This document shows positions 1 through 64,000 of a stretch of DNA of 64,000 nt, piece after piece. The notes under the pieces are model-generated. The model saw only the letters and a program-made list of their open reading frames with translations, made no database searches and was not told where the DNA came from. A program made the position numbers and the translations under genes. The DNA comes from Limnanthes douglasii subsp. nivea (Eukaryota; Streptophyta; Magnoliopsida; Brassicales; Limnanthaceae): positions 157,853,195-157,917,194 of the forward strand of contig JAUPFV010000005.1 of NCBI GenBank assembly GCA_036936605.1. Direction: 5' to 3'. How positions within the stretch are numbered: the stretch's first letter is position 1; every line of letters begins with the position of its first letter.

Positions 1-653
1 GAACAAAACAAAGTTTTAAATATGAGGTGACATATGATTAGATGCATCAGAATCTAAAATCCACAATAATGAATCGATACAAAAAGTGGAAGACGAGGAC
101 ATACCTGAATGATATGCGGATGTAGACATGCAAAAATTCTTCTAATCAATTCGGTACTTGTAGACTGTATAAAGTTCTTACCATAATAGTAAACTGATTC
201 AGACCATAATAGTAGACTGATTGAAGCTATAGATGTTCCGAACACGATGTCCAAACTTCAACAATAAACGACAATGTTTGCCTCTCGGTCGGACCTTTTG
301 ATTTTGGCTGCACAGATCAGATCCGAAAAATAAAAATTGTATCTCTTCTAATGATTTTATGGCCCGATTATTTTACAAACAATTATTTTTATCGATTAAG
401 TAAAACCCAAAGAAAACAACCCCAAACAACGTTTAATCCCAAAACGAACTCCAAATTTCTAAGAAAAAATATATCCAAAATAACATCAAACAAATCAAAT
501 TGAAGCACAGTAGTAATAAATCCAAAATAAAAGAACTATAAACAAATCTTAACCCCAAAGTGAACTCCAAATTTCTAAGCACAATCAGATCCGAAATAAG
601 ATGAAACAAATCAAATTAAAGTAGAATACCTAAAAAACTCCAAGGATCGAACA
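1..653 (-). mobile_element. Leader region of a second copia-like element, running off the window
   Basis: This stretch lies immediately downstream, on the minus strand, of a primer-binding site at 655-666, so it should be the 5' untranslated leader of an LTR element continuing beyond the window. It holds a direct repeat of about 115 bp period (copies starting near 438 and 553, sharing GAACTCCAAATTTCTAAG and a downstream CAAATCAAATT block). No recognisable coding domain is seen. The assignment is inferred from position only. Confidence 0.4.
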
Positions 654-654
654 C

Positions 655-666
655 GCTCTGATACCA
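655..666 (-). promoter_or_regulatory. Primer-binding site, initiator-Met tRNA type
   Basis: The minus strand reads TGGTATCAGAGC, the standard plant retrotransposon primer-binding site complementary to initiator methionine tRNA. It lies 2 nt from the terminal CA of the adjacent LTR (minus strand), as expected for a real 5' LTR/PBS junction. Confidence 0.75.
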
Positions 667-668
667 TC

Positions 669-1329
669 TGAACAAACAAAGAGACATAGAGAGAGAGAGA
701 GAGAGAGAAAAAAAAAGAGAGAAAAAAAGAAGATCAGAAGCATCTAAGGTTTCTGTCTATTAGAAAATTTATAAATTACATATAGTATAAGCTCATATGT
801 ATAGATAAAATATATGGGTTAATGTGTCTCGGCCTAATATGTATAACAGCACCAACCTCTAACATATGAGATATACATCACCGATACTCTTCTAACCTCC
901 AGACATGCTCATATCAAATGAAATTTAATCATCAAGTAAGGATGTTCCAACAAATCATATTATTCTCATGATAACAAACCTAATTTCATCCAAGAATAAT
1001 AGACATGTCTTCATAAGCTTTGATATATAATGATCATGCCTCTAATATCTAGTACGTAGTGTTCTTGTACATATGTTCCAACTAAGTCCATGCACCCAAG
1101 TTTCAGCAGGTAATGTTCTTGCAGTTTGGTTTTATCAGTTCATTATTTACAATTCTTGTTATAGATCATTCTCTTAGATTTTAACATACATGCCTACAAT
1201 TAATTTTCGCTTGAACTTTTGTTTCACACATATTTAGAGTCTCAACAGTTCTTACACTTAAGTCTCAACAATTCATGCACTTAACTTCCAAAATTTCTTA
1301 CTTCAGTCACTTTGAGCCTACACTTAATG
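669..1329 (-). repeat. Copia-type LTR
   Basis: On the minus strand this segment starts just after a purine-rich tract (about 1330-1343) that follows a copia RNase H remnant, and it ends in CA two bases before the PBS at 655-666. It contains a GA-rich microsatellite at about 685-728. A diverged relative occurs at about 11400-12550, sharing GTAGTGTTCTTG and AAGTC..TGCACC..AAGTTT blocks. The 5' boundary is approximate. Confidence 0.6.
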
Positions 1330-1479
1330 ATTCTCCACCTAGGGTTATAATGATTCTAATATTTGTTTCCCCAATATTCTAACTACTCTTTAATAGAGTC
1401 ATTCATTTGATATATTCCAAACGTTCACAATCTCATCATTGCGTGAATTTTGAAACTAGTGATACCTTGTTTAGAGCAT

Positions 1480-2950
1480 CGTAAAGATTTTCAATACTTG
1501 AATTAATATCCACCTTCACTTGATCTCTCTTTACCACATCCTAGATGAAGTGAAGATTTCTTAGTTTACTCATAGAACTTTGGATTCATCTGCAAGTTAA
1601 AAGCACTAGTATTATCAATAAACAAAGTCATTTCCTACTGTATATTAGTTATCTCACTCAACAATCCCTTTAGAAATACGATTTCCTACATTGATATAAT
1701 AACAACCATATATTTGGCTTCCACAGATGACAAGTTAATAACCTTTTGATGACATGATTTTTAACTAACAAGTCCTTAAAACACAGTAAACATATAATTA
1801 TAACATACTCCAGTATTAATCGAACTCGTTAAATATTTCATGAGCCACTTGAGGTCTTTCCATTGGGGGTTTTATCGATTAGTCATACATTTTTTCAAAC
1901 TATTAATTGAGTATGCTAAATCAGGTATTGTGCATATTATTGTACGCATATTGCTTCCAGTGAGATTAACATATGGTATATCTTGTATGAATTTCTTATC
2001 TTTTATTTCAGTTTGTGCTTGGGTGCTACTAGTTTTGACATATACACCATTGTGAGCTCCAACCTCTCTCGCTTCAAACATACAAAATTTATTGAGAATC
2101 TCTGTATGTATTCTTGTTAATTTTAGAGCATATACCCTCTCAATTTTTTCTTTTTTATTTATATAATCATTTATTTCAAATTCTCTCTTTAGTTGGGCTT
2201 TCATAGTTTTGGTCATCTTCATATAATTTCTAACTATTAGTATGTCATCTATATATAATAGAAATTAAATGTGTTTCTCTATGAGTTTTCTCTATTTAAA
2301 TACAAAAAATATTCATAATAATCCCTCGTATAATTGATCGACTTCATAAAATAATCAAATGTCTTGTTCCGATGTCTTGGTGATTGTTTCGGCCCATATA
2401 AAGGTATATTCAACAAATACACTTTTCATTCCTTTCATTCTTCAAAACCATGAGGCTGACTCGTGTCAATAGTATCCTCTAGTTCACCATGTAAGACGGA
2501 AATATTAACATGTATTTGATATAACTTAATATCAAATATAGCAACAATTGAGAACATAACCCTTATTGAGGTTTTTTTTTCAAAATTGATGATAAAATCT
2601 CACTAAAACTAACATATTTATTTTACGTGAAGCCCTTAGCCACCAGTCTAGATTTGTACCTAGATAATTCAATTAATGAATACCTTGAATTCTCTTGAAT
2701 ATTCGTTTACATCTAACAAGCTTATGTTGATTTGGCTAGTCCATAAGAATCTAAGTGTCATTCGTCTTTATATAACTTATTTATTCCCTTATGATCCTCA
2801 ACCAGTTCGGCTTATCATTGTCCTTCATAACATCGTGATAAATCTCAGTTTCAAGAACATCTCTACATATTTCACTCGATAAATAATTACATATAATATT
2901 AAAAAGTTTGTACATTTGGGCAGGCTTCATAGGTCTTCGTGCTTTATCCA
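1480..2950 (-). pseudogene. Copia reverse transcriptase and RNase H remnant
   Basis: This encoded the polymerase and RNase H domains that copy the element RNA into DNA. The minus strand shows HGELEDTI then QPHGFEE near 2540-2450, YGPKQSPRHRNKTFDYF near 2400-2350, and the catalytic motif as LLYIDDILIV near 2270-2240. The longest open piece, 116 codons at 2222-1872, starts MKAQLKREFE after a short lead and ends with an IPDLAYS-type block typical of the copia RT C-terminus. RNase H remains follow at about 1740-1560 (SSVEAKYM, KGLLSEITN, FIDNTSAF). Stops and frameshifts interrupt it throughout, so it is not functional. Confidence 0.8.
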
Positions 2951-3059
2951 TCACCAACTAATAACTGTAAGTTTCATCATATTTATCTTTAGTCTAAACA
3001 TATGAAGGTTTTGGAACATAAAACTCTCGACCACTATTTAACTAATGCAATGGCTAAAC

Positions 3060-4010
3060 TTCCTCTGTATAGGCTGAACCTTAACCGAGTCTGAAATCTC
3101 CTTCGACGCATCCTTAGTCTTACTCTTTTGTTTATACCCTATATCAACTTTATTTCCCTTCTTAACAATGCTAGGTTTAGTTTCCACATGTTTCAACAAT
3201 CTATAATATCTTCATTAAATATTACATCTCGACTAATTAAATATTTATGACTCCAGGTTTTGGACACCATAACTTATACCCTTTTACTCATTTTGGATAT
3301 CCGATGAACAAACATGTTATGACTCTCGAATGAATATTTTCTTTCTCACATGTGTGTAGGCAGCACATCCAACACTTTCAAATCTTCAAGCACTAGTTTA
3401 TTTTTAGTCTATTTCTCTTATGTACACTTAAACTTCAACATCAAATATAGAATCATATACATGATGTATGCAGTTGTCTTAACAGCTTCTCTTAATAACT
3501 TACGGTCCATTCTAGTTCTCATAAGCATACACTTACCCTTTTCCAGTAAGGTTCGGTTCATCATTTCAGCAAACCTATTTTTTTAAGATTTCCTTTTAAG
3601 GTTATGAGTCTTGTAATAAACAATATCTAATGAATGGTTCATTTACATATTCTAAGTCATTTTCAATCATCAACTTCTTCAACATATTTCAATTTTGATT
3701 CCTCGCCAACTTATTTTAGTCATTTAAAGCATCAAATGCTTCAGTTTTGCTCTTAAAAATTGTAACTCATACTTTATTGGAATAGTCATCAATTAGAGAC
3801 ATAAACCTAGCACCTTTGTAGGATATCTCGCGAGTCCCCAAAGATCAGAATGTACATATACATACACATTATAAGTTGTACAGTCGATGGGCATGAACTC
3901 AACCATCTTACTTATACCCATCGTTAATTCTCAGAGAAGCATAACTTTTGAACTTTTTTACCATCTAACAACTCATGTTTGTTAAGATTATTATGTTGTT
4001 TCTCACTTAA
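3060..4010 (-). pseudogene. Copia integrase remnant
   Basis: This was the integrase core that inserts element cDNA. The minus strand shows FMSLIDDYSNKV near 3810-3780 (usual FVTFIDDYSRK), then KKLMIENDLECVNEPF (usual LRTDNGLEF) near 3680-3630, then RTLLEKGKCML and a TAYMMYM block matching the copia (RTLLERARCM..) region, followed by remnants of the C-terminal part. The usual TDN catalytic aspartate context reads IEND here. Several stops are present. The order INT then RT supports copia. Confidence 0.75.
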
Positions 4011-4289
4011 ATATCCTAAAATCATATGCCACAACTTAGTTGAATATCTTTATACACTATATACACCTTCAACCATTACATATCATTCACGAACTAAAAT
4101 ATCATTAGTCTTATATGATTTTATAAAAGCTAGTATCCTTCCTCAATCTATCATATTTACCCTGATAATTAAACCCTTCATCATCTAACATTCCAATATA
4201 AAAGGTTACATTTAACTATAAGGACATACCTCATATTTGTTATCAATTTCTCAAGCTTATATACAATTTGAACTGAACTTTCCCCATTC

Positions 4290-4760
4290 TCTTCACAACA
4301 TAAAGCTTATCATTTTGTAGTATGACGTTGCCACCATCAAATAATTTTAGATATTCAAACCAATGTTTGTTGGGAATCATGTGTAATGAAGCTCTTTAGT
4401 CTAAAAACCACTTGTTATTGTACCTACAAGTTGAAGCCTATTTAATTTCAGACTTCTATTTATAATGTCTATTATTTCTCTCTAGGAAGCTCTTGCTGAT
4501 ATGACATTCTTTCTTGGAGCACCAATATCTCACCTTAAAACCACTGAAAAATCTCATCGATTAGAACCTAAAGTTTCCTCTCTCCTTGTTTGAGTCTTGT
4601 ATTTCAGTCATTACCCTCATAATTAGTCCTAGAGCATCTGAGTCATTGTTCACATCAGTTTTCCTCTGAAGATATTTTGACTTCAGAGAACGTTTAACTT
4701 TAAACATCATAAATAAATCTTTGTCATAGAGAATTATGTCAACAAAGTGAATTTACACAT
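4290..4760 (-). pseudogene. Copia gag zinc knuckle and protease remnant
   Basis: On the minus strand a zinc-knuckle-like segment reads RYWCSKKECHISKSF near 4540-4490 (family pattern C-x2-C-x4-H-x4-C, degraded). About 80 bases further comes WFLD-stop-RASLHMIPNKHWF near 4420-4370, recognisable as the copia protease WxLDTGASxHM block, with the catalytic DTGA destroyed (D, stop, R, A). The motif DGGNVILQNDKLYVV follows. Gag would have packaged RNA and protease would have cut the polyprotein. Clearly inactive. Confidence 0.7.
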
Positions 4761-5143
4761 TTGACCGAGAACTTAAAATTATTATTGCTTGATTTTCATC
4801 TTCTACTTTGACTCCAACTACATTCAAATAAAAAATGATTATATTTACAGCATTCAAATTTCTTTATATCTCTTTGCTACCATCTGTTTCCAACGTATGT
4901 AACTTTTTCTTGAGATATAGTTTAATAAAATAATAATTATTTAGTCTTTAGGTCAGGCTTTAAACCGTTTTTTTTTTGCATGTATGATTCTTATAGGACA
5001 AATTCTACAAGGGATATTTGTATTTATAGGCCATTAGTGACAAGAAGGTATACATTGATAATTATAAATATGACTTATCACACCACTTTCTGCGGGTGAA
5101 CATTTGTTATTGTATTTCAGGGGATTAAATATTCTATCTCTAC

Positions 5144-5203
5144 CTATTCTATCTACCAAATATAAAATCAACGTATTCTATCTACCAAATATAAAATCAG
5201 CAC
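5144..5203. repeat. 30-bp direct repeat, two copies
   Basis: Two copies of a unit beginning TATTCTATCTACCAAATAT start at 5144 and 5174. It is a short local tandem duplication near the junction between the copia remnant and the gypsy remnant. Confidence 0.8.
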
Positions 5204-6199
5204 ACATGTGAAATATATTTGTTCAAAGCACCATTAACACACATAGACTCATCAGTGGTGACCATATTGAGAGTTACTTTTCAGCTGTTACCCCAAAAAT
5301 TCTTTTTCAAAACCAGGAATCTGAATTAACTGGCACCCTATGTTTCTTCTGAATCGTATTACATTATCATGGCTACTCAATGATCATCGGGTACATATCT
5401 CACCCCCGGCGAGTGAGGTTGTACAAGAAGGATTGGGAAACCCTCTCAACTTAACTATTTCACAAGCTCATGTATAGAAGTAGAGACAACAACTATTGGT
5501 CGAAGTTGCAACACTTTGAGCCAAAAAAGAAACATTGACCAAATTGGTTGCCCTCCGGGTTGAGAAGGACTCTTTAGCCTACAAGCGTACGGATGTCATG
5601 TTCGAGGACCATATCGAGACAAGTTCTGAAACGATAGAAGTAGATGACATTTATTTCAAAGATTCTTTATGGACCGAACATGTTCATAGTGGCTTACCGG
5701 GTAATATATCATTAATTATCTCTTATGATCAGTGATAGAAAGGAATATTTGTCTCCTCCCAAGAGAAGGAACCACCTAAAAAATCATTAGTGTACTAGAC
5801 GTTGGCATCATTCGAGATCGAGAAGGTGACGAAATCTAGAAGAGAGTCACAAAGGGACCGCAATGCTGATTATAGGAAGGAAGCGTAAGATATCACGACT
5901 ATGACTGTAGATGTTGACTGGATTGATCTCGATCCAGAAAATCAGCAGTAAGCTTAAGGTCCTCAAAGTATACTTCTTCATGAGACTCAGCAACAAGTAC
6001 ACCCTTTAACTCTAGGGCCGTAGGTTGGGTTTCAGCCTATAGAGTGGAACGCCGTGGTATACCAGCACACATATATGGGACAAGGACTAGGGTATAAAAG
6101 CCCAACACCAATGTTTCATATTAGGTTGTAGTACCATGTGGACTCTTACTTAGATATGGTTAATAGGTTGAAAAATTCTTTCAATAGTCAAGGTTACAT

Positions 6200-6790
6200 A
6201 AAAAATGTTTCTATTTTAATTTGATAGATTAAGATGGTTGAGTTGTCGTGAAAATTTGATATCCATAAGATGGAGAATTACAACATAACTAGTGATCTAG
6301 AGCACTATATTAAATAATTGGAAATGTCGTGATAAATTTCCATGATGACGATCGACTATGGTGTCAAGATTTAATAATGACCTTCAAGGGTAATGCTTTG
6401 ACATGGTTTAACCAGTTTGCCTCAAGGTATATTACTACTTGATATATGATATGGACACTCTTCATACATCAGTTTGTTGGGAGTAAGGTAAAAATGGATC
6501 GTGGTGATATATCATGCACTACGAGAAACAGAACATGGAGAGTCTTAAGGTTTACATTTTGTTATTTTACCAAGACCCATCTCGATTATTACATCGATGG
6601 TGTATATTATGCTTGGTAAACACAAGGACTTATCCTAAGTATATTGGCCAAGGAGATTATAAGAAAGAAGACTTTGACGTTTAACTCTGCTGGCATAAGT
6701 AGAACCACACATCAATTGAGGAGACTATGCATCATTCATTGATTCGAGGATATCAAAATCGTCAAAAATACTAGCATCAATTTCAATAAT
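6200..6790 (+). pseudogene. Gypsy gag remnant
   Basis: The best-preserved piece, near 6380-6500, reads TFKGNALTWFNQFASRYI and, after a stop, FIHQFVGSKVKM. This matches the plant gypsy gag core (usual AxxWFxxL..SIxSWxxLxxxFxxxF). Gag forms the virus-like particle. Multiple stops make it non-functional. Zinc-knuckle residues were not seen. Confidence 0.65.
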
Positions 6791-8569
6791 CATATCAACT
6801 ACATGCAAGGCATCTCAGATAGTTCAATAAAAAAAAATCAAATATCATATTTGTTTACCTATCGTAGCACCAATTCAGTCTTGGTTGCTTTGAGTTCATA
6901 ACTAGAAGCATATATACAGTATGCTCCAAGTTGAAGTGAGACGTCAATCGAAGGTTGAGATGATCGAAGAAATAAACCGGTGAGACAAGAAAACTTCACT
7001 GATCTGACAAAGAGTGTAGCAAAAATATTCTATAAAGCTGAGTTCCAAGTGCAATTCAGGCCTCCTCCCCTAATGACTAAACCCCAAAAAGACATAAGTT
7101 ATAAGTTTTACAAGAAAAACAATAACATTAGTCATTAAACAAGATATTTCATAACATTGAAGGGGAAATTCAAATCTTGATCGATAATGGTAAATTTCTA
7201 AAGTATGTGAGGAATAAAAATGTGACATAGAGAAACGCTGGCAATGGATTTAGTTCATCCAGAGCTGGTGGATCATGGACTCGAATGAATGTTCCAAAGA
7301 ATAAGAACGATAAAATGATGATTGTTGGCCAATAAAAGACAACATATGACTTAAAAAATAAATATATGGATGTAAACCCAGGCTATCATGTGGTATGAGC
7401 GATCTCGGAAGGAAAGTATATTTATTCGGACCCCTGAATTCCATATGATTTGTGTCATATCATGCGAGGATGATCTAAGTGGTTATTTGGAGCTTCTGAC
7501 TATTATTGGGGGATATTATGTTTCTAAAATCACCAATTCATCTGGAAAGAGACATGCGAGAAGCCTAAAAGCATAATTCAAATGAACAATATCTCTTCAT
7601 CTCAACTTGACTTTATATACTTCTATTATTTTCAAAGATGATGATATCTGAGAAATTATTGGCTTGCATGAGGAATTCATATTGATAAACTCCTCGGTGG
7701 TAAGAGAGGAGATCTAGAGGATCCTAATAGTTACCAAAACTTCAGAAAATTATTTTAAAATAAATAAATTACTATAGCATGAGGATCCTACCGATTATGC
7801 ATCGATCATATACAATAGTTGTTGGTTTCACGGGGGCAGGTGAACATATTTCTAGAGATTTCAAGACATATGTAATCCTTGATAAGGTCTAATTTTAGAA
7901 AATGATCCAAGTACTTTTCATGGTGGTAGATCACCCAAATTCTCATAATGCAATTTTTATAGGTTTTATCTTGACTTAATGCATGACATCGACTCGACAA
8001 TCCATAAGTTTTTCAAATATGTGTTAGAATACAAAGTAAGGGTGATACCAAGCAATCAAAAGATTGATAAGGAGTGTCATGTAACATCTTTAACACTAAA
8101 AACAATAAAAGAAAGATGCTAAGAAAAAAGACATAAAAAAGAAACAATAAAATAGACAAATAGGAGTTTGTGTGGCCTTTGGTGGGGGTAATAATAGTTG
8201 ATGATCCCATACCTCATCTTTGTCGTACCATGAGAGAATGTTGAAGTGCGTCATTATGAAGAATGAAATATTTTAAAAAATTAACACTAGATTGTCTTGA
8301 CCTTCGAGAGGTGATTTAATTAGGTTTTTAACAAAGAATCTAGATATGTTTTCTTAGTCTAAAAAAGATGTAACTAGGGTTCTATTAGAGATTATCAGTC
8401 ACATATTTTTTGTTAGTCTGAACGCAAGGCTAGTGTAAAAAATATGAGATATTTCTCTGTTGAAATATTTACAGCCATAGTAGCTAAAATGGATATACTG
8501 GCAAGTTTTGGACACATTCAAGAATCCAAATATACAACATAAAATGTTAGTGAAGAAGAAGAATGTAAG

Positions 8570-9990
8570 TTGACAAATGTGGGGTGATTTCAAAGATCTC
8601 AACAAGGCTTATGCAAAGGATCATTTTATAATTTTTATGGTGCATTAGTTGGTATATTCAACCATAGGTAAAAAACTCACATCCTTAATGGATTCTTATT
8701 CTGGTTACAATCAAATTCAAGTGCATCATCCAGATCAATAGTGTATTACCTCTGCCATCAAACGAGACATGTTTTGTTATAAATTTATGTCATTTGGGTT
8801 AAAAATAGCAAAGCAAATTATCAAAGGCTGGTCAACAACGCTTATTGATATCATATTTAGGAACATCGAGTTATACATCGATGAAATGTGGGTAAAGAGT
8901 AACGAGGATTTAAAGAACATCATTGATCTGGTAGAGACCTTAAAACATTTGAGGGTCGTGAACTTAATGCTCAATCCAGAAAAGTGAATCTTTTGGGTTC
9001 ATCATAGGAAGTTCCTACGTTATCTAGTTAGTGAGAAAGTCTATAAGTTGGACCCATCGCAATGAAATTCTTTGGCCTCTATGACACCACGCGAACGCTA
9101 AAAGAAATGCAAGTATTAACGGCTAGTCTCGCAGCTTTTAACTATTTTGTCTCTAGCTCTTCGGAAAAGTGTGCCTTATTCTTTCTGGTTTCAAGAAAAG
9201 CTACTAAGTGCTAATGGACCGAAGAATATGATAATGCTTTCGAACAGATAAAGCATAATATGACTTCTCCATATACATTATCAAATCTTACTTTGGAAGA
9301 GACTTTGTATGTTTACGCGACAGTTTCCAAGTATAGTGTAATTGCAGTTTTAATAAGGAAGATGGGAACTACCGGAAGTCCGTTTGTTATGTGAGGAAAA
9401 TCCTTTTATCAGCCAAAATGCAGTACCTTCAGCTAGAAAAATTAGTTTTGTCTTTGATTTTTGCATCAACGAAGATGTGATTGTACTTCAAGGGGCACTC
9501 TATTATGGTTCAGACCTCTTTTCCTCTTCGAAATATTACACTAGATGATCGGTAGAATTTGGGGAATTTGATATATCATACAAGCAAATAACAACCATTA
9601 AAGCTTAGGATTTGGCTGGTTGTTTTACAAAGTACCCCACGGAAATACTTGAACCATCATGTAAGACTTTCAATCCAAAACGATTGGTACGAACTGATGG
9701 GGGTTGAATATCTCAGGGTGTCGATTGGTAGTATAATTAATATCCCATTTAGAAAGAGAAATGGGTCAATCAATACAGTTTGGTTTTCAAACATCGAACT
9801 ATAAAGAGGAGTATGAGGCTGCTATAACATGACTTTGTCTGACACATATTTGCAAGGAAGGGAAGGTTCATTTAATCAGTAACTCTCGAGTTTTGATCAA
9901 CCATGCTTTGGGATAGGTGGAGGCTCACAAAGGGTACTTTTTAAAATACTTGAAGGTTTGAAAGATTCAAGCATATATGTTCAACAATGT
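8570..9990 (+). pseudogene. Gypsy reverse transcriptase and RNase H remnant
   Basis: The plus strand reads DFKDLNKAYAKDHF at about 8585 (usual DFRDLNKAxPKDxF), then SLMDSYSGYNQIQVH, CYKFMSFGLK and the catalytic block YIDEMWVKS near 8873-8900. The usual second catalytic aspartate of Y-x-D-D is glutamate here. RNase H/connection motifs follow (LMLNPEK, a GYLVSEKG-like block, TASLAAFNYFVSSSSEKC, LYVYATVSKYSV). There are frameshifts and stops at several points. It copied element RNA to DNA when active. Confidence 0.8.
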
Positions 9991-10099
9991 TTAATATGAG
10001 AAAGATCCGAGGGATGAAAAATCTTTGGTGGATTATTGGGCTTTAATTTATAGTCGATTTTTTTCATTAAACTTTAATAATATCTACCAAAACCCGGAA

Positions 10100-10860
10100 T
10101 TAGTCGCGTCGTTCCTCAATTAGATCCACTAAAATTTGTCACTCCTTAATATTAGTTTCCTTTGAGTAGTGTTTAATTCTGTTACGAGGGATGGTGATCT
10201 CTATGAGGACCGCATCATTAATATTCGTCGGTGGTAGACCCGGGGTCGTTCTATATGCTCAAAAGACCTCGACTAGTTTATCGAGCCATTTTTCTTTAAT
10301 GCCAATAATCATTTTCTTTATGCCATTGATGATGGTTTAATTTTTCACTTCCAATTGACTATTTCATTGGGTGTAATATGGATTTGAAAAATATTATTCC
10401 ACCAAATATCTTTTACAAAACATTGCCATTACCTTATTTTGAGACCCAGGTGGATTGTTTGTCATCAAGTTGCATGTGATATATAACCTGGATATGATTT
10501 GAGTTTGCAAGAAATCATTAGGACCTTGTCTTGTACAAAGCTTTTGCTCGACCTATTTTATAAATTAGTCGACAAGCACTACCAAATATTTTTGTTTGCA
10601 TATGGCCATGGGTATCAATCACACTAAGTCGATCCACCATTTATAAAGTAGTCGACGGGTATTGTTAACATGCATGATATTCTTGCACGACTTCATTGAC
10701 ATCCGTTGGTAGCTTGGGAGAGTAAAAACTCATAAACATAAAATACTTTATTAGACTTCAGTGTCCATAGTGTAGCCCATTGACCGCTTTGTGCAGGTCC
10801 TTAAGAATGAAAATGGATTCTTCTATGTTCAGAAAATATAACATTGGTGGTGTAGCTTTC
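10100..10860 (-). pseudogene. Gypsy integrase remnant, inverted relative to the adjacent RT
   Basis: On the minus strand, starting near 10850, an HHCC zinc-binding-like segment can be followed (LHKAVNGLHYGH..., EYHACQQY), then KYLVVLVDYF-like core near 10600, YFSNPYYTQ near 10390 with NSQLEVKN (usual NGQxEVxN), and IKEKWLDKLVEV with WAYRTTPG near 10290-10240, then EITIPRNRIKHYSKE. These are the Ty3/gypsy integrase blocks in order. Several stops occur. It lies right after the plus-strand RT remnant F but in the opposite orientation. Confidence 0.75.
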
Positions 10861-10869
10861 TTTTTTGTT

Positions 10870-11400
10870 AGCCGTCATTAAGCACTTCATATTTTACCGT
10901 TCGTATATTTAGTGCTTGGGCCTCAGCTTTCCCTCTTAATGTAAATGGCTTCTCTCAAAGTACGTCATTTCCTGATCTCAATATCAAAGCACTATGAACC
11001 TTAGGTAACACAACTACATAAACTTCTCCATCAACTCTCTCATCAATGGCAATAGACAACCCTTATGTATTAAAAATACTTATATTTATTCTCCATAAAT
11101 TAAAATAATTTTCTCTATTTAATTTATCAAGATCAAACTTTATGGAGCTTATCTTTATGATTTTTTGCTTGATTTTTTATAAGATTTAATTCGATACACT
11201 CAAGATATGAATTTCCATGTTCTCCTTTGTGTTTATCACCCATAATAATATTTTTATGAATCATCCTTACTCAACACGCTATTTTCTGGGGAAAATCAAG
11301 CAAGAATATTTAAAATTTGAGTTGATTGGAAATCATATTATTAAAGTCTTCCATAAGTTGCCCGAGACTTCGGCTAAACTGGTGCGAGTTTCACATTAAT
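10870..11400. other. Unassigned AT-rich spacer
   Basis: Between the inverted integrase and the copia-LTR-like segment I find only short open frames (for example about 60 codons at 11217-11399, plus strand) without a recognisable domain. Probably decayed retroelement sequence. Confidence 0.4.
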
Positions 11401-12550
11401 TTTATATGAAAGAAATATTCAAAGAAACTCTCAAACACAACTAAGACCATCATTCTTCTTTTGTTCCAAAGCTTTATAAGTTTTCATGATGAACTATAAT
11501 TATTCAGTGTTTCTCTCAGTTTTTACTCTCAATAAGTTCCCTAACTTTGTTACTCTCTTGAAAACCCATAAAATCTCTTTTTTCTCTAACAACTTGAGAC
11601 TCTACTCATGCTATTATCTCAATACAAAAGTTGCTTCATAGTTATTGCTTTTATTTATAAAACCAAATGATGAGTGATATAATATTCCAGACTCACAATA
11701 ACAATTGACAGTTTGTTCCTACAAACAACTGAGATTTAGTGTCTGCAAATACCATGACATCTGTACTGGCCTATATTATCTAACAAGTAGTGGCATAAAT
11801 CTTTGATATATAACATCTGCATCACCAATATTATTATGACCTTTAGAGACGTTCATATCAAAATAACTTTAATCAATAGTTGAGGATGTTTCGTCAATTC
11901 AAATTCTTCTAATAATAACAAATATTTATATACAATAGAATTATCTTCAGAAGCTTTGGCATGTAATGATTTTACCCTAATTTAAAGCATGTAGTGTTCT
12001 TGCACTTAGGTTCCAGTAACTAAGTCTCTGCACCTAAGTTTCAACATGTAATGTTCATGCACTTCAGTTCTAATACTTTTTTATTTAGAAGTTCTGGCAT
12101 AACTCATTCTCTTAGGTTCCAATAGATGTCCCTGCATCACCTATACTATTATGACATTTAAGGACTTTCATATCAAATGCATTTCAATCAACAATTGAGG
12201 ATGTTATATCAATTCAAATTCTTCTCATAATAATAACAAATATTTATATACAATAGAAGTATATTCAGAAGCTTTTGCATGTAATGATTTTACCCTTAAT
12301 TTATAGCATGTAGTGTTCTTGCACTTAGGTTTCAGTAACTAAGTCTCTGCACCCAAGTTTTAGCATGTAATGTTCATGTACTTCAGTTCTAATACTTTCT
12401 TATTTAGAATTTTTGGCATAACTCATTTCCTTTGGTTCCAATAAACGTTTATGCACCTAAGTCTTTATTGAGCTCATTTCATCCATACTTTAGAGTATGA
12501 GTAGATCATACACATAAGTCTAAAATATTCATTTACTTAAGCTACACCAG
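11400..12550 (-). repeat. Copia-LTR-like segment with internal duplication
   Basis: The segment resembles the LTR at 669-1329 in the order and spelling of several blocks (CATATCAAA..AATC, GAGGATGTT, GTAGTGTTCTTGCAC, CACC(T/C)AAGTTT). It could be the displaced 5' LTR of the copia element at 1330-5000, or a fragment of another member of the family. No PBS could be found at its lower end, so the boundaries are uncertain. Confidence 0.5.
11817..12447. repeat. 315-bp tandem duplication inside the LTR-like segment
   Basis: Two copies beginning CTGCATCACC start at 11817 and 12132 and run in parallel through ATATTTATATACAATAGAA, GTAATGATTTTACCCT and AACTAAGTCTCTGCACC. They differ by scattered substitutions and small indels, so the duplication is old. 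Confidence 0.85.
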
Positions 12551-13665
12551 TTTATTTTACAACTATTTTGACCATCAATTGAAGATGGTTTTGTTGTAAT
12601 ACGTCTTTCACACCAATTTAACCAAATAAATATATGTTACTTCTTTATTCCAAACCCATTTATATTTCAGGTGAAATATCCACTTTATAAACATAAAAAA
12701 TCTGGTAAAACCAGTTTACTCCCATTATAATAATTACTGACATATTATAATAGACCAAATTCCTTCCTTTTATGGACCATTTTGGAAGGCAAACTATGCT
12801 TTAATACTCGCAAACTATTTTATATATGTTTTCGTAAGAAATCTACAAAGTTTTTCATGTTTTGTATTTTTTATAAAATTTTGATTGTTAAAAAACCTTG
12901 ATCGTCGTATACCCAATCTACCTAACGCAAACGGTTTACATAATTTTTCTTAAAATTTTAGTGTATTTTCTATATATTTATAGATTTCCAAAAAAGTTTA
13001 ATCAGTCGGATCCGCAATATAATTTATTCGACTGATCTTAAACGAAAAAAATATTTGATTAAAATGATCCAACAGCGTGAATTATAGGTTGAAGATGCGG
13101 AAGGGTTCAAACTTTGACTTTAAGACTAATATTTCTTTTTACTAAATATTTAAATGGGTCGATTCATTAAACATAATATATACCGTACATAATTATCAAT
13201 TAGTTTTTAGAATTTAAATATTTATTAACTAAATAAAAACTCAAAATATTTTTTTATAAATTTTTAAAAATTTATTATATGTAAATCTCTTTTAGTAATT
13301 AATTTAAAATAAAAATACTGCGACAAATGACGTTTTCTTATCATTTGTGATTATTTTATACGAAATATTCGTCGTATATTTTATGAAATGTATTTTTTAT
13401 ATATTTTTCAAGACGTGGCTGTTTCCGCTGATTAATGATAGAAAAATGATAAAAAAAACTTTAAAAATTACAAAAAATCATCCAATGATAATTGTGTGAT
13501 TTTTTGCTATATTGTGTCAAAAGAAATCGACAATAAACTAAAACACCGTATTTTATATATAATAAAAATACATGTCTATGACTTTAACTTTAAAAAAAAC
13601 ACATAATTTTAGTGTAACCAAAAACCTCTAAAGGTCTTCTAAAAAGACATGCCGTTTTATTCTGG
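12551..13665. other. AT-rich spacer without a recognised gene
   Basis: Very AT-rich sequence with no open frame of note and no domain I can name. A short inverted repeat (GACAAATGA...TCATTTGTG) is at about 13322-13350. Probably eroded transposon or intergenic sequence. Confidence 0.4.
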
Positions 13666-13669
13666 AATT

Positions 13670-13930
13670 CATACATATTTTAAAATCAGAATTGGTTGGA
13701 TATTTGAAGTCATCTAGTTGTACTGGATATTGTTTTTAGCTTGGTTTAAAGTCTCTAAAGAAGACCACGAAGAAAACAAATTTATGTTTCATTATCGACC
13801 GTGGATGCTGAATATATTGGGGCTATAACAAAAGTCAATTGCTGTGTAAAAAGATCCGATATTCACAAGGGAAACAAGCATATGGTTATGCGACAATATC
13901 GTATTAAAGATTCAGATGCCGAAAAAAAGT
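13670..13930 (+). pseudogene. Copia RNase H fragment
   Basis: Across frameshifts the plus strand shows GYCF then LGLKS and a KKT block near 13720-13770, followed in another frame by STVDAEYIGAITKV near 13797-13840. This corresponds to the copia RNase H series (GYxFxLGxxxxSWxSKKQ..xSxxEAEY). It stands alone with no flanking RT or LTR recognised. 13931-14265 adds nothing identifiable. Confidence 0.55.
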
Positions 13931-14269
13931 CTTAACTGGGTACTAATTTGCAGACTTATTTATCAAGTTATATTACTTTCTGACAGCTGTATATCCTCAA
14001 ATCTGAACTTGGCATTATGGAGTCTCTTGATATAGTTTAGAAGAGAAATAGAATTTCAAGAATTTGGAAAAGAAAGCAACGATGGCTACATTTAAAGGTC
14101 TTCAAAAGTTGTGCCGTGTTGGCCCTAAACCAAAACCAAATTGAGATTGATCAAACCCCAAACCAAATATAGACGGGCCCGTCCAATCATATTAGACTCC
14201 TCATCCCAAAAGGCCGAAAAGTGTTCCGTAGGTTAGTCTTGTTTTATACCGTTTGTTTGTCTTTTATTA

Positions 14270-15055
14270 AAATATATAAAAAGGTCAAGTTATATATATC
14301 AAAATGTTCTTTAAGTATATCCAATTTTGAGTTACTGATATAAGTTTATCCAAATTTTGATAAAAATATTTATCTATAGGTATATAAAAAAATTTATTAA
14401 TCTTCATCTACCTCATTTTTTTACACTCTCTAACTTCTCTCTAAAACCTCCAAATTCTCTCTAATTTATCCGGCGAACTAAAATATGGAAACTTAGAGTT
14501 AGCATCAAAATTAGGGTTATGGTTGAATTAGGTAAGAAAAAAATCATAATTTTAGGGTGTTTGGAGGCCATTTTCCGGCTGAATTCGGGCTGGAAATGGC
14601 CTCCAAACACCCTAAAATTATGATTTTTTTAAATAATTAAATCCTTAATTTAAAAAAAAAACTTCCCCAAAAAAACAAGTTTTTACCTTAATTTCGGTTG
14701 ATTCTTGTTTGATTTTGTGTTTTTATTAGAATAAGTTTAAAAAAATTGAAAAGAGTTTGAATATTCTTGAGGCAACTTTGAATGTTCAAGAACAATTTGA
14801 AGAACTTCACGAAATTGTAGTAATACGGGGTTTGATCTAGTAAGGAGTTGTGTTTTTTGGGTATACATAGCCATATAGATTGTTTTGTGAATTGGGTATA
14901 TCTAGGATATACTTAGTGTATTTTTTACTTAGTGACAATTCAGATATTAAATGAAAGTTCAAGGGTTTTTTCGTCCTAAAAAAGTCAAACAAAAGTCAAC
15001 TGCGTTTTTTGGGTACACTTAAACCATATTTGGGTATATATAGCCATACCCTATA
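14270..15055. mobile_element. Small DNA element with Mutator-like termini
   Basis: The left end (AGGTCAAGTTATATATATC, TTTAAGTATATCCAA) and the reverse complement of the right end (AGGGTATGGCTATATATACC, TTTAAGTGTACCCAA) are recognisably related, giving imperfect terminal inverted repeats of about 45 bp. The same terminal sequence appears at 18770-18830 on the opposite strand. No transposase is seen. The interior carries a long hairpin at 14537-14630. Superfamily assignment to Mutator-like is an inference from the neighbouring PMD fragment. Confidence 0.5.
14537..14630. repeat. Long near-perfect hairpin
   Basis: Arms 14537-14579 and 14589-14630 are complementary apart from one bulged base and one mismatch, with a loop of about 9 bp (TGAATTCGG). 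The core is AGGGTGTTTGGAGGCCATTT. Transcribed, it would give a stem of about 41 bp. A related but asymmetric sequence lies near 18317-18360. Confidence 0.9.
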
Positions 15056-15149
15056 TAAAATTTAAATATGGTTTTTTAATTTATGACTTAGTCTAGAGAT
15101 ATTTCTAATAATAGCAAAAATACTTTGCTAAAGGAGTTTGAAGATAGAA

Positions 15150-16460
15150 TGTTAATTTGGTGGGAAATTAATTTTTTGTTTCTAGTTCCAAAAAATAGAG
15201 TCTCAATCTTGAATTTTGTGGTCTGCTATCATCATTTCTCCTGTTGGTTTTGTTGTTTTTGAACTGAACCTGGCTGCTTGCCAAGGTCTTTTCGTGATCA
15301 TGGAGAATCAACTGGAATGCGATGAAATGTTCTTCATTAGGAAGAATTCTACGATGAATCTCAAAAACAACTATAAATCAGAGTAATGTTTATGGAAACC
15401 TCAACAACAAGATTCACAAAGAAATATCAACTCAAAAATAAACATAACTTATGCTAAAATCAGAGGGCAACAATTTTTTTTCTGCCCTTAATCTTATACA
15501 GATTCAGCAAAAGAATGATCATATTTATATGCGATTTCTAAAGAGTGATAAAGAAAATATTTTGGCAGTCACCAAATATACATTAATATGGAAGTTGTCT
15601 CAAGGTTTTCTAAAGAAAAGTCACAAGAGAATATAATGTATCCAATTAGGATACAAGACACATCATGATAGAATTCTCTTCTAAAGCTGATATGTGCAAG
15701 TTATGGACTAAGAATGTTTTGTTATTGGAGAACATTCCATGAGAATATTCAAGTGAATCCTGCATTTAACCCAAAATATGAATGTTCCATAACCCCTATA
15801 TGGATCACAGCTAAAAATGTTCCTGAATACTTATATGATGATGTTATCATTCACTTTATTGTGTCTATAATTGGTCAGCCTCTCAAGACATATGTGCCAT
15901 AAATAATATAGCCATGCATAAGGTTTGTTAAGTATGGATCGAACTTTATATAACAAGGGAGATTCATCACAATATTTAGGTTGCATTTGGAGACAACGAT
16001 GGGTGTTGGCTCCATATTAGTTATAAAGATTTTCCTCAATATTTATATTAATGTTATCACTTAGGCCACAATCAAGAAAACTGTAACAAACACCAATTAA
16101 GAGAAAAAAAGAACAAGAAAGAAAACAAGATTGACACTCAGTATGTGAAGACTCTACAAAAAATAACAAAATAATCCTTAAACTAAAGTCAATCATAGTT
16201 AAGACTAATAAAAAAAATCAATAAGTACCCAAAATCCAGAATTTCAGAACAAAACTACTGAAAATATTGAAAATACAAAGATTACTCACCAAATAGGTAG
16301 TAATGCATCACTGGAGAGGGTTACACTTTATTTTCCAACTTTTATTATAAAAATTAGTTTATGAAAGTCATATCCCAACTAAACTAAAGATTGGTAGTTT
16401 GCCACCTACTCATATACTCAAGCAAAAAATAAGTTGATAAGGGATTTTAGGAAGTGCTCA
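15150..16460 (+). pseudogene. LINE ORF1-like remnant with zinc knuckle
   Basis: Plant L1 ORF1 proteins bind RNA through a DUF4283-like domain and a CCHC knuckle. Here a 61-codon open piece at 15451-15636 contains HIYMRFLKSDKEN, and a 62-codon piece at 15714-15902 contains PIWITAKNVPEYLYDD and IIGQPL, matching the PVWIxxxNLPxxxxx..IGxPL block. Near 16060-16100 the knuckle-like CYHLGHNQENC follows. Stops separate the pieces. Assignment rests on these motifs. Confidence 0.65.
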
Positions 16461-16560
16461 ACAAAAGATTAAAGGAAGCCAAGAGTAAAAGGGAAAAAAG
16501 GTAATGTTGTATTGAAGTCTCTGTTTGGGACCAACAGTTCTCCAAAACATAATCATCATC

Positions 16561-17050
16561 ATGATTAAGATCCTTTGTTGGAACATTTGTGGTATTGGAA
16601 ATAAGGCCTCCATAGATTTCTCAAATATATCAAAAGAAAAGAGAATATTAAGCTTATTTCTATTCAAGAATACCTCATTGAAGGAAAATACTTGGAAACA
16701 ATTGCGATTAAACTTGGCATCGACAACTATAGTGCACTCACTTCCAACAAAATATGGCTCCTCTGGAATGATTATTTCTCTATCAACATAGTCCTGGACA
16801 ATCATCAGCTAATTCACACTGAAATTACCTACAAACCCTTGGACAAAATATTCTCTTTCACATCAATATATACCAAATGTCAAAGAATAAACAGAATAGA
16901 TATTTGGAACACTCTTAAAACCATTTCTAAAACTGCCAAAGAGTGGCCTTTCATTGGAAGATTTTAATACAATTTCATATTCTGATGAGCATATTGGGTG
17001 TTCATCTTACTATCTAAATAGCTCTAAAGATTTCAATGAAAAAATAAGAG
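16561..17050 (+). pseudogene. LINE ORF2 endonuclease fragment
   Basis: ORF2 would start at the ATG at 16561, reading MIKILCWNICGIGNKASID, the typical start of the L1 apurinic-type endonuclease (usual ILxWNVRGLxxP). After frameshifts it continues with IAIKLGIDNY, IWLLWNDYF and FSFTSIYTKCQRINR, ending near a WPFIG block where the usual WxxGDFN should be (here the downstream frame has G-R-F-stop). This domain nicks target DNA. It is broken, and the RT is absent. Confidence 0.75.
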
Positions 17051-17299
17051 ATAGACGTTGGCTATGCAGGAACCAACTTTACATTGTCTAACAAAACCAA
17101 TTAGAAAAGGTTGGATCGAGTTTTATTCAGCTCAGCTTGGTCTGATTATTTCAACGATACCAAGGTCATGTATATGGCCAGAACTTATTCTGAAAAACAG
17201 GGAGTCCCAATATACTCACATAGTACCCAAAAACCTCATTGCGTGCGGCCGTAACCATACTTTGAGTCATACGAACTACATGGAAAACCTGTAATATAG

Positions 17300-18165
17300 T
17301 TAACGTCATCTACGATGATGGCCATCTCCTAAAAGTTGAAGTAAAAAGTGTTGGTCTCCTGATGCCAATGCTAAAAAAATACCTCATTCAATATGTAATG
17401 AGTGAAGTACTGATACATGTGAGCAATGAGTGATCCGGATGGAGTACGGGATAAGTGACGTTGCATCTCTGGTTGGGCGCTCAAGTCCTACATACGTAGC
17501 ACATTATAATATGCATGTACGCCTAGATAACTATGCGGTTGTAAATAAAATATTAAGTAAGAAACCATACGAAAGTAAAACTTAACTAACAAAATCGTAT
17601 AATAACTTGATACTTACTTGGGCGACGAACACGTTGAACGCCTCGTGATCCTTGTAGTCAAGGAATAGAGGTATCTTGTTGCCTCTTAAAAATGCAAAAA
17701 ACTGTCTCTACTTCTATGTATGGATGGCATCAACCTCATTTTCATCCAAGGTATCTTGCTCGGGGTCACCAGTAGCATTCACTCGAACGCTAACTAATGG
17801 TGATGGTGTCGATGTATGAGCTGAGGGTGGTAAATGATGAGTAGATGGTGGCGGTGATGTATGCACAGTAGGTGATCATTGTACAGTAGATGTCTGTATT
17901 GGTGGTGCATCATGCCTTGATGAGCCCCCAGCAACCTTGTCAACTATTTTTCAACAGTTTCTAGATTCCTTTGGCCTTTGTAAATGCAATGCCATGACCA
18001 CTTACTATACTCCTCCTCTAGCTCCTCCTCCTTCTCCTTTCGTTCATGTTCTGTTTTGCAGACCCTCCCATCTTCAACGGATTTAACGATCATGATATTT
18101 TTATCTGGCTGAGTCACTCTGGATCGAGGAAGACCGTTCGGTCGAGGATCGATAATCTGAGCACT
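17300..18165 (-). pseudogene. Plant mobile domain (PMD) fragment, transposon-associated
   Basis: The minus strand near 17370-17300 reads HWHQETNTFYFNF, stop, EMAIIVDDV, close to the PMD signature (xRWxPETxTFxLPxGEMTITLxDV). Upstream, around 18160-17990, a piece with RPNGLPRSRV and an EHERKEKEEELEEEYSKW charged stretch precedes a DYKDHEAFNVFV block near 17650-17610; AG/GT boundaries at about 18166 and 17611-17530 suggest former introns. PMD proteins occur in Mutator-like elements and some Ty3/gypsy elements. Stops show this copy is dead. Confidence 0.55.
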
Positions 18166-18199
18166 GAAATAACAGCAACAAAAATAAGGTTAGTCACAA

Positions 18200-18835
18200 A
18201 TAATATATATAACTAAAATGGATAGAAAAGCTTAAAAATATTATAACTATAAAACAGATATAAAAAATTTGGTTTTAAAATAGAATTTAAATTTTTTTTT
18301 TATTGTGCACCATTGATGCCGGCCATTTTCTGGCCTAATTCGGTGAGAAAAATGGCTATATTCATGTATAAGACCTAAATCTAACCTATCATAACTCTAA
18401 ATTTAAACATCACCCTAAATCTAATCTATGAAATTCACTGAAAAACCTAATCAAATCATCAAATTTCAACTTAAACAAACTAAAATCCATCAAGAAACAA
18501 AAAATTAAACTTTGAAAAGTAGGAAAATATACTATGGTGGTGGTGGAGGATGGGAATTTTCTTTTCACCATGATGGAGGAGCGGTGGAGGAGGAGGTGGA
18601 GGAGCAAGCCAGATTTTGTTTCGTCGGATTGTAGAGAGAAGTAGAGAGAATTTAAAGAGAAGTGAGAGTGAAATGAAAAGTTAGAGAGAAAATGAAGTGA
18701 ATGTGGGTTAGTAGAAAAAAAATCAACTTAAATACCCCTAAAAGGGTATTTTGGTCTAATAAGGTAAACTCAAAACTGGATAAACTTAGACTCGTTTTGG
18801 ATATGTATAGCCTGACCCTTTCAGCATATTATTTA
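18200..18835. mobile_element. Mutator-like terminal segment
   Basis: The reverse complement of the end at 18770-18830 (AAAGGGTCAGGCTATACATA, TCTAAGTTTATCCAG) matches the start of the element at 14270. The adjoining TC/AG-rich and TTCTCTCTA sequences also match 14420-14465. It is therefore the opposite terminus of a related element and probably bounds the PMD fragment at 17300-18165. Confidence 0.5.
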
Positions 18836-18869
18836 TTGTCATTAGAATTGACTAAAGATTTACTTTAGG

Positions 18870-19480
18870 AAACCACTATTGGAATGAAATTTAGTTAAAG
18901 TGTTTAAAATTTACAATGAATAACAATATTAAGCATTCGTAAAATTTATAAATTAGTTATTCGATAAATGGTTTTGAACACGAAATAGTTTTTTTATTAT
19001 CCATTTTCGTGATAGATATTCTATCGATTAAAAAATTGGATTTAGTCATTTAACTATCCATTTTGGATAAAATTAGTCTTCATGTGTGTTGATTATCTAT
19101 TTTCGTGACAAGTAGTTTATTAACTATTCATTTTCAATAACATTAGTATTTTAACTTTCCATTTTCGATGAAGCTAGTCCCCTAAATAAACATACATATG
19201 GGATTAACTTTATCTAAAATGGATAGTCAATGGACTAAATCCGGACTTATTTAGTCGATGGACTATATGTTACCAAAATGGATAAATAAGGGACTAAAGC
19301 TAGACTTTTTTTAGTCGATGGACTATGTATCACTAAAATGGATAGTTAAATGATTAATTGATGTTCAAAGGCTTCGATAAATATAATAATTAAATAAATT
19401 ATTTATTCAACTTTTGAAAAATTAAATGGTAAAAAAATAATAAAATATTTACAATGAATAATATTTTAAAAAATACTACA
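18870..19480. repeat. Imperfect inverted-repeat zone
   Basis: Multiple copies of a short block occur in both orientations: ACTATCCATTTT-type on the left (19050-19170) and AAAATGGATAGT-type on the right (19215-19350), together with TAGTCGATGGACTAT at two sites. The centre lies near 19190. It looks like a foldback element or MITE whose outer ends I cannot place. Confidence 0.55.
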
Positions 19481-19637
19481 TTAAATGTGATATTAGTGAA
19501 TGGACGTCTAACAACTAACCTTCATCTGGAATCAACTAGATCTATCATTAATTTAAAATGGTGAAATCAAAATCATAACCAATATGATTAATAGATTCAT
19601 CACAATAGTTGTAAAAAAGACAGTTTAGGAGAGCGAA

Positions 19638-20150
19638 GCTAATGAGATTGTCCTGAATAGACAACTTGTCAACAATGGCGAGCCACATAACAAAATTGTG
19701 GTGCGGATGTTATATTTATGTAATATCAATCCAGCTCAGTTGACATATGGAGTAGACATGTGAATGGTATGGTATGTGTCTATGATCGTAAAATTTACAT
19801 TACCGTTACTAGTAGTCTAACAATGAATATTGTTGATGTTTGTACAAGGAGAGGGATAGATAATATGAAGTTTTGAATCTCTTTGAGGTTACCATGGTTG
19901 CTAGAACTACCCAACATAATTTGGGAAGGTCATGACCAACAACCATCATTAATTATGTCGAAGATCTTGAGGTTGTTTTCGAGTTGTGATTATATTTTAC
20001 TTGTAGCGGGATATGAGAGAGGTAGGGAGAAGCCAAAAGTCGAACCAGAGAGTTGTAAATTCTCCATTGCTAATCATCATATTATATATTTTAATAGCAA
20101 GAGGCATAAAACTAAAAAAAATCCTCCAAACTGAGGATGCAGAAGTACCC
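19638..20150 (-). pseudogene. LINE tail, distal copy (zf-RVT region)
   Basis: This copy parallels 20391-20911 on the same strand: shared blocks include ACTTGTCAACAATGGCGAG, TGTTGATGTTTGTACA/GCTGATGTTTGTACATGG and CCAACAACCATCA. It encoded the region after RT that ends in the zf-RVT domain; the homologous protein blocks are weaker here than in the proximal copy. The unit is separated from its partner by about 240 bp. Stops throughout. Confidence 0.65.
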
Positions 20151-20390
20151 AAGTTTAAATTTTATAAGTTATTTATTTATCTTAATCAAACCGTACCAGA
20201 TAGAAGAGGTTTTTGAAGCTATTATGAACTATATATGTTTGAGGAAAATTGACTTATTCTAGACCTTAAGTTCTAGGATCCCAAGGTTATCCTCCATGGT
20301 GGGCAAAGCCACCTTACTCCTAACAAATTTATTACCAGCTATCTTTATCTCGTGGCCCAACCTATAGAAACAACAAATGGGGCGGGGGGA

Positions 20391-20911
20391 GCTAATGAAA
20401 TTTTCCTGAGTAGATAACTTGTCAACAATGGCGAGCTATATAATAAAAGATCGATAAGATATGTTATATTTATTCCATATTAATCTGATCCACTTGACAT
20501 AGGGAGCAAACGTGCAAATGGAATGGTAAGTGTCCTTGATTGTAAACACACGTTACTCGTACTAGTCGTCCAACAATGAGTACTGCTGATGTTTGTACAT
20601 GGAAATTGAGATATATTATGAGGTTTTGAATCTATTGTAGGTTACCATAATACTAGCACTAACCGATATAATTTGGGAGGGCCAAGACCAACAACCATCA
20701 ATAATGATGTCGGAGATCTTAAGGTCATTGTCGAGTCTTGAATCACAAATTATACTTTACCCATAGTGTGATACCAGGAAGGTGAAGAGAAGTCAAAATT
20801 CAAGTCATAGAGAGTTAAATTATTCATTGACAGTCACCACCTTATACATTTTAATAACAAAATGCATGTGACTAAAAAATTCCTAAAACTAGGATGAAAA
20901 AGAACCCTTAA
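20391..20911 (-). pseudogene. LINE tail, proximal copy (zf-RVT region)
   Basis: The minus strand shows DGCWSWPSQI near 20710 (usual GxWxWPxxRS) and later WNKYNISYRSFII with LAIVDKLSTQENF near 20460-20400, close to the zf-RVT block of plant L1 elements (IPRxSFILWLAxxxKLxTxDRL). It belongs to the C-terminal part of ORF2, after reverse transcriptase. Frameshifts and stops make it inactive. Confidence 0.75.
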
Positions 20912-20999
20912 TGATAGATCCCAACTTATTCTTGTAAAATAAGGGTGTTTTCAAAGATACTGCACTCAGGGAAAAATGAATAATATGATTTGTCAATAT

Positions 21000-21330
21000 A
21001 TGAAGAAAATGAATACTTAATTATGTTGGCCATAACTTAAAAATGAGCTTTTAAATAATGTTACAACATGAAATGGGTCTAAAATCCGCACTAAGAGATA
21101 TAGTATCAGATTTTGGGATGGGAGAAATTGAGGCTTTATTAATGGGATGATCAAGAAAATCGGAGTAAAATAACTTATGAACCCTATCACATAGGTTGCT
21201 ACCCACAATATTCCATGATGATTTATAAAACCTCGTGTTATAATCATTTTATCTCGAACCATTGATACTATCAATACTAAAAATGGTGCTTTTGATTTTA
21301 AACTTTCTATTGTGCAAAAGAAAATCATTT
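21000..21330 (-). pseudogene. LINE reverse transcriptase fragment
   Basis: The minus strand near 21125-21050 reads IPKSDTISLSADFRPISCCN followed by II, a stop and KLIFKL. This is the plant L1 RT block (LIPKxxxxxxxxxFRPISLCNxxYKIISK) and is diagnostic. The rest of the fingers, palm and YADD motif are missing. An overlapping 103-codon open frame at 21328-21017 is in a shifted frame and is not the RT frame. Confidence 0.8.
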
Positions 21331-21639
21331 TTGTGCTATGGTAACTCGACTAATGATATTAGTAAACTCTCAACAATTCAGACCACACAAATATTTTAAA
21401 TTAGAACGAGTTTAAGAGGAACTTTATGTTCACCTTTTTGTTGGCCAAAGGCAAGCTCCAGGTAGAAGCTATAATGTTATTTTAGTTGGCATGAGTCTGT
21501 CACGTATTAATAACTAAATGGTATTTTAATACTTGGCCGAAGTGAGCCCACATTGAGTGTGAGTTTGTATGGTAAGAGGTGCGATAGTGATCATAGTGAG
21601 CAAAAAACATAGAAAATATATCATCCTAGTCATTGTTAC

Positions 21640-22110
21640 ATGATCAAATTTAAAAGCAATGGGGTTATTTGGCTACCTTTAGACCAAAATAATTGATAAC
21701 CCGATACTGGAGGTTACTAAGTTCACAATGACAACAATAATTGCTAAAATCTTTAATAAAGAAGTTCCAATTGATAGAGGAACTCATGCAGTCTTCCAAC
21801 TCATGAATAACATTGAAGTCCCCAAAGATGACCCATGAGATATTGAAATTAGTGGTTGACATGATTCCTATGTCTGACCAAAGGGATATTTTTTCAGCCA
21901 TTTTGTTAAAATCGTACATAAAAAATATGCGAAAAAACGTTGGTATCGTACATAAAAATTATGCGAAAAAACGTTGGAATGGTAATGTAGTTTATTTATA
22001 ATTTATAAATTAGAAGGATGATGAAATGGTATATATTAAGAGAATATGAGGGTTCCTGACCATCAAAATTTGATAAGGGGTGGCATTAGTAATTTATATT
22101 ACAGTGAAGA
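21640..22110 (-). pseudogene. LINE endonuclease fragment
   Basis: The minus-strand open piece at 21919-21665 (84 codons) contains KISLWSDIGIM and WVIFGDFNVI, the L1 endonuclease LWxxL..W.xxGDFNxI block, then a CELSNLQYR block (usual ELxDLxxxGxxxTW). Further upstream an IKFWWSGTL-like stretch near 22060 fits the IxWxWxP part. A 34-bp tandem duplication at 21912-21978 interrupts it. Confidence 0.75.
21912..21978. repeat. 34-bp tandem duplication
   Basis: Two copies starting TCGTACATAAAAA and ending GCGAAAAAACGTTGG begin at 21912 and 21946, differing at one position. Small, recent-looking duplication within the LINE endonuclease remnant. Confidence 0.9.
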
Positions 22111-22895
22111 AGATCATTATTTTGATAATGTTTGATAATGAAGTCAACCTTAGGCTCATGCAGTTTCAAGAATATAAATCAATGCAATTATTGTTAACGA
22201 TAAATTCACCCACATATTTTTTCCATATAGGTTCATTTGACCCACAAATATTCTAAGATGCAATTATCATAAAAAAAAAGACCTATAATAGAGTAAAGTA
22301 CAAGGTTTGTCCAGGATTAAGTCCTTCTCAACAACTCTCGGTTGATTTCTTATCGGCACAACGATCCAAAATAGAGGGAGATCACCGCATCACTATTAGC
22401 AGTAAATTCTATGTTCATAATAAAATCTGACTCAATGGTAATGGTAGGCTAGAGTTGGTTGGTCAATGGGAATTTTTTTTATTAGACGTTTATAAAACCA
22501 CCTGTGATCGTGATAGCCTAAGATTATGACTTTAACCAACATCAAAATCTTCCACCATGTAGTCTCCCGATTTAGTCTAGCTAAGAGAAAGGGTGATGAG
22601 ATTATTTCTTGACCTTCGAGAAATATGTGGTGGCGTTGAAGACTAGATAGAAAGATAAGGACTAGCACACTTAAAGGTAGCATGGCCAAACATTACACGT
22701 TTGGATAACTAGGGTGAAATGCAATTATATTCTAACTTGAGAGTGGTCGAACGACCTATGAAGCAACCTTTCTCACAATACAACACGATAAAATTTTAAA
22801 TGAAATATGAGTTTGTTTGTCCATAAATTTTGGGGAATCAATCGAACTAACAATATAACTTCATTGTGACAGATTGTGACAGTTGAATATTTCAC

Positions 22896-23071
22896 CCATA
22901 TCTTGATTCATTCATTGGATCCTTAACGAGAGTGGTGACATTCTGTTATTTTTTTTAAGGACCATTAAATAACCACTAAAGTACCATATCTTGATTCATT
23001 CATTGGATCCTTAACGAGAGTGGTGACATTCTATTATTCTTTTAAGGACTATTAAATTACCACTAAAGTAC
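22896..23071. repeat. 88-bp tandem duplication
   Basis: Two copies starting CCATATCTTGATTCATTC begin at 22896 and 22984 and each ends with CCACTAAAGTAC. They differ at a few positions. It lies in the eroded middle of LINE fragment 2. Confidence 0.9.
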
Positions 23072-23639
23072 TAATGCGCACCTTCGAGTGGAGTTGTAGC
23101 CTGATCACCCGAATGGAGTTTCAAAAAGAAGTAACCTTCGAGATTGGAGTAAGACTTCAAAAGAAAAAACTTTAGATGCTCTCATCATTAGCATCCATTT
23201 GAATCACTAATGAATTATAGTCAAGGAAATACCCGATGAAACAGTTGTACCAAAGCTTAAGAGAATAATTTTTGGTATCATTGGAAACAACAAGCTTCCG
23301 ACCAACATATTCAATATGAGGTATTTCCTCAATAGTCATAATCAAAGCTAATGAACGGATACAAATTTCAATATAAATGAGCCGAAGTTTCTTGATGTCG
23401 AATTTTAAGATTGGTTATACAAGGCTTGCAGGAGGAGTGGGTGATCCTTGCAACGGTATCTCATCCCATAATTATCAATACTGTCGATTTCGATTGGGAT
23501 ACTCACAAGTGTTTCCACTGTCCGAAATTTCATTGGTGGAGCCTCTATTTGAGGTGTCCTTGTTCATGGTAACTGTACTAGGATCGATGATAATTTTTTT
23601 TGAAATTAAAACGGTTTAGACTTTGATAAACTCAATCAA

Positions 23640-24050
23640 ATCATCACAATCTTGTATTTTTTTAAGCGCGACAATTACGTTCCAAATGTCCATTCTCATT
23701 ATGGTATCTGAAATATTTGTTAGATAATGGCAATATGTAGAGGTTCGACTAGTCTCAAGATGATAGGAAAGATAACCATTCACCTCGTAATTGTTTCGTG
23801 TGTATTGTCCATCTTGATTTTGGCATTAGAAAGTCCCTAAAGATAAATGTTTTTATTTTCCCCATATATTCATTTTATATCCCTTATCCTATAGGAAATA
23901 GCTAGACCAATTTTGTGCTAATTTTTCAAATTATTTTTAAATCGAACCAATCGTTTTATTTATTCTCTAAAATTTTCATTTGGTTCACGTAGGTTTGTAG
24001 TGGGTAATATAAACATCAATCAAATTATTTTAGTGTCGATTTTTTTTTAA
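23640..24050 (-). pseudogene. LINE ORF1 zinc-knuckle remnant
   Basis: Near 23707-23665 the minus strand reads YHNENGHLERNCRA, recognisable as the knuckle at the end of plant L1 ORF1 (CxxCGxxGHxxxxC; here the first cysteines are gone). Upstream sequence to about 24050 includes WFDLKII, compatible with the DUF4283-like part but too decayed to be sure. Confidence 0.5.
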
Positions 24051-24085
24051 CAACATCCAAAATATTCTAAAAACACTGCTTTCAA

Positions 24086-24235
24086 GGGGTAATCGAGTTG
24101 GTTGAGTAAGACATGCTTATGATTAAAGATCATAAGTTTGAATCTCTCTACATACTTGTCACCTTGTGTGGTTTACCTTCTGGCGTTGGTTTGCAGGTTA
24201 TTGCGTCAGGGTTTACCCTGGATCCAAAAAAAAAA
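24086..24235 (+). mobile_element. tRNA-derived SINE
   Basis: A 150-bp unit with a tRNA-like head (GTAATCGAGTTGGTTGAGT, A-box region, and AGTTTGAATCT at 24135-24145, B-box region), a body containing CACCTTGTGTGGTTTACCTT, and a 10-A tail at 24226-24235. The body is almost identical to the SINE part of the insertion at 42165-42444, so both belong to one family. SINEs are transcribed by RNA polymerase III and mobilised by LINE proteins. No TSD was clear. Confidence 0.8.
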
Positions 24236-24762
24236 CATGCATAAAGTCGAGAAACGGTTGGTTAAACGAAATTATGACGCAATTTCAAAAAATTATTAAA
24301 AAAGTTCAACATAAAATAAAATTCAATATTCTCTCCAAAATTCAAATATTTATTTTAAATTACTTGCTATGACGTTCGGGATCGTCGATTTCATCTTACT
24401 TATTAAAATCTCCTCCTTCAAGTAATTTTTTTTTTGAGACCAATAGGATGCACACATTATTAACAACTAGTTATTTTGTTAAATAAAATGTGATATCTCA
24501 GCTCATTAATTCAGAAATAAGTCAAACTTTATAAAATGTACTAGGTGGGATGAACTGAAAAAACTGTATAAACAACTCCAAAAATAAATAAATATATGGA
24601 ACAGAATGTCATAAGATGAACAGAAAACAGAAAATAAATAAAACAAAGAATATTTGTCAACCCATTTTAATGGATTCAGATAAATACCATATCCTCAAAT
24701 TTGTGTATTTCCAACATCTTTGTGATAACAAAGAAATTAAAGAAACAAATTTCTTCAAGAAG
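24236..24762. other. Intergenic, includes the 3' flank of the Maf-like gene
   Basis: No gene or repeat recognised. The part adjoining 24763 should hold the 3' UTR and poly(A) site of the minus-strand Maf-like gene, but I could not choose a polyadenylation signal with confidence. Confidence 0.4.
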
Positions 24763-27452
24763 CTATAATGCTTCTTGAATAAGTCTTTGGGTTAAGGCTT
24801 TAGGAAGTCCCATGACTGTATCGACACCGCCTACCTACAAAACACCACCAACGTAATGGTAAGAGAAGTATTGATAAGATAAGTAATGAATTCAAAAACA
24901 CAAACACACACACTCGTTCATCCTGAGCGAAGACAAAACATGACGACATACCACTCTGTCAACAAATGGTACTATGAGTGGATGTTCAATCATCAACCCT
25001 CCGGCGACCTTATAAGTAATACTATCTGCGACCTGAGAAAATCTAGCATACAATATTGAATATACTGAAACATCAAACCACGATTTTAAAAGATCATATG
25101 AGTATGACAAAGTTTTACCAGGTCCTCAATCACTTCCTCTGGTATCTCATGGAAATAGACCTGCAGTATACCACCAACTATTTTACTCTTTTGATTGGTG
25201 ACTGAAATAATAATTAGCTTGAAACCTGAGTTTCATATATGCTGTATATAACAAAATGGAGGAGCTTTTTTAATCTCCAAATTGATACCTATGGACAAAA
25301 ATTACTAGGTCGGTTTTGATTCGGGTCTATTTTTATAACTGAAGTATCAAAACAAACCATTAAAAGATACCTTGGTTCAGTTTGGATCTCAGTTCCGAAG
25401 CACAAACAAACCCATATATTTAAATTAACCAACCGGTTCTTTATAAAACCAAACCAACCTCAATATTTTGGTTTTGTGTTTGGTTTTACCCATCCTCAGG
25501 TGTGCGGCCCTAGAAATTACTACCGAAATGGAAGCATGAAACTGTAAGTTCTTGTAGCATAAGTATCAAGTGATTAAAACCATCTTTGATTTTTTTCCAA
25601 GACAATATTGCTAACATATCATTCTATCAAACACCTCCTAATAGTACTTGTAAAACAAGAAAAAGTTCTCGAGAAAATCACGAGTTTAAATACCTCTGCT
25701 TTGTCCCAACTTCCTTTTCTCGTTCCAGTCTTGAGGTTGGTAACAAGCACAGATCCTACCACACCACCATGATAACCAGAATATCCTGCATCAGATATAA
25801 GTGTTACACTAAGTAGAAGTAACTTCCACAAACTATGAACTAAAAGAACAATAGAATTGTCATTTGCCAAACCTTTAATGAATTCACGCGCTTCTTCCTT
25901 GTTCAATGGTTTTTCTCTGATCACACCTTCATACACCACCACCTTACATGATTTGTGCGCCAATAAGAAATAACTTTCAGTTGAACTTAGAGCTTGTTTG
26001 GTGTTTTTCATAGCCTTTTGGCTACAAAAATACTAAACATGCTAAAAACTAGCTTTTCGTAGTTGTTAAGGCTTTTTAAATTTATCTAACTTTCTTTGCA
26101 TAGTAGATTTTAGATCATTAGCTTTTAGGTTTCAAAAGCTAAGTTTTCTCAGTGATGCACCAAACAGCCCTTTAACAATGCTTTCACTTCAAAAATAAGT
26201 TCCCTATGTAATGATTAGTATAATCTTTCATCCGCCTTCGTATCATTATATTGTAGAGGCATTAGAGAAGAAAAAGGAAAATTAGAGCATACCGTATCTC
26301 CGGTAATTAGCAGCGTCGTATGAGGATCTTCTACGAATTGTTTGGTGTTGTCTAGTCGCGATAAAATGGCATCTGCCTAGGAAAATGGTGAAGGTAAGAA
26401 CACCACACTACGATATAGGAGCAAATGTCAAGCCATCACACAGTATTGAATAACTATTTCGTATGAGTAAACTCTGTCTATTTTACTCTCATAAAATTAA
26501 GGAAAATAAACTAAATTTGAGAAAAAGCATGAAGCTCTAGATAACGATTATCAGCTCTAAGAAAATACTAACATCTTCAATTTTTCAATTTAAAAAGTTG
26601 ATCTCGCTAACATGCTCATCTTCCAAACAAGTAAAAAAAATTACACTTTCCTTTCACTTTCTCTCAACATTTTCTTTCTCGAGATTTTCTTACAAACCAA
26701 ACAGCCTTACATACTAAAACTGTTGGAAAATACATTTTCCTTTCAACCTCTACAATACATTAGATAACGTTCTCTTTTGATTTCGATATTGGTTAAGAAC
26801 CAAACAATACATATTAGAATTTTCCTGCTCATCCTCCAAACAAGTATAAAACATCACAGTTTCTTACTTAACATCTTCATCCTGAAAGTTTTCTTAGACA
26901 CCAAAAAGTCTTGCATACTAAGACTGTTATCATCAAACACTAAATCGCTAACATTCACTATCTAATAATCGCAACTCGTACAGCTATACAGGTGTTTGCT
27001 GTCTCTTATACAGGTACATTTCAAGTATATAAAAAAGAAGAAAAGGGTTTACACAGTTAGTACCTTAGCTTCAGCCAAAGTCATAACCAAATCCTCAGGC
27101 TTCTCCCTCCTAATACTTTGCTCATCAATATCTGCAGTCTACAAAACCACAAAATTTCAAGCTTCCATGTCAGACAAGAGACAACACAGCAACAGAAACA
27201 AAAAACCATAACCACAGTCATAATAGTACCATTATTGTGAACTCATATCCCATTTCACCCAGAAGTTTCTTCCTCGCCATCGATTGGGACCCCAATATTA
27301 TCTGTCATTTCGAAATTCTTTCGTTAAACCACTAAAGCGAAACAAAGTTAATAGTTCGCTGATAAAGAAGACGAAAGCGGAATTCAGGTGAGATTGAAGA
27401 AAGAGCGAAAAGAACACACCCTAAAATCGGGTTGATTTGCAGTCGTACCCAT
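24763..27452 (-). CDS. Maf-like nucleoside triphosphate pyrophosphatase, nine exons
   Basis: Maf/HAM1-type enzymes hydrolyse non-canonical or selected nucleoside triphosphates to monophosphates plus pyrophosphate; this subfamily's substrate (dTTP/UTP or m7GTP type) I cannot assign. Exons (minus strand): 27452-27420, 27301-27230, 27138-27064, 26376-26293, 25942-25873, 25785-25694, 25160-25119, 25032-24952, 24834-24763. All introns are GT-AG, the frame is continuous, total 206 residues, the usual family length. Visible motifs: ILGSQSMARKK (residues 13-23, the SxSxxR loop), IRREKPED (44-51), ITGDTVVVYEG (84-94, catalytic Asp87), GYHGG, and AGGLMIEHPLI with VMGLPKAL near the C-terminus. No signal peptide or membrane segment; probably cytosolic. 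The start ATG at 27452 gives the standard short N-terminus; the frame stays open upstream to an ATG at 27674, so a 74-residue extension is possible. Exon structure is inferred by family comparison. Confidence 0.93.
25300..25515. mobile_element. Possible insertion in intron 6 of the Maf-like gene
   Basis: This part of the 533-bp intron 6 is rich in GGTTTTGATTCGGG / CCAAACCAACC-type motifs in both orientations and ends in CAGGTGTGCGGCCCTAG, resembling the terminus of a small DNA element. Neither TSD nor a convincing opposite end was found. Confidence 0.3.
25990..26173. mobile_element. Probable MITE in intron 4 of the Maf-like gene
   Basis: The left end GCTTGTTTGGTGTTTTTCAT and the reverse complement of the right end (GGGCTGTTTGGTGCATC) are related, giving short imperfect inverted termini around about 180 bp that also has an internal AGCTTTTGG/CCAAAAGCT-like theme. 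It is within the 350-bp intron 4, away from splice sites. No TSD identified; hAT-like ends are a guess. Confidence 0.45.
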
Positions 27453-27727
27453 TCTTGGTCTTTCTGGTAATGGTTGAAGCTCCTGTTTGTTGCTTGTGAT
27501 TGTAGTGTAATAATTGGTTTTAGAGATTTTTGTCCATATTGGACAAATTCGAGTTTTTTTAATTTTGTGTCCGAAAAAGTGGGATTTTACATCTAAATGA
27601 CGTCCTTCTGCTGCCGCTCTGGCTTTGTATCCGACACCCACGATTTTCTGAAACCGAAAAAACTTGAATTCCATTACAAAAGCAGAGAAGCAATTCGAGT
27701 TTTCCTTCTTTCAAATTCAATCCCTAA

Positions 27728-28092
27728 GAGCATGTACAGCGGAAGTGTTAAATCATGTGTTAATTTGATTTTTAGTTAAAACACTAAAAAATCTACTCCA
27801 CTCAACGTGTTAAGATTGAAGTTAGATGACGTGGAAGTAATTTTTGTTAACTCGTTTGTTAAATTCCCAGAGCGAGTTAGCAGATATATCCATTGTAATT
27901 TAGCGGTTATTTTTCCTTTTTTTTCTCCTCCACTCTCTCCTTTTTGTTATTTTATTCGTTAACTAATATCTTTTAATATATACGACTAAAGCCCATTCAA
28001 ATTAGTTAGCTAAAAAATAGATAAATCATATCTTTTTATCCTACGTGTCACTAGTTAACATATAATTTTAACATGTACCACTGTACATGCTC
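27728..28092. mobile_element. PIF/Harbinger-type MITE
   Basis: The ends are GAGCATGTACAG (27728-27739) and its exact complement CTGTACATGCTC (28081-28092); similarity extends imperfectly to about 25 bp (..GG.A..TGTTAAA). The element is flanked on both sides by TAA (27725-27727 and 28093-28095), the 3-bp target typical of PIF/Harbinger MITEs. No coding capacity. It lies 276 bp upstream of the Maf-like ATG, so it could overlap that gene's promoter. Confidence 0.85.
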
Positions 28093-28095
28093 TAA

Positions 28096-28805
28096 AAGAT
28101 ACTCTAGAATCCATCACTAGAGTGTTTTAATTGAACCCCACTCATCTGACCGTTTGTTGGTAGTCGTACTTTGTGGTATTTGAATAAAAAGCTTCGAGTG
28201 GCTTCAAAACCACATGTAAGGTTTTTTTTTTTCCTGCTATTTTACTTGAGTTTGGTGAAACTATTTCTAAAATGATAATTCTCTCGTTCCACCATGAATT
28301 AAATAAGTTTTTTAATTTTATAGAATAAAAAAATTAGCTAAAAAAATTAGTTTTCCACACCTTTGGATGGAGTTCTTCTATTATTAAAGAAAAGTTTTGC
28401 TTTTTCAAAACATTTTATAAAACATAAAATAAAAAAAAATCCGAAATTTATCTTCTGAACTTTTTTTATTTTTTTCATTTTATCTTCTTCAAAAACACGA
28501 AATTCTATCACTTTATCAATTGAAACAAAAAATTTTACTTCATCGTTTCATCTTTTTCAAAAGCTCAACATTCACCACTTTATCCATAGAAATAAAATAG
28601 TATGTTCTTCTTCTAATTCTTGATTTAATTTACTTTTACTTTTGAATTGATTTTCTTGGTGATGTTCATCTAACTCATTTAGGATGTTATAGTTAGTTAA
28701 AATTACTTAAATGTATGATTATAATCGATTTGTGGATGATCTGATGGTATGTTTATGTTAATTTTATCTTAGAGTTAAAGTTTTTAGGGTTTTAGAAGGT
28801 TTTAT
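28096..28805. other. AT-rich spacer
   Basis: No gene, domain or repeat family recognised. Composition is strongly AT-rich with long A and T runs. Confidence 0.4.
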
Positions 28806-28809
28806 CGCG

Positions 28810-29930
28810 ATTTGTCCGATGGAGTTCGCCACTGTTTTTTAGCATTCACAATACAAATGTTCTGTATCGTCGGTGTTGTTGGTACGATAGCGCAGGTATC
28901 CAATCCGTGGTTTTTTTATGTTCTTGGCACCAACGACATAAACATATCATATTGCCAATATGGTACAATGGTACTTGCGGTGCCAAATCTATATTTTTTT
29001 TGCACCAAAAATGTCATTCGACCATACTAGCGGTACACCATGTCTATACCGCCAGTACTTTTAATTTTTTTAACGCGTATAACTAACTAATTTATTGTGT
29101 GTATTGTAGTCAACAGTGGTAGCCCGGAGAAAACCTTGAAAGAACGAGATAAACGTACACGTATCTCCCAAACCGAAGAAGACTATACTCGATCCGCTAC
29201 CGTTGAGGCAAATGAGCTTATGCGTACCGAGTCATCTTTGTGGGTAAATAAGTATGATAAAGCCTGAAAATACCAAATTGATGGCTCACCTAGTCATCGT
29301 GTTGAATCATCGACGATGATATATGTTCTGAGACATATTAGCTCAACAATCCTACTCAAACACCGAGTAGTACTCTTGATCTCAAGAATATGTTTTTTGG
29401 GGCAAAATAATATCATAATATTTTCAGACTAGAAGCTTCATAAGACGTGCAACACCTACATCGTGAATGTAAGTTTGATTATATATTTCAATTTATTTTT
29501 TTAATATGGTGCTTATGTGAATAGGTATGGATGATACGTTATCACTTTCAATGTTGTTGATGAGTGTGATGTAGTACAGGTTATTCATACTTTCAACCAT
29601 ATTCGACCTCTTGACGGCAACGAGGAATAGATACAAAATTTTGCAAAAGGAGTTATGGATATCACTGCTCCTTGGCTCGTTATTATTTTAGATATTTTGA
29701 TACTCTGTGTATTTTCATAGACACCAAAACTCATTATGTTGTTCTTGTTGTTGTATATCTAGTAGCAAAAGATATTATATATTTTGTATTGGATGGTGTT
29801 GTTTAGTATTGTATGTTATATTCGATGATGTTTTTTTAGTTTTATATTGTCATTTTTTATGAAATATAGATTTTATGTTGTGTTTTCGGTTAGCCACACA
29901 AACGTGTGATGGTACAAAAAAATTGGGTAT
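28810..29930. other. Unidentified transposon-like sequence
   Basis: 28870-29050 contains the CCG.CGGTA-rich motifs seen again at 29940-30625 and 33125-33380, so the three stretches probably belong to one DNA element split by the LTR element at 30626-32053. 29090-29860 has short open pieces but no domain I recognise. CACTA-like subterminal repeats are one possibility, but terminal CACTA sequences were not found. Confidence 0.35.
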
Positions 29931-29939
29931 TTTTTTAAA

Positions 29940-30625
29940 AAATGTTTCATTATACCGGCGGTATATATATTGTATACCTTCGTATAATAGATCCACCACC
30001 AGTATGGAAATTCCATATCGATAGTAGTATTGTACCGGTGGTATAAAAATTCACTATCGTCTGTATATTGAATCAAATTTTTAGGTTTTATTAGAGTTGT
30101 TTTTATCTTTATACAAGCGGGAAATACCTTATATACTGCTAATGTAATATATGCATTGTCGGTATGGAAATTCCATATCGGTGGTGTACTATCTTATCGA
30201 CTTATTAATAATTGTATACAACTGGTATGGTGAAATAAATTTGTGGGTTTTGTCGGATTTTTTTTTGTTCTTTATATCGACGGTATAAACATTGTGTACC
30301 GTCAATATAATATATGTCCCACCGGTATGTCAATTTCATACCAACGGTGTAGTATCTTATTGGTGGCAAAACAATTCTATATTGTTGGTATTATGAAACA
30401 AATTTGTGGTTTTATTAGAGTTGTTTTCATTCGAAATACCGCGAGTATTGTATATGTACTACCGACATGAAAATTTAATACCAACGGTGTAGTATTTTAC
30501 CAGTGGTATAAAAATTATATACAACCGGTATGGGAAGCAAATTTGCGGGTTTTGTTTAAGGTATTTTTTATATTTATACGGATGGTATCGATATTGTATA
30601 CCGTTGGTATAATATATGTACATTG
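29940..30625. repeat. Degenerate tandem repeats with a central dyad
   Basis: A self-complementary core (GTATGGAAATTCCATAT) recurs at 30001 and 30161, with diverged copies at 30324 and 30464, giving spacings of about 160, 163 and 140 bp. Each unit also carries ACCGGTGGTAT-like and TTTGTGGGTTTTGT-like blocks. The array is cut at 30625 by the LTR element. Confidence 0.75.
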
Positions 30626-31022
30626 TGGTAGCGAAGCGAAAATAGAAGAAACAGACAACGATAAAACCCTAACCCTAGGTTAGAGAAATAAGGAGACTCA
30701 GAATAATAATTCTCAAAATTCAATTAAACAAAGTCTGACGACAAAATAGGGTATAGGATGATTTATATAGCATGACCCAAAACCCTAATTCCAAATAAGA
30801 AAAATTACATAAATGTTTTAAAATAAAATAAATAAATAAAATAACGCTAAAATATTAAAACTGGTTTTCGGAGGCCTTACAAGTCGAATCTGGGTATCAA
30901 ACTTAGTGACAAAGTCACATATTTGAAATCTGACGGGCTCGTTGAAATCTTCGATTTGAGTACCTGTTTGACCCAATTCTGATACCTGGGCAAGAAACCA
31001 GTCTGTTTGACCCAGATACATC
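30626..31022 (-). repeat. 3' LTR of the family-B element
   Basis: About 397 bp, matching the 5' LTR at 31247-32053 once the inserted solo LTR is removed. The inner end has diverged from the expected CTACATCA (reads AGATACATCTTCA), so this boundary is approximate. Contains two telomere-like CCCTAA units in AAAACCCTAACCCTAGG, a feature of all family-B LTRs here. Confidence 0.85.
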
Positions 31023-31245
31023 TTCAAAAATATGTGTATCAGTCTTCAACGCCAGTTTCTGAACAGCTTCCTCTGAAATCAGATTCTTATAGATATCTGA
31101 ATCAATTACAAATTTGCAAATTCTTCCTCCAACTGTGCAGGTAGACTGGAAGATGTCTTTCTCTATTCTAGCATTCAAATCAAGAGGTACCTGGAACATG
31201 ATTCCTGTATCTGCGTAGCAGGAATTGTTAGGCTCTGATACCAAT
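31023..31245 (-). pseudogene. Retroviral-type protease fragment in the family-B element
   Basis: The minus-strand frame from 31244 reads through GGRICKFVIDSDIYKNLIS and EEAVQKLALKTDTH, matching the gypsy aspartic protease region (C-x-LIIDxGSxxNxxSxxxVxKLxLxxxxHPxPYxLxW). The catalytic D-S/T-G is D-S-D here. A fuller version of the same region is at 62290-61286. It is a deletion derivative that keeps only the start of the internal region. Confidence 0.75.
31232..31243 (-). promoter_or_regulatory. Primer-binding site of the family-B element
   Basis: The minus strand reads TGGTATCAGAGC (initiator-Met tRNA type), 3 nt inside the 5' LTR end at 31247. Confidence 0.85.
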
Positions 31246-31246
31246 A

Positions 31247-32053
31247 TGGTAGCGAAACGGAAATAGAAGAAACAAACAACGATAAAACCCTAACCCTATG
31301 TTAGAGAAATAAGGAGACTCAGAATAATAATTCTCAAAATTCAATTAATCAAAGTCTGACGACAAAATAGGGTATAAGATGGTGTGGATAATTATCGCCT
31401 GAGGGTAGGCTTGTAATTTGTTTGGTGTTTAATAGTAGTATGTGAGTGTTTTATTTTTAGTGTAGAGAGTAGAGAGATAATTAAGCTGGCTGGTAGCAGT
31501 TAATTCTCATTACCCATGCAGGTGGTTGGGTATTTATACCCTCATGTTTGGGCCCTTATGGGCTTTCGGGTCATGTTAAATGGACCCGGGTCATGTTCAA
31601 AGACCCATGAGCTCTTAAGTAGGAGAGCAAGTAGCTTAGTCAAGTAGTGTTTAGGTTTTTTAGTACTTTTGTCATAGTTCGAACAGTCCTTTGGGCTAAG
31701 TGTTCGAAGTGATCTGTCCGGTCCGGAGAGCTTGGATCGATCTGTCATTGTCCGGGGAGCATGCAGAATTCGGACTCATCATAAGATGCTTTATATAGCA
31801 TGCCTAAAACCCTAATTCCAAATAAGAAAAATTACATAAATGTTTTAAAATAAAATAAATAAATAAAATAACGCTAAAATATTAAAACTGGTTTTCGGAG
31901 GCTTTACAGGTCGAATCTGAGTATCAAACTTGGTGACAAAGTCACATATTTGAAATCTGACGGGCTCGTCGAAATCTTTGATTTGAGTACCTGTTTGACC
32001 CAAGTCCGATACCTGGGCAAGAAACCAGTATGTTCGCAATCTTCGCTACATCA
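31247..32053 (-). repeat. 5' LTR of the family-B element, split by a solo LTR
   Basis: The outer end is TGATGTAGCG (minus strand, adjoining TSD CATTG) and the inner end CGCTACCA. It consists of 31247-31379 and 31787-32053, plus the 31380-31781 insertion and its duplicated TAAGA. Confidence 0.88.
31380..31781. repeat. Solo LTR (family A) nested in the family-B 5' LTR
   Basis: A 402-bp sequence with ends TGGTGTGGAT...GGACTCATCA, flanked by perfect 5-bp TSDs TAAGA (31375-31379 and 31782-31786). A second copy with its own TSD is at 58234-58595, and a diverged relative is the LTR at about 51437-51720. The body has TGGTTGGGTATTTATACCC with a TATA-like core. Solo LTRs form by recombination between the two LTRs of a full element. 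Confidence 0.93.
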
Positions 32054-32059
32054 CATTGG

Positions 32060-33120
32060 GTATAAAAGTTTTATATTTTCGGTAAACAAAATCAAATGAG
32101 AAATCTCCCATATATCAAACTCTTGTCAACTATAGTTCTCGTCAATAAAAAATAACCCACCAACTACAAATATTCCGCCAATTCTATATTTAATTTCTTT
32201 ATGAAAAGCTACTCGGACCTAGAATATTTGTTCATCTACCAAAATGACATAAGCAATCAAACTCAAACTCTCTATTTTTAAGATATTGAATGGACTACCA
32301 ACAGTGATAGTCACTTGCTCCATACCGTCAAGTTTGTAAAGACAACAAGGTCGGATTAAACTATCGATGAGTTTTTTAATGACGTGATGTGCACAATATA
32401 CTACATATACGGCCATAAATAAATAAAAATCCATGTCTAACTCCTCGTATACGTGAAGAAGTCTATATGAGATATAATTATTTGAATTGAATACTAATGG
32501 TTCGGTTGTTCAACATCTCCTGTAAATTTATGCAAGACGTATTCAACTTGTTCAATTTGAATATTATTTATTTCATTACAAATGATATGTTACGTTATAC
32601 GGAGGAGCAAATATTTGAAAAATAGAATGCAATAAAAAATTGCAAATCCCTAAATTTTTTATGCTTGTTTGATGTTTAATAAGTTATTGTATTTGATGTT
32701 ATATATGTTTTATTTACGTTAAGTATTATATTCGTAAGTTATTCTCCTTTTGTATTGATGCTTAATGTATATATTAGGTTACAATATTTGGAATTCTTTC
32801 CAAATATTCAGGTTCGTGACCTCCCACATGATGCCAGCCAAGAGGTGCATAAGCTACTAGGTTTATGGATAAACAATATATATTTATTCAGATTTAATTA
32901 GATCTCGTTGGCAGCAAACTCGAACAAATAATAGTGGATGCCCAAGATCTAAATTAGATATGCAATGATATAAGGCTTCGTAAAGTGTTATGTTATTCAT
33001 TCATCCGTTTCTATTTAATGTATATGCTTTTGATGTCTTTGTATTTTATGTTTAATTTTATTGAGTTTAGTATAATAATTTTAAATTGTTAGTTTAATAA
33101 TAAAAATCATAACACAGAAA
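32060..33120. other. Unassigned AT-rich segment
   Basis: Probably the other half of the DNA element at 28810-30625, since that element was split at CATTG. A 71-codon minus-strand frame at 32434-32219 has no recognisable domain. No other feature supported. Confidence 0.35.
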
Positions 33121-33124
33121 AAAA

Positions 33125-33390
33125 ATACTATAGATAAAGTCTACTGCACCGACAATATAACCCACTAGAACCAACTGTGGTTTGCTTCAATACCGTCGAT
33201 GCTAAAGTGTTGGAACACCAACTGTGGTTTGCTTCAATACCGTCGATGCTAAAGTGTTGGAGCCAGCAGTTTCATGCCTATGTACTGACAATATAACCTG
33301 GTTTTATCGCCAGTTCTAAATACAATGAGGGTTCAATATGCACCGGTAGGCTCTGTACCGACGATTCCTATACCTGTACCACCAGTACAC
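33125..33390. repeat. CCG/CGG-rich repeat segment with 47-bp tandem duplication
   Basis: ACCGACAATATAAC, ATACCGTCGATGC and CACCGGTAGG motifs resemble those at 28870-29050 and 29940-30625. Within it, a 47-bp unit starting ACCAACTGTGGTTTGCTTC is duplicated at 33170 and 33217 with no visible difference. 33391-34130 adds only AT-rich sequence. Confidence 0.7.
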
Positions 33391-34141
33391 ACTCTAAAAC
33401 AATTTTTTAAAAAATATCAAGAAATCTATTAAATCATGTTATTAATGAGTTAGATATAATTGGTTATCTATTTTAAATTATTATTTTCATTGATAAAGTT
33501 TTGGTTTTTATTTTAAGGTTTTTTAAAGTTTTGAGTTAAAATTGTTTTTATTTGGAAATAACATTTTTTTTAAGAACAAATTAGTAATTTTGGAAAACAA
33601 ATGTTGGTTCAATGTTGTTGTTTTGGATGATATTGTTTTAAGTCCTATATTTTCAAAACAACAAACCTATTTTTCACTATATTTTAAAAAAAAATTCAAA
33701 TTCACTTTAAAATAGTCAAATGACTAAAATGGAAAAAATACTAAAAAAAAATCTGTTTGTTAGAAAAAATTTCTAATTTTAGAGACAAAAATTTAGCAGA
33801 ACTTTTTTATTTTTGTTTTCAAGAACTTTAATTTTAAAAGCAAGAAAACATCGCTTTTTAAATCCGTCTTTTTATATTTATATTTATGTATTTTTAAACT
33901 TTATTTTTCAGGATTTTAAATTAAAATTTTATTTTAAATTAAATTAATTGAATATTTTTAATTTTTAATTTTTAATAGTTTTAATTCAAGTTTTGATTTA
34001 CTAGTTAATTTAGTTCTGATCCATCTCTACGAACTTAGAATTAGTAATTTAAAATTAATTTGGAAGAAATTATTAGAGTATGATTTGTCCTTGTTCATGT
34101 TGGTATTTCAATCCAAAAGGTGGAAATCAAATGTTAGAAAA

Positions 34142-34946
34142 GGGTGAAGCTATTTCCCCCATAAAATTTATTATTTCCTCCATCATTCATAAAAAACTTC
34201 ATCTTGTTATTTCCTCTATAAAGGAAAATCCTAATTTATCCTTGTTTTAATTTTACACTAAAAACCCAAATTTCTCCAGTAAGTATCCACCTTAATCTCT
34301 TCTCTTCGAACCCTAAAAAACCATAGCCACCAAACAATTTTGAAGCAGTTTCTGGAGTTCCAAAAATAATAATCTATCGTTAATCTTATTTTTATTTTAA
34401 ATATATGGGTTGACATATCGAATAAAATCTCTTTTTAAATCTATAATTTTTTTGCATAATGAGTTATAGGAACTCTATATGCAGAATTAAAAAATTTGTT
34501 CATCGTTTAATCGAGTTCCTGCATATTGAGTTACTAGTTTAATCGTTTTTTTAATATCAATTTCTGGTTTAATTGTCTCTTTCCTGTATATCGAGAGTTC
34601 AAAATATACTTTTTTTTGTGGTTTGATTAGTGTCTGTTGATTGAGAGGTCGTCTCGGAACTACATGTTTTCTTTTTTTTTAAACATGTAATTTTGTGACT
34701 AATCTTTAAAAAAAATGATTTTTTATGTTTTTTAGGGTTTAATTTTAGAAGTTAAATCATATATGTTGGCCGTAATTTATTTTAATGGTGTGTTTGTTGT
34801 AATAAGGGTTTAATAGTGGATAGTGGCATCAAATTATAAATTAGAAAGTAAACAAAGGGTAAGAAAGTAAAAACAAATGTTTAGTGTTTTATTAAAAATT
34901 TAAAATGGAGGAAATAATAAATTTTATGGAGGAAATAGCTCCGCCC
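34142..34946. mobile_element. MULE-type MITE with 9-bp TSD
   Basis: The termini are GGGTGAAGCTATTTCCCCCA and, on the other strand, GGGCGGAGCTATTTCCTCCA, continuing as TAAAATTTATTATTTCCTCC in both, so TIRs of about 40 bp. They are flanked by GTTAGAAAA (34133-34141) and GTCAGAAAA (34947-34955), a 9-bp TSD with one mismatch, typical of Mutator-like elements. Length 805 bp, no transposase. Confidence 0.88.
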
Positions 34947-35249
34947 GTCAGAAAATGCATATGTTCTCAATCATTCGGACGAAATTACTTGCATTGATTT
35001 CGGCTCTTTTGGTCGAACATGTAATTTGACCGGTAATATTTTAAGTATTTTATTTTAATGTTTTTGTATTGAACGACATAATGGTATCCAATTACTTTTA
35101 AGAATTGCTTTTAGAAGTGTTATTTTTGCGAATGTTTTAATCTAAACTATTCAGAATTATTGAATGTAACGACCTATAGAAAGGTTAGAGAATGTACACA
35201 TACGAAAATAAAAAAAAACATAATGGTATAAATCCTTTACTATCGCTAT

Positions 35250-36035
35250 TCGCATCATATGTAGAATTTATATCTCTCACCAATTAATGTGATATTTTTC
35301 GTTTTGGGTCTGCAGATCTGCACGATTTTGCTCTTTGGTTCAATTCCCAAAGGCCATAATTTCAATGACTAAGTTTACTCTTAAAACTTTCTTTTAAACT
35401 TGATCCGCATGATGAAATATTGTCCGCTTTAGGTCTGCAAACCCGCACGACTTTTGGTTCACTCCCAAAAGGCTTCAATTTAGTTAAGATATTTCATTCA
35501 CTTATATATTGTATATTATTTTCAGTCTAAGCAATGTAGGATAAAGGACCAAGTTTACTCTTCCGCCTCACTCAATACACTCATCGCATCACTTAGGATG
35601 CAGGTTGCAGCTGATACCATGTTATTCTAAGCAGGTTGCAACTGATACCATGTTAGGATTTATATCTCTCACCAAATAATGTGATATTGTCCGCTCTGGG
35701 TCTGCAGACCCGCACAACTTTGCTTTTCGTTTACTCTCAAAAGGCGTCACATTAGTTTATATATTTCATTCACTTATATATTGTGAGTACATTTTCAGTC
35801 TAAGTGATGTGGGATAAATGATCAACTTTACTCACTCTTAATAATCTCTTTTAAACTTGGTCCGCGGAATTCAAGCCGCATCACTCAACATACTTATCCC
35901 ATCGCATCGCTTAGAACACAGGTTTTAACCTCGCTCTGATACCATGTTAGAAATATCTCTTACCAACTAATGTGATATTATCCGCTTTGCATATGCCGAC
36001 CCGCACGGCGTTACTCTTGAGAGAAGGTTGACGTG
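35250..36035 (-). repeat. Array of TRIM-like LTRs in minus orientation
   Basis: Related LTR copies read on the minus strand at about 35385-35260, 35562-35410, 35852-35651 and 36030-35946. Shared blocks (given as plus strand) are TTTATATCTCTCACCAA, TAATGTGATATT, GTCCGCT(T/C)T and CTGCA(G/A)ACCCGCAC. PBS-like GCTCTGATACCA or CTGATACCA sits beside several (35610-35619, 35641-35650, 35934-35945). Internal spacers are about 80-100 bp. The structure suggests overlapping or tandemly recombined TRIM elements. Confidence 0.7.
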
Positions 36036-36058
36036 GTACTTTATTCGAGAAGAGAATT

Positions 36059-36639
36059 TGTTAGGGTGGTGACCAAAGTCTCACATCCCACATCGGTTAA
36101 ACATGGTAAATGATCAATTAAGAGGAGGCTAGAATGGTACTTTGTTCGAGAGGAGGAATTCTTTAAGGTGACGACCAAAGTTCCACATCCTACACCGATT
36201 AAACATGGGAAGGATCAATGGTATATAAGTAAAAACATGTATTAAGCAGTATGAGGCCTTCTGGAAGTGTACCAAAAAGAAACCTGTGAGGGCTTTTAGG
36301 CCCAAAGCGGACAATATCTTTCTAGTGTGTGAGGCACACTTATATATTCTAACATGGTATCAGAGCGTGGTTGCAACCTGCGTTCTAAGCGATGCAGTTG
36401 GTGTATTGAGTGAGACGGAATGCATTATGCGGATCAAGTTTAAGGGAGAGTGTTAAGAGTAAACTTCGTCATTTATCCCACATCGCTTAAACTGAAAATA
36501 ATATACACTATATAAATGAATGAAATATCTTAACTAAAGTGAGGCCTTTAGGGAGTGAGCCAAAAAGCAAAGTCATGTGGGTTTGAAGATCTAATGCGGA
36601 AAATATCACATTAGTTGGTGAGAGATATAAATTCTAACA
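36059..36639 (+). mobile_element. TRIM-like element (terminal-repeat retrotransposon in miniature)
   Basis: Plus-strand order: 5' LTR 36059-36354 (TGTTAGGG...TTCTAACA), PBS TGGTATCAGAGC at 36355-36366, short internal stretch, purine tract ending AAGGGAGAG at 36450, 3' LTR 36451-36639 (TGTTAAGAG...TTCTAACA). Both LTRs carry CCCACATCG and a TATATAA-type box. The 5' LTR is longer because a roughly 95-bp block with ACCAAAGT..CACATCC..ACC is duplicated in it. No coding capacity and no TSD found. Confidence 0.75.
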
Positions 36640-36849
36640 CCATCACTTTCATAGACGGAACCATGACCTCATCGTTGGAAGGTGTGGTTGAGACTAAAAC
36701 AAGTATAAATTAGGCATTCATATGTTATTGTATATGAGACCCAAAAGATACATTTTCTTTTATTTTACAACACGCACACAACTTATAAATTGAGATTTGA
36801 GCGACCAACTAAATATCTAGTAAGTTGTTAACCGTACTATTTTCAAGAG

Positions 36850-37500
36850 AATAATAGACGTGATACTCCATTAGCATCTGAATATGTCTGGGGAAGGCAT
36901 ATTAGTGAAAAGATGGCATTCATAGACCAACAACTTCGATTTCTCTTCTAGATAGATGGCAATCATGTTGGAAGATATGGAAAGCATTACAGATCTACCG
37001 GTGATGGGACACTTTTTTTACTTAGGTGATAAAAAAAGGCCGAGAGGAACATGCTGCAATGGTGTTGAGGTTGCATGATAAAGTAAAGATTAACTTTAAC
37101 AAAGATATCAGATTATGGATGACATGGCTGAATAATACTTTCACCATATTTTGTTTCTTCTACCAATTAACTCAAAAAGAGGTCAGTTTTCGGACACGAG
37201 CTTATATGATTTTCTTTTTCAGTAGTGCTATTTTTACCAATGAGACTAAGACAATGATAAAAGGCCAGTTTTTTGTATGTTCTCGAGGACTTATATGCAA
37301 TTAATCAGTATGCAAGGAAGATGCATATTTTGGAAGAATTGTATTATGCTAAGTTCGGCCTTCAAACATGATACAAAGAAGATTAATGACTTTAATACTT
37401 TGGTTGAGTGTTGGATATATGACCATTGTAAATTTTTTAGCCAATGCATTACCAATACTACCAAGTAAATATATTGCATATGCGCACGTGGACTTACATT
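36850..37500 (+). pseudogene. Plant mobile domain (PMD) remnant, possible extra ORF of gypsy E
   Basis: The plus strand at about 36953 reads MAIMLEDMESITDLPVMG (usual MTITLEDVxxLxGLPVxG). Further on, in shifting frames, FRTRAYMIFFFSSAIF fits the RAYLLYLLGxxLF block and INQYARKMHILEELY / SSAFKHDTKKINDF and LVECWIYDH fit the AWGSAxLAYLYRxLxxA...LLxxWxYEH block. These define the PMD. It lies between the integrase end of element E and its missing 3' LTR, on the strand opposite to E, where Tat-type elements carry an extra antisense ORF. Frameshifts show it is dead. A standalone transposon fragment is the alternative. Confidence 0.65.
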
Positions 37501-37595
37501 GATTGATGCGCACCTTCAGCACTGATATAAGAAAATGGATAATTAGGTCGATTATGTTACATCAATACTTCAAATGTAGTGTTTAACATGTTTAG

Positions 37596-37631
37596 TATAT
37601 ATATATAATAATAATAATAATAATTTATTTT
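37596..37631. repeat. TA/TAA microsatellite
   Basis: A run of TATATATATA passing into (ATA)n/(TAA)n. Confidence 0.9.
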
Positions 37632-38289
37632 CATACGGTTTGAGCCAAGATGTTTCAGCATACTCCAAGGTCTTCAGATATCATATAAATGTTTATTCAT
37701 TGTCGCTAGGTTTGACTGCAACTCTGAATTGGTTGCCAAATGCACGACCTTATTCTAAAAATATTAAAACTCGTGGGATACTTTTCCTTCAAAGAATAAC
37801 TTTTCATATTGGTTATAATATTTCTATTTAGGTGCCACTTGTGTCTCAATTCTGAAATTATTTTCCGATTGCGCCAATCAACGTCAATTCTCTATTTGTC
37901 ACCATAATATCCGATGATGCATATTTGTTTTCTACTATAAAAAACTTCAGTCGATTCAACACCCAAGTGTAGTTGGATAACTTTTCCACATCTATAAAAA
38001 TGAATACAACCAAACAAAATTAAAAAATAAAAATTTATACCTAGCCGTATTGTAGGTAATATCCATAATTAAAAATTATGAGAATGTCCTTAACAAGTTG
38101 ATAGATGTGCGGTTTACATAAAATAGCTACGCGATAACTTCAAACCCATCATACCTATTATATTTGATGTAGTTGTTTTTATTCATTTTCTCAATAAATA
38201 TTGCATCTGTGATTTATCACGTAACTCGAATGTATGATGTTTATGCCTCATATTATAAATATTACATACATTGGATGTATTATCGAGGC

Positions 38290-39526
38290 TTAACATTTCT
38301 CAAATTACTAAAATTGCATGGTTGTACCCTCTCACTTACTAGGTAAGCTCCTACTCAGGTTGGTCTCAACTTTCCAAGACTCTTATTTTTAGTGTGTAAG
38401 AACGTATGTCTAAGGATCTTATCCCCTTCTTTCAATTCCATTTGTTATATTTTGGAAGAATATCTACTGCGCATTAACGTTTGGTAGTGAAGGGACCTGA
38501 AGTGTGCATGTATCCTTTTCTCTCTGATCAAATCAAGTTCGCCCCTTCTCCCTTAATCATTGCTCCATTCAGAGTAATTTGCAACCCTGAATATGACAAT
38601 GCGGTTTCAGCAGGGATAACTACGTCCATTCCATAAGCTAGAGCAAATTATGACTTTGAGGTTGAGGTTTGATGTGTCGATCAGTAAGCCTATAGTACTT
38701 CTTTAAGGTAATTGGGCCATTTTTTGGCAGGCCATTCCAAATTGTTTCGTAAATCGTCAAGTATAGTTCTATTTAATAATTCAACCTACTCATTAGCTTG
38801 GAGGTGAAGAGGCGCCGAAAACCACTAATGGATTCTTCTAGAAGAGAAAAATATTTTTATATCTTTGTTGTCAAATTAGGAACCATTATCCGTAGTGATC
38901 TCGACACTCCAAACCTACAACATATATTGAACGTGATCAATTTTATGACATTTTTTGATTTAGTTCTGGATAGTGGTTCAGTTCCACCCACTTCAAAAAG
39001 TAATCAACTTTAACTAAAATAGTCTGTTGACCCCCAAAATTCATTGGTAAAGGTCCAATCAAGTCTATCCCACACCGATTAAATAACAACGCTTCAAAGG
39101 TAGATTCAAGGGGTACTGCTGGTATATGTATAGCGTTGGTGAATTGCTCATAATTGTCACATCTCTTGACGAACTCTTTAGCGTCGACCATAATAGTAGG
39201 CCAATAATATCCAGCTAACAAGACTCACATCGTTAAGCCTTTAGTGATTTGGACCTTCCCGTCATGCAATTCAGACAATATAATTTGTGAATCATCTGTT
39301 CCCAAACAGCACAACAAAGGACGGTTCAAAGACTTTTATAGAGTATATCTCTGAAGGCCACGTAGCCATGAGCTTTAAACCTAATTTTTTTGCAACTATT
39401 TTATCAACCGGTAGAATCCCGTTAGCTAAAAATTATTTTAGATCAAATCTCCAATCCTTACCGACACCAGTCAAAATTTTTATTGCTTCATCTGCATTCA
39501 AAATCTATTTAGAATCTATAGTTATA
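38290..39526 (-). pseudogene. Gypsy element E: integrase (proximal part cut by element D)
   Basis: On the minus strand from 39526: a VGKDWRFDLK block and KKIRFKAHGYVAFRDILYKS (pre-zinc region), then LAGYYWPTIMVDAKEFVKRC with a C-D-N-Y replacing the second zinc cysteine pair, then GIDLIGPLP and DYFLKWVE (core), and later a WPNYLKEVL, ALAYGMDVVIPAE block and a C-terminal KWEG block near 38350. The longest open piece is 92 codons at 39221-38943. The coding sequence is interrupted exactly at 39526 and resumes upstream at 50986 beyond element D. Confidence 0.8.
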
Positions 39527-39913
39527 TGATAAGGATATAAATAAATAAAGAGTAAAAATAATTACTTTATAATTGGCTAAATTATTATTTTGTAGGTATG
39601 AAAGTTATATGGTGTAAAATATAAATATAAAGGACCAAGTGTGTAATTTGTGAAGAATATATTTTTACTAAGTAGAAAAGTGGAGTGAAATATCCACGTA
39701 ACAAACCAAATCTATTACATGTAACTACATCACCTATAAATAGGTGTACTTGTCTTGGGAATGAGGATGATTTGACATTTTTACACTTTTGACTTTCGAC
39801 TAGTTTCTTTCTTTAGTTTTCTTAACGAACTTTCTCTTTCTAGAAATATTCACAATCAAAGCATAAATCCATTTTAAACTCTCTTTTCCCTCCAAAATTA
39901 CTTAGACTTATCA
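39527..39913 (+). repeat. 5' LTR of gypsy D
   Basis: 387 bp, ends TGATAAGG...GACTTATCA. Clearly homologous to 50601-50985 along its length, with many substitutions, so the insertion is not recent. TATAAATA at 39735-39742 sits inside a perfect 7-bp dyad (CACCTAT-AA-ATAGGTG). The sequence after the LTR, TTGGTAACCAATGGG from 39914, is the position of the PBS; I could not name the primer tRNA. Confidence 0.92.
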
Positions 39914-40289
39914 TTGGTAACCAATGGGAAGTATCGATAGGTACCTAGATTTGAAATCCGGAACCAAAGAAGCAAGTGATCAGATAACTAGAGTACTATG
40001 GATTCTGAAGCTCAGATTGATCTAGTAGTAATTGTGGAAGTAGAGCTGGTGGAGTCAGGTATGGTTAGAGGATAAAATCGAGGTAGAATGCAAGGAGATG
40101 ATCAACACGATTAGTCTGATGTTGAGGATAAAATGAATCAATTATTGGAAAGAATAACTTATCTGAGTGATCAGCTTGATCAGAGAGAACAACTAGTAAG
40201 AGCTTATAAGGTACGATCCGAAGTACAACGATTAAATGAGAAGAAAGATTTAGAAGACCGATCTGACGAGTCTCACAATATTAACTGAA

Positions 40290-41515
40290 CGAGAAGTGAT
40301 CATCGATATGTGCAATTTCAGTCATAAAAAAGGATATCACTCTTATAGGAATGAGAAAAAAGACAATCATCAATATAATCCAACATATACAAGTGGCTAT
40401 TTTGGGTTAGATTATGAGGAGTTTTCTCAAAATCTTGAGAAAGGTGGTTCCTATGAAAAAGAGAGGGACATGTGCTCTTCGATAAAGAAAGATAGACGAC
40501 CTCAGAAATCTCGAAGAGAGCATATATCTAAAAACGATAATGGTTCCTATTTAGTGATTAAGAGTCCTCTCTTCAAATACAATAAAACTAATCAATACAT
40601 TAATCATGCAGATCAAAGTTTGTATGCAATTATGAGAAGTTTAACTGGAGGTGACCAATACATGCAAGGTGTTGATTGGACGAATTCTCCTCTGTCAGCT
40701 GAGATTAGGTCGATATCGCTTCTAAAGCATTTCAATATCACCAAATTTGAAAATTTTGATGGTGCACAAGACCCTGACGACAATATTGAGTAGCTAAAAA
40801 ATTACATGATGCATTTTGAAGATTATGGCAAGCTAGTTTATAAGGAATTTTCACAAACTTTCAAGGGCACAACCTTGAAGTAATAGAACAGAATCTCGAG
40901 GAGTCAATAACCAATTTAAGGGAGTTCAATACAGCTTACCAAAGGTAGTTTGTGGGAAGAACAGAAATTTGAGCTAATGGAGATACTATAATCCAATGCA
41001 AGCAAGAAATTGAAAAAAAATTAAAAGATTGTACTAGATGATTTATGTTAACCAGGAGTGAGTTGGATAATTCTGATGAGCAAGTAGCATGTGCTGATTT
41101 TAGACAAGGATTGTTCCCCGGAGATTTAGAAAATGAAACTCTGAGGAGAAGGGCATTGACTTTTGGAGCTTTAATGGCTCGAGTAGAGGAGTAGATCAAA
41201 GCGGATGAATCAACAAGGATTTAAATAGGGCCCAGTTTATCTGAGAGGCGTTAAGGAGAAAGAAATGCTCCTTCTAGTCAAGGATATTAGGGTAGTTCTT
41301 CACATTCTCAAGGACCCTCTCATCCAAGTGTGTCCACTAACTTGCCTCATCGGCTAGAACTGTCATATGTGTTGGCTTTGAATCATCAACCATCTCATGC
41401 TAGGTCAAACCACTGGATGAGACCGGACTATTTTGAAAATTTAACTGAAAGTATGCAAGAATTTTTAAGAGAGCTAAAAACCATGTTCATTTTCGAAAGC
41501 CTTCATCGATAAATA
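40290..41515 (+). pseudogene. Gypsy D gag remnant
   Basis: A 165-codon open piece at 40296-40793 ends in HFNITKFENFDGAQDPDDNI, the start of the plant gag core (xFDGxxDPxxHI). After a stop, FSQTFKGTTLK at about 40850 fits AxxWFxxL, and RRALTFGALMARVEE near 41150-41190 closes the core. A low-complexity charged N-terminal part begins near 40130. Gag would form the particle. Stops separate the segments. Confidence 0.8.
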
Positions 41516-42164
41516 GACCAAAAGAAAAGCAGAGTAATAAACTATGTAAATACCACAATGAAATTATGCATGATACTGCACTGTATAGTTTTGCAAAAAA
41601 GAAATTCAGACTTAATCGTGAATGGAAAGCTAATAAGTTTTGTTAAAGGACAAAGAAGTAGTCGACATATTCAGAACACTAATCCACCAGTATAACCGTG
41701 TGTGAATTCGTCTTCGAAGCAAGAAAATACATTGCTGATAGTTGGGCTTAGTGAAGGCATCAATGTGTCCTCAGAATATCTAGATTCTGACCCGGATCAG
41801 AGGATAATATTGGTGTTGAATGAAGCATCGAAACATAGAAGAGTAAGTCTTTGAATTTTTTCGGAGGAGATAATATGGCTGGAAATAGTAATAGTTCTAG
41901 GAAAGGTCATATGGTAAGTTTGGGTACTCAGTTAGAAGGAGGAATTTCCACTCATATTTATGGAAAACGTGTCACACCGTTTATCTTGTTTGATGGAATG
42001 ATCTAACGGGAATAACTTGTCCTCATGAAGATACAATAGTGATTGGGGCTTATATAACAGTTACATAAATTTGAAGGATACTCATTGACAATTGTAGTTT
42101 GACTAACGTGTTGTTTCTGTCAACATATGTGAAGACGCATAATACACTTGTAATTCTCCGATCT

Positions 42165-42444
42165 TTTTTTCTAGAAGAAACCCGTAACCGCTACTTAATG
42201 AGTACGCACAAGGTAAAATCTTGATTTGATGCGATAGCTTGCAAACCAATTCCAGAAGGTAAACCACACAAGGTGACAAGCTCAACCAAGAAACCATTTG
42301 TATAGGGAATCGAATTCATGACGTTTTGGTACAAGCTCACCTTACTCCACCAACTTGGCTACCCCCTTCGGGGAAAAAAAAGGATGCAACACAAGGACTT
42401 CCAAGGAGGTCACCCATCATAGTACTAATCTCGCCCAATGTAAG
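42165..42444 (-). mobile_element. Composite retrotransposed insert: 5S rRNA 3' part joined to a tRNA-type SINE
   Basis: The insert is flanked by one perfect 10-bp TSD, TCTCCGATCT (42155-42164 and 42445-42454), so both parts arrived together. On the minus strand it begins with 5S-like sequence (42444-42382), a T-run, then CCCCGAAGGGGGTAGCCAAG with a tRNA-like A box (TAGCCAAGTTGG), a B box (GAATTCGATTCCC) near 42310, the family body CACCTTGTGTGGTTTACCTT, and a short A tail abutting the TSD (42170-42165). The body matches the SINE at 24086-24235. Confidence 0.9.
42382..42444 (-). pseudogene. 5S rRNA-derived segment (3' half)
   Basis: The minus strand reads GGGCGAGATTAGTACTATGA, then TGGGTGACCTCCTTGGAAGT and CCTTGTGTTGCATCC, which is the 3' half of plant 5S rRNA with a few substitutions, followed by a T-run like the 5S terminator. 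The 5' half, including most of the internal promoter, is absent, so this is not a functional 5S gene. Confidence 0.92.
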
Positions 42445-42799
42445 TCTCCGATCTGAGCCTATTATAATGGGAGTTACTGAAATAATGGCACAAATTATTG
42501 GAGAGTTTTAAGGTGAGTTTTTGCTAGCCGTGGATCATTTAAGACAAAAGTTCAAGTGTTGTTTATGGTAGTGGATTGTCCAACAAGTTATAATGCTATT
42601 TTTTGGAGATCATGGCTGTAAATGATTCATGTTGTTACTTCCACAGTTCACCAGTGTGTGAGATATGTAATTGAAGATTGAATAAGAGTAGTTCGAAGTA
42701 GCCAACAAGTGGCTACAAAGTGTTACGCGAAAACTTTGCATAATAAGAAAAATATAACTCTTGACAAAATGGCTAGAATAATAATTAGATGGGCCTTCC

Positions 42800-43660
42800 T
42801 CAGAAGTGGACAGGTTGGATCATATGAGGGAGACATCGTGTAGAAAGTTTACGAATAGGAAAACTGTTATTACCTTATCCACGTTACCAACTGTTAAGAT
42901 AATTTTCTAAGCATTTGGGCGTTTTTGCTTGGAAAACCGAAGATGATGTGGAGGTTCCTTCCGAGATGATTTGCCACAGTTTTGAAGTTGACTCAAAAGT
43001 TAGACCTAAATTCAAAAGTGAATTATTTTTTCGGTGCAAAAATCTAAAGCAATAGTGACAGCAGTAGATCGGTTATCTAAGTTAGGACATATACGTGAAG
43101 CACATTATCTATTGTGGACTGAAAATCTTGTACTTATGAAGGAAAAATGGGAAATGGAGAATATGTGTTGATTTTACTGATCTCCATCGAGCATGTCTGA
43201 AAGATCCATTCCCTGCTCCAAGGATAGACATGCTTGTTGATTCAACATCTGGTAATAAGTTTATTTCTTTTATGGATACTTTCACTGGGTATAATCAGAT
43301 CTAAATGAATCTGAAGGATCAAGAAAGTATAGCATTTATTACTGACAAAGGATTACATTGTTATCGAGTTATGTTTTTTATCTCAAGAATGTTGGGGCTA
43401 CATATCAAAAGACTAGTGAATAAAGCTTTTGTTACCCAAATGAGGAGATATATAAAGTTTTTATAGATGACATGTTTGTCAAAAACTCTACAGACGAAGA
43501 ACACTTACGAGATTTAGAAGAAACTTTCTCAAATTTGAGAGATATTCTAGAGAAATATACCTTCAGAGTTAGATCGCGATTTTTTTGGGATACATAATAA
43601 GTGAAAAAAAGGATAGAAACTGATCTAGAACAATTAAAAGTATTGATAACAATGACTCAA
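42800..43660 (+). pseudogene. Gypsy D reverse transcriptase
   Basis: Pre-RT FAWKTEDD near 42930, then RICVDFTDLHRACLKDPFPA and PRIDMLVDSTSGNKFISFMD at about 43152-43280, FTGYNQI, DQESIAFITDKGLHCYRVMF near 43315-43375. The catalytic YIDDM block near 43450 is frameshifted (FIDDMFVKNS is readable in a neighbouring frame). The usual order of plant gypsy RT is intact but stops and shifts prevent function. Confidence 0.85.
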
Positions 43661-43779
43661 TCTCGGTAATTAGGAAAGTATAATTTTTGACAGGAAAGCT
43701 AGTAGCTCTAAACAGATTTATATTTAGTTTTTGAGATAAATGTGACTCATTTTTCCAAGTATTGAAGCAGGAAAATGAA

Positions 43780-44705
43780 TTTTTCTAGACACCATGTAGC
43801 ATTTTTGAAACTTAAAGAGCATTTATCTTGTCCGAAAGTTTTGTTTAAACCTCTTGTAGGAGAGAAATTATTTTCATACATTGATGTCTCTAATTATGTG
43901 GTGAGTCTCGGCATGGTAAGGGAGGTAGATAAATATCAATGACCGATATATTATGTAAGTAAAAGTTTGCTTCCCTCGGAGAAAGAATATCTGAAGCTAG
44001 AAAAATTTGCTTTGGTTTTAGTTGTTGCTGCTAAAAAATACGTACACATTTCCAAGCCCACACTATTAATGTAAGAACACCATTTCCATTAAAGAATGTA
44101 TTAGAAAGACCCGATAGTTATGGGAGAATGACAAAATGGTATGTGGAATTAAGGCACTATGATATTGATTTATTCCTAGAACCGCTATCAAGGCTCAAGC
44201 TTTACCAGATATTTCACTGAATTCCATTCAGAATATATTGATGAGGAAGAGAATAATGTAAGTACGTTACCAACAATAGATGAATGGATGATTGGAACCG
44301 ATGGATGCTCCAATATTTTGGGTTCATGAGTGTGAGTTCAATTGATAACTCCATCTGGTGAGGCAATAAACCAAGTCATTCGGTTCAGATCCAGTGCATC
44401 GAATAATGAGGCAGAATATGAGGTAGTGTTAGCCGGTTTAAGGCTTGCAAATATTTGTGGAGCTAAAAAAGTTCTCTTGTAAACTGATTCACAGCTTGTG
44501 ATGAATCATATATTGGGGATATTCGAAGCTAACAAGGATCATCTTATTAATTATTTGCGAGAATTAAGGGGGTTAGCATTTGTTTTTGAAAAAATAACGA
44601 TTGAGCATATTAATCGAGGAGAAAACAGTGCTGCAAATTCTTTGGCAATCATTGCTTATTTTAAGGGGTATTCTTGGATTATTTACAGGAGAACCCATCT
44701 ATAAT
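43780..44705 (+). pseudogene. Gypsy D RNase H and second (archaeal-type) RNase H
   Basis: First RNase H: LFSYIDVSNYVVSLGMVRE near 43870 and PIYYVSKSLLPSEKEYLKLE near 43950. Second RNase H: WMIGTDGCSN near 44288, SASNNEAEYEVVLAGLRLAN near 44395-44455, TDSQLVMNHILG near 44480, and a 68-codon open piece at 44498-44704 with INRGENSAANSLAIIA. The duplicated RNase H, the second with D..E..D residues visible, is typical of Tat-lineage elements. Confidence 0.82.
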
Positions 44706-44719
44706 GATGAAATCCAAAC

Positions 44720-45985
44720 AGTGTCGATACTCCGAGGAACTATTTATGGCATCTGAGCAAGAACATAAAGATTGGAGGACTGATTTGAGAGAATTCTAAC
44801 TTAAAAGCACTATTCCGTTTGATAAAAAGTTAGCTCAAATATTGAGATTTAGAGTGGATGAGTACAGAGTACTTGCAAAAAATTTATATAAGAAATATTT
44901 GAGTCGACCATTGTTGAGATGTTGGGGAAACAATAAATCTAAGATAACATTTTCAGAATTGCATGAGAGGGAAGACTCGGCTCATTATGGATTTAAGGCT
45001 TTAACAAGAAGATATTTATTTTCATGATGTTATTGGCCTTCCATAATAACTGATGCTAAAAATTTGGTTCGAAGCTTTGACACCTGTCAAAGATTTTCAA
45101 GTTCCATTCACATACCAATTTTGCCCTTATATTCAATTTCTAAAGCGCTTCCTTTTAAAAGATGGGGTTTGGATTTAATGGGTCCACTGTCTATTGCTTC
45201 GGGCGGATGACAAACAATTATAGCAGCGGCAGATTATTTTTTAAAATGGGAAAAATCAAAACCTCTGTTAGGAACAATAGCCAAAGATGTAATCATAATT
45301 ATTTTAATAATATTTGTTCTAGATTTGTAGTTCCTCAGAAAATCATTATAGATAATGGACCACAGTTTAATAACAGAGAGATGACATCATTTTGTGCGTC
45401 GAGGGGAATTACACAATGTTTTTCAACATCATTTCACTCTCAAGAAAATGGGCAAGTGAAGGTTACTAATAGAAACATTTTGGATCGTCTTAAGAAAAGT
45501 TTAGAAGGTGCAACTGAAAAATAACCTAATTATTTTCAAGAAATGTTATAGGCTTATTGAACAACACCTCAAACAACAACTCAATAACCTTCTTTCGCTC
45601 TGGTATATGGGATGGATGTGGTAAGCCCATCAGAATCAACACTTCCATCTTATATAATACTTAACTATTCTGAGGATGATAATGAGGAAGCTAGACGAGC
45701 GGAGCTTGATTTGATTGAAGAAAAAAAGGTTAAAGTACAATTGCATTGCGCTTCTTTATCAAATTTCAATGTAAAATTGTTATAATTCAAAGGTAAAACG
45801 AAGAGATTTCGAAGTAAGTAAATGAGTTTTGAGAAAAGTTTTTCTGTATTCAAAAGACAAAAGATTGGATAAGATAGCTCCAAATTGGGAAGTGGTCGAA
45901 AAGATCAAGCTAGAGACATATCACATTGAAGATAAATTGGGAAGATTTTTCCAGCGCCCTTGGAATATCAAACATTTATGGTTGT
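44720..45985 (+). pseudogene. Gypsy D integrase
   Basis: HHCC region: FRVDEYRVLAKNLYKKYLSR, a HEREDSAHYG segment and FDTCQRF near 45077. Core: RWGLDLMGPLSIASGG at 45160, IIDNGPQFNNREM near 45343 and SQENGQVKVTNRNI near 45440. The catalytic glutamate of NGQxEVTNR is lysine here. C-terminal end: GRFFQRPWNIKHLWLYC at 45940-45985 (usual RPWNxxHLRxYY). Several stops. Confidence 0.85.
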
Positions 45986-46904
45986 ATTGTGAGTAATTCT
46001 TTGAACACTTATGAGCGTGATATTTTTTTCATTTTTATATTTGATTTTTGGCATACTCTTTCCTCTCTTTTTTGGCTCAGGAAGATTTTAATAAGGTGTC
46101 TAAATGATAATTTTTCATCTTTACACTTAAAATATTATTATAAAAAAATAAAAAACATTTTTGTAAGTAAAACAACGATTGATCACCCTTGAGATATAAG
46201 AATATGTATTTATAAGGGCCAATTTGTATGGAAATATAATTTGAAGAGCCAATGTGTGTGGAAATATAATTCAAAGAGCTAATTTTTGTGGCGGTATAAT
46301 TCGAAGTGCCAATGTGTGTGGTGGCATTGTAATCCAATAACATTTTTAAGGCAAGATGAAAAATCAAACAACACTTCACATTAAAGACAAAAAACCAAGT
46401 ATTGTCATGTGATAAATTGAAGATAAATTGGGAAGATTTTTCCAGCGCCCTTGGAATATCAAACATTTATGGTTGTATTGTGAGTAATTCTTTGAACACT
46501 TATGAGCGTGATATTTTTTTCATTTTTATATTTGATTTTTGGCATACTCTTTCCTCTCTTTTTTAGCTCAGGAAGATTTTAATAAGGTGTCTAAATGATA
46601 ATTTTTCATCTTTACACTTAAAATATTATTATAAAAAAATAAAAAACATTTTTGTAAGTAAAACAACGATTGATCACCCTTGAGATATAAGAATATGTAT
46701 TTATAAGGGCCAATTTGTATGGAAATATAATTTGAAGAGCCAATGTGTGTGGAAATATAATTCAAAGAGCTAATTTTTGTGGCGGTATAATTCGAAGTGC
46801 CAATGTGTGTGGTGGCATTGTAATCCAATAACATTTTTAAGGCAAGATGAAAAATCAAACAACACTTCACATTAAAGACAAAAAAACAAGTATTGTCATG
46901 TGAT
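45925..46904. repeat. 491-bp tandem duplication
   Basis: Copies 45925-46413 and 46416-46904 are nearly identical (differences include TTTTTGG/TTTTTAG near 46069/46560 and one A-run length). The unit starts inside the last codons of the integrase and runs into the spacer, so two copies of the RPWNIKHL end exist. High identity suggests a duplication younger than the element. Confidence 0.95.
46218..46337. repeat. 30-bp minisatellite, four units (copy 1)
   Basis: Units start at 46218, 46248, 46278 and 46308, each beginning GCCAATNTGTNTGG or GCTAATTTTTGTGG followed by a TATAATT block. The same array recurs at 46709-46828 in the duplicated copy. It creates repetitive minus-strand peptide readings that are not genes. 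Confidence 0.9.
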
Positions 46905-46975
46905 GGGCATTTCCAAAACACAGTGACATGTGCTGGTCACTCAAAACATTACAAAAAGTGTTATGTGATGAGCAC

Positions 46976-49900
46976 TTAAATAAAATATAGACAATGACAT
47001 TTGATAGTCATTATTACCAAAACACAAGTTGTAAATACAAAATACGACTGCTTCATATTTTTTCTGGCCACTATTTGAGAAGTCATCCGAGCTGCCTTAT
47101 GAAAAGCTAATTCACTTTCCAAACTCTTACTTCCTAATGAGTCAAATTTTCTATATATGTTTTCTTTGGATTCAGACTCTTCTAAGCCACTTACAATAGT
47201 GGTGAATGCATCTTTAGGGCGTCTGTTTTTTGGCACCAAGTGCCAATAGTCCACCATATTTTCCTTCATAAATCTATGGTGGAAGTCAAGGATCATTGAA
47301 TTTTTTTTATTCTTCTTCTTCTTCTTCACGAGTATTAAAAGCTTTAAGATAATCACTTGCACTAGCATTTAGACATCAGTTATAGCAATAGCTTTTTCTT
47401 TCTTGGATTTAGCTTTTTATGATTCTAAGTTTTGAAGGGCTTTATTATTTCCTTCTTCACTTTCTTCATATAATATGTTAATTGCCACGAGATTGACATG
47501 CTCTTACTCTAATTATGCTTTGTGCTTCAAAGTCATTTCCTCAAATTATTTTTTTGCTCTGAGGTCAAATGATTCTTTATTTGTATAGTCCTACTATGAA
47601 ACCCTGACCTGCCATGTTGAAAGGCTTGAAATTGATCAATCATATTTATTTGTGCAACCTCATGCCATTTTTTTATTATTGGCGGATTCTTTTCTCCACC
47701 AAACAACATCCTTAACAATTTTTTCCAATTGACTTCGAGCAGCTAAAGTCTATTTACTCAATATTTTGGCAGCACTTTTGAGGCTTACAAAAGGGAGAAG
47801 AAAATTCAGAACCTCCTCTGATGGTTCATTGGAAGGGTATAAAAGAAAGAATTTTTCCATAATATAAGCATCGAGAGAGGTATCTAGTGGATATGTTGGT
47901 ATGTGTGTTTGAATTCGTTGTATTTGAAATGGTACTAATTGATTCTTTGAAGGATTATCTTAGGTTATGATGCAGTCTCAACAGTCTTTTTTGCATTGTT
48001 AAGAACATGGTGGTTATTTCTTTGAAACTGTGGTTCAGAGAAGTTAGAGAATTGATGGTTTTGATTATCCTCTTCATTATTATCAGCATCGAACGTCGGA
48101 TATGGGGAGAATATATCAACAAATTTATCAGATCAGTTTTACTAGGTGTCTTCGATGAGCAGACTTTCTTTTTCTTTGCAGCGATCATTTTTTTCTTTTG
48201 AAATCTTTGTCTTGATTTTGTTCGGTGTTGGGGTTAATGAGCTCTGCAGTTTTTCTCCTTCTTTTTTTTTGGGCTGACTATTTTTTCCCTTGGAAGGCAC
48301 ACCTTGAGACGTTTAATTTAAATATTTCTTCGGTTTATGGCTTGGGGCCCTATTCCGAGCAGGAAGAATGACGTGTGCATATGGAGCAACAAATATTTTC
48401 ACAGCATCTCCTGACAAATGAGGTTCTATCAATTTATTGGCAGTAATGACAGAGTCATGGGATATCCTCCACAAATGACTTTGGACAAAGTTAAGAGGGT
48501 CAAAATAATTTTAAAATTTGTTTGACCACTCTTCTGCTGCATATTTGCTTAGTTCAGAAAATGTCTCATCGATAACAATTCGATGGATTTGATATCTCTT
48601 TGGAATTTCAGCATAATGAGACTCAAGCTAATAGAAATTATGCGAGAAGTAAATAAAAAAGGTATGAAACTTACTGGTACTGTTCCATTTTAGAGAGATT
48701 CTCGAGGGGTTCTCTGTTGAGATCTCTTTCACATTCTCCCAACAACCAGAAATAAAAAATAATTTATATTTCCGTGTTTTACTTTCCTTGAGAAGATCAT
48801 CAATTTTTTTGAAGAGTTTTTGAAGGTGACATAGTAAAATGGGAGAACAATATTTTTTTAGATTCAGGTTTTGGTTATAAACTGTTCTGTAGGGAGAGAA
48901 ATTTCGGTAAGTCTTGAAGCCATGATAGTGGATACCAGTGTAAAAACAAAGGTTGATATTTTCTTGCCTCGAGAAGAAGTTAATTACTTCGAAGTAGTTT
49001 AAAACTACTGGAATCGAAGGCCCGAGTTCAAAATATCTGGGTAGATGACCAAGTCATTTTCACCACAGGAAAAAAGAGTTTATCCAACATATGCCAGCCA
49101 AAGAATAACGTTATCTGGAATCCCATATTTCCTACGAAGCGCAGCAGACTCCGATTAGTAAAAAGATTCATATTGCATGTTGTTGAATGCAATAAAATAT
49201 TCAGGGATGGCGTCTTTAAGTTTTACACTTAAACTGGCAGCAAGGTCGCCAAGCAATGTGCCAATTTCTTTGACCTTCTTCTTTTTCTTTGATTTGTTTT
49301 TCTTTGTCGCAATATACTCCTTGGAATTAGAAGGAGAAGTATTGTCAAGTATTTGAATCTCCGAATCAGTATCAGTCCTCGACTCAAATTCAGCAGCATC
49401 TTCAAATATTCCATCTTGGAGTTGGAAAGGTCCAGTTGGTCTAGTGCCTTGGTCTTGATTATTAGAATGAACATTTTGAAGTAGTAACATATGTCGTGGA
49501 TTGGGGGGTGTTTTCGGAGTTATTTTTTGTAGATTTTTCGAATGAATGGCATGTGTCTTTTTATTCGTCTAACTCATTCCCTTCGATGGATAAGGTCTTA
49601 GAATGGTTTTCTCTTTAGGATTTAAAGGGAGTTGATATGTCAAAGTGTTAAGATCTTCAGATTCTCTCATATAAATGAACTAACCTTTACGATGAGGTTT
49701 TTCTTTACTTTTTTGAAACGATTGATCTTGCTTCTTTCGAGGTGGTTTTTGTGAACAAGCTGTGAGAGTCATATCATAGGGTTTATTTGAAAAACTTCTG
49801 AAGACTACCGAAGGTGATTATTTTTTAGTTAGAGGCCAAGGGTCGTATATAAATATTTGAACGACATGAATGGGTTTATCGTCAATGATACATGCATCTT

Positions 49901-50100
49901 TTCTTTCAGCAGATCTTTGTGCAATGGTAAGCCAATCCCAACAGTTTTTCAGACTAAACGTAAACGAAATAAGAGCAGACCAGAAGTAGATCGAACACGA
50001 TCTTCAAGGACGAAGTATGGTCGCGATACTAGAGGAGCTATTGAACACTGTGAATGTTTTTTCTATATCTCTAGAATTAAATTGTGGTAGGTGAAATGAG
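46976..50100 (-). pseudogene. Antisense extra ORF of gypsy D (gypsy-type putative transposase domain)
   Basis: Located between integrase and 3' LTR but on the opposite strand, as known for some Tat elements. Minus-strand pieces: 49490-49155 (acidic and lysine-rich, with SLSVKLKDAIP), then RRKYGIPDNVILWLAYVG near 49140-49090 and IYPDILNSGLRF (PF04195-like: IPxxxExxxxPPxGxxxxYxxxxxxGLRFPLHP), HLQKLFKKIDDLL, and a C-terminal part (47368-46976) with charged and helical sequence. A GTAAGT donor at 48674 and TAG acceptor at 48628 would bound a 47-bp intron. Function of the protein is unknown. Confidence 0.65.
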
Positions 50101-50600
50101 TAATGAGACCATATTTATAGGCAAAGTTATGAAGATGGGTATGGGCTTTTTGAGGGGGCAGCTGAAGAGCTTGGCGAATGCCTATTGAGCAGATTCTGAT
50201 TGGACAGATAACATACAACTAATGAATACAATTCGAAGTAGGTTAACATGTGTAACGCATGTCAGAATGAGGCGGTACACTTACCCATAAGTTTCCATTA
50301 GCTTCTATATTATTATAAGAATCAATGTTTATACTCCCCATAAATTTCGAGGAGCTATAAATTAAAAATGAAGTGAATTGTAAAAAATAAATGCATGACC
50401 AGTAATTCTCCAAGGAGAAGCATAGATCACTTCGAAAAACACATAATTAAAATTGTCCAAACAAAATTTTGGAGCAATTCGGACGAAGAATCACTCAAAT
50501 AATATCTTAGAGCCTTTTCAGATGAGAAGATAAAGATTGGCTCGTAAACAGTAGTTTTAGTGCTTCCTCAAGATTTTTTTGGAAGGACTAGAGCGAAAAC

Positions 50601-50985
50601 TGTTAAGGATACAATAAATAAGAAGTAAAAATAATAACTTTATAATTGACCAAATAATTATCTTATAAGTATGAGAGATATTTGGTGTAAAATGTAAATA
50701 TAAAAGAATTACTATGTAATTTATGAGGAATAAGTTTGTACAAAGTAGAAAAGTGGAATGGAATATCCACGTAACAAACCAAATCCGTTATATTTAACTA
50801 CATCACCTATAAATAGGTGTAATTGTCTTGGGAATGAGGATGATTTGATAATTTTACATTTTTTACTTTTTACTACTTTCTCTCTCTAGTTTTCTTGAGA
50901 AACTTTCTATTTCTAAAAATATTCGTAATCAAAGCATAAAAATCCCTTTTAACCTTTTTTCTCCCAAAATTACCAAGACTTATCA
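50601..50985 (+). repeat. 3' LTR of gypsy D
   Basis: Ends TGTTAAGG...GACTTATCA, 385 bp, homologous to 39527-39913. The TATAAATA box is at 50808-50815 in the same dyad as the 5' LTR. Followed by the TSD copy TTATC. Confidence 0.92.
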
Positions 50986-51436
50986 TTATCAAAGAGCTCT
51001 CATGTTCAATGATCCATAAATATCCCTCATAATATGCTATAGTGGAGAGATTCAAGAACTAAATTTTTGACGATGTGAATATTTTTTACTGATGTTTTTT
51101 GCCAATGCTTTCAGTGTCTTTAAGTATTTTATCAGATGGTCTTTCCGCACTTTGGATTACCCCGATGTATGATTAATCAAAAGTTGAGAATCGCTTATAA
51201 AACAAACTTTTTAGCACTACAAATTTACGCAAGTCGTACTTATGCCAATAAATCTTCATACTCTCTTAAGATGTTAGATACTTGGAAACCAAAACGTATC
51301 ACTTCGTACATTTCTCCCTAGTTGGAGTTCTAAGTTGAATCCCTTGCTCCATAGCATAAATGTTTGATCCTCCATTAGTCTGAATGACCCACTTATCTGT
51401 AAGTTGTTCCCAAGTTTCTTCTGGATGAGATAATTA
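50986..51436 (-). pseudogene. Gypsy element E: RNase H part, upstream half of the D target
   Basis: The minus strand reads DKWVIQTNGGSNI near 51400 (usual W.xxxDGSSN), an SAERPSDKILKD-like stretch, KSLFYKRFSTFD, and LSTIAYYEGYLWIIEHESS at 51050-50993, the end of the second RNase H. Its continuation after removing D is the integrase at 39526 downward. The upper end at about 51436 meets an LTR-like sequence assigned to element C. Confidence 0.75.
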
Positions 51437-51720
51437 AGGTGTGTGCTAGTAGTAAATTCTGATTACCCCCATTAATGAAAGTAGTTGGGGTATTTATACT
51501 TAATTAATGACCCATGGGCCTTTCGGGTCGGATTATGAGCTTAGGTTAAGTTTAAGAACCCATTAGCCCAAGAGATGAAATGACCAACAGCTAGTTGAGT
51601 CACGTTCCACTAATTTATTCTGTACGGTTGGATATGGTATTGGTTATGTCCGAACTGCCCTTTGGATATATTAAAAGAGCAATGTGAAATTAACCCAACC
51701 TTATTGGTATCCCTTTTAGG
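51437..51720 (-). repeat. Probable 3' LTR of gypsy C
   Basis: Related to the family-A solo LTRs at 31380-31781 and 58234-58595: shared (plus strand) CATTAATGAAAGTAGTTGGG, GTATTTATAC, GGGCCTTTCGGGTC-like and GTCCGAACTGCCC-like blocks in the same order. Its outer edge adjoins the RNase H remnant of element E. Exact ends are uncertain. Confidence 0.6.
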
Positions 51721-52162
51721 TCTTGCAAATAATCTTTAGAAGAGCTAACTCGAAAAAATAAAAGTTAGGTATATTCAAGGTGATCCTCTGATCTGGTGTT
51801 TGTATCTGAACTGAAGAGATTAACTTTATCGTTAATAATTCCAAGAGTTAGACTGATCGGATTTTGAAGAGACTAACATTACCGTTAAGAATTCCAAAAG
51901 CCATTTTTTGACGTAGGATACGTGTCGAGTTTTGGTTTGACCTCTCAGCCGTTTTTTCTCCTAGATTCCTGTACCTACTTGGCTAAAACGTTACTTAGGG
52001 TGTAACCCCCATACTTCATAGCCCCTAATCATTACTTTGATCGGGATGTCTTCCCATAGGTAAACTCCCACATTTTCATTTTTTAATAAATTGGTTCTAC
52101 TGTTCTATTGTCTTTGAGAAGACAAACATTTCTAGACAAGAAAGCTTCATAATCTTCTTAAA
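51721..52162. other. Leader upstream of the antisense extra ORF of gypsy C
   Basis: No domain. An AAGAGANTAAC..T..CGTTAA block recurs (51820-51850 and 51865-51890), a local direct duplication. It precedes the plus-strand extra ORF, so it may contain its promoter. Confidence 0.4.
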
Positions 52163-54900
52163 ATGTATCTGGGTAGATTTATCTTCACACCAAAAAATGC
52201 ATTGGTGAAAGGAGGTTGGCTGAATTTATCTGATTTGGAGAAAGTAAGAATAGACGTAAGAGTTGCAGCTGGTCTCCCTGCCTCTCCTGGTGGAGAAATC
52301 AGTCAACAAAAAACAAACACAGACCAAGGCTCATCATCATCATCAAAGACATCAAAGGTTATAAAATTACCTTTTGTCTAAACCCTATCTTCTCTACAAT
52401 CAATGTCTTCAGTTCAAGAGTCTCACAACCCCCTACTTAAAGAAAATACAGTTTCTAGTGTTAGGAAACCTTCATCTTTCTTGGAAATGGGGACGGATGC
52501 TGAGAAATCTATTGAGAAATCCACCCCTCGCAGAATAACTCGTCAATCTAAAGTTAAAACTACATCTACTTCTTCGAAACCTGCTAGTTCGGAGACGATA
52601 AATCCCCTAGCAGATACTAAACCATCTGAACAACAGTCAATCGTAATGGATGAGACTATGGAGGACAGTATAGAAGATACTCCCTTTGAGACTTCCAGAC
52701 AGATTGATGACACTGCAACAGATCGGGAAGGTAAAGTTAAAGTGGGTCTGCCCAACACTGAGTCACTTCTGGAGCGCTTGGAAGGGAAAGTGGGGCCAAA
52801 CTTTCAAAAAGTCAGTGTGAAGCACTTGACAGCCCTCCAAAATTTCTTATGTGTATACCCATACTGCTGAGTTGGGTCGGATCTGAACAAAATGGGGCTT
52901 CCCTGAATCTGTTAAAGTGAGAATCCCAGTCACTCCCGAGACTATTATGGACTACAAGTCCTATGAGCTAGTAGTATACACTGAACTGCTGAATTGGGGA
53001 CTCTGGTTCCCTTTGGATCTAGAGATAGTCAGGTACTTTCACCTGATAAAAATATGTCCGAGCCAACTAAGCCGACATGCATGGTATACTTTGTTGGCCG
53101 GTATGATGGCATCAAGGTTTTAAAAAATCCCACTACCCATGGAACAATTTGCTAATGTGGCGAGTCTGTGCAAGAACCACCACATCCCCTTTTACCACTA
53201 TAACATGGGAACGATTATAAGGTGGTAAATGATTTGTTGGAGTCCGTAAAGCCACGGATGACCCAATTTCTGTTTATCAGTGGTGCATGGGATAACGGGA
53301 ATAAGATAAGAACTGCCACTAATCTAAGTCAACTGACCATTCGCTGGAAGAGTACAAATAATCTTTATTTATGTTTTCCGTAGTTTCTAAATAATGTGTT
53401 GTTATTCCGAACTGAAAGTTGTGTTTCCTTGTAGTTTTTTCGAAGAAGTTTCCGGAGCATTTAGAGGCAGGCCAAGACACCTGTGCCAAGCTAAATGAAT
53501 GGACATCGGAAAAATGGGGAACGGTTTCCACAGTTGCTTTACTTTTGGAAACTTTGTAAGGTCTCACCTGTGGAACACTACAAGGAATATAGACCTTACT
53601 TGGGAACAACTGACCACTCCTCCACCTGTTGATGTTATCTTAAAGAGAACTGAGGCTAAGAATGGAAAATCTATTTTTCATCTCGGGTCAAAGCCCCTAG
53701 CCACCTGGATAAGATTAAGAACAACAACAAGAAGAAAAACAAAGTTGACCCATCTCAACAAGTCACACAAGGGGTCAGTTGGAAAACCAAGAGGGAATCA
53801 ATGCTGCTTTGCTGGAAGTAGTTGAGGTTATAGTCAAAGAATCCGACGGAACGGATGATCCGCCTCAGATCATAAGGAAGGATCACAAGAGACGCAAGTA
53901 GAGCAGCGATGAAAAAGCTACATAGAAAAAAAAAGTTAGCATGGGGGAAGAGATAATTATACGTCCTTTTGAACTCCCTCCTCATATTCCTATTGATCCT
54001 ACTCTGCAAGAAGAAATCCCACCTAACCTTCCTTCTCAAACGCTCCTTCCTTCCGAACAGGCAATTGTTTAAGGAAATGTTAATCTGGATGCGTTTCTGG
54101 ATATGTATTTTAGTGATCTGGACAAGGATGACTTCGTGGAGCCTTATTCTCATGGCAATACGGCCAATGTTGTAATCCATAACGGTGGGACATACGCGAT
54201 ATCAAGTGAGCAAGACACTCTAGGCTATACCTTCATGGGTTTAATCCGTCCGGTAATTAACTTAGAAAGGCAAGTGAGGGAATAAAAAACGACCATAACC
54301 TCCTTAACCACAAAAAACCAGGACTTAAAGAATGATATCTCCACTGCTCAGCAAAGCATAGAAACTTTGAAGAATGAAAAAAATGACCTGGCTACCGAAC
54401 TACGCCAGTTAAAAGATGCTAAAAAAGATCTTCAGACTAAGCATTCCAAACTGGAAACCTCTGTCTCTAATGAGATCAAAACTTTAAAAGAGAAACTAGC
54501 TGCCAGTGCCGCTACTGTTACAACTTTATCCGAAGAAAAATCTAATTTTGAAAGACTTCTCAAGGAGAAGACTGAGGAACATACTTCTCTAATAAACAAA
54601 CAAACTCAGGAGATAGTTGCTGGAATATAGAAGTATGCTACTGGAATAGTGAATTCCTTGAAGAAAAGAGAAGATGGGATTAAGTCTGACATGGTTTGTC
54701 TATTCCACGAGACTTTTCCAAAGAGGAATCTTGGTCCTTTGTGGAAATATGTAAAGTATGATGATATCCCTTTCTATATCCTGGCAGATGGTGACAAGCA
54801 CAACTACGCAAGCGGAGAAGACTCTGAAGATAATAAAGGAACTAGTGAGAGTTCGAGCGCTGAACTCAAAAGTCCTAAGTAGGGTAAAAACGATAAAGAA
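52163..54900 (+). pseudogene. Antisense extra ORF of gypsy C (putative gypsy-type transposase domain plus coiled coil)
   Basis: Plus strand, opposite to element C. Main open pieces: 52163-52378; 52403-52867 (155 codons, Ser/Thr-rich, acidic); then VRIPVTPETIMDYKSYELVV at about 52918 with LLNWGLWFPLDLEIVRYF and ICPSQLSRHAWYTLLAGM (PF04195-like); then KKFPEHLEAGQDTCAKLNEW near 53445-53510; then 54367-54627 (87 codons), a heptad coiled coil (ELRQLKDAKKDLQTKHSKLE); then 54649-54879. A TTCCTTGTAG acceptor near 53427-53436 suggests an intron at the same place as in D's ORF. Role unknown. Internal stops exist, but long open pieces remain. Confidence 0.75.
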
Positions 54901-55475
54901 GCCGAAGGGAAAAAACCCTAAGGTTTTTTTGTTATTTTGTGTTTAAAACTAAAGTCCTTGGACGGCCAAGGCATTTGTTGTATTTTTTGAATTTCTGTCT
55001 TATGAACCAAATTCCTTGACTGGTCAAGGAATTTTGTGAACTGTGGATCGGGTCTATTCCGATCAAGTTTTAATATCATATCTTTCTTTGTATAAATCTC
55101 GTGTATCTCTTCATAGCCAATGTTTAAATAGCTTTCAATATTTCTGATTTGTTAAATTAGTGTTTAATAACCATTAAATGATTCCAATCACAAATGTTTA
55201 ATGAATATGATCAAGTGTTTATCAAATCTGATCAACTCAAAGATAATTTATTTGAGAGTCGGGGTGTTTAATGAGTATTTAATATCTGATCACCTCATAC
55301 TCTGGTTAAATCAATAAGAATTTTGCACCAGACTTTTGAAGAAGGCATAAAATATTATTGAAAAACCCTGACACCTCGTTAAAACGTCCCCGCGCCACCA
55401 GGGTAGGAAAGAGTATGCCCCCACTAATATTTATATTGACGTATAAAAAATTATATAGTTACAAGAGAGTTCTAT
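54901..55475. other. Spacer between antisense ORF and integrase of gypsy C
   Basis: Converging 3' ends of the plus-strand extra ORF and the minus-strand pol. It contains an imperfect duplicated CCTTG.C.GG.CAAGG motif (54956-54972 and 55013-55031), each a small hairpin that could act in 3'-end formation, and a CCTCGTTAAAAC block. No coding content. Confidence 0.45.
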
Positions 55476-57125
55476 TCTAAGTATAACCTGAGATGTTCAA
55501 CGTTGTATGGGTGATTTAGTGTTCTATCCTCTTTGTTTTGAAGTGTGTATGTCCTTGGTTTGACTTTTTCACATACCACATAAGGACCTTCCCAGTTCGG
55601 AGCCAGCTTGCCGAACTGATTTTCCTTAGTGTGAAAAAAGACTTTTCTTAAGACTTTGTCTCCTAATTGAAAATCTCTTCTTTTAACTTTGGAGGCAAAT
55701 TTGCTCCTTATCAGACCCTGATAGTGTGTTGTTCATAAATGTGCTTTAACTCTTCTCTCTTTAATCATGTCCAACTAATTCCTAACTGCCATACCCATTC
55801 GGAATAGTTTTGGATCCCGTAAGATGGTAAAGTAACTTCTATGGGTGTGATTACATCCATCATATAAACGAGGGCAAACGGGGATTCTTGTGTAGCAATC
55901 CGAGGAGTAATTTTGTAAGCCCACAATACTTATTGCAAATAACTTGGCCATTTCTCTACATCTCCCTCCATATTTCTCTGCAGCTCAGAAAATATTGTTC
56001 GATTAGCAACTTCAACTTGCCCATTAGCTTGAGGGTGGAATGGAGAAGAGAAACAATGTTGAATTCCTCTGGAGCTGCAAAACATTTCTATGTCTTTATT
56101 ATCAAATTGTGGCCCATTATCTGTGGTGATCTTCTGAGGAACCCTAACCACCACCACCACAACCACCACAAGGTGATCTTCTGTGGTGGTGGTGGTTGTT
56201 GTTGTGGCGGTGGCGGTTGTGTTGGTGGTGGTAGTTGTGGTGGTGGTGGTTATGGTTATGGTTGTGGTGGTGATGGTGGTGTTTGTGGTGGCGATGACGG
56301 TGGTGGTTCTGGTTGTGGTGACGGTGGTGGTTGTGGTGGTTGTGGTTGTGGTGGTGGTGGTGGTGGTTATGGTTATGGTTGTGGTGGTGGTGGTGGCGGC
56401 GACAGCGGTGGTGGTTTGTGGTGGTGGTGGTTGTGGTGATGTTGGATAAAATTAATTTTATAACTACCTCAGAAGTGGTTCCAGCTAAGGGAGTTGGCTC
56501 TATCCATTTAGAGAAATAGTCATTTGCAACTATGATCGTTCAACATCCACCGGATGCCATGAGAAGCGGCCCAACCAGATCCAACCCCCATTTATCAAAA
56601 GGTATTGGTTCAGATATGAACTCCATAGGAACAGCTAGCACATGGATTTCATTATCATATTTCTGGCAATGATCACACTTCTTGACCATATCTCTGCTAT
56701 CTGCCATTATTGTTAGCCAATAGTACCCTGTTAATACCAATCTTCTAGTTAAGGTTTTGTAGCCACAATGTGCAGAACCTTCTCCATCGTGTGGTTCAGA
56801 TAAAAAATAATTGGGACTCTTTAAATCCCAAACAACGGAAGAGAGCTCTGCTAAATGATTTCTTATACAGAACTTCTTTCAATACCACGAAACCATGAGC
56901 CTTATATTTAATTTTCTTAGCCAAAGCTTTATCCGGAGGTAGAATCTCATCAGAAATAAACTGAAAAATACTATACCTCCAGTCTTTGGGTTGAATAACA
57001 CATATGCTCATACTTTCTTCATTATCTTTACCCTTTTCTTGGCTTGTTTGTATTGATGGACACTCTAGCATCAGAATCCATCGGTAAGACTCGGAATAGG
57101 ATATGGTGGCTAAAGAGTCTGCCAC
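55476..57125 (-). pseudogene. Gypsy C integrase, with microsatellite insertion
   Basis: The minus-strand open piece 57125-56796 (109 codons) contains RYSIFQFISDEILPPDKALA and KAHGFVVLKEVLYKKSFSRA (pre-zinc region). Then VLTGYYWLTIMADSRDMVKK with CDHCQKYDN (56740-56540), FDKWGLDLVGPL, and, after the microsatellite at 56147-56446, RVPQKITTDNGPQFDNKDIE and HPQANGQVEVANRTIF (56169-55930). The three catalytic acidic residues (D, D, E) are all visible. A C-terminal part continues to about 55480. Frameshifts and the repeat make it inactive. Confidence 0.88.
56147..56446. repeat. CCA/TGG microsatellite inside the integrase
   Basis: A short (CCA)n tract at 56147-56170 is followed, after GGTGATCTTCTG, by about 260 bp of (TGG/TGT/TGA)n at 56182-56446. 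GGTGATCTTCTG occurs on both sides of the CCA tract (56125-56136 and 56172-56183). It replaces about one block of integrase (the stretch before KITTDNG). It generates glycine-, valine- and tryptophan-rich plus-strand readings that are not genes. Confidence 0.95.
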
Positions 57126-57129
57126 AACA

Positions 57130-58010
57130 TTCTCTGATTTGGGGATATGTTCATACTAGATATTTTTCAATTTGCAACCACTTCCCTTAAGATGATTAAG
57201 TATTTCACCAATTGTTCCTTATTTTTTTCATATTGCCCCTGAGCATGGTGAATACGTAGTTGAGATTCACTCATCAATCGAACTTTTTTCGCCCCATATA
57301 TAAAATCTAGTTTGAGACCAGCTATAGCTTCTTCACATTCAGATTCATTGTTGGAGGCTCTGAAACCAAAACAGATAGCCTTATACATAGTATCACCATA
57401 GGGAGAAATTAAACAAATTCCAGCCCCACACCCCATAGTATTAGACCCGCCATCAGTTCGGACTACCCATTCTTTTTTAGATAGTTTTTCTTATATCTGT
57501 CCGGAAGTCTATCAACATGGAATTCTACCGAACAATCAGCCACTGATTGGGCTTTAAACGCTGTTCAGAGCGCAAAATAAATATCATAATCATCCAGATC
57601 AACTGACCACTTGGTCATTCTGCTTGATACATCGGCCTTTTCAAGGCCATTCTTCAAAGGAAACGATTTTCGGACGATAATGGAATGAGCTTGGAAGTAT
57701 GGTCTCATTTTTCTTGCTGCAATTACCAATGCCTAGTTCAAATTTTCTAACTTCAAATATCGTCTTTTAGCATCCAACATACTTTTTCTAATATAATAAA
57801 CCGGATGGGGGTAACTATCCACTTCTCTTACAAGCACGTCACTTACAGCATACTCTGATACAACTAAGTATATGTAGAGTTTATCCCCCTGAATAGGTTT
57901 AAAGAGTGTCTTTGGTGAAGACAAATGCCTCTTGATTTCAAAGAATACTTGATCACATTATGGAGACTAGTTAAAGTCTTTGGCATTCCTTAACACCTGG
58001 AAAAATAGAG
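57130..58010 (-). pseudogene. Gypsy C RNase H and second RNase H
   Basis: The 57924-57733 piece carries LYIYLVVSEYAVSDVLVREV and HPVYYIRKSMLDAKRRYLKL (RNase H). Then FPLKNGLEKADVSSRMTKWS and the second RNase H: MGCGAGICLISPYGDT, FRASNNESECEEAIAGLKLD and SESQLRIHHAQGQYEK (57436-57167). The usual first Asp block (VRTDGGSN) is readable near 57460. Few stops; pattern typical of Tat-lineage elements. Confidence 0.85.
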
Positions 58011-59401
58011 CACACTTGTCTGGTGATCTTGAAATAAGCCTGTTCAACGCAGCCAAGCGTCCGGTTAATCTTTGAACTTCTTTAGTGCTCCGAGGAGGGT
58101 CCATAGCTAATAGAGCGTTGAGTTGATCTGAATCGGGTTGAATCCCTTTTTCACTTATAACATACCCTAAGAACTTTCCAGATCGAACCCCAAAAACACA
58201 TTTTTCAGGGTTTAATTTTAAGTTGACAGCCTCTGGTGTGGATTATTTCAGACTGAGGGTAATTTGAGGTATTTTGTGGTATTTAATGTTCAAGTAGTTT
58301 GTAGTTAGAGATTTGAGCTACCTGGTTGTATTAAATGTTCATTACCCTCATTAATGAAAGTGGTTGGGTATTTATACCCTTAATTGTGGGCCACATGGGC
58401 TTTCGGGTCATGCTTACGAAATTGGGTCGAGTTCATAAACGCATTAGTTTATTAAGCAGTCTAGCAATTAGCTTAGTCATAAAGTGATTAGTTTTTAATA
58501 CTTTAGTCCTGTTCGGATGGGTTAGTGGGTGATTTTTGTCCGAAATTCCCCTGTCCGGTTTCTACGGTGAGTGGTGAGAAAATCCGGACTCATCAGCCTC
58601 TAGGTTAGAAAATGTTTCCTGAAGATCAGAAATATGCGTATCTTCTTCAAAGCTTTTCACCATTATGTCATCTATGTAAACTTCCATATTTTGGCTAATA
58701 TGACTAGCAAAAGCTTTATCTACAAACCTTTGATAGGTAGCCCCTGCATTTTTCAATCTGAATGACATCACTTTATAACAATGAAGACCTATGTCCGTAA
58801 TAAAAGTGGTATGATCTTGATCTTTCGGATCTATTTATATCTAGTTGTACCCTGAAAAAGCATCCATAAAGGACAACAGTTTGTTCCCTGAGGTGGAGTC
58901 CATCAACTGATCTATCTGAGGAACAAGATAAAGATCTTTGGGACATGCCCTATTAAGATCAGTGAACTCAATACACATGCGTCATTTTCCATTCTTTTTC
59001 TTGACCAAGATAGGGTTTGCAGTCCATAATGGGTACTGAGATTCTTTGATGTGACCCATTTTGGTCAAGCGATAAACTTCTTCAACAATTATATCTGTTT
59101 TTTCTTTAGAGAAATACCTTCTTCTTTGTACAACTGGTTCAACATCAATTCGTACGGATAGCTTATGACAAATTATATTAGTAGGCACTCTGGTGACATC
59201 ATTATTGCACCATGCAAATACATTTAGATTATCTGATAGAAAATATAACAGCCTTTGTTTCAAAGTTGGTGCCAACGTGGTACCAATCCTAACACTTTTA
59301 CCCTCAGCTAGGGAATGAATTTCAACTTCTTCTATAGGTATTATGACACTGGGAACCTCTCTAGGATCATCTATTTCATTGTCATTAGAGGAAGGATCCA
59401 A
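58010..59401 (-). pseudogene. Gypsy C reverse transcriptase, split by a solo LTR
   Basis: The 139-codon piece 59401-58982 starts before the RT and contains KSVRIGTTLAPTLKQRLLYF, FAWCNNDV, VQRRRYFSKEK and YPLWTANPILVKKKNGK. It continues CIEFTDLNRACPKD, LLSFMDAFSGYN, then 58771-58562 MMSFRLKNAGATYQRFVDKA and the catalytic VYIDDIMVKSFEEDT. After the solo LTR (58234-58595) it resumes NLKLNPEKCVFGVRSGKFLG, GIQPDSDQLNALLAM and RLAALNRLISRSPDKC. The catalytic YIDD is intact; interruptions are few stops plus the insertion. Confidence 0.9.
58234..58595. repeat. Solo LTR (family A) inserted in gypsy C RT
   Basis: 362 bp, ends TGGTGTGGATTATTTC...GGACTCATCA, flanked by perfect TSDs GCCTC (58229-58233 and 58596-58600). 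Same family as 31380-31781. It interrupts the RT just after the catalytic-motif segment. Confidence 0.95.
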
Positions 59402-59407
59402 TAGCTG

Positions 59408-59960
59408 CTAATCTTTGTTAACCTTGATTGCCTCCACAGACTTAGAGGCAAGGGCTGTTGCATAACATTCCCTGGCTATTTTCTGACTGCTCCAGACAAC
59501 ACCTACTTGTCCCTGCACAATATATTTTAAGCACTGGTGGATAATAGAGGCCACAACATGCATCCTAGAGAGCCAATATCTCCCAAATATTGAATTATAA
59601 GATGTGGGGAAATCCACCACAACAAATAACACTCTCACTATTTTGTTGAAAGATCATTTACCCAGCAATACTTCCTCCTCGAATTCTCCTATCACATCAG
59701 CCGAACTTCTTGTGAAGCCCACAATAGTTCTATTCGAACGTTGAATAACTGAGGGGTTTCTCATCTGTTTGTGGGAGCTTAAGAACAATACGTTTGCCGA
59801 ACTACCTGTGTCAATCAGGATTCGACGTATATCATTTCCTCATATTGATGCCCCTATTACCACGACGTATTCATGAGGTCCTGCGATGTCCCTTAGGTCA
59901 TCCTTGTCAAAAAAAATTGAAATGAGATGGAGTTTGGTACAGATGTGTAGACATGCATCC
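59408..59960 (-). pseudogene. Gypsy C aspartic protease
   Basis: The minus strand near 59825-59790 reads RILIDTGSSANVLFLSS, with the D-T-G catalytic triad intact. It is followed by RTIVGFTRSSADVIGEFEEE and, in 59638-59408, VLFVVVDFPTSYNSIFGRYW and HQCLKYIVQGQVGVVWSSQK. This is the best-preserved protease in the window, with only a few stops. The enzyme cleaves the Gag-Pol polyprotein. Confidence 0.85.
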
Positions 59961-60499
59961 ATCCAACTGGGTGGTTAGACTGCTGACGTGCCTCTTCCTT
60001 GAAAAATTAGAGGGTGCAGTCACAGTGTCCCCCAAAAAAAATAGTTAAAGACTCAATATACTTAATCAAACCGTTAGTAGTCTTTTCCCTTATCACCCCC
60101 ACTCGATTCCGACTTGGATCCGGGTCAAGGTACTCAGAATCCACATCAAATCTCTCAGTAATCACGATAGTGTCCTCCTACCTAGACATTCCCGGAAGGA
60201 TTGAAAGAGTAGTTCGGGAAGTATTATAGTCATGCTTTCTCCAATTCAGCAAACCAATCAGGTTGAACCAAAGGTCCCTTTTATTTCTAGCTTGCTGGTT
60301 TTGGTTCTGGTTGGAATGATTCTGCCTTGACCGATTAGACCTCTGTCCAGTTTCCTTCGATCTGTAACAGGACAGATTAGTTGCTAGAGGTGTTGATGTT
60401 GTAGTAGTGGACTTAATCTGGCGAGATACCGGACAAATTAGTTGCTAGAGGATTTCTTTGTTTCCACAATACTAATCTGTTTTCCAACTTGATTTAACA

Positions 60500-60836
60500 A
60501 CCCCTCCCCCCCCCAGGTCATAGTCTTCTTCTAAGTCACTGAATTAGCTAAGTTTCCCAGATTCAAACTCTGTCTTAGGGAAGCAATTGCAACTTGTTCA
60601 AAGAATTTTTCTAACCCATTCTTTTTATTCACAAACCCGTTGATGTACTCTTTTATAGACTCATTTAGCTCCCGAGCCCAATGGATTATGGTATCTTTAT
60701 TACCCTTAAGCTCTTTGCTTCCAATGAACTGCCTCCGGAAGGCAACCCAAAATATGTCAAACAAAATTATAGATTCATGAGGGAGACTATTATACCACTT
60801 GAGGGTCCTTCCCGTGAAGTTTTGTCGAAATATTCG
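60500..60836 (-). pseudogene. Gypsy C gag core, 5'-truncated
   Basis: The minus-strand piece reads FTGRTLKWYNSLPHESIILF, FWVAFRRQFIGSKELKGNKD, ELNESIKEYINGFVNKKN and AIASLRQSL, matching the gag core (AxxWYxxLPxxSIxSFxxLxxxFxxxF..). The open frame extends upstream to 60905, but that part (60905-60837) encodes LTR-derived sequence, so it is a fusion created by the junction. Downstream gag to about 59960 has basic, Gln/Asn-rich sequence with stops. Confidence 0.85.
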
Positions 60837-62306
60837 ATTTGCGTACCTGTTTGACCCAATTCCGGTTGGGAAGAATTCGACCTTGAACTCAAAACATTGA
60901 AACATTGAAAGAACTGCAAAAACATTTGGCGTGTTTATATCTAATTACAAATGGTACCGACATAAGGGTGTGAGATGTAAGAATCTAAATGTTGTCGCTC
61001 TTGTCAAGAAGTGGTTTCCTAGCTTTGTCCATCTTTACCAGGTCATAGGCAATATTGTGATCATCTTTACCAAGATATATTCCACACAGTGTAAAAAGTT
61101 GTTGTCTTTCCAGTTCTAAGCTGCATCGATTGTATCATATCAAGACCCTTGTAGAAAAAAAACAATTTCTCTTTGTTTAATAACAAATGGCTTCTCTAGT
61201 TCCCGTCTCTATGCATATTTATTCTTCATAAGATTCAATAACCAACTAGGGTTGTAAATGAACCTTGTAACTCTTTGCCCTTTTTCTAAGCACACTGATA
61301 CCATGGTACTAAATTCACGAGGGATAATCTCGCAAATCTGAATACCATCAATTCCACCTGCAGTAAAAACATCACCATGTTGAAAGTATTAGTGTGTTTC
61401 TCTTCAATAATAAATATGTTTTTTGGTATCTCAAGAGGTTTTGGTAGTAAATATGGTGGCAAAAGGATTCTGATATCAAAATCCTTAACACATACATACT
61501 TCACAATATTTGTTTCTTTTGCTTTTAAATTATACTGAGTATTTTTAATTTTAGGGTCCTTAGCCATCAATTTAATTATAGGAGAAAGATTTGTACCTAA
61601 TGATGAAAATTTTGATTTCAAAATCGTTTTTTCTGATGAAAAAATTGGTTTCGAAAATTCTAATTTCCCCGAGGTTTTTAATTTTTTATCATCAACGTTC
61701 TTCTCCTCGACCTCATCATCATAATTGTCGTAGATATATTTGTCAAACATGAGCTTATACACAGTTTTAGCATCACAACTAAGATTGGTAGCTGGTGCAG
61801 CATGAGCATAAAACTCCTTAACTAGTGGTGGTTTTGGAGACACTACTCTAGATGGAACCAATATAAACTTGCCATCATCTTTCACAAAATTGTATCGATT
61901 CAATCTACTATCATAAGTATAATTTCTCTTAAATCGCCATGGATGTCCTAAAACTAGATGACAAACATCCATAGGAACTACGTCACATCATGTTGTATCT
62001 TTGTAATTACCAACAGAAAATACAATTTGACAGCGCTTAGAAACTGCTACCTCAGTGTACTCTATCAGTCCTGACAGTATGTACGGGTATGGAAGAGCTT
62101 CAGTATTTAACACCACTTTCTGAACAGCCTCCTATGAAATTAGACTCTCATAACTATCTGAATCGATTACAAACTTGCAAATTCTTGCTCCAATTGTGCA
62201 TGTAGATTGGAATATTTCGTTATCTATTCTACTTCTCAAATCAAGAGGTACCCGGAACATGATTCATGTATCTGCGTAGCAGGAATTGCTTTTTTCTGAT
62301 ACCAAC
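60837..62306 (-). mobile_element. Internal region of a family-B non-autonomous LTR element
   Basis: On the minus strand this follows the LTR at 62634-62307 and its PBS-like TGGTATCAG (62304-62296). It encodes a protease region directly after the PBS, then a decayed unknown ORF matching 63570-64000, and ends in a piece of family-B LTR fused to gypsy C gag. No gag, RT or integrase of its own is visible. Confidence 0.75.
61286..62290 (-). pseudogene. Protease-region ORF of the family-B element
   Basis: Minus strand from about 62230: ARICKFVIDSDSYESLIS-like protease start (shared with 31244-31030), SKRCQIVFSVGNYKD, and then the 228-codon open frame 61972-61286, which begins MDVCHLVLGHPWRFKRNYTY, the block right after protease in plant gypsy elements (MDxCHLLLGRPWQFDR). 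The remainder is lysine-rich with acidic runs (NYDDEVEEKNVDDKK) and ends without RT. The catalytic D-S/T-G reads D-S-D. A non-autonomous derivative that kept only this region is the likely explanation. Confidence 0.75.
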
Positions 62307-62634
62307 TGATGACGCGGCAGAAATAGAAGAATAAACAACGATAGATGAAACCTTAATTCAAGGGAAACATAATGAAACCCTAATCTAAGGGTAACAAAGA
62401 CTGAAATTTTCAGAGATAAAAAAAATATTGTTTCAAAAAAAGTAAAATAACTTAAGGTATATGAGGCTTTATATAAGAGCTTCTCAAAACTCTAAAATTA
62501 GAATACAAGGAAATAAAATAAATGTATCAAAATAAATAAAAATCAAATCTTATTACAATTAGATTTGATAAGATATTTGAATAAAATAAAAGATATATAA
62601 AAATGTTTTTTGTTTGGGCTTATAGGCTACATCA
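62307..62634 (-). repeat. Family-B LTR (variant)
   Basis: 328 bp, plus-strand ends TGATGACGCGG...GGCTACATCA. Similar to the other family-B LTRs at the GAAATAGAAGAA..AACAACGATA start and CTACATCA end, with a different middle. It serves as 3' LTR for 62635-63152 and 5' LTR for 60837-62306. Confidence 0.8.
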
Positions 62635-63152
62635 TCCTCTCATGGTTGACAAGAATTCGTTCTCGAATTCGCAGCACCATAACCATCAACAACCAAAACT
62701 ATTTTATTTTATCTATTCAATTGTTACATGGGGAATTATAATTGTTGATCTTATCGGACTAAGATAAATTCTTCTCGAGTGTTCCTTATTCGAAGTCACA
62801 TTGAACCCATTCAGTTGATGAAATTTTTTTGGTTTCGAAAATCTTTTCATAGCCTGAAAATAACACCCCATGTCCAGTTGATGAAAAATTGGTTTCGAAA
62901 ACCTCTTCATAGATTGAGACAACATCTCAATAAGCAAGTTTCTCATTGATCTGATTATTGCCAATTTAAACTCCTCTGTAACCGATCAGTATGATCGTCA
63001 TCGATACGCCTGGTGTGTCACCCGCATACCAACGATCTTCGAGATCTTCATGACCATAAATGTTGTTCTCTCTTTTAGACATTGAATCAGATGAAATCAA
63101 GATTCAGAAACATGTTTTCCCTGTAGCAAGAACTGAGAATCTGATACCAAAC
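62635..63152 (-). mobile_element. Short internal region between two family-B LTRs
   Basis: Starts (minus strand) with PBS-like TGGTATCAGATTCTCAG at about 63149-63133 and ends before LTR 62307-62634. It contains a duplicated TTGATGAAA..TTGGTTTCGAAAA..CTTTTCATAG block (62815-62853 and 62877-62915). An 83-codon frame (62964-62713) reflects that repeat and is not recognisable as a protein domain. Confidence 0.65.
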
Positions 63153-63535
63153 TGGTAGTGTGGTGAAAGATTAGAATAAAGAAACAGTAGATATGAAATC
63201 CTAACCATAGGTTAGAGAGTAAAAGAGACTCAAAGAAAAATCTAAATGTTTATTCATCAAAGTTTGACGACAAAATAGGGTATAGGATACTTTATATAAC
63301 ACTGCCTAAAACTTTAAAATTATATAAATGTTTTAAAATAAAATAAATAAATTTAACACTAAAATATTAAAACGGGTTTTTTAAGGCTTTCCGGATCGAA
63401 TTTGGGTATAAAAATTTATGACATGTCACGATTTTGAAATCTAATGGGCTCGTCGAAATATTTAATTTGAGTACCTGTTTGACCAATTCTGATACTAAGC
63501 GAGAAACCAGTTTGTCCACAGTCTTTACTACATCA
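63153..63535 (-). repeat. Family-B LTR
   Basis: 383 bp, plus-strand ends TGGTAGTGTGG...TACTACATCA, closely following the LTRs at 30626-32053 (AAACCCTAACC/AATCCTAACC, GACGACAAAATAGGGTATAG, AAATGTTTTAAAATAAAATA). Adjoining PBS on one side and a GGGAAGGA purine tract (minus strand, at 63536-63543) on the other, so it joins two internal regions. Confidence 0.88.
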
Positions 63536-63569
63536 TCCTTCCCGGTTAGGGAGGAATTTGACCTCGAAT

Positions 63570-64000
63570 TCAAAACATCAAAACATTGGCGTGTTCACCT
63601 CTGATTGCAAATAGTACTGACATAAGTGTGTGAGAGGTGAGAATCTGAATGTTACCGCTCTTGTCAAGAAGTGGTACTTTAGATTTGTCCATTTTTACCA
63701 GGTCATCGGCATTACTTTGATCAACTATAACAAGATATATTCCATCCACTTGTTCTATGGAGGCTTCACCAACCCATTTACTAAACACAGCAACACCCTT
63801 ACGTGTGTAAAAAGTTGTATTCTTTCCAGTTCTAAACGGTGTTTGCTGTATCACATCAAGATCCTTGTAGAAAGGAACAATTCCTCTTTGTTGAATAACA
63901 TATAGTTTTTCAAGTTCCCGCATCTGTGCATGTTTCTTCTTCATAAGAGTCAATAACCAACTTGGGTTGTAATTAAACCTTGTAACTCTTTGCCTTTTTT
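63570..64000 (-). CDS. Unrecognised ORF at the 3' end of a family-B element, partial
   Basis: An uninterrupted minus-strand frame runs from the window edge (about 64000, RVTRFNYNPSWLLTLMKKKH) to a stop at 63570, at least 142 codons, entering the window already open. Segments include ELEKLYVIQQRGIVPFYKDL, GVAVFSKWVGEASIEQVDGI and VDQSNADDLVKMDKSKVPLL. It ends about 35 bp before the 3' LTR. A homologous but broken copy is at 61330-60900. I do not recognise the domain; captured host sequence or an element-specific 3' ORF are both possible. Confidence 0.55.
   Translation of the reverse strand, partial: KRQRVTRFNYNPSWLLTLMKKKHAQMRELEKLYVIQQRGIVPFYKDLDVIQQTPFRTGKNTTFYTRKGVAVFSKWVGEASIEQVDGIYLVIVDQSNADDLVKMDKSKVPLLDKSGNIQILTSHTLMSVLFAIRGEHANVLMF

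Follow-up and report, generated by a model that had tools for sequence, protein, structure and literature searches.

The locus described here is a 274-nt insert on the minus strand, running from 42438 to 42165 in plus-strand coordinates as read in the sequence and lying antisense within a decayed gypsy-type element. It is part of a 64-kb window, by which we mean the whole stretch of DNA that was analysed. Along the minus strand, which is the sense direction of the insert, the order is a 16-bp target-site duplication (TSD), 57 nt of 5S rRNA, a run of eight Ts (T8), the bases CCCCGAA, a SINE, A6-7 and the second copy of the 16-bp TSD. The order and orientation of these parts, the junctions between them and the single TSD around this bipartite insert are direct observations and make up the observed part of the explanation developed below. 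The parts, with the second SINE copy of the window, are as follows.

42439..42454, minus strand: TSD on the 5' side of the insert, sense AGATCGGAGACTTACA; 15/16 identical to 42149-42164
42382..42438, minus strand: 5S rRNA segment, nt 62-118 of the 119-nt 5S (3' half); 52/57 identical; Rfam RF00001 match below the gathering score
42374..42381, minus strand: T8 run directly 3' of the 5S segment, possibly a pol III terminator or U-tail; from sequence reading
42367..42373, minus strand: CCCCGAA, possible leader of the SINE RNA; the A box starts 12 nt downstream of its first base
42171..42366, minus strand: SINE body, with a head carrying A-/B-box-like motifs, a 3' domain common to the 24086 copy and an extra 3' tail
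42350..42361, minus strand: A box TAGCCAAGTTGG; full match to the consensus
42306..42316, minus strand: B box AATTCGATTCC; 2 mismatches to the consensus; 33 nt after the A box
42227..42280, minus strand: 54-nt domain common to the SINE copy at 24155-24208; 88.9% identity
42165..42170, minus strand: A tail, A6 plus one A in common with the TSD; from sequence reading
42149..42164, minus strand: TSD on the 3' side of the insert, sense AGATCGGAGAATTACA
24086..24235 (approximate), plus strand: second SINE copy, with no 5S head, a different middle and a shorter 3' end

What marks these parts as one insertion? The TSD is a repeat of 16 bp with 15 matches and one mismatch, TGTAATTCTCCGATCT at 42149-42164 and TGTAAGTCTCCGATCT at 42439-42454, and it flanks the entire insert at both outer edges, as the TSD of a SINE-type retroposon does. 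The initial annotation of this DNA had described a single perfect 10-bp TSD; there is indeed one TSD, and those 10 bp are the core of the longer, imperfect repeat. The window yields 63,694 16-mer pairs with this spacing, and the TSD pair is the only one with at least 15 matches; on this count we rejected a chance origin. When spacings of 150-449 were sampled at every 7th base, 41 of 2,729,464 16-mer pairs matched at 15 or more positions, seven of the 41 being two-letter sequence. A looser control, in which any of 121 offsets was allowed between 26-nt windows, gave at least 15 matches in 20 of 20,000 random pairs. Homology to 5S begins at the first base past the 16-bp TSD, with no filler. The 5S segment had been annotated as 63 nt of the 3' half on the minus strand; the 3' half is present at a length of 57 nt, and the six remaining, non-5S bases are explained because they belong to the TSD.

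Neither the SINE nor the 5S piece has a TSD of its own within the edges searched, the accepted repeats being 7-8 bp if perfect and 9-16 bp if one mismatch or none was present. Could the two parts nevertheless have arrived independently, the SINE inserting next to a 5S fragment already in place and the outer repeat arising by chance? The single mismatch in the repeat can be cited for such a pair of events and nothing else can, while a 15/16 repeat at both outer edges, found once in the 63,694 pairs, and the lack of an inner TSD both speak against it; we consider it highly improbable. The annotated insertion of 5S and SINE as one unit has thus held up, one TSD fitting both outer ends, and a single retrotransposition event very probably carried the 5S piece and the SINE together. 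A 5S piece that formed part of the gypsy element finds no support here and was set aside, since the TSD encloses it. Viewed as an empty site, the joined flanks have stops in all three frames, so no open reading frame is seen to be broken by the insert.

The 5S segment (plus-strand 42438-42382) is identical at 52 of 57 positions to nt 62-118 of plant 5S rRNA, with an E value of 3.5e-18 for the window; the reference was an Arabidopsis-type sequence of 119 nt. The segment ends at nt 118/119, within a base of the 3' end of the RNA. Across the 64 kb the next-best 5S match reaches only E 0.24. In Rfam, RF00001 (5S) matches the same region with 27.6 bits and E 0.002, under its gathering score of 38, in an alignment extended to full length and spanning the absent 5S half. 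It is the sole Rfam family at E<=1 within 41900-42700, and at gathering scores Rfam has no match in the whole window. Box A of the 5S gene lies at nt 50-64; most of it is absent here, and the IE and C regions are retained. The intact internal promoter of boxes A, IE and C that characterizes SINE3 elements is not present, the 5S sequence starting at nt 62. The T-run that had been noted between 5S and SINE is confirmed as T8, and it is separated from the SINE start, GGGGGTAG, by the further seven bases CCCCGAA, which have no match in 5S and of which only the AA is common to the second SINE copy.

Is the downstream part a tRNA-type SINE? It ends in A6-7 immediately before the TSD, which bears out the annotated A tail and is the A-rich 3' tail of a SINE-type retroposon. 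The annotated tRNA-like A and B boxes were recovered, the A box as a full match and the B box with two mismatches, at a gap of 33 nt, but the weight of the pair is limited by its frequency in chance sequence: two such pairs lie on the two strands of the window (one in the insert, one at 54310) versus two in six one-strand shuffles. Taken by itself the box pair, being near chance level, is weak evidence for a tRNA-type SINE. No tRNA model fits either SINE copy: ARAGORN reports none, and Rfam, searched at E<=10, gives none. Degenerate SINE heads are often missed by tRNA models; the missing match appears to lower the claim of tRNA origin only, and we use the label "tRNA-type" provisionally.

The relation between the two SINE copies is better evidence for a SINE than the boxes are. 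The body of the insert recurs in the 24086 copy, as that of a repeated element should: 54 nt are shared at 88.9% identity (E 5e-15), and over its opening 25 nt the insert SINE matches that copy at 84%, which is weak alone (E 0.05). A pattern for the common domain, allowing up to 2 mismatches, has 6 matches against 2.68 expected, and is exact only in the two known copies. The 24086 copy has an A box with one mismatch and, at the 33-nt gap, one of three tied B-box candidates with three mismatches each. The two copies (24086-24235 and 42165-42366) have their start and 3' core domain in common and differ in their middles and 3' tails, which suggests different subfamilies. No 5S part was found at the 24086 copy, in agreement with the initial annotation. 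A search for its TSD gave only A-rich matches, the best of which overlaps the copy's own 3' end, and none was accepted; the true 5' end of this copy is uncertain because it lacks a convincing TSD. Apart from these common SINE parts, the 64-kb window holds no second copy of the insert. The predicted RNA fold of the insert is no more stable than those of shuffled sequences (z +1.4, with 184 of 200 shuffles folding at least as well), so structure gives no argument.

How did part of a 5S rRNA come to stand at the head of a SINE? The explanation that we favour, and think somewhat probable, is that of a single bipartite retroposon, in which target-primed SINE cDNA was continued, by a template switch or after RNA ligation, into a U-tailed 5S rRNA and ended inside it. 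The reverse transcriptase of a LINE would prime cDNA at the target, in the A tail of the SINE RNA, and synthesis would proceed to the 5' end of that RNA (CCCCGAAGGGGG...). It would then pass into the 3' end of a U-tailed 5S rRNA, by a template switch or as the result of an earlier ligation of the two RNAs, and would stop within the 5S at nt 62. The product would be sealed between the 16-bp TSD copies, antisense to the decayed gypsy element. Three findings carry our estimate: T8, the TSD and the similarity to 5S. In support, 5S and SINE have the same orientation, and the 5S runs to nt 118/119 and is followed by T8, as it would be in a U-tailed RNA. Ligation or template switching has also been invoked for sense-oriented chimeras of small RNA and LINE-1 that lie inside one TSD (PMC13174262), and template switching for a 5S-SINE chimera of a moth (PMC3272025). 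LINE reverse transcription, the switch or ligation step and the role of CCCCGAA as the leader of the SINE RNA are what we infer beyond the junctions themselves. A SINE RNA that began at CCCCGAA would have its A box 12 nt downstream, which is a usual distance from the start site in pol III type-2 promoters. With CCCCGAA as a presumed leader, the reading as a single cDNA leaves no stretch of the insert unplaced.

Several observations count against this explanation. The TSD has one mismatch, the box pair is near chance, no tRNA model fits and a single locus has been seen. CCCCGAA is without a demonstrated source. The target nick, read from the sequence as CTC/AGATC in the sense direction, does not resemble the site of the L1 endonuclease, which is T-rich. 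Pol III usually leaves fewer than eight 3' Us; T8 could have come from DNA read-through or from uridylation, and this counts against a plain U-tail.

Read-through from a 5S gene or a Cassandra element is the main rival. Under this rival, the neighbour of the SINE 15 bp upstream would have been a Cassandra LTR or else a 5S gene or pseudogene, and a transcript spanning both would have been retrotransposed with 5' truncation. T8 followed by CCCCGAA does resemble a 5S terminator with a short piece of spacer DNA, but T8 should halt pol III ahead of the SINE. Cassandra LTRs, for their part, are described as keeping 5S promoters and terminators (PMC7215508). Against this, the window contains no source locus, its other 5S matches being no better than E 0.24, and we judge read-through unlikely.

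Does the insert instead belong, as a 5'-truncated copy, to a heterodimeric 5S/tRNA SINE family with a complete 5S head in its full-length members? In favour of this, the insert as a whole looks like a SINE, having an A tail and a single TSD, and there is a precedent in the moth element HaSE3, which combines 5S with a tRNA SINE (PMC3272025). Yet this copy starts at 5S nt 62 with most of box A missing, and 5S is absent from the second SINE copy, the only further one recognised in the window. In addition, an internal T8 would terminate transcripts from a 5S promoter. A family of this kind is in our view quite unlikely. Because T8, a terminator, separates 5S from SINE and the 5S promoter is mostly lacking, we lean towards a one-off join at the RNA or cDNA level rather than a family. 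Junction patterns had 0 matches in viral contigs; a plain plant 5S pattern likewise had 0 there, so this result carries no weight. The single pattern match among genome contigs, in a Nitrospirales MAG (L001), was rejected, as it has a 3-nt gap, no T-run and no 5S context. On the explanation that we favour, the chimeric insert should be a dead end, because the remnant of the 5S promoter is too small and the A and B boxes of the SINE would start transcription downstream of the 5S.

Chimeras of this general form are known from mammals, where U6, U3 and 5S join LINE-1 in single insertions (PMC13174262). There, 20 of 27 5S/LINE-1 insertions have TSDs of 7-17 bp; for chimeras of small RNA and LINE-1 in the same orientation the cause given is RNA processing (ligation) or template switching, and for those in opposite orientation it is twin priming; and U6 chimeras do not, as a rule, propagate further (PMC13174262). 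The plant insert is similar in that a small noncoding RNA lies on the 5' side of a retroelement in one insertion with a shared TSD, which is the mark of a chimeric insertion, and differs in that the partner is a SINE and the host a plant. The 5S pieces of human LINE-1 chimeras usually lie in antisense and meet the junction with their 5S start (PMC13174262). In the plant insert the orientation is sense and it is the 3' end of the 5S that abuts the junction, a difference that counts against our explanation. U6 chimeras have this arrangement, so the plant insert resembles the U6 kind more than the 5S/LINE-1 kind.

HaSE3 of Helicoverpa armigera is a 5S/tRNA-SINE chimera that became a family and has been attributed to template switching (PMC3272025). 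Both cases fuse 5S rRNA with a tRNA-type SINE. HaSE3 is a family in which the head, a 5S sequence including boxes A, IE and C, sits on the body and tail of HaSE1, whereas in the plant insert, known from one locus, a promoter-poor 3' half of 5S precedes a complete SINE that has A and B boxes itself. SINEs with 5S heads, termed SINE3, were reportedly described by Kapitonov and Jurka in 2003. Like SINE3, the insert has 5S sequence at its 5' end; SINE3 uses it as a promoter, whereas the insert lacks most of that promoter and has T8 after the 5S. A fungal case of a 5S-headed SINE is also on record (PMC5063351).

Among plant mobile elements, Cassandra TRIM elements are LTR elements that carry 5S sequence and a terminator (PMC7215508, PMC10853983). 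The insert shares with them the 5S sequence and terminator in a plant mobile element, and differs in having an A tail and a 16-bp TSD with no LTR seen. The TSD of Cassandra is 5 bp; the insert shows neither LTRs nor a 5-bp TSD, and the window contains no second 5S-bearing repeat. Angio-domain SINEs, a tRNA SINE superfamily of flowering plants, are said to have been described by Seibt in 2020, and their eponymous domain is 37 bp long and lies at the 3' end of the SINE. With these the insert has in common A-/B-box-like motifs, an A tail and a short 3' domain common to two copies, and it differs in its 5S extension. A review that mentions the Angio-domain superfamily describes plant SINEs as tRNA-derived (PMC9033089).

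In the titles and abstract openings of the open-access literature searched, no plant 5S/tRNA-SINE fusion is reported, nor did we find this pair of partners reported in plants. The chimeric insertion is real and well bounded, and is probably a one-off of a known kind. Why does such an insert matter? It is a base-resolved fossil of what appears to be plant reverse transcription joining two RNAs, and through such a step SINEs presumably acquire new heads. Chimeras of this sort show which RNAs come into contact with the retrotransposition machinery, and their sequences allow switching, ligation and read-through to be distinguished. Were the family reading true, the element would be a 5S-headed plant SINE.

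The gypsy-type host element is itself decayed. Nine ORF pieces, eight of them from the gypsy stretch, were compared to Pfam, and four have a match (RVT_1, RVT_3, Integrase_H2C2 and rve, at 43140-45521), that to RVT_3 being the only one above the curated cut-off. Neither near flank of the insert (41000-42154; 42455 to about 43096) recurs within the window. Further right, only the reverse-transcriptase stretch at 43097-43487 does, matching 58651-59044 at 69%. Around the insert-bearing gypsy element, direct repeats of about 390 bp at 39527-39915 and 50601-50987, identical at 83.9%, are arranged like a degraded LTR pair. Beside the decayed element lies a tandem duplication of 489 bp (45925-46413 and 46416-46904), which, because its copies are near-identical (99.6%), is probably far younger than the adjoining element.

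Two further features lie elsewhere in the window. An ORF on the minus strand at 25622-26032 has matches to Maf-like proteins (7-methyl-GTP pyrophosphatase); among the best 120 of 299 matches many are Maf-like proteins of named eudicots, and the best named one has 65% identity over 62% of the query, so that the window looks like plant DNA and its host is most likely a eudicot. A different ORF had no protein match at E<=0.001. Pfam gave no match to the Maf-like ORF at E<=0.01, and the fragment is possibly a pseudogene or an exon. At 55930-56539 there is a long simple-repeat stretch, glycine-rich in one frame and Thr- or His-rich on the other strand, and the ORF that contains it has an end that, judged by eye, is integrase-like.
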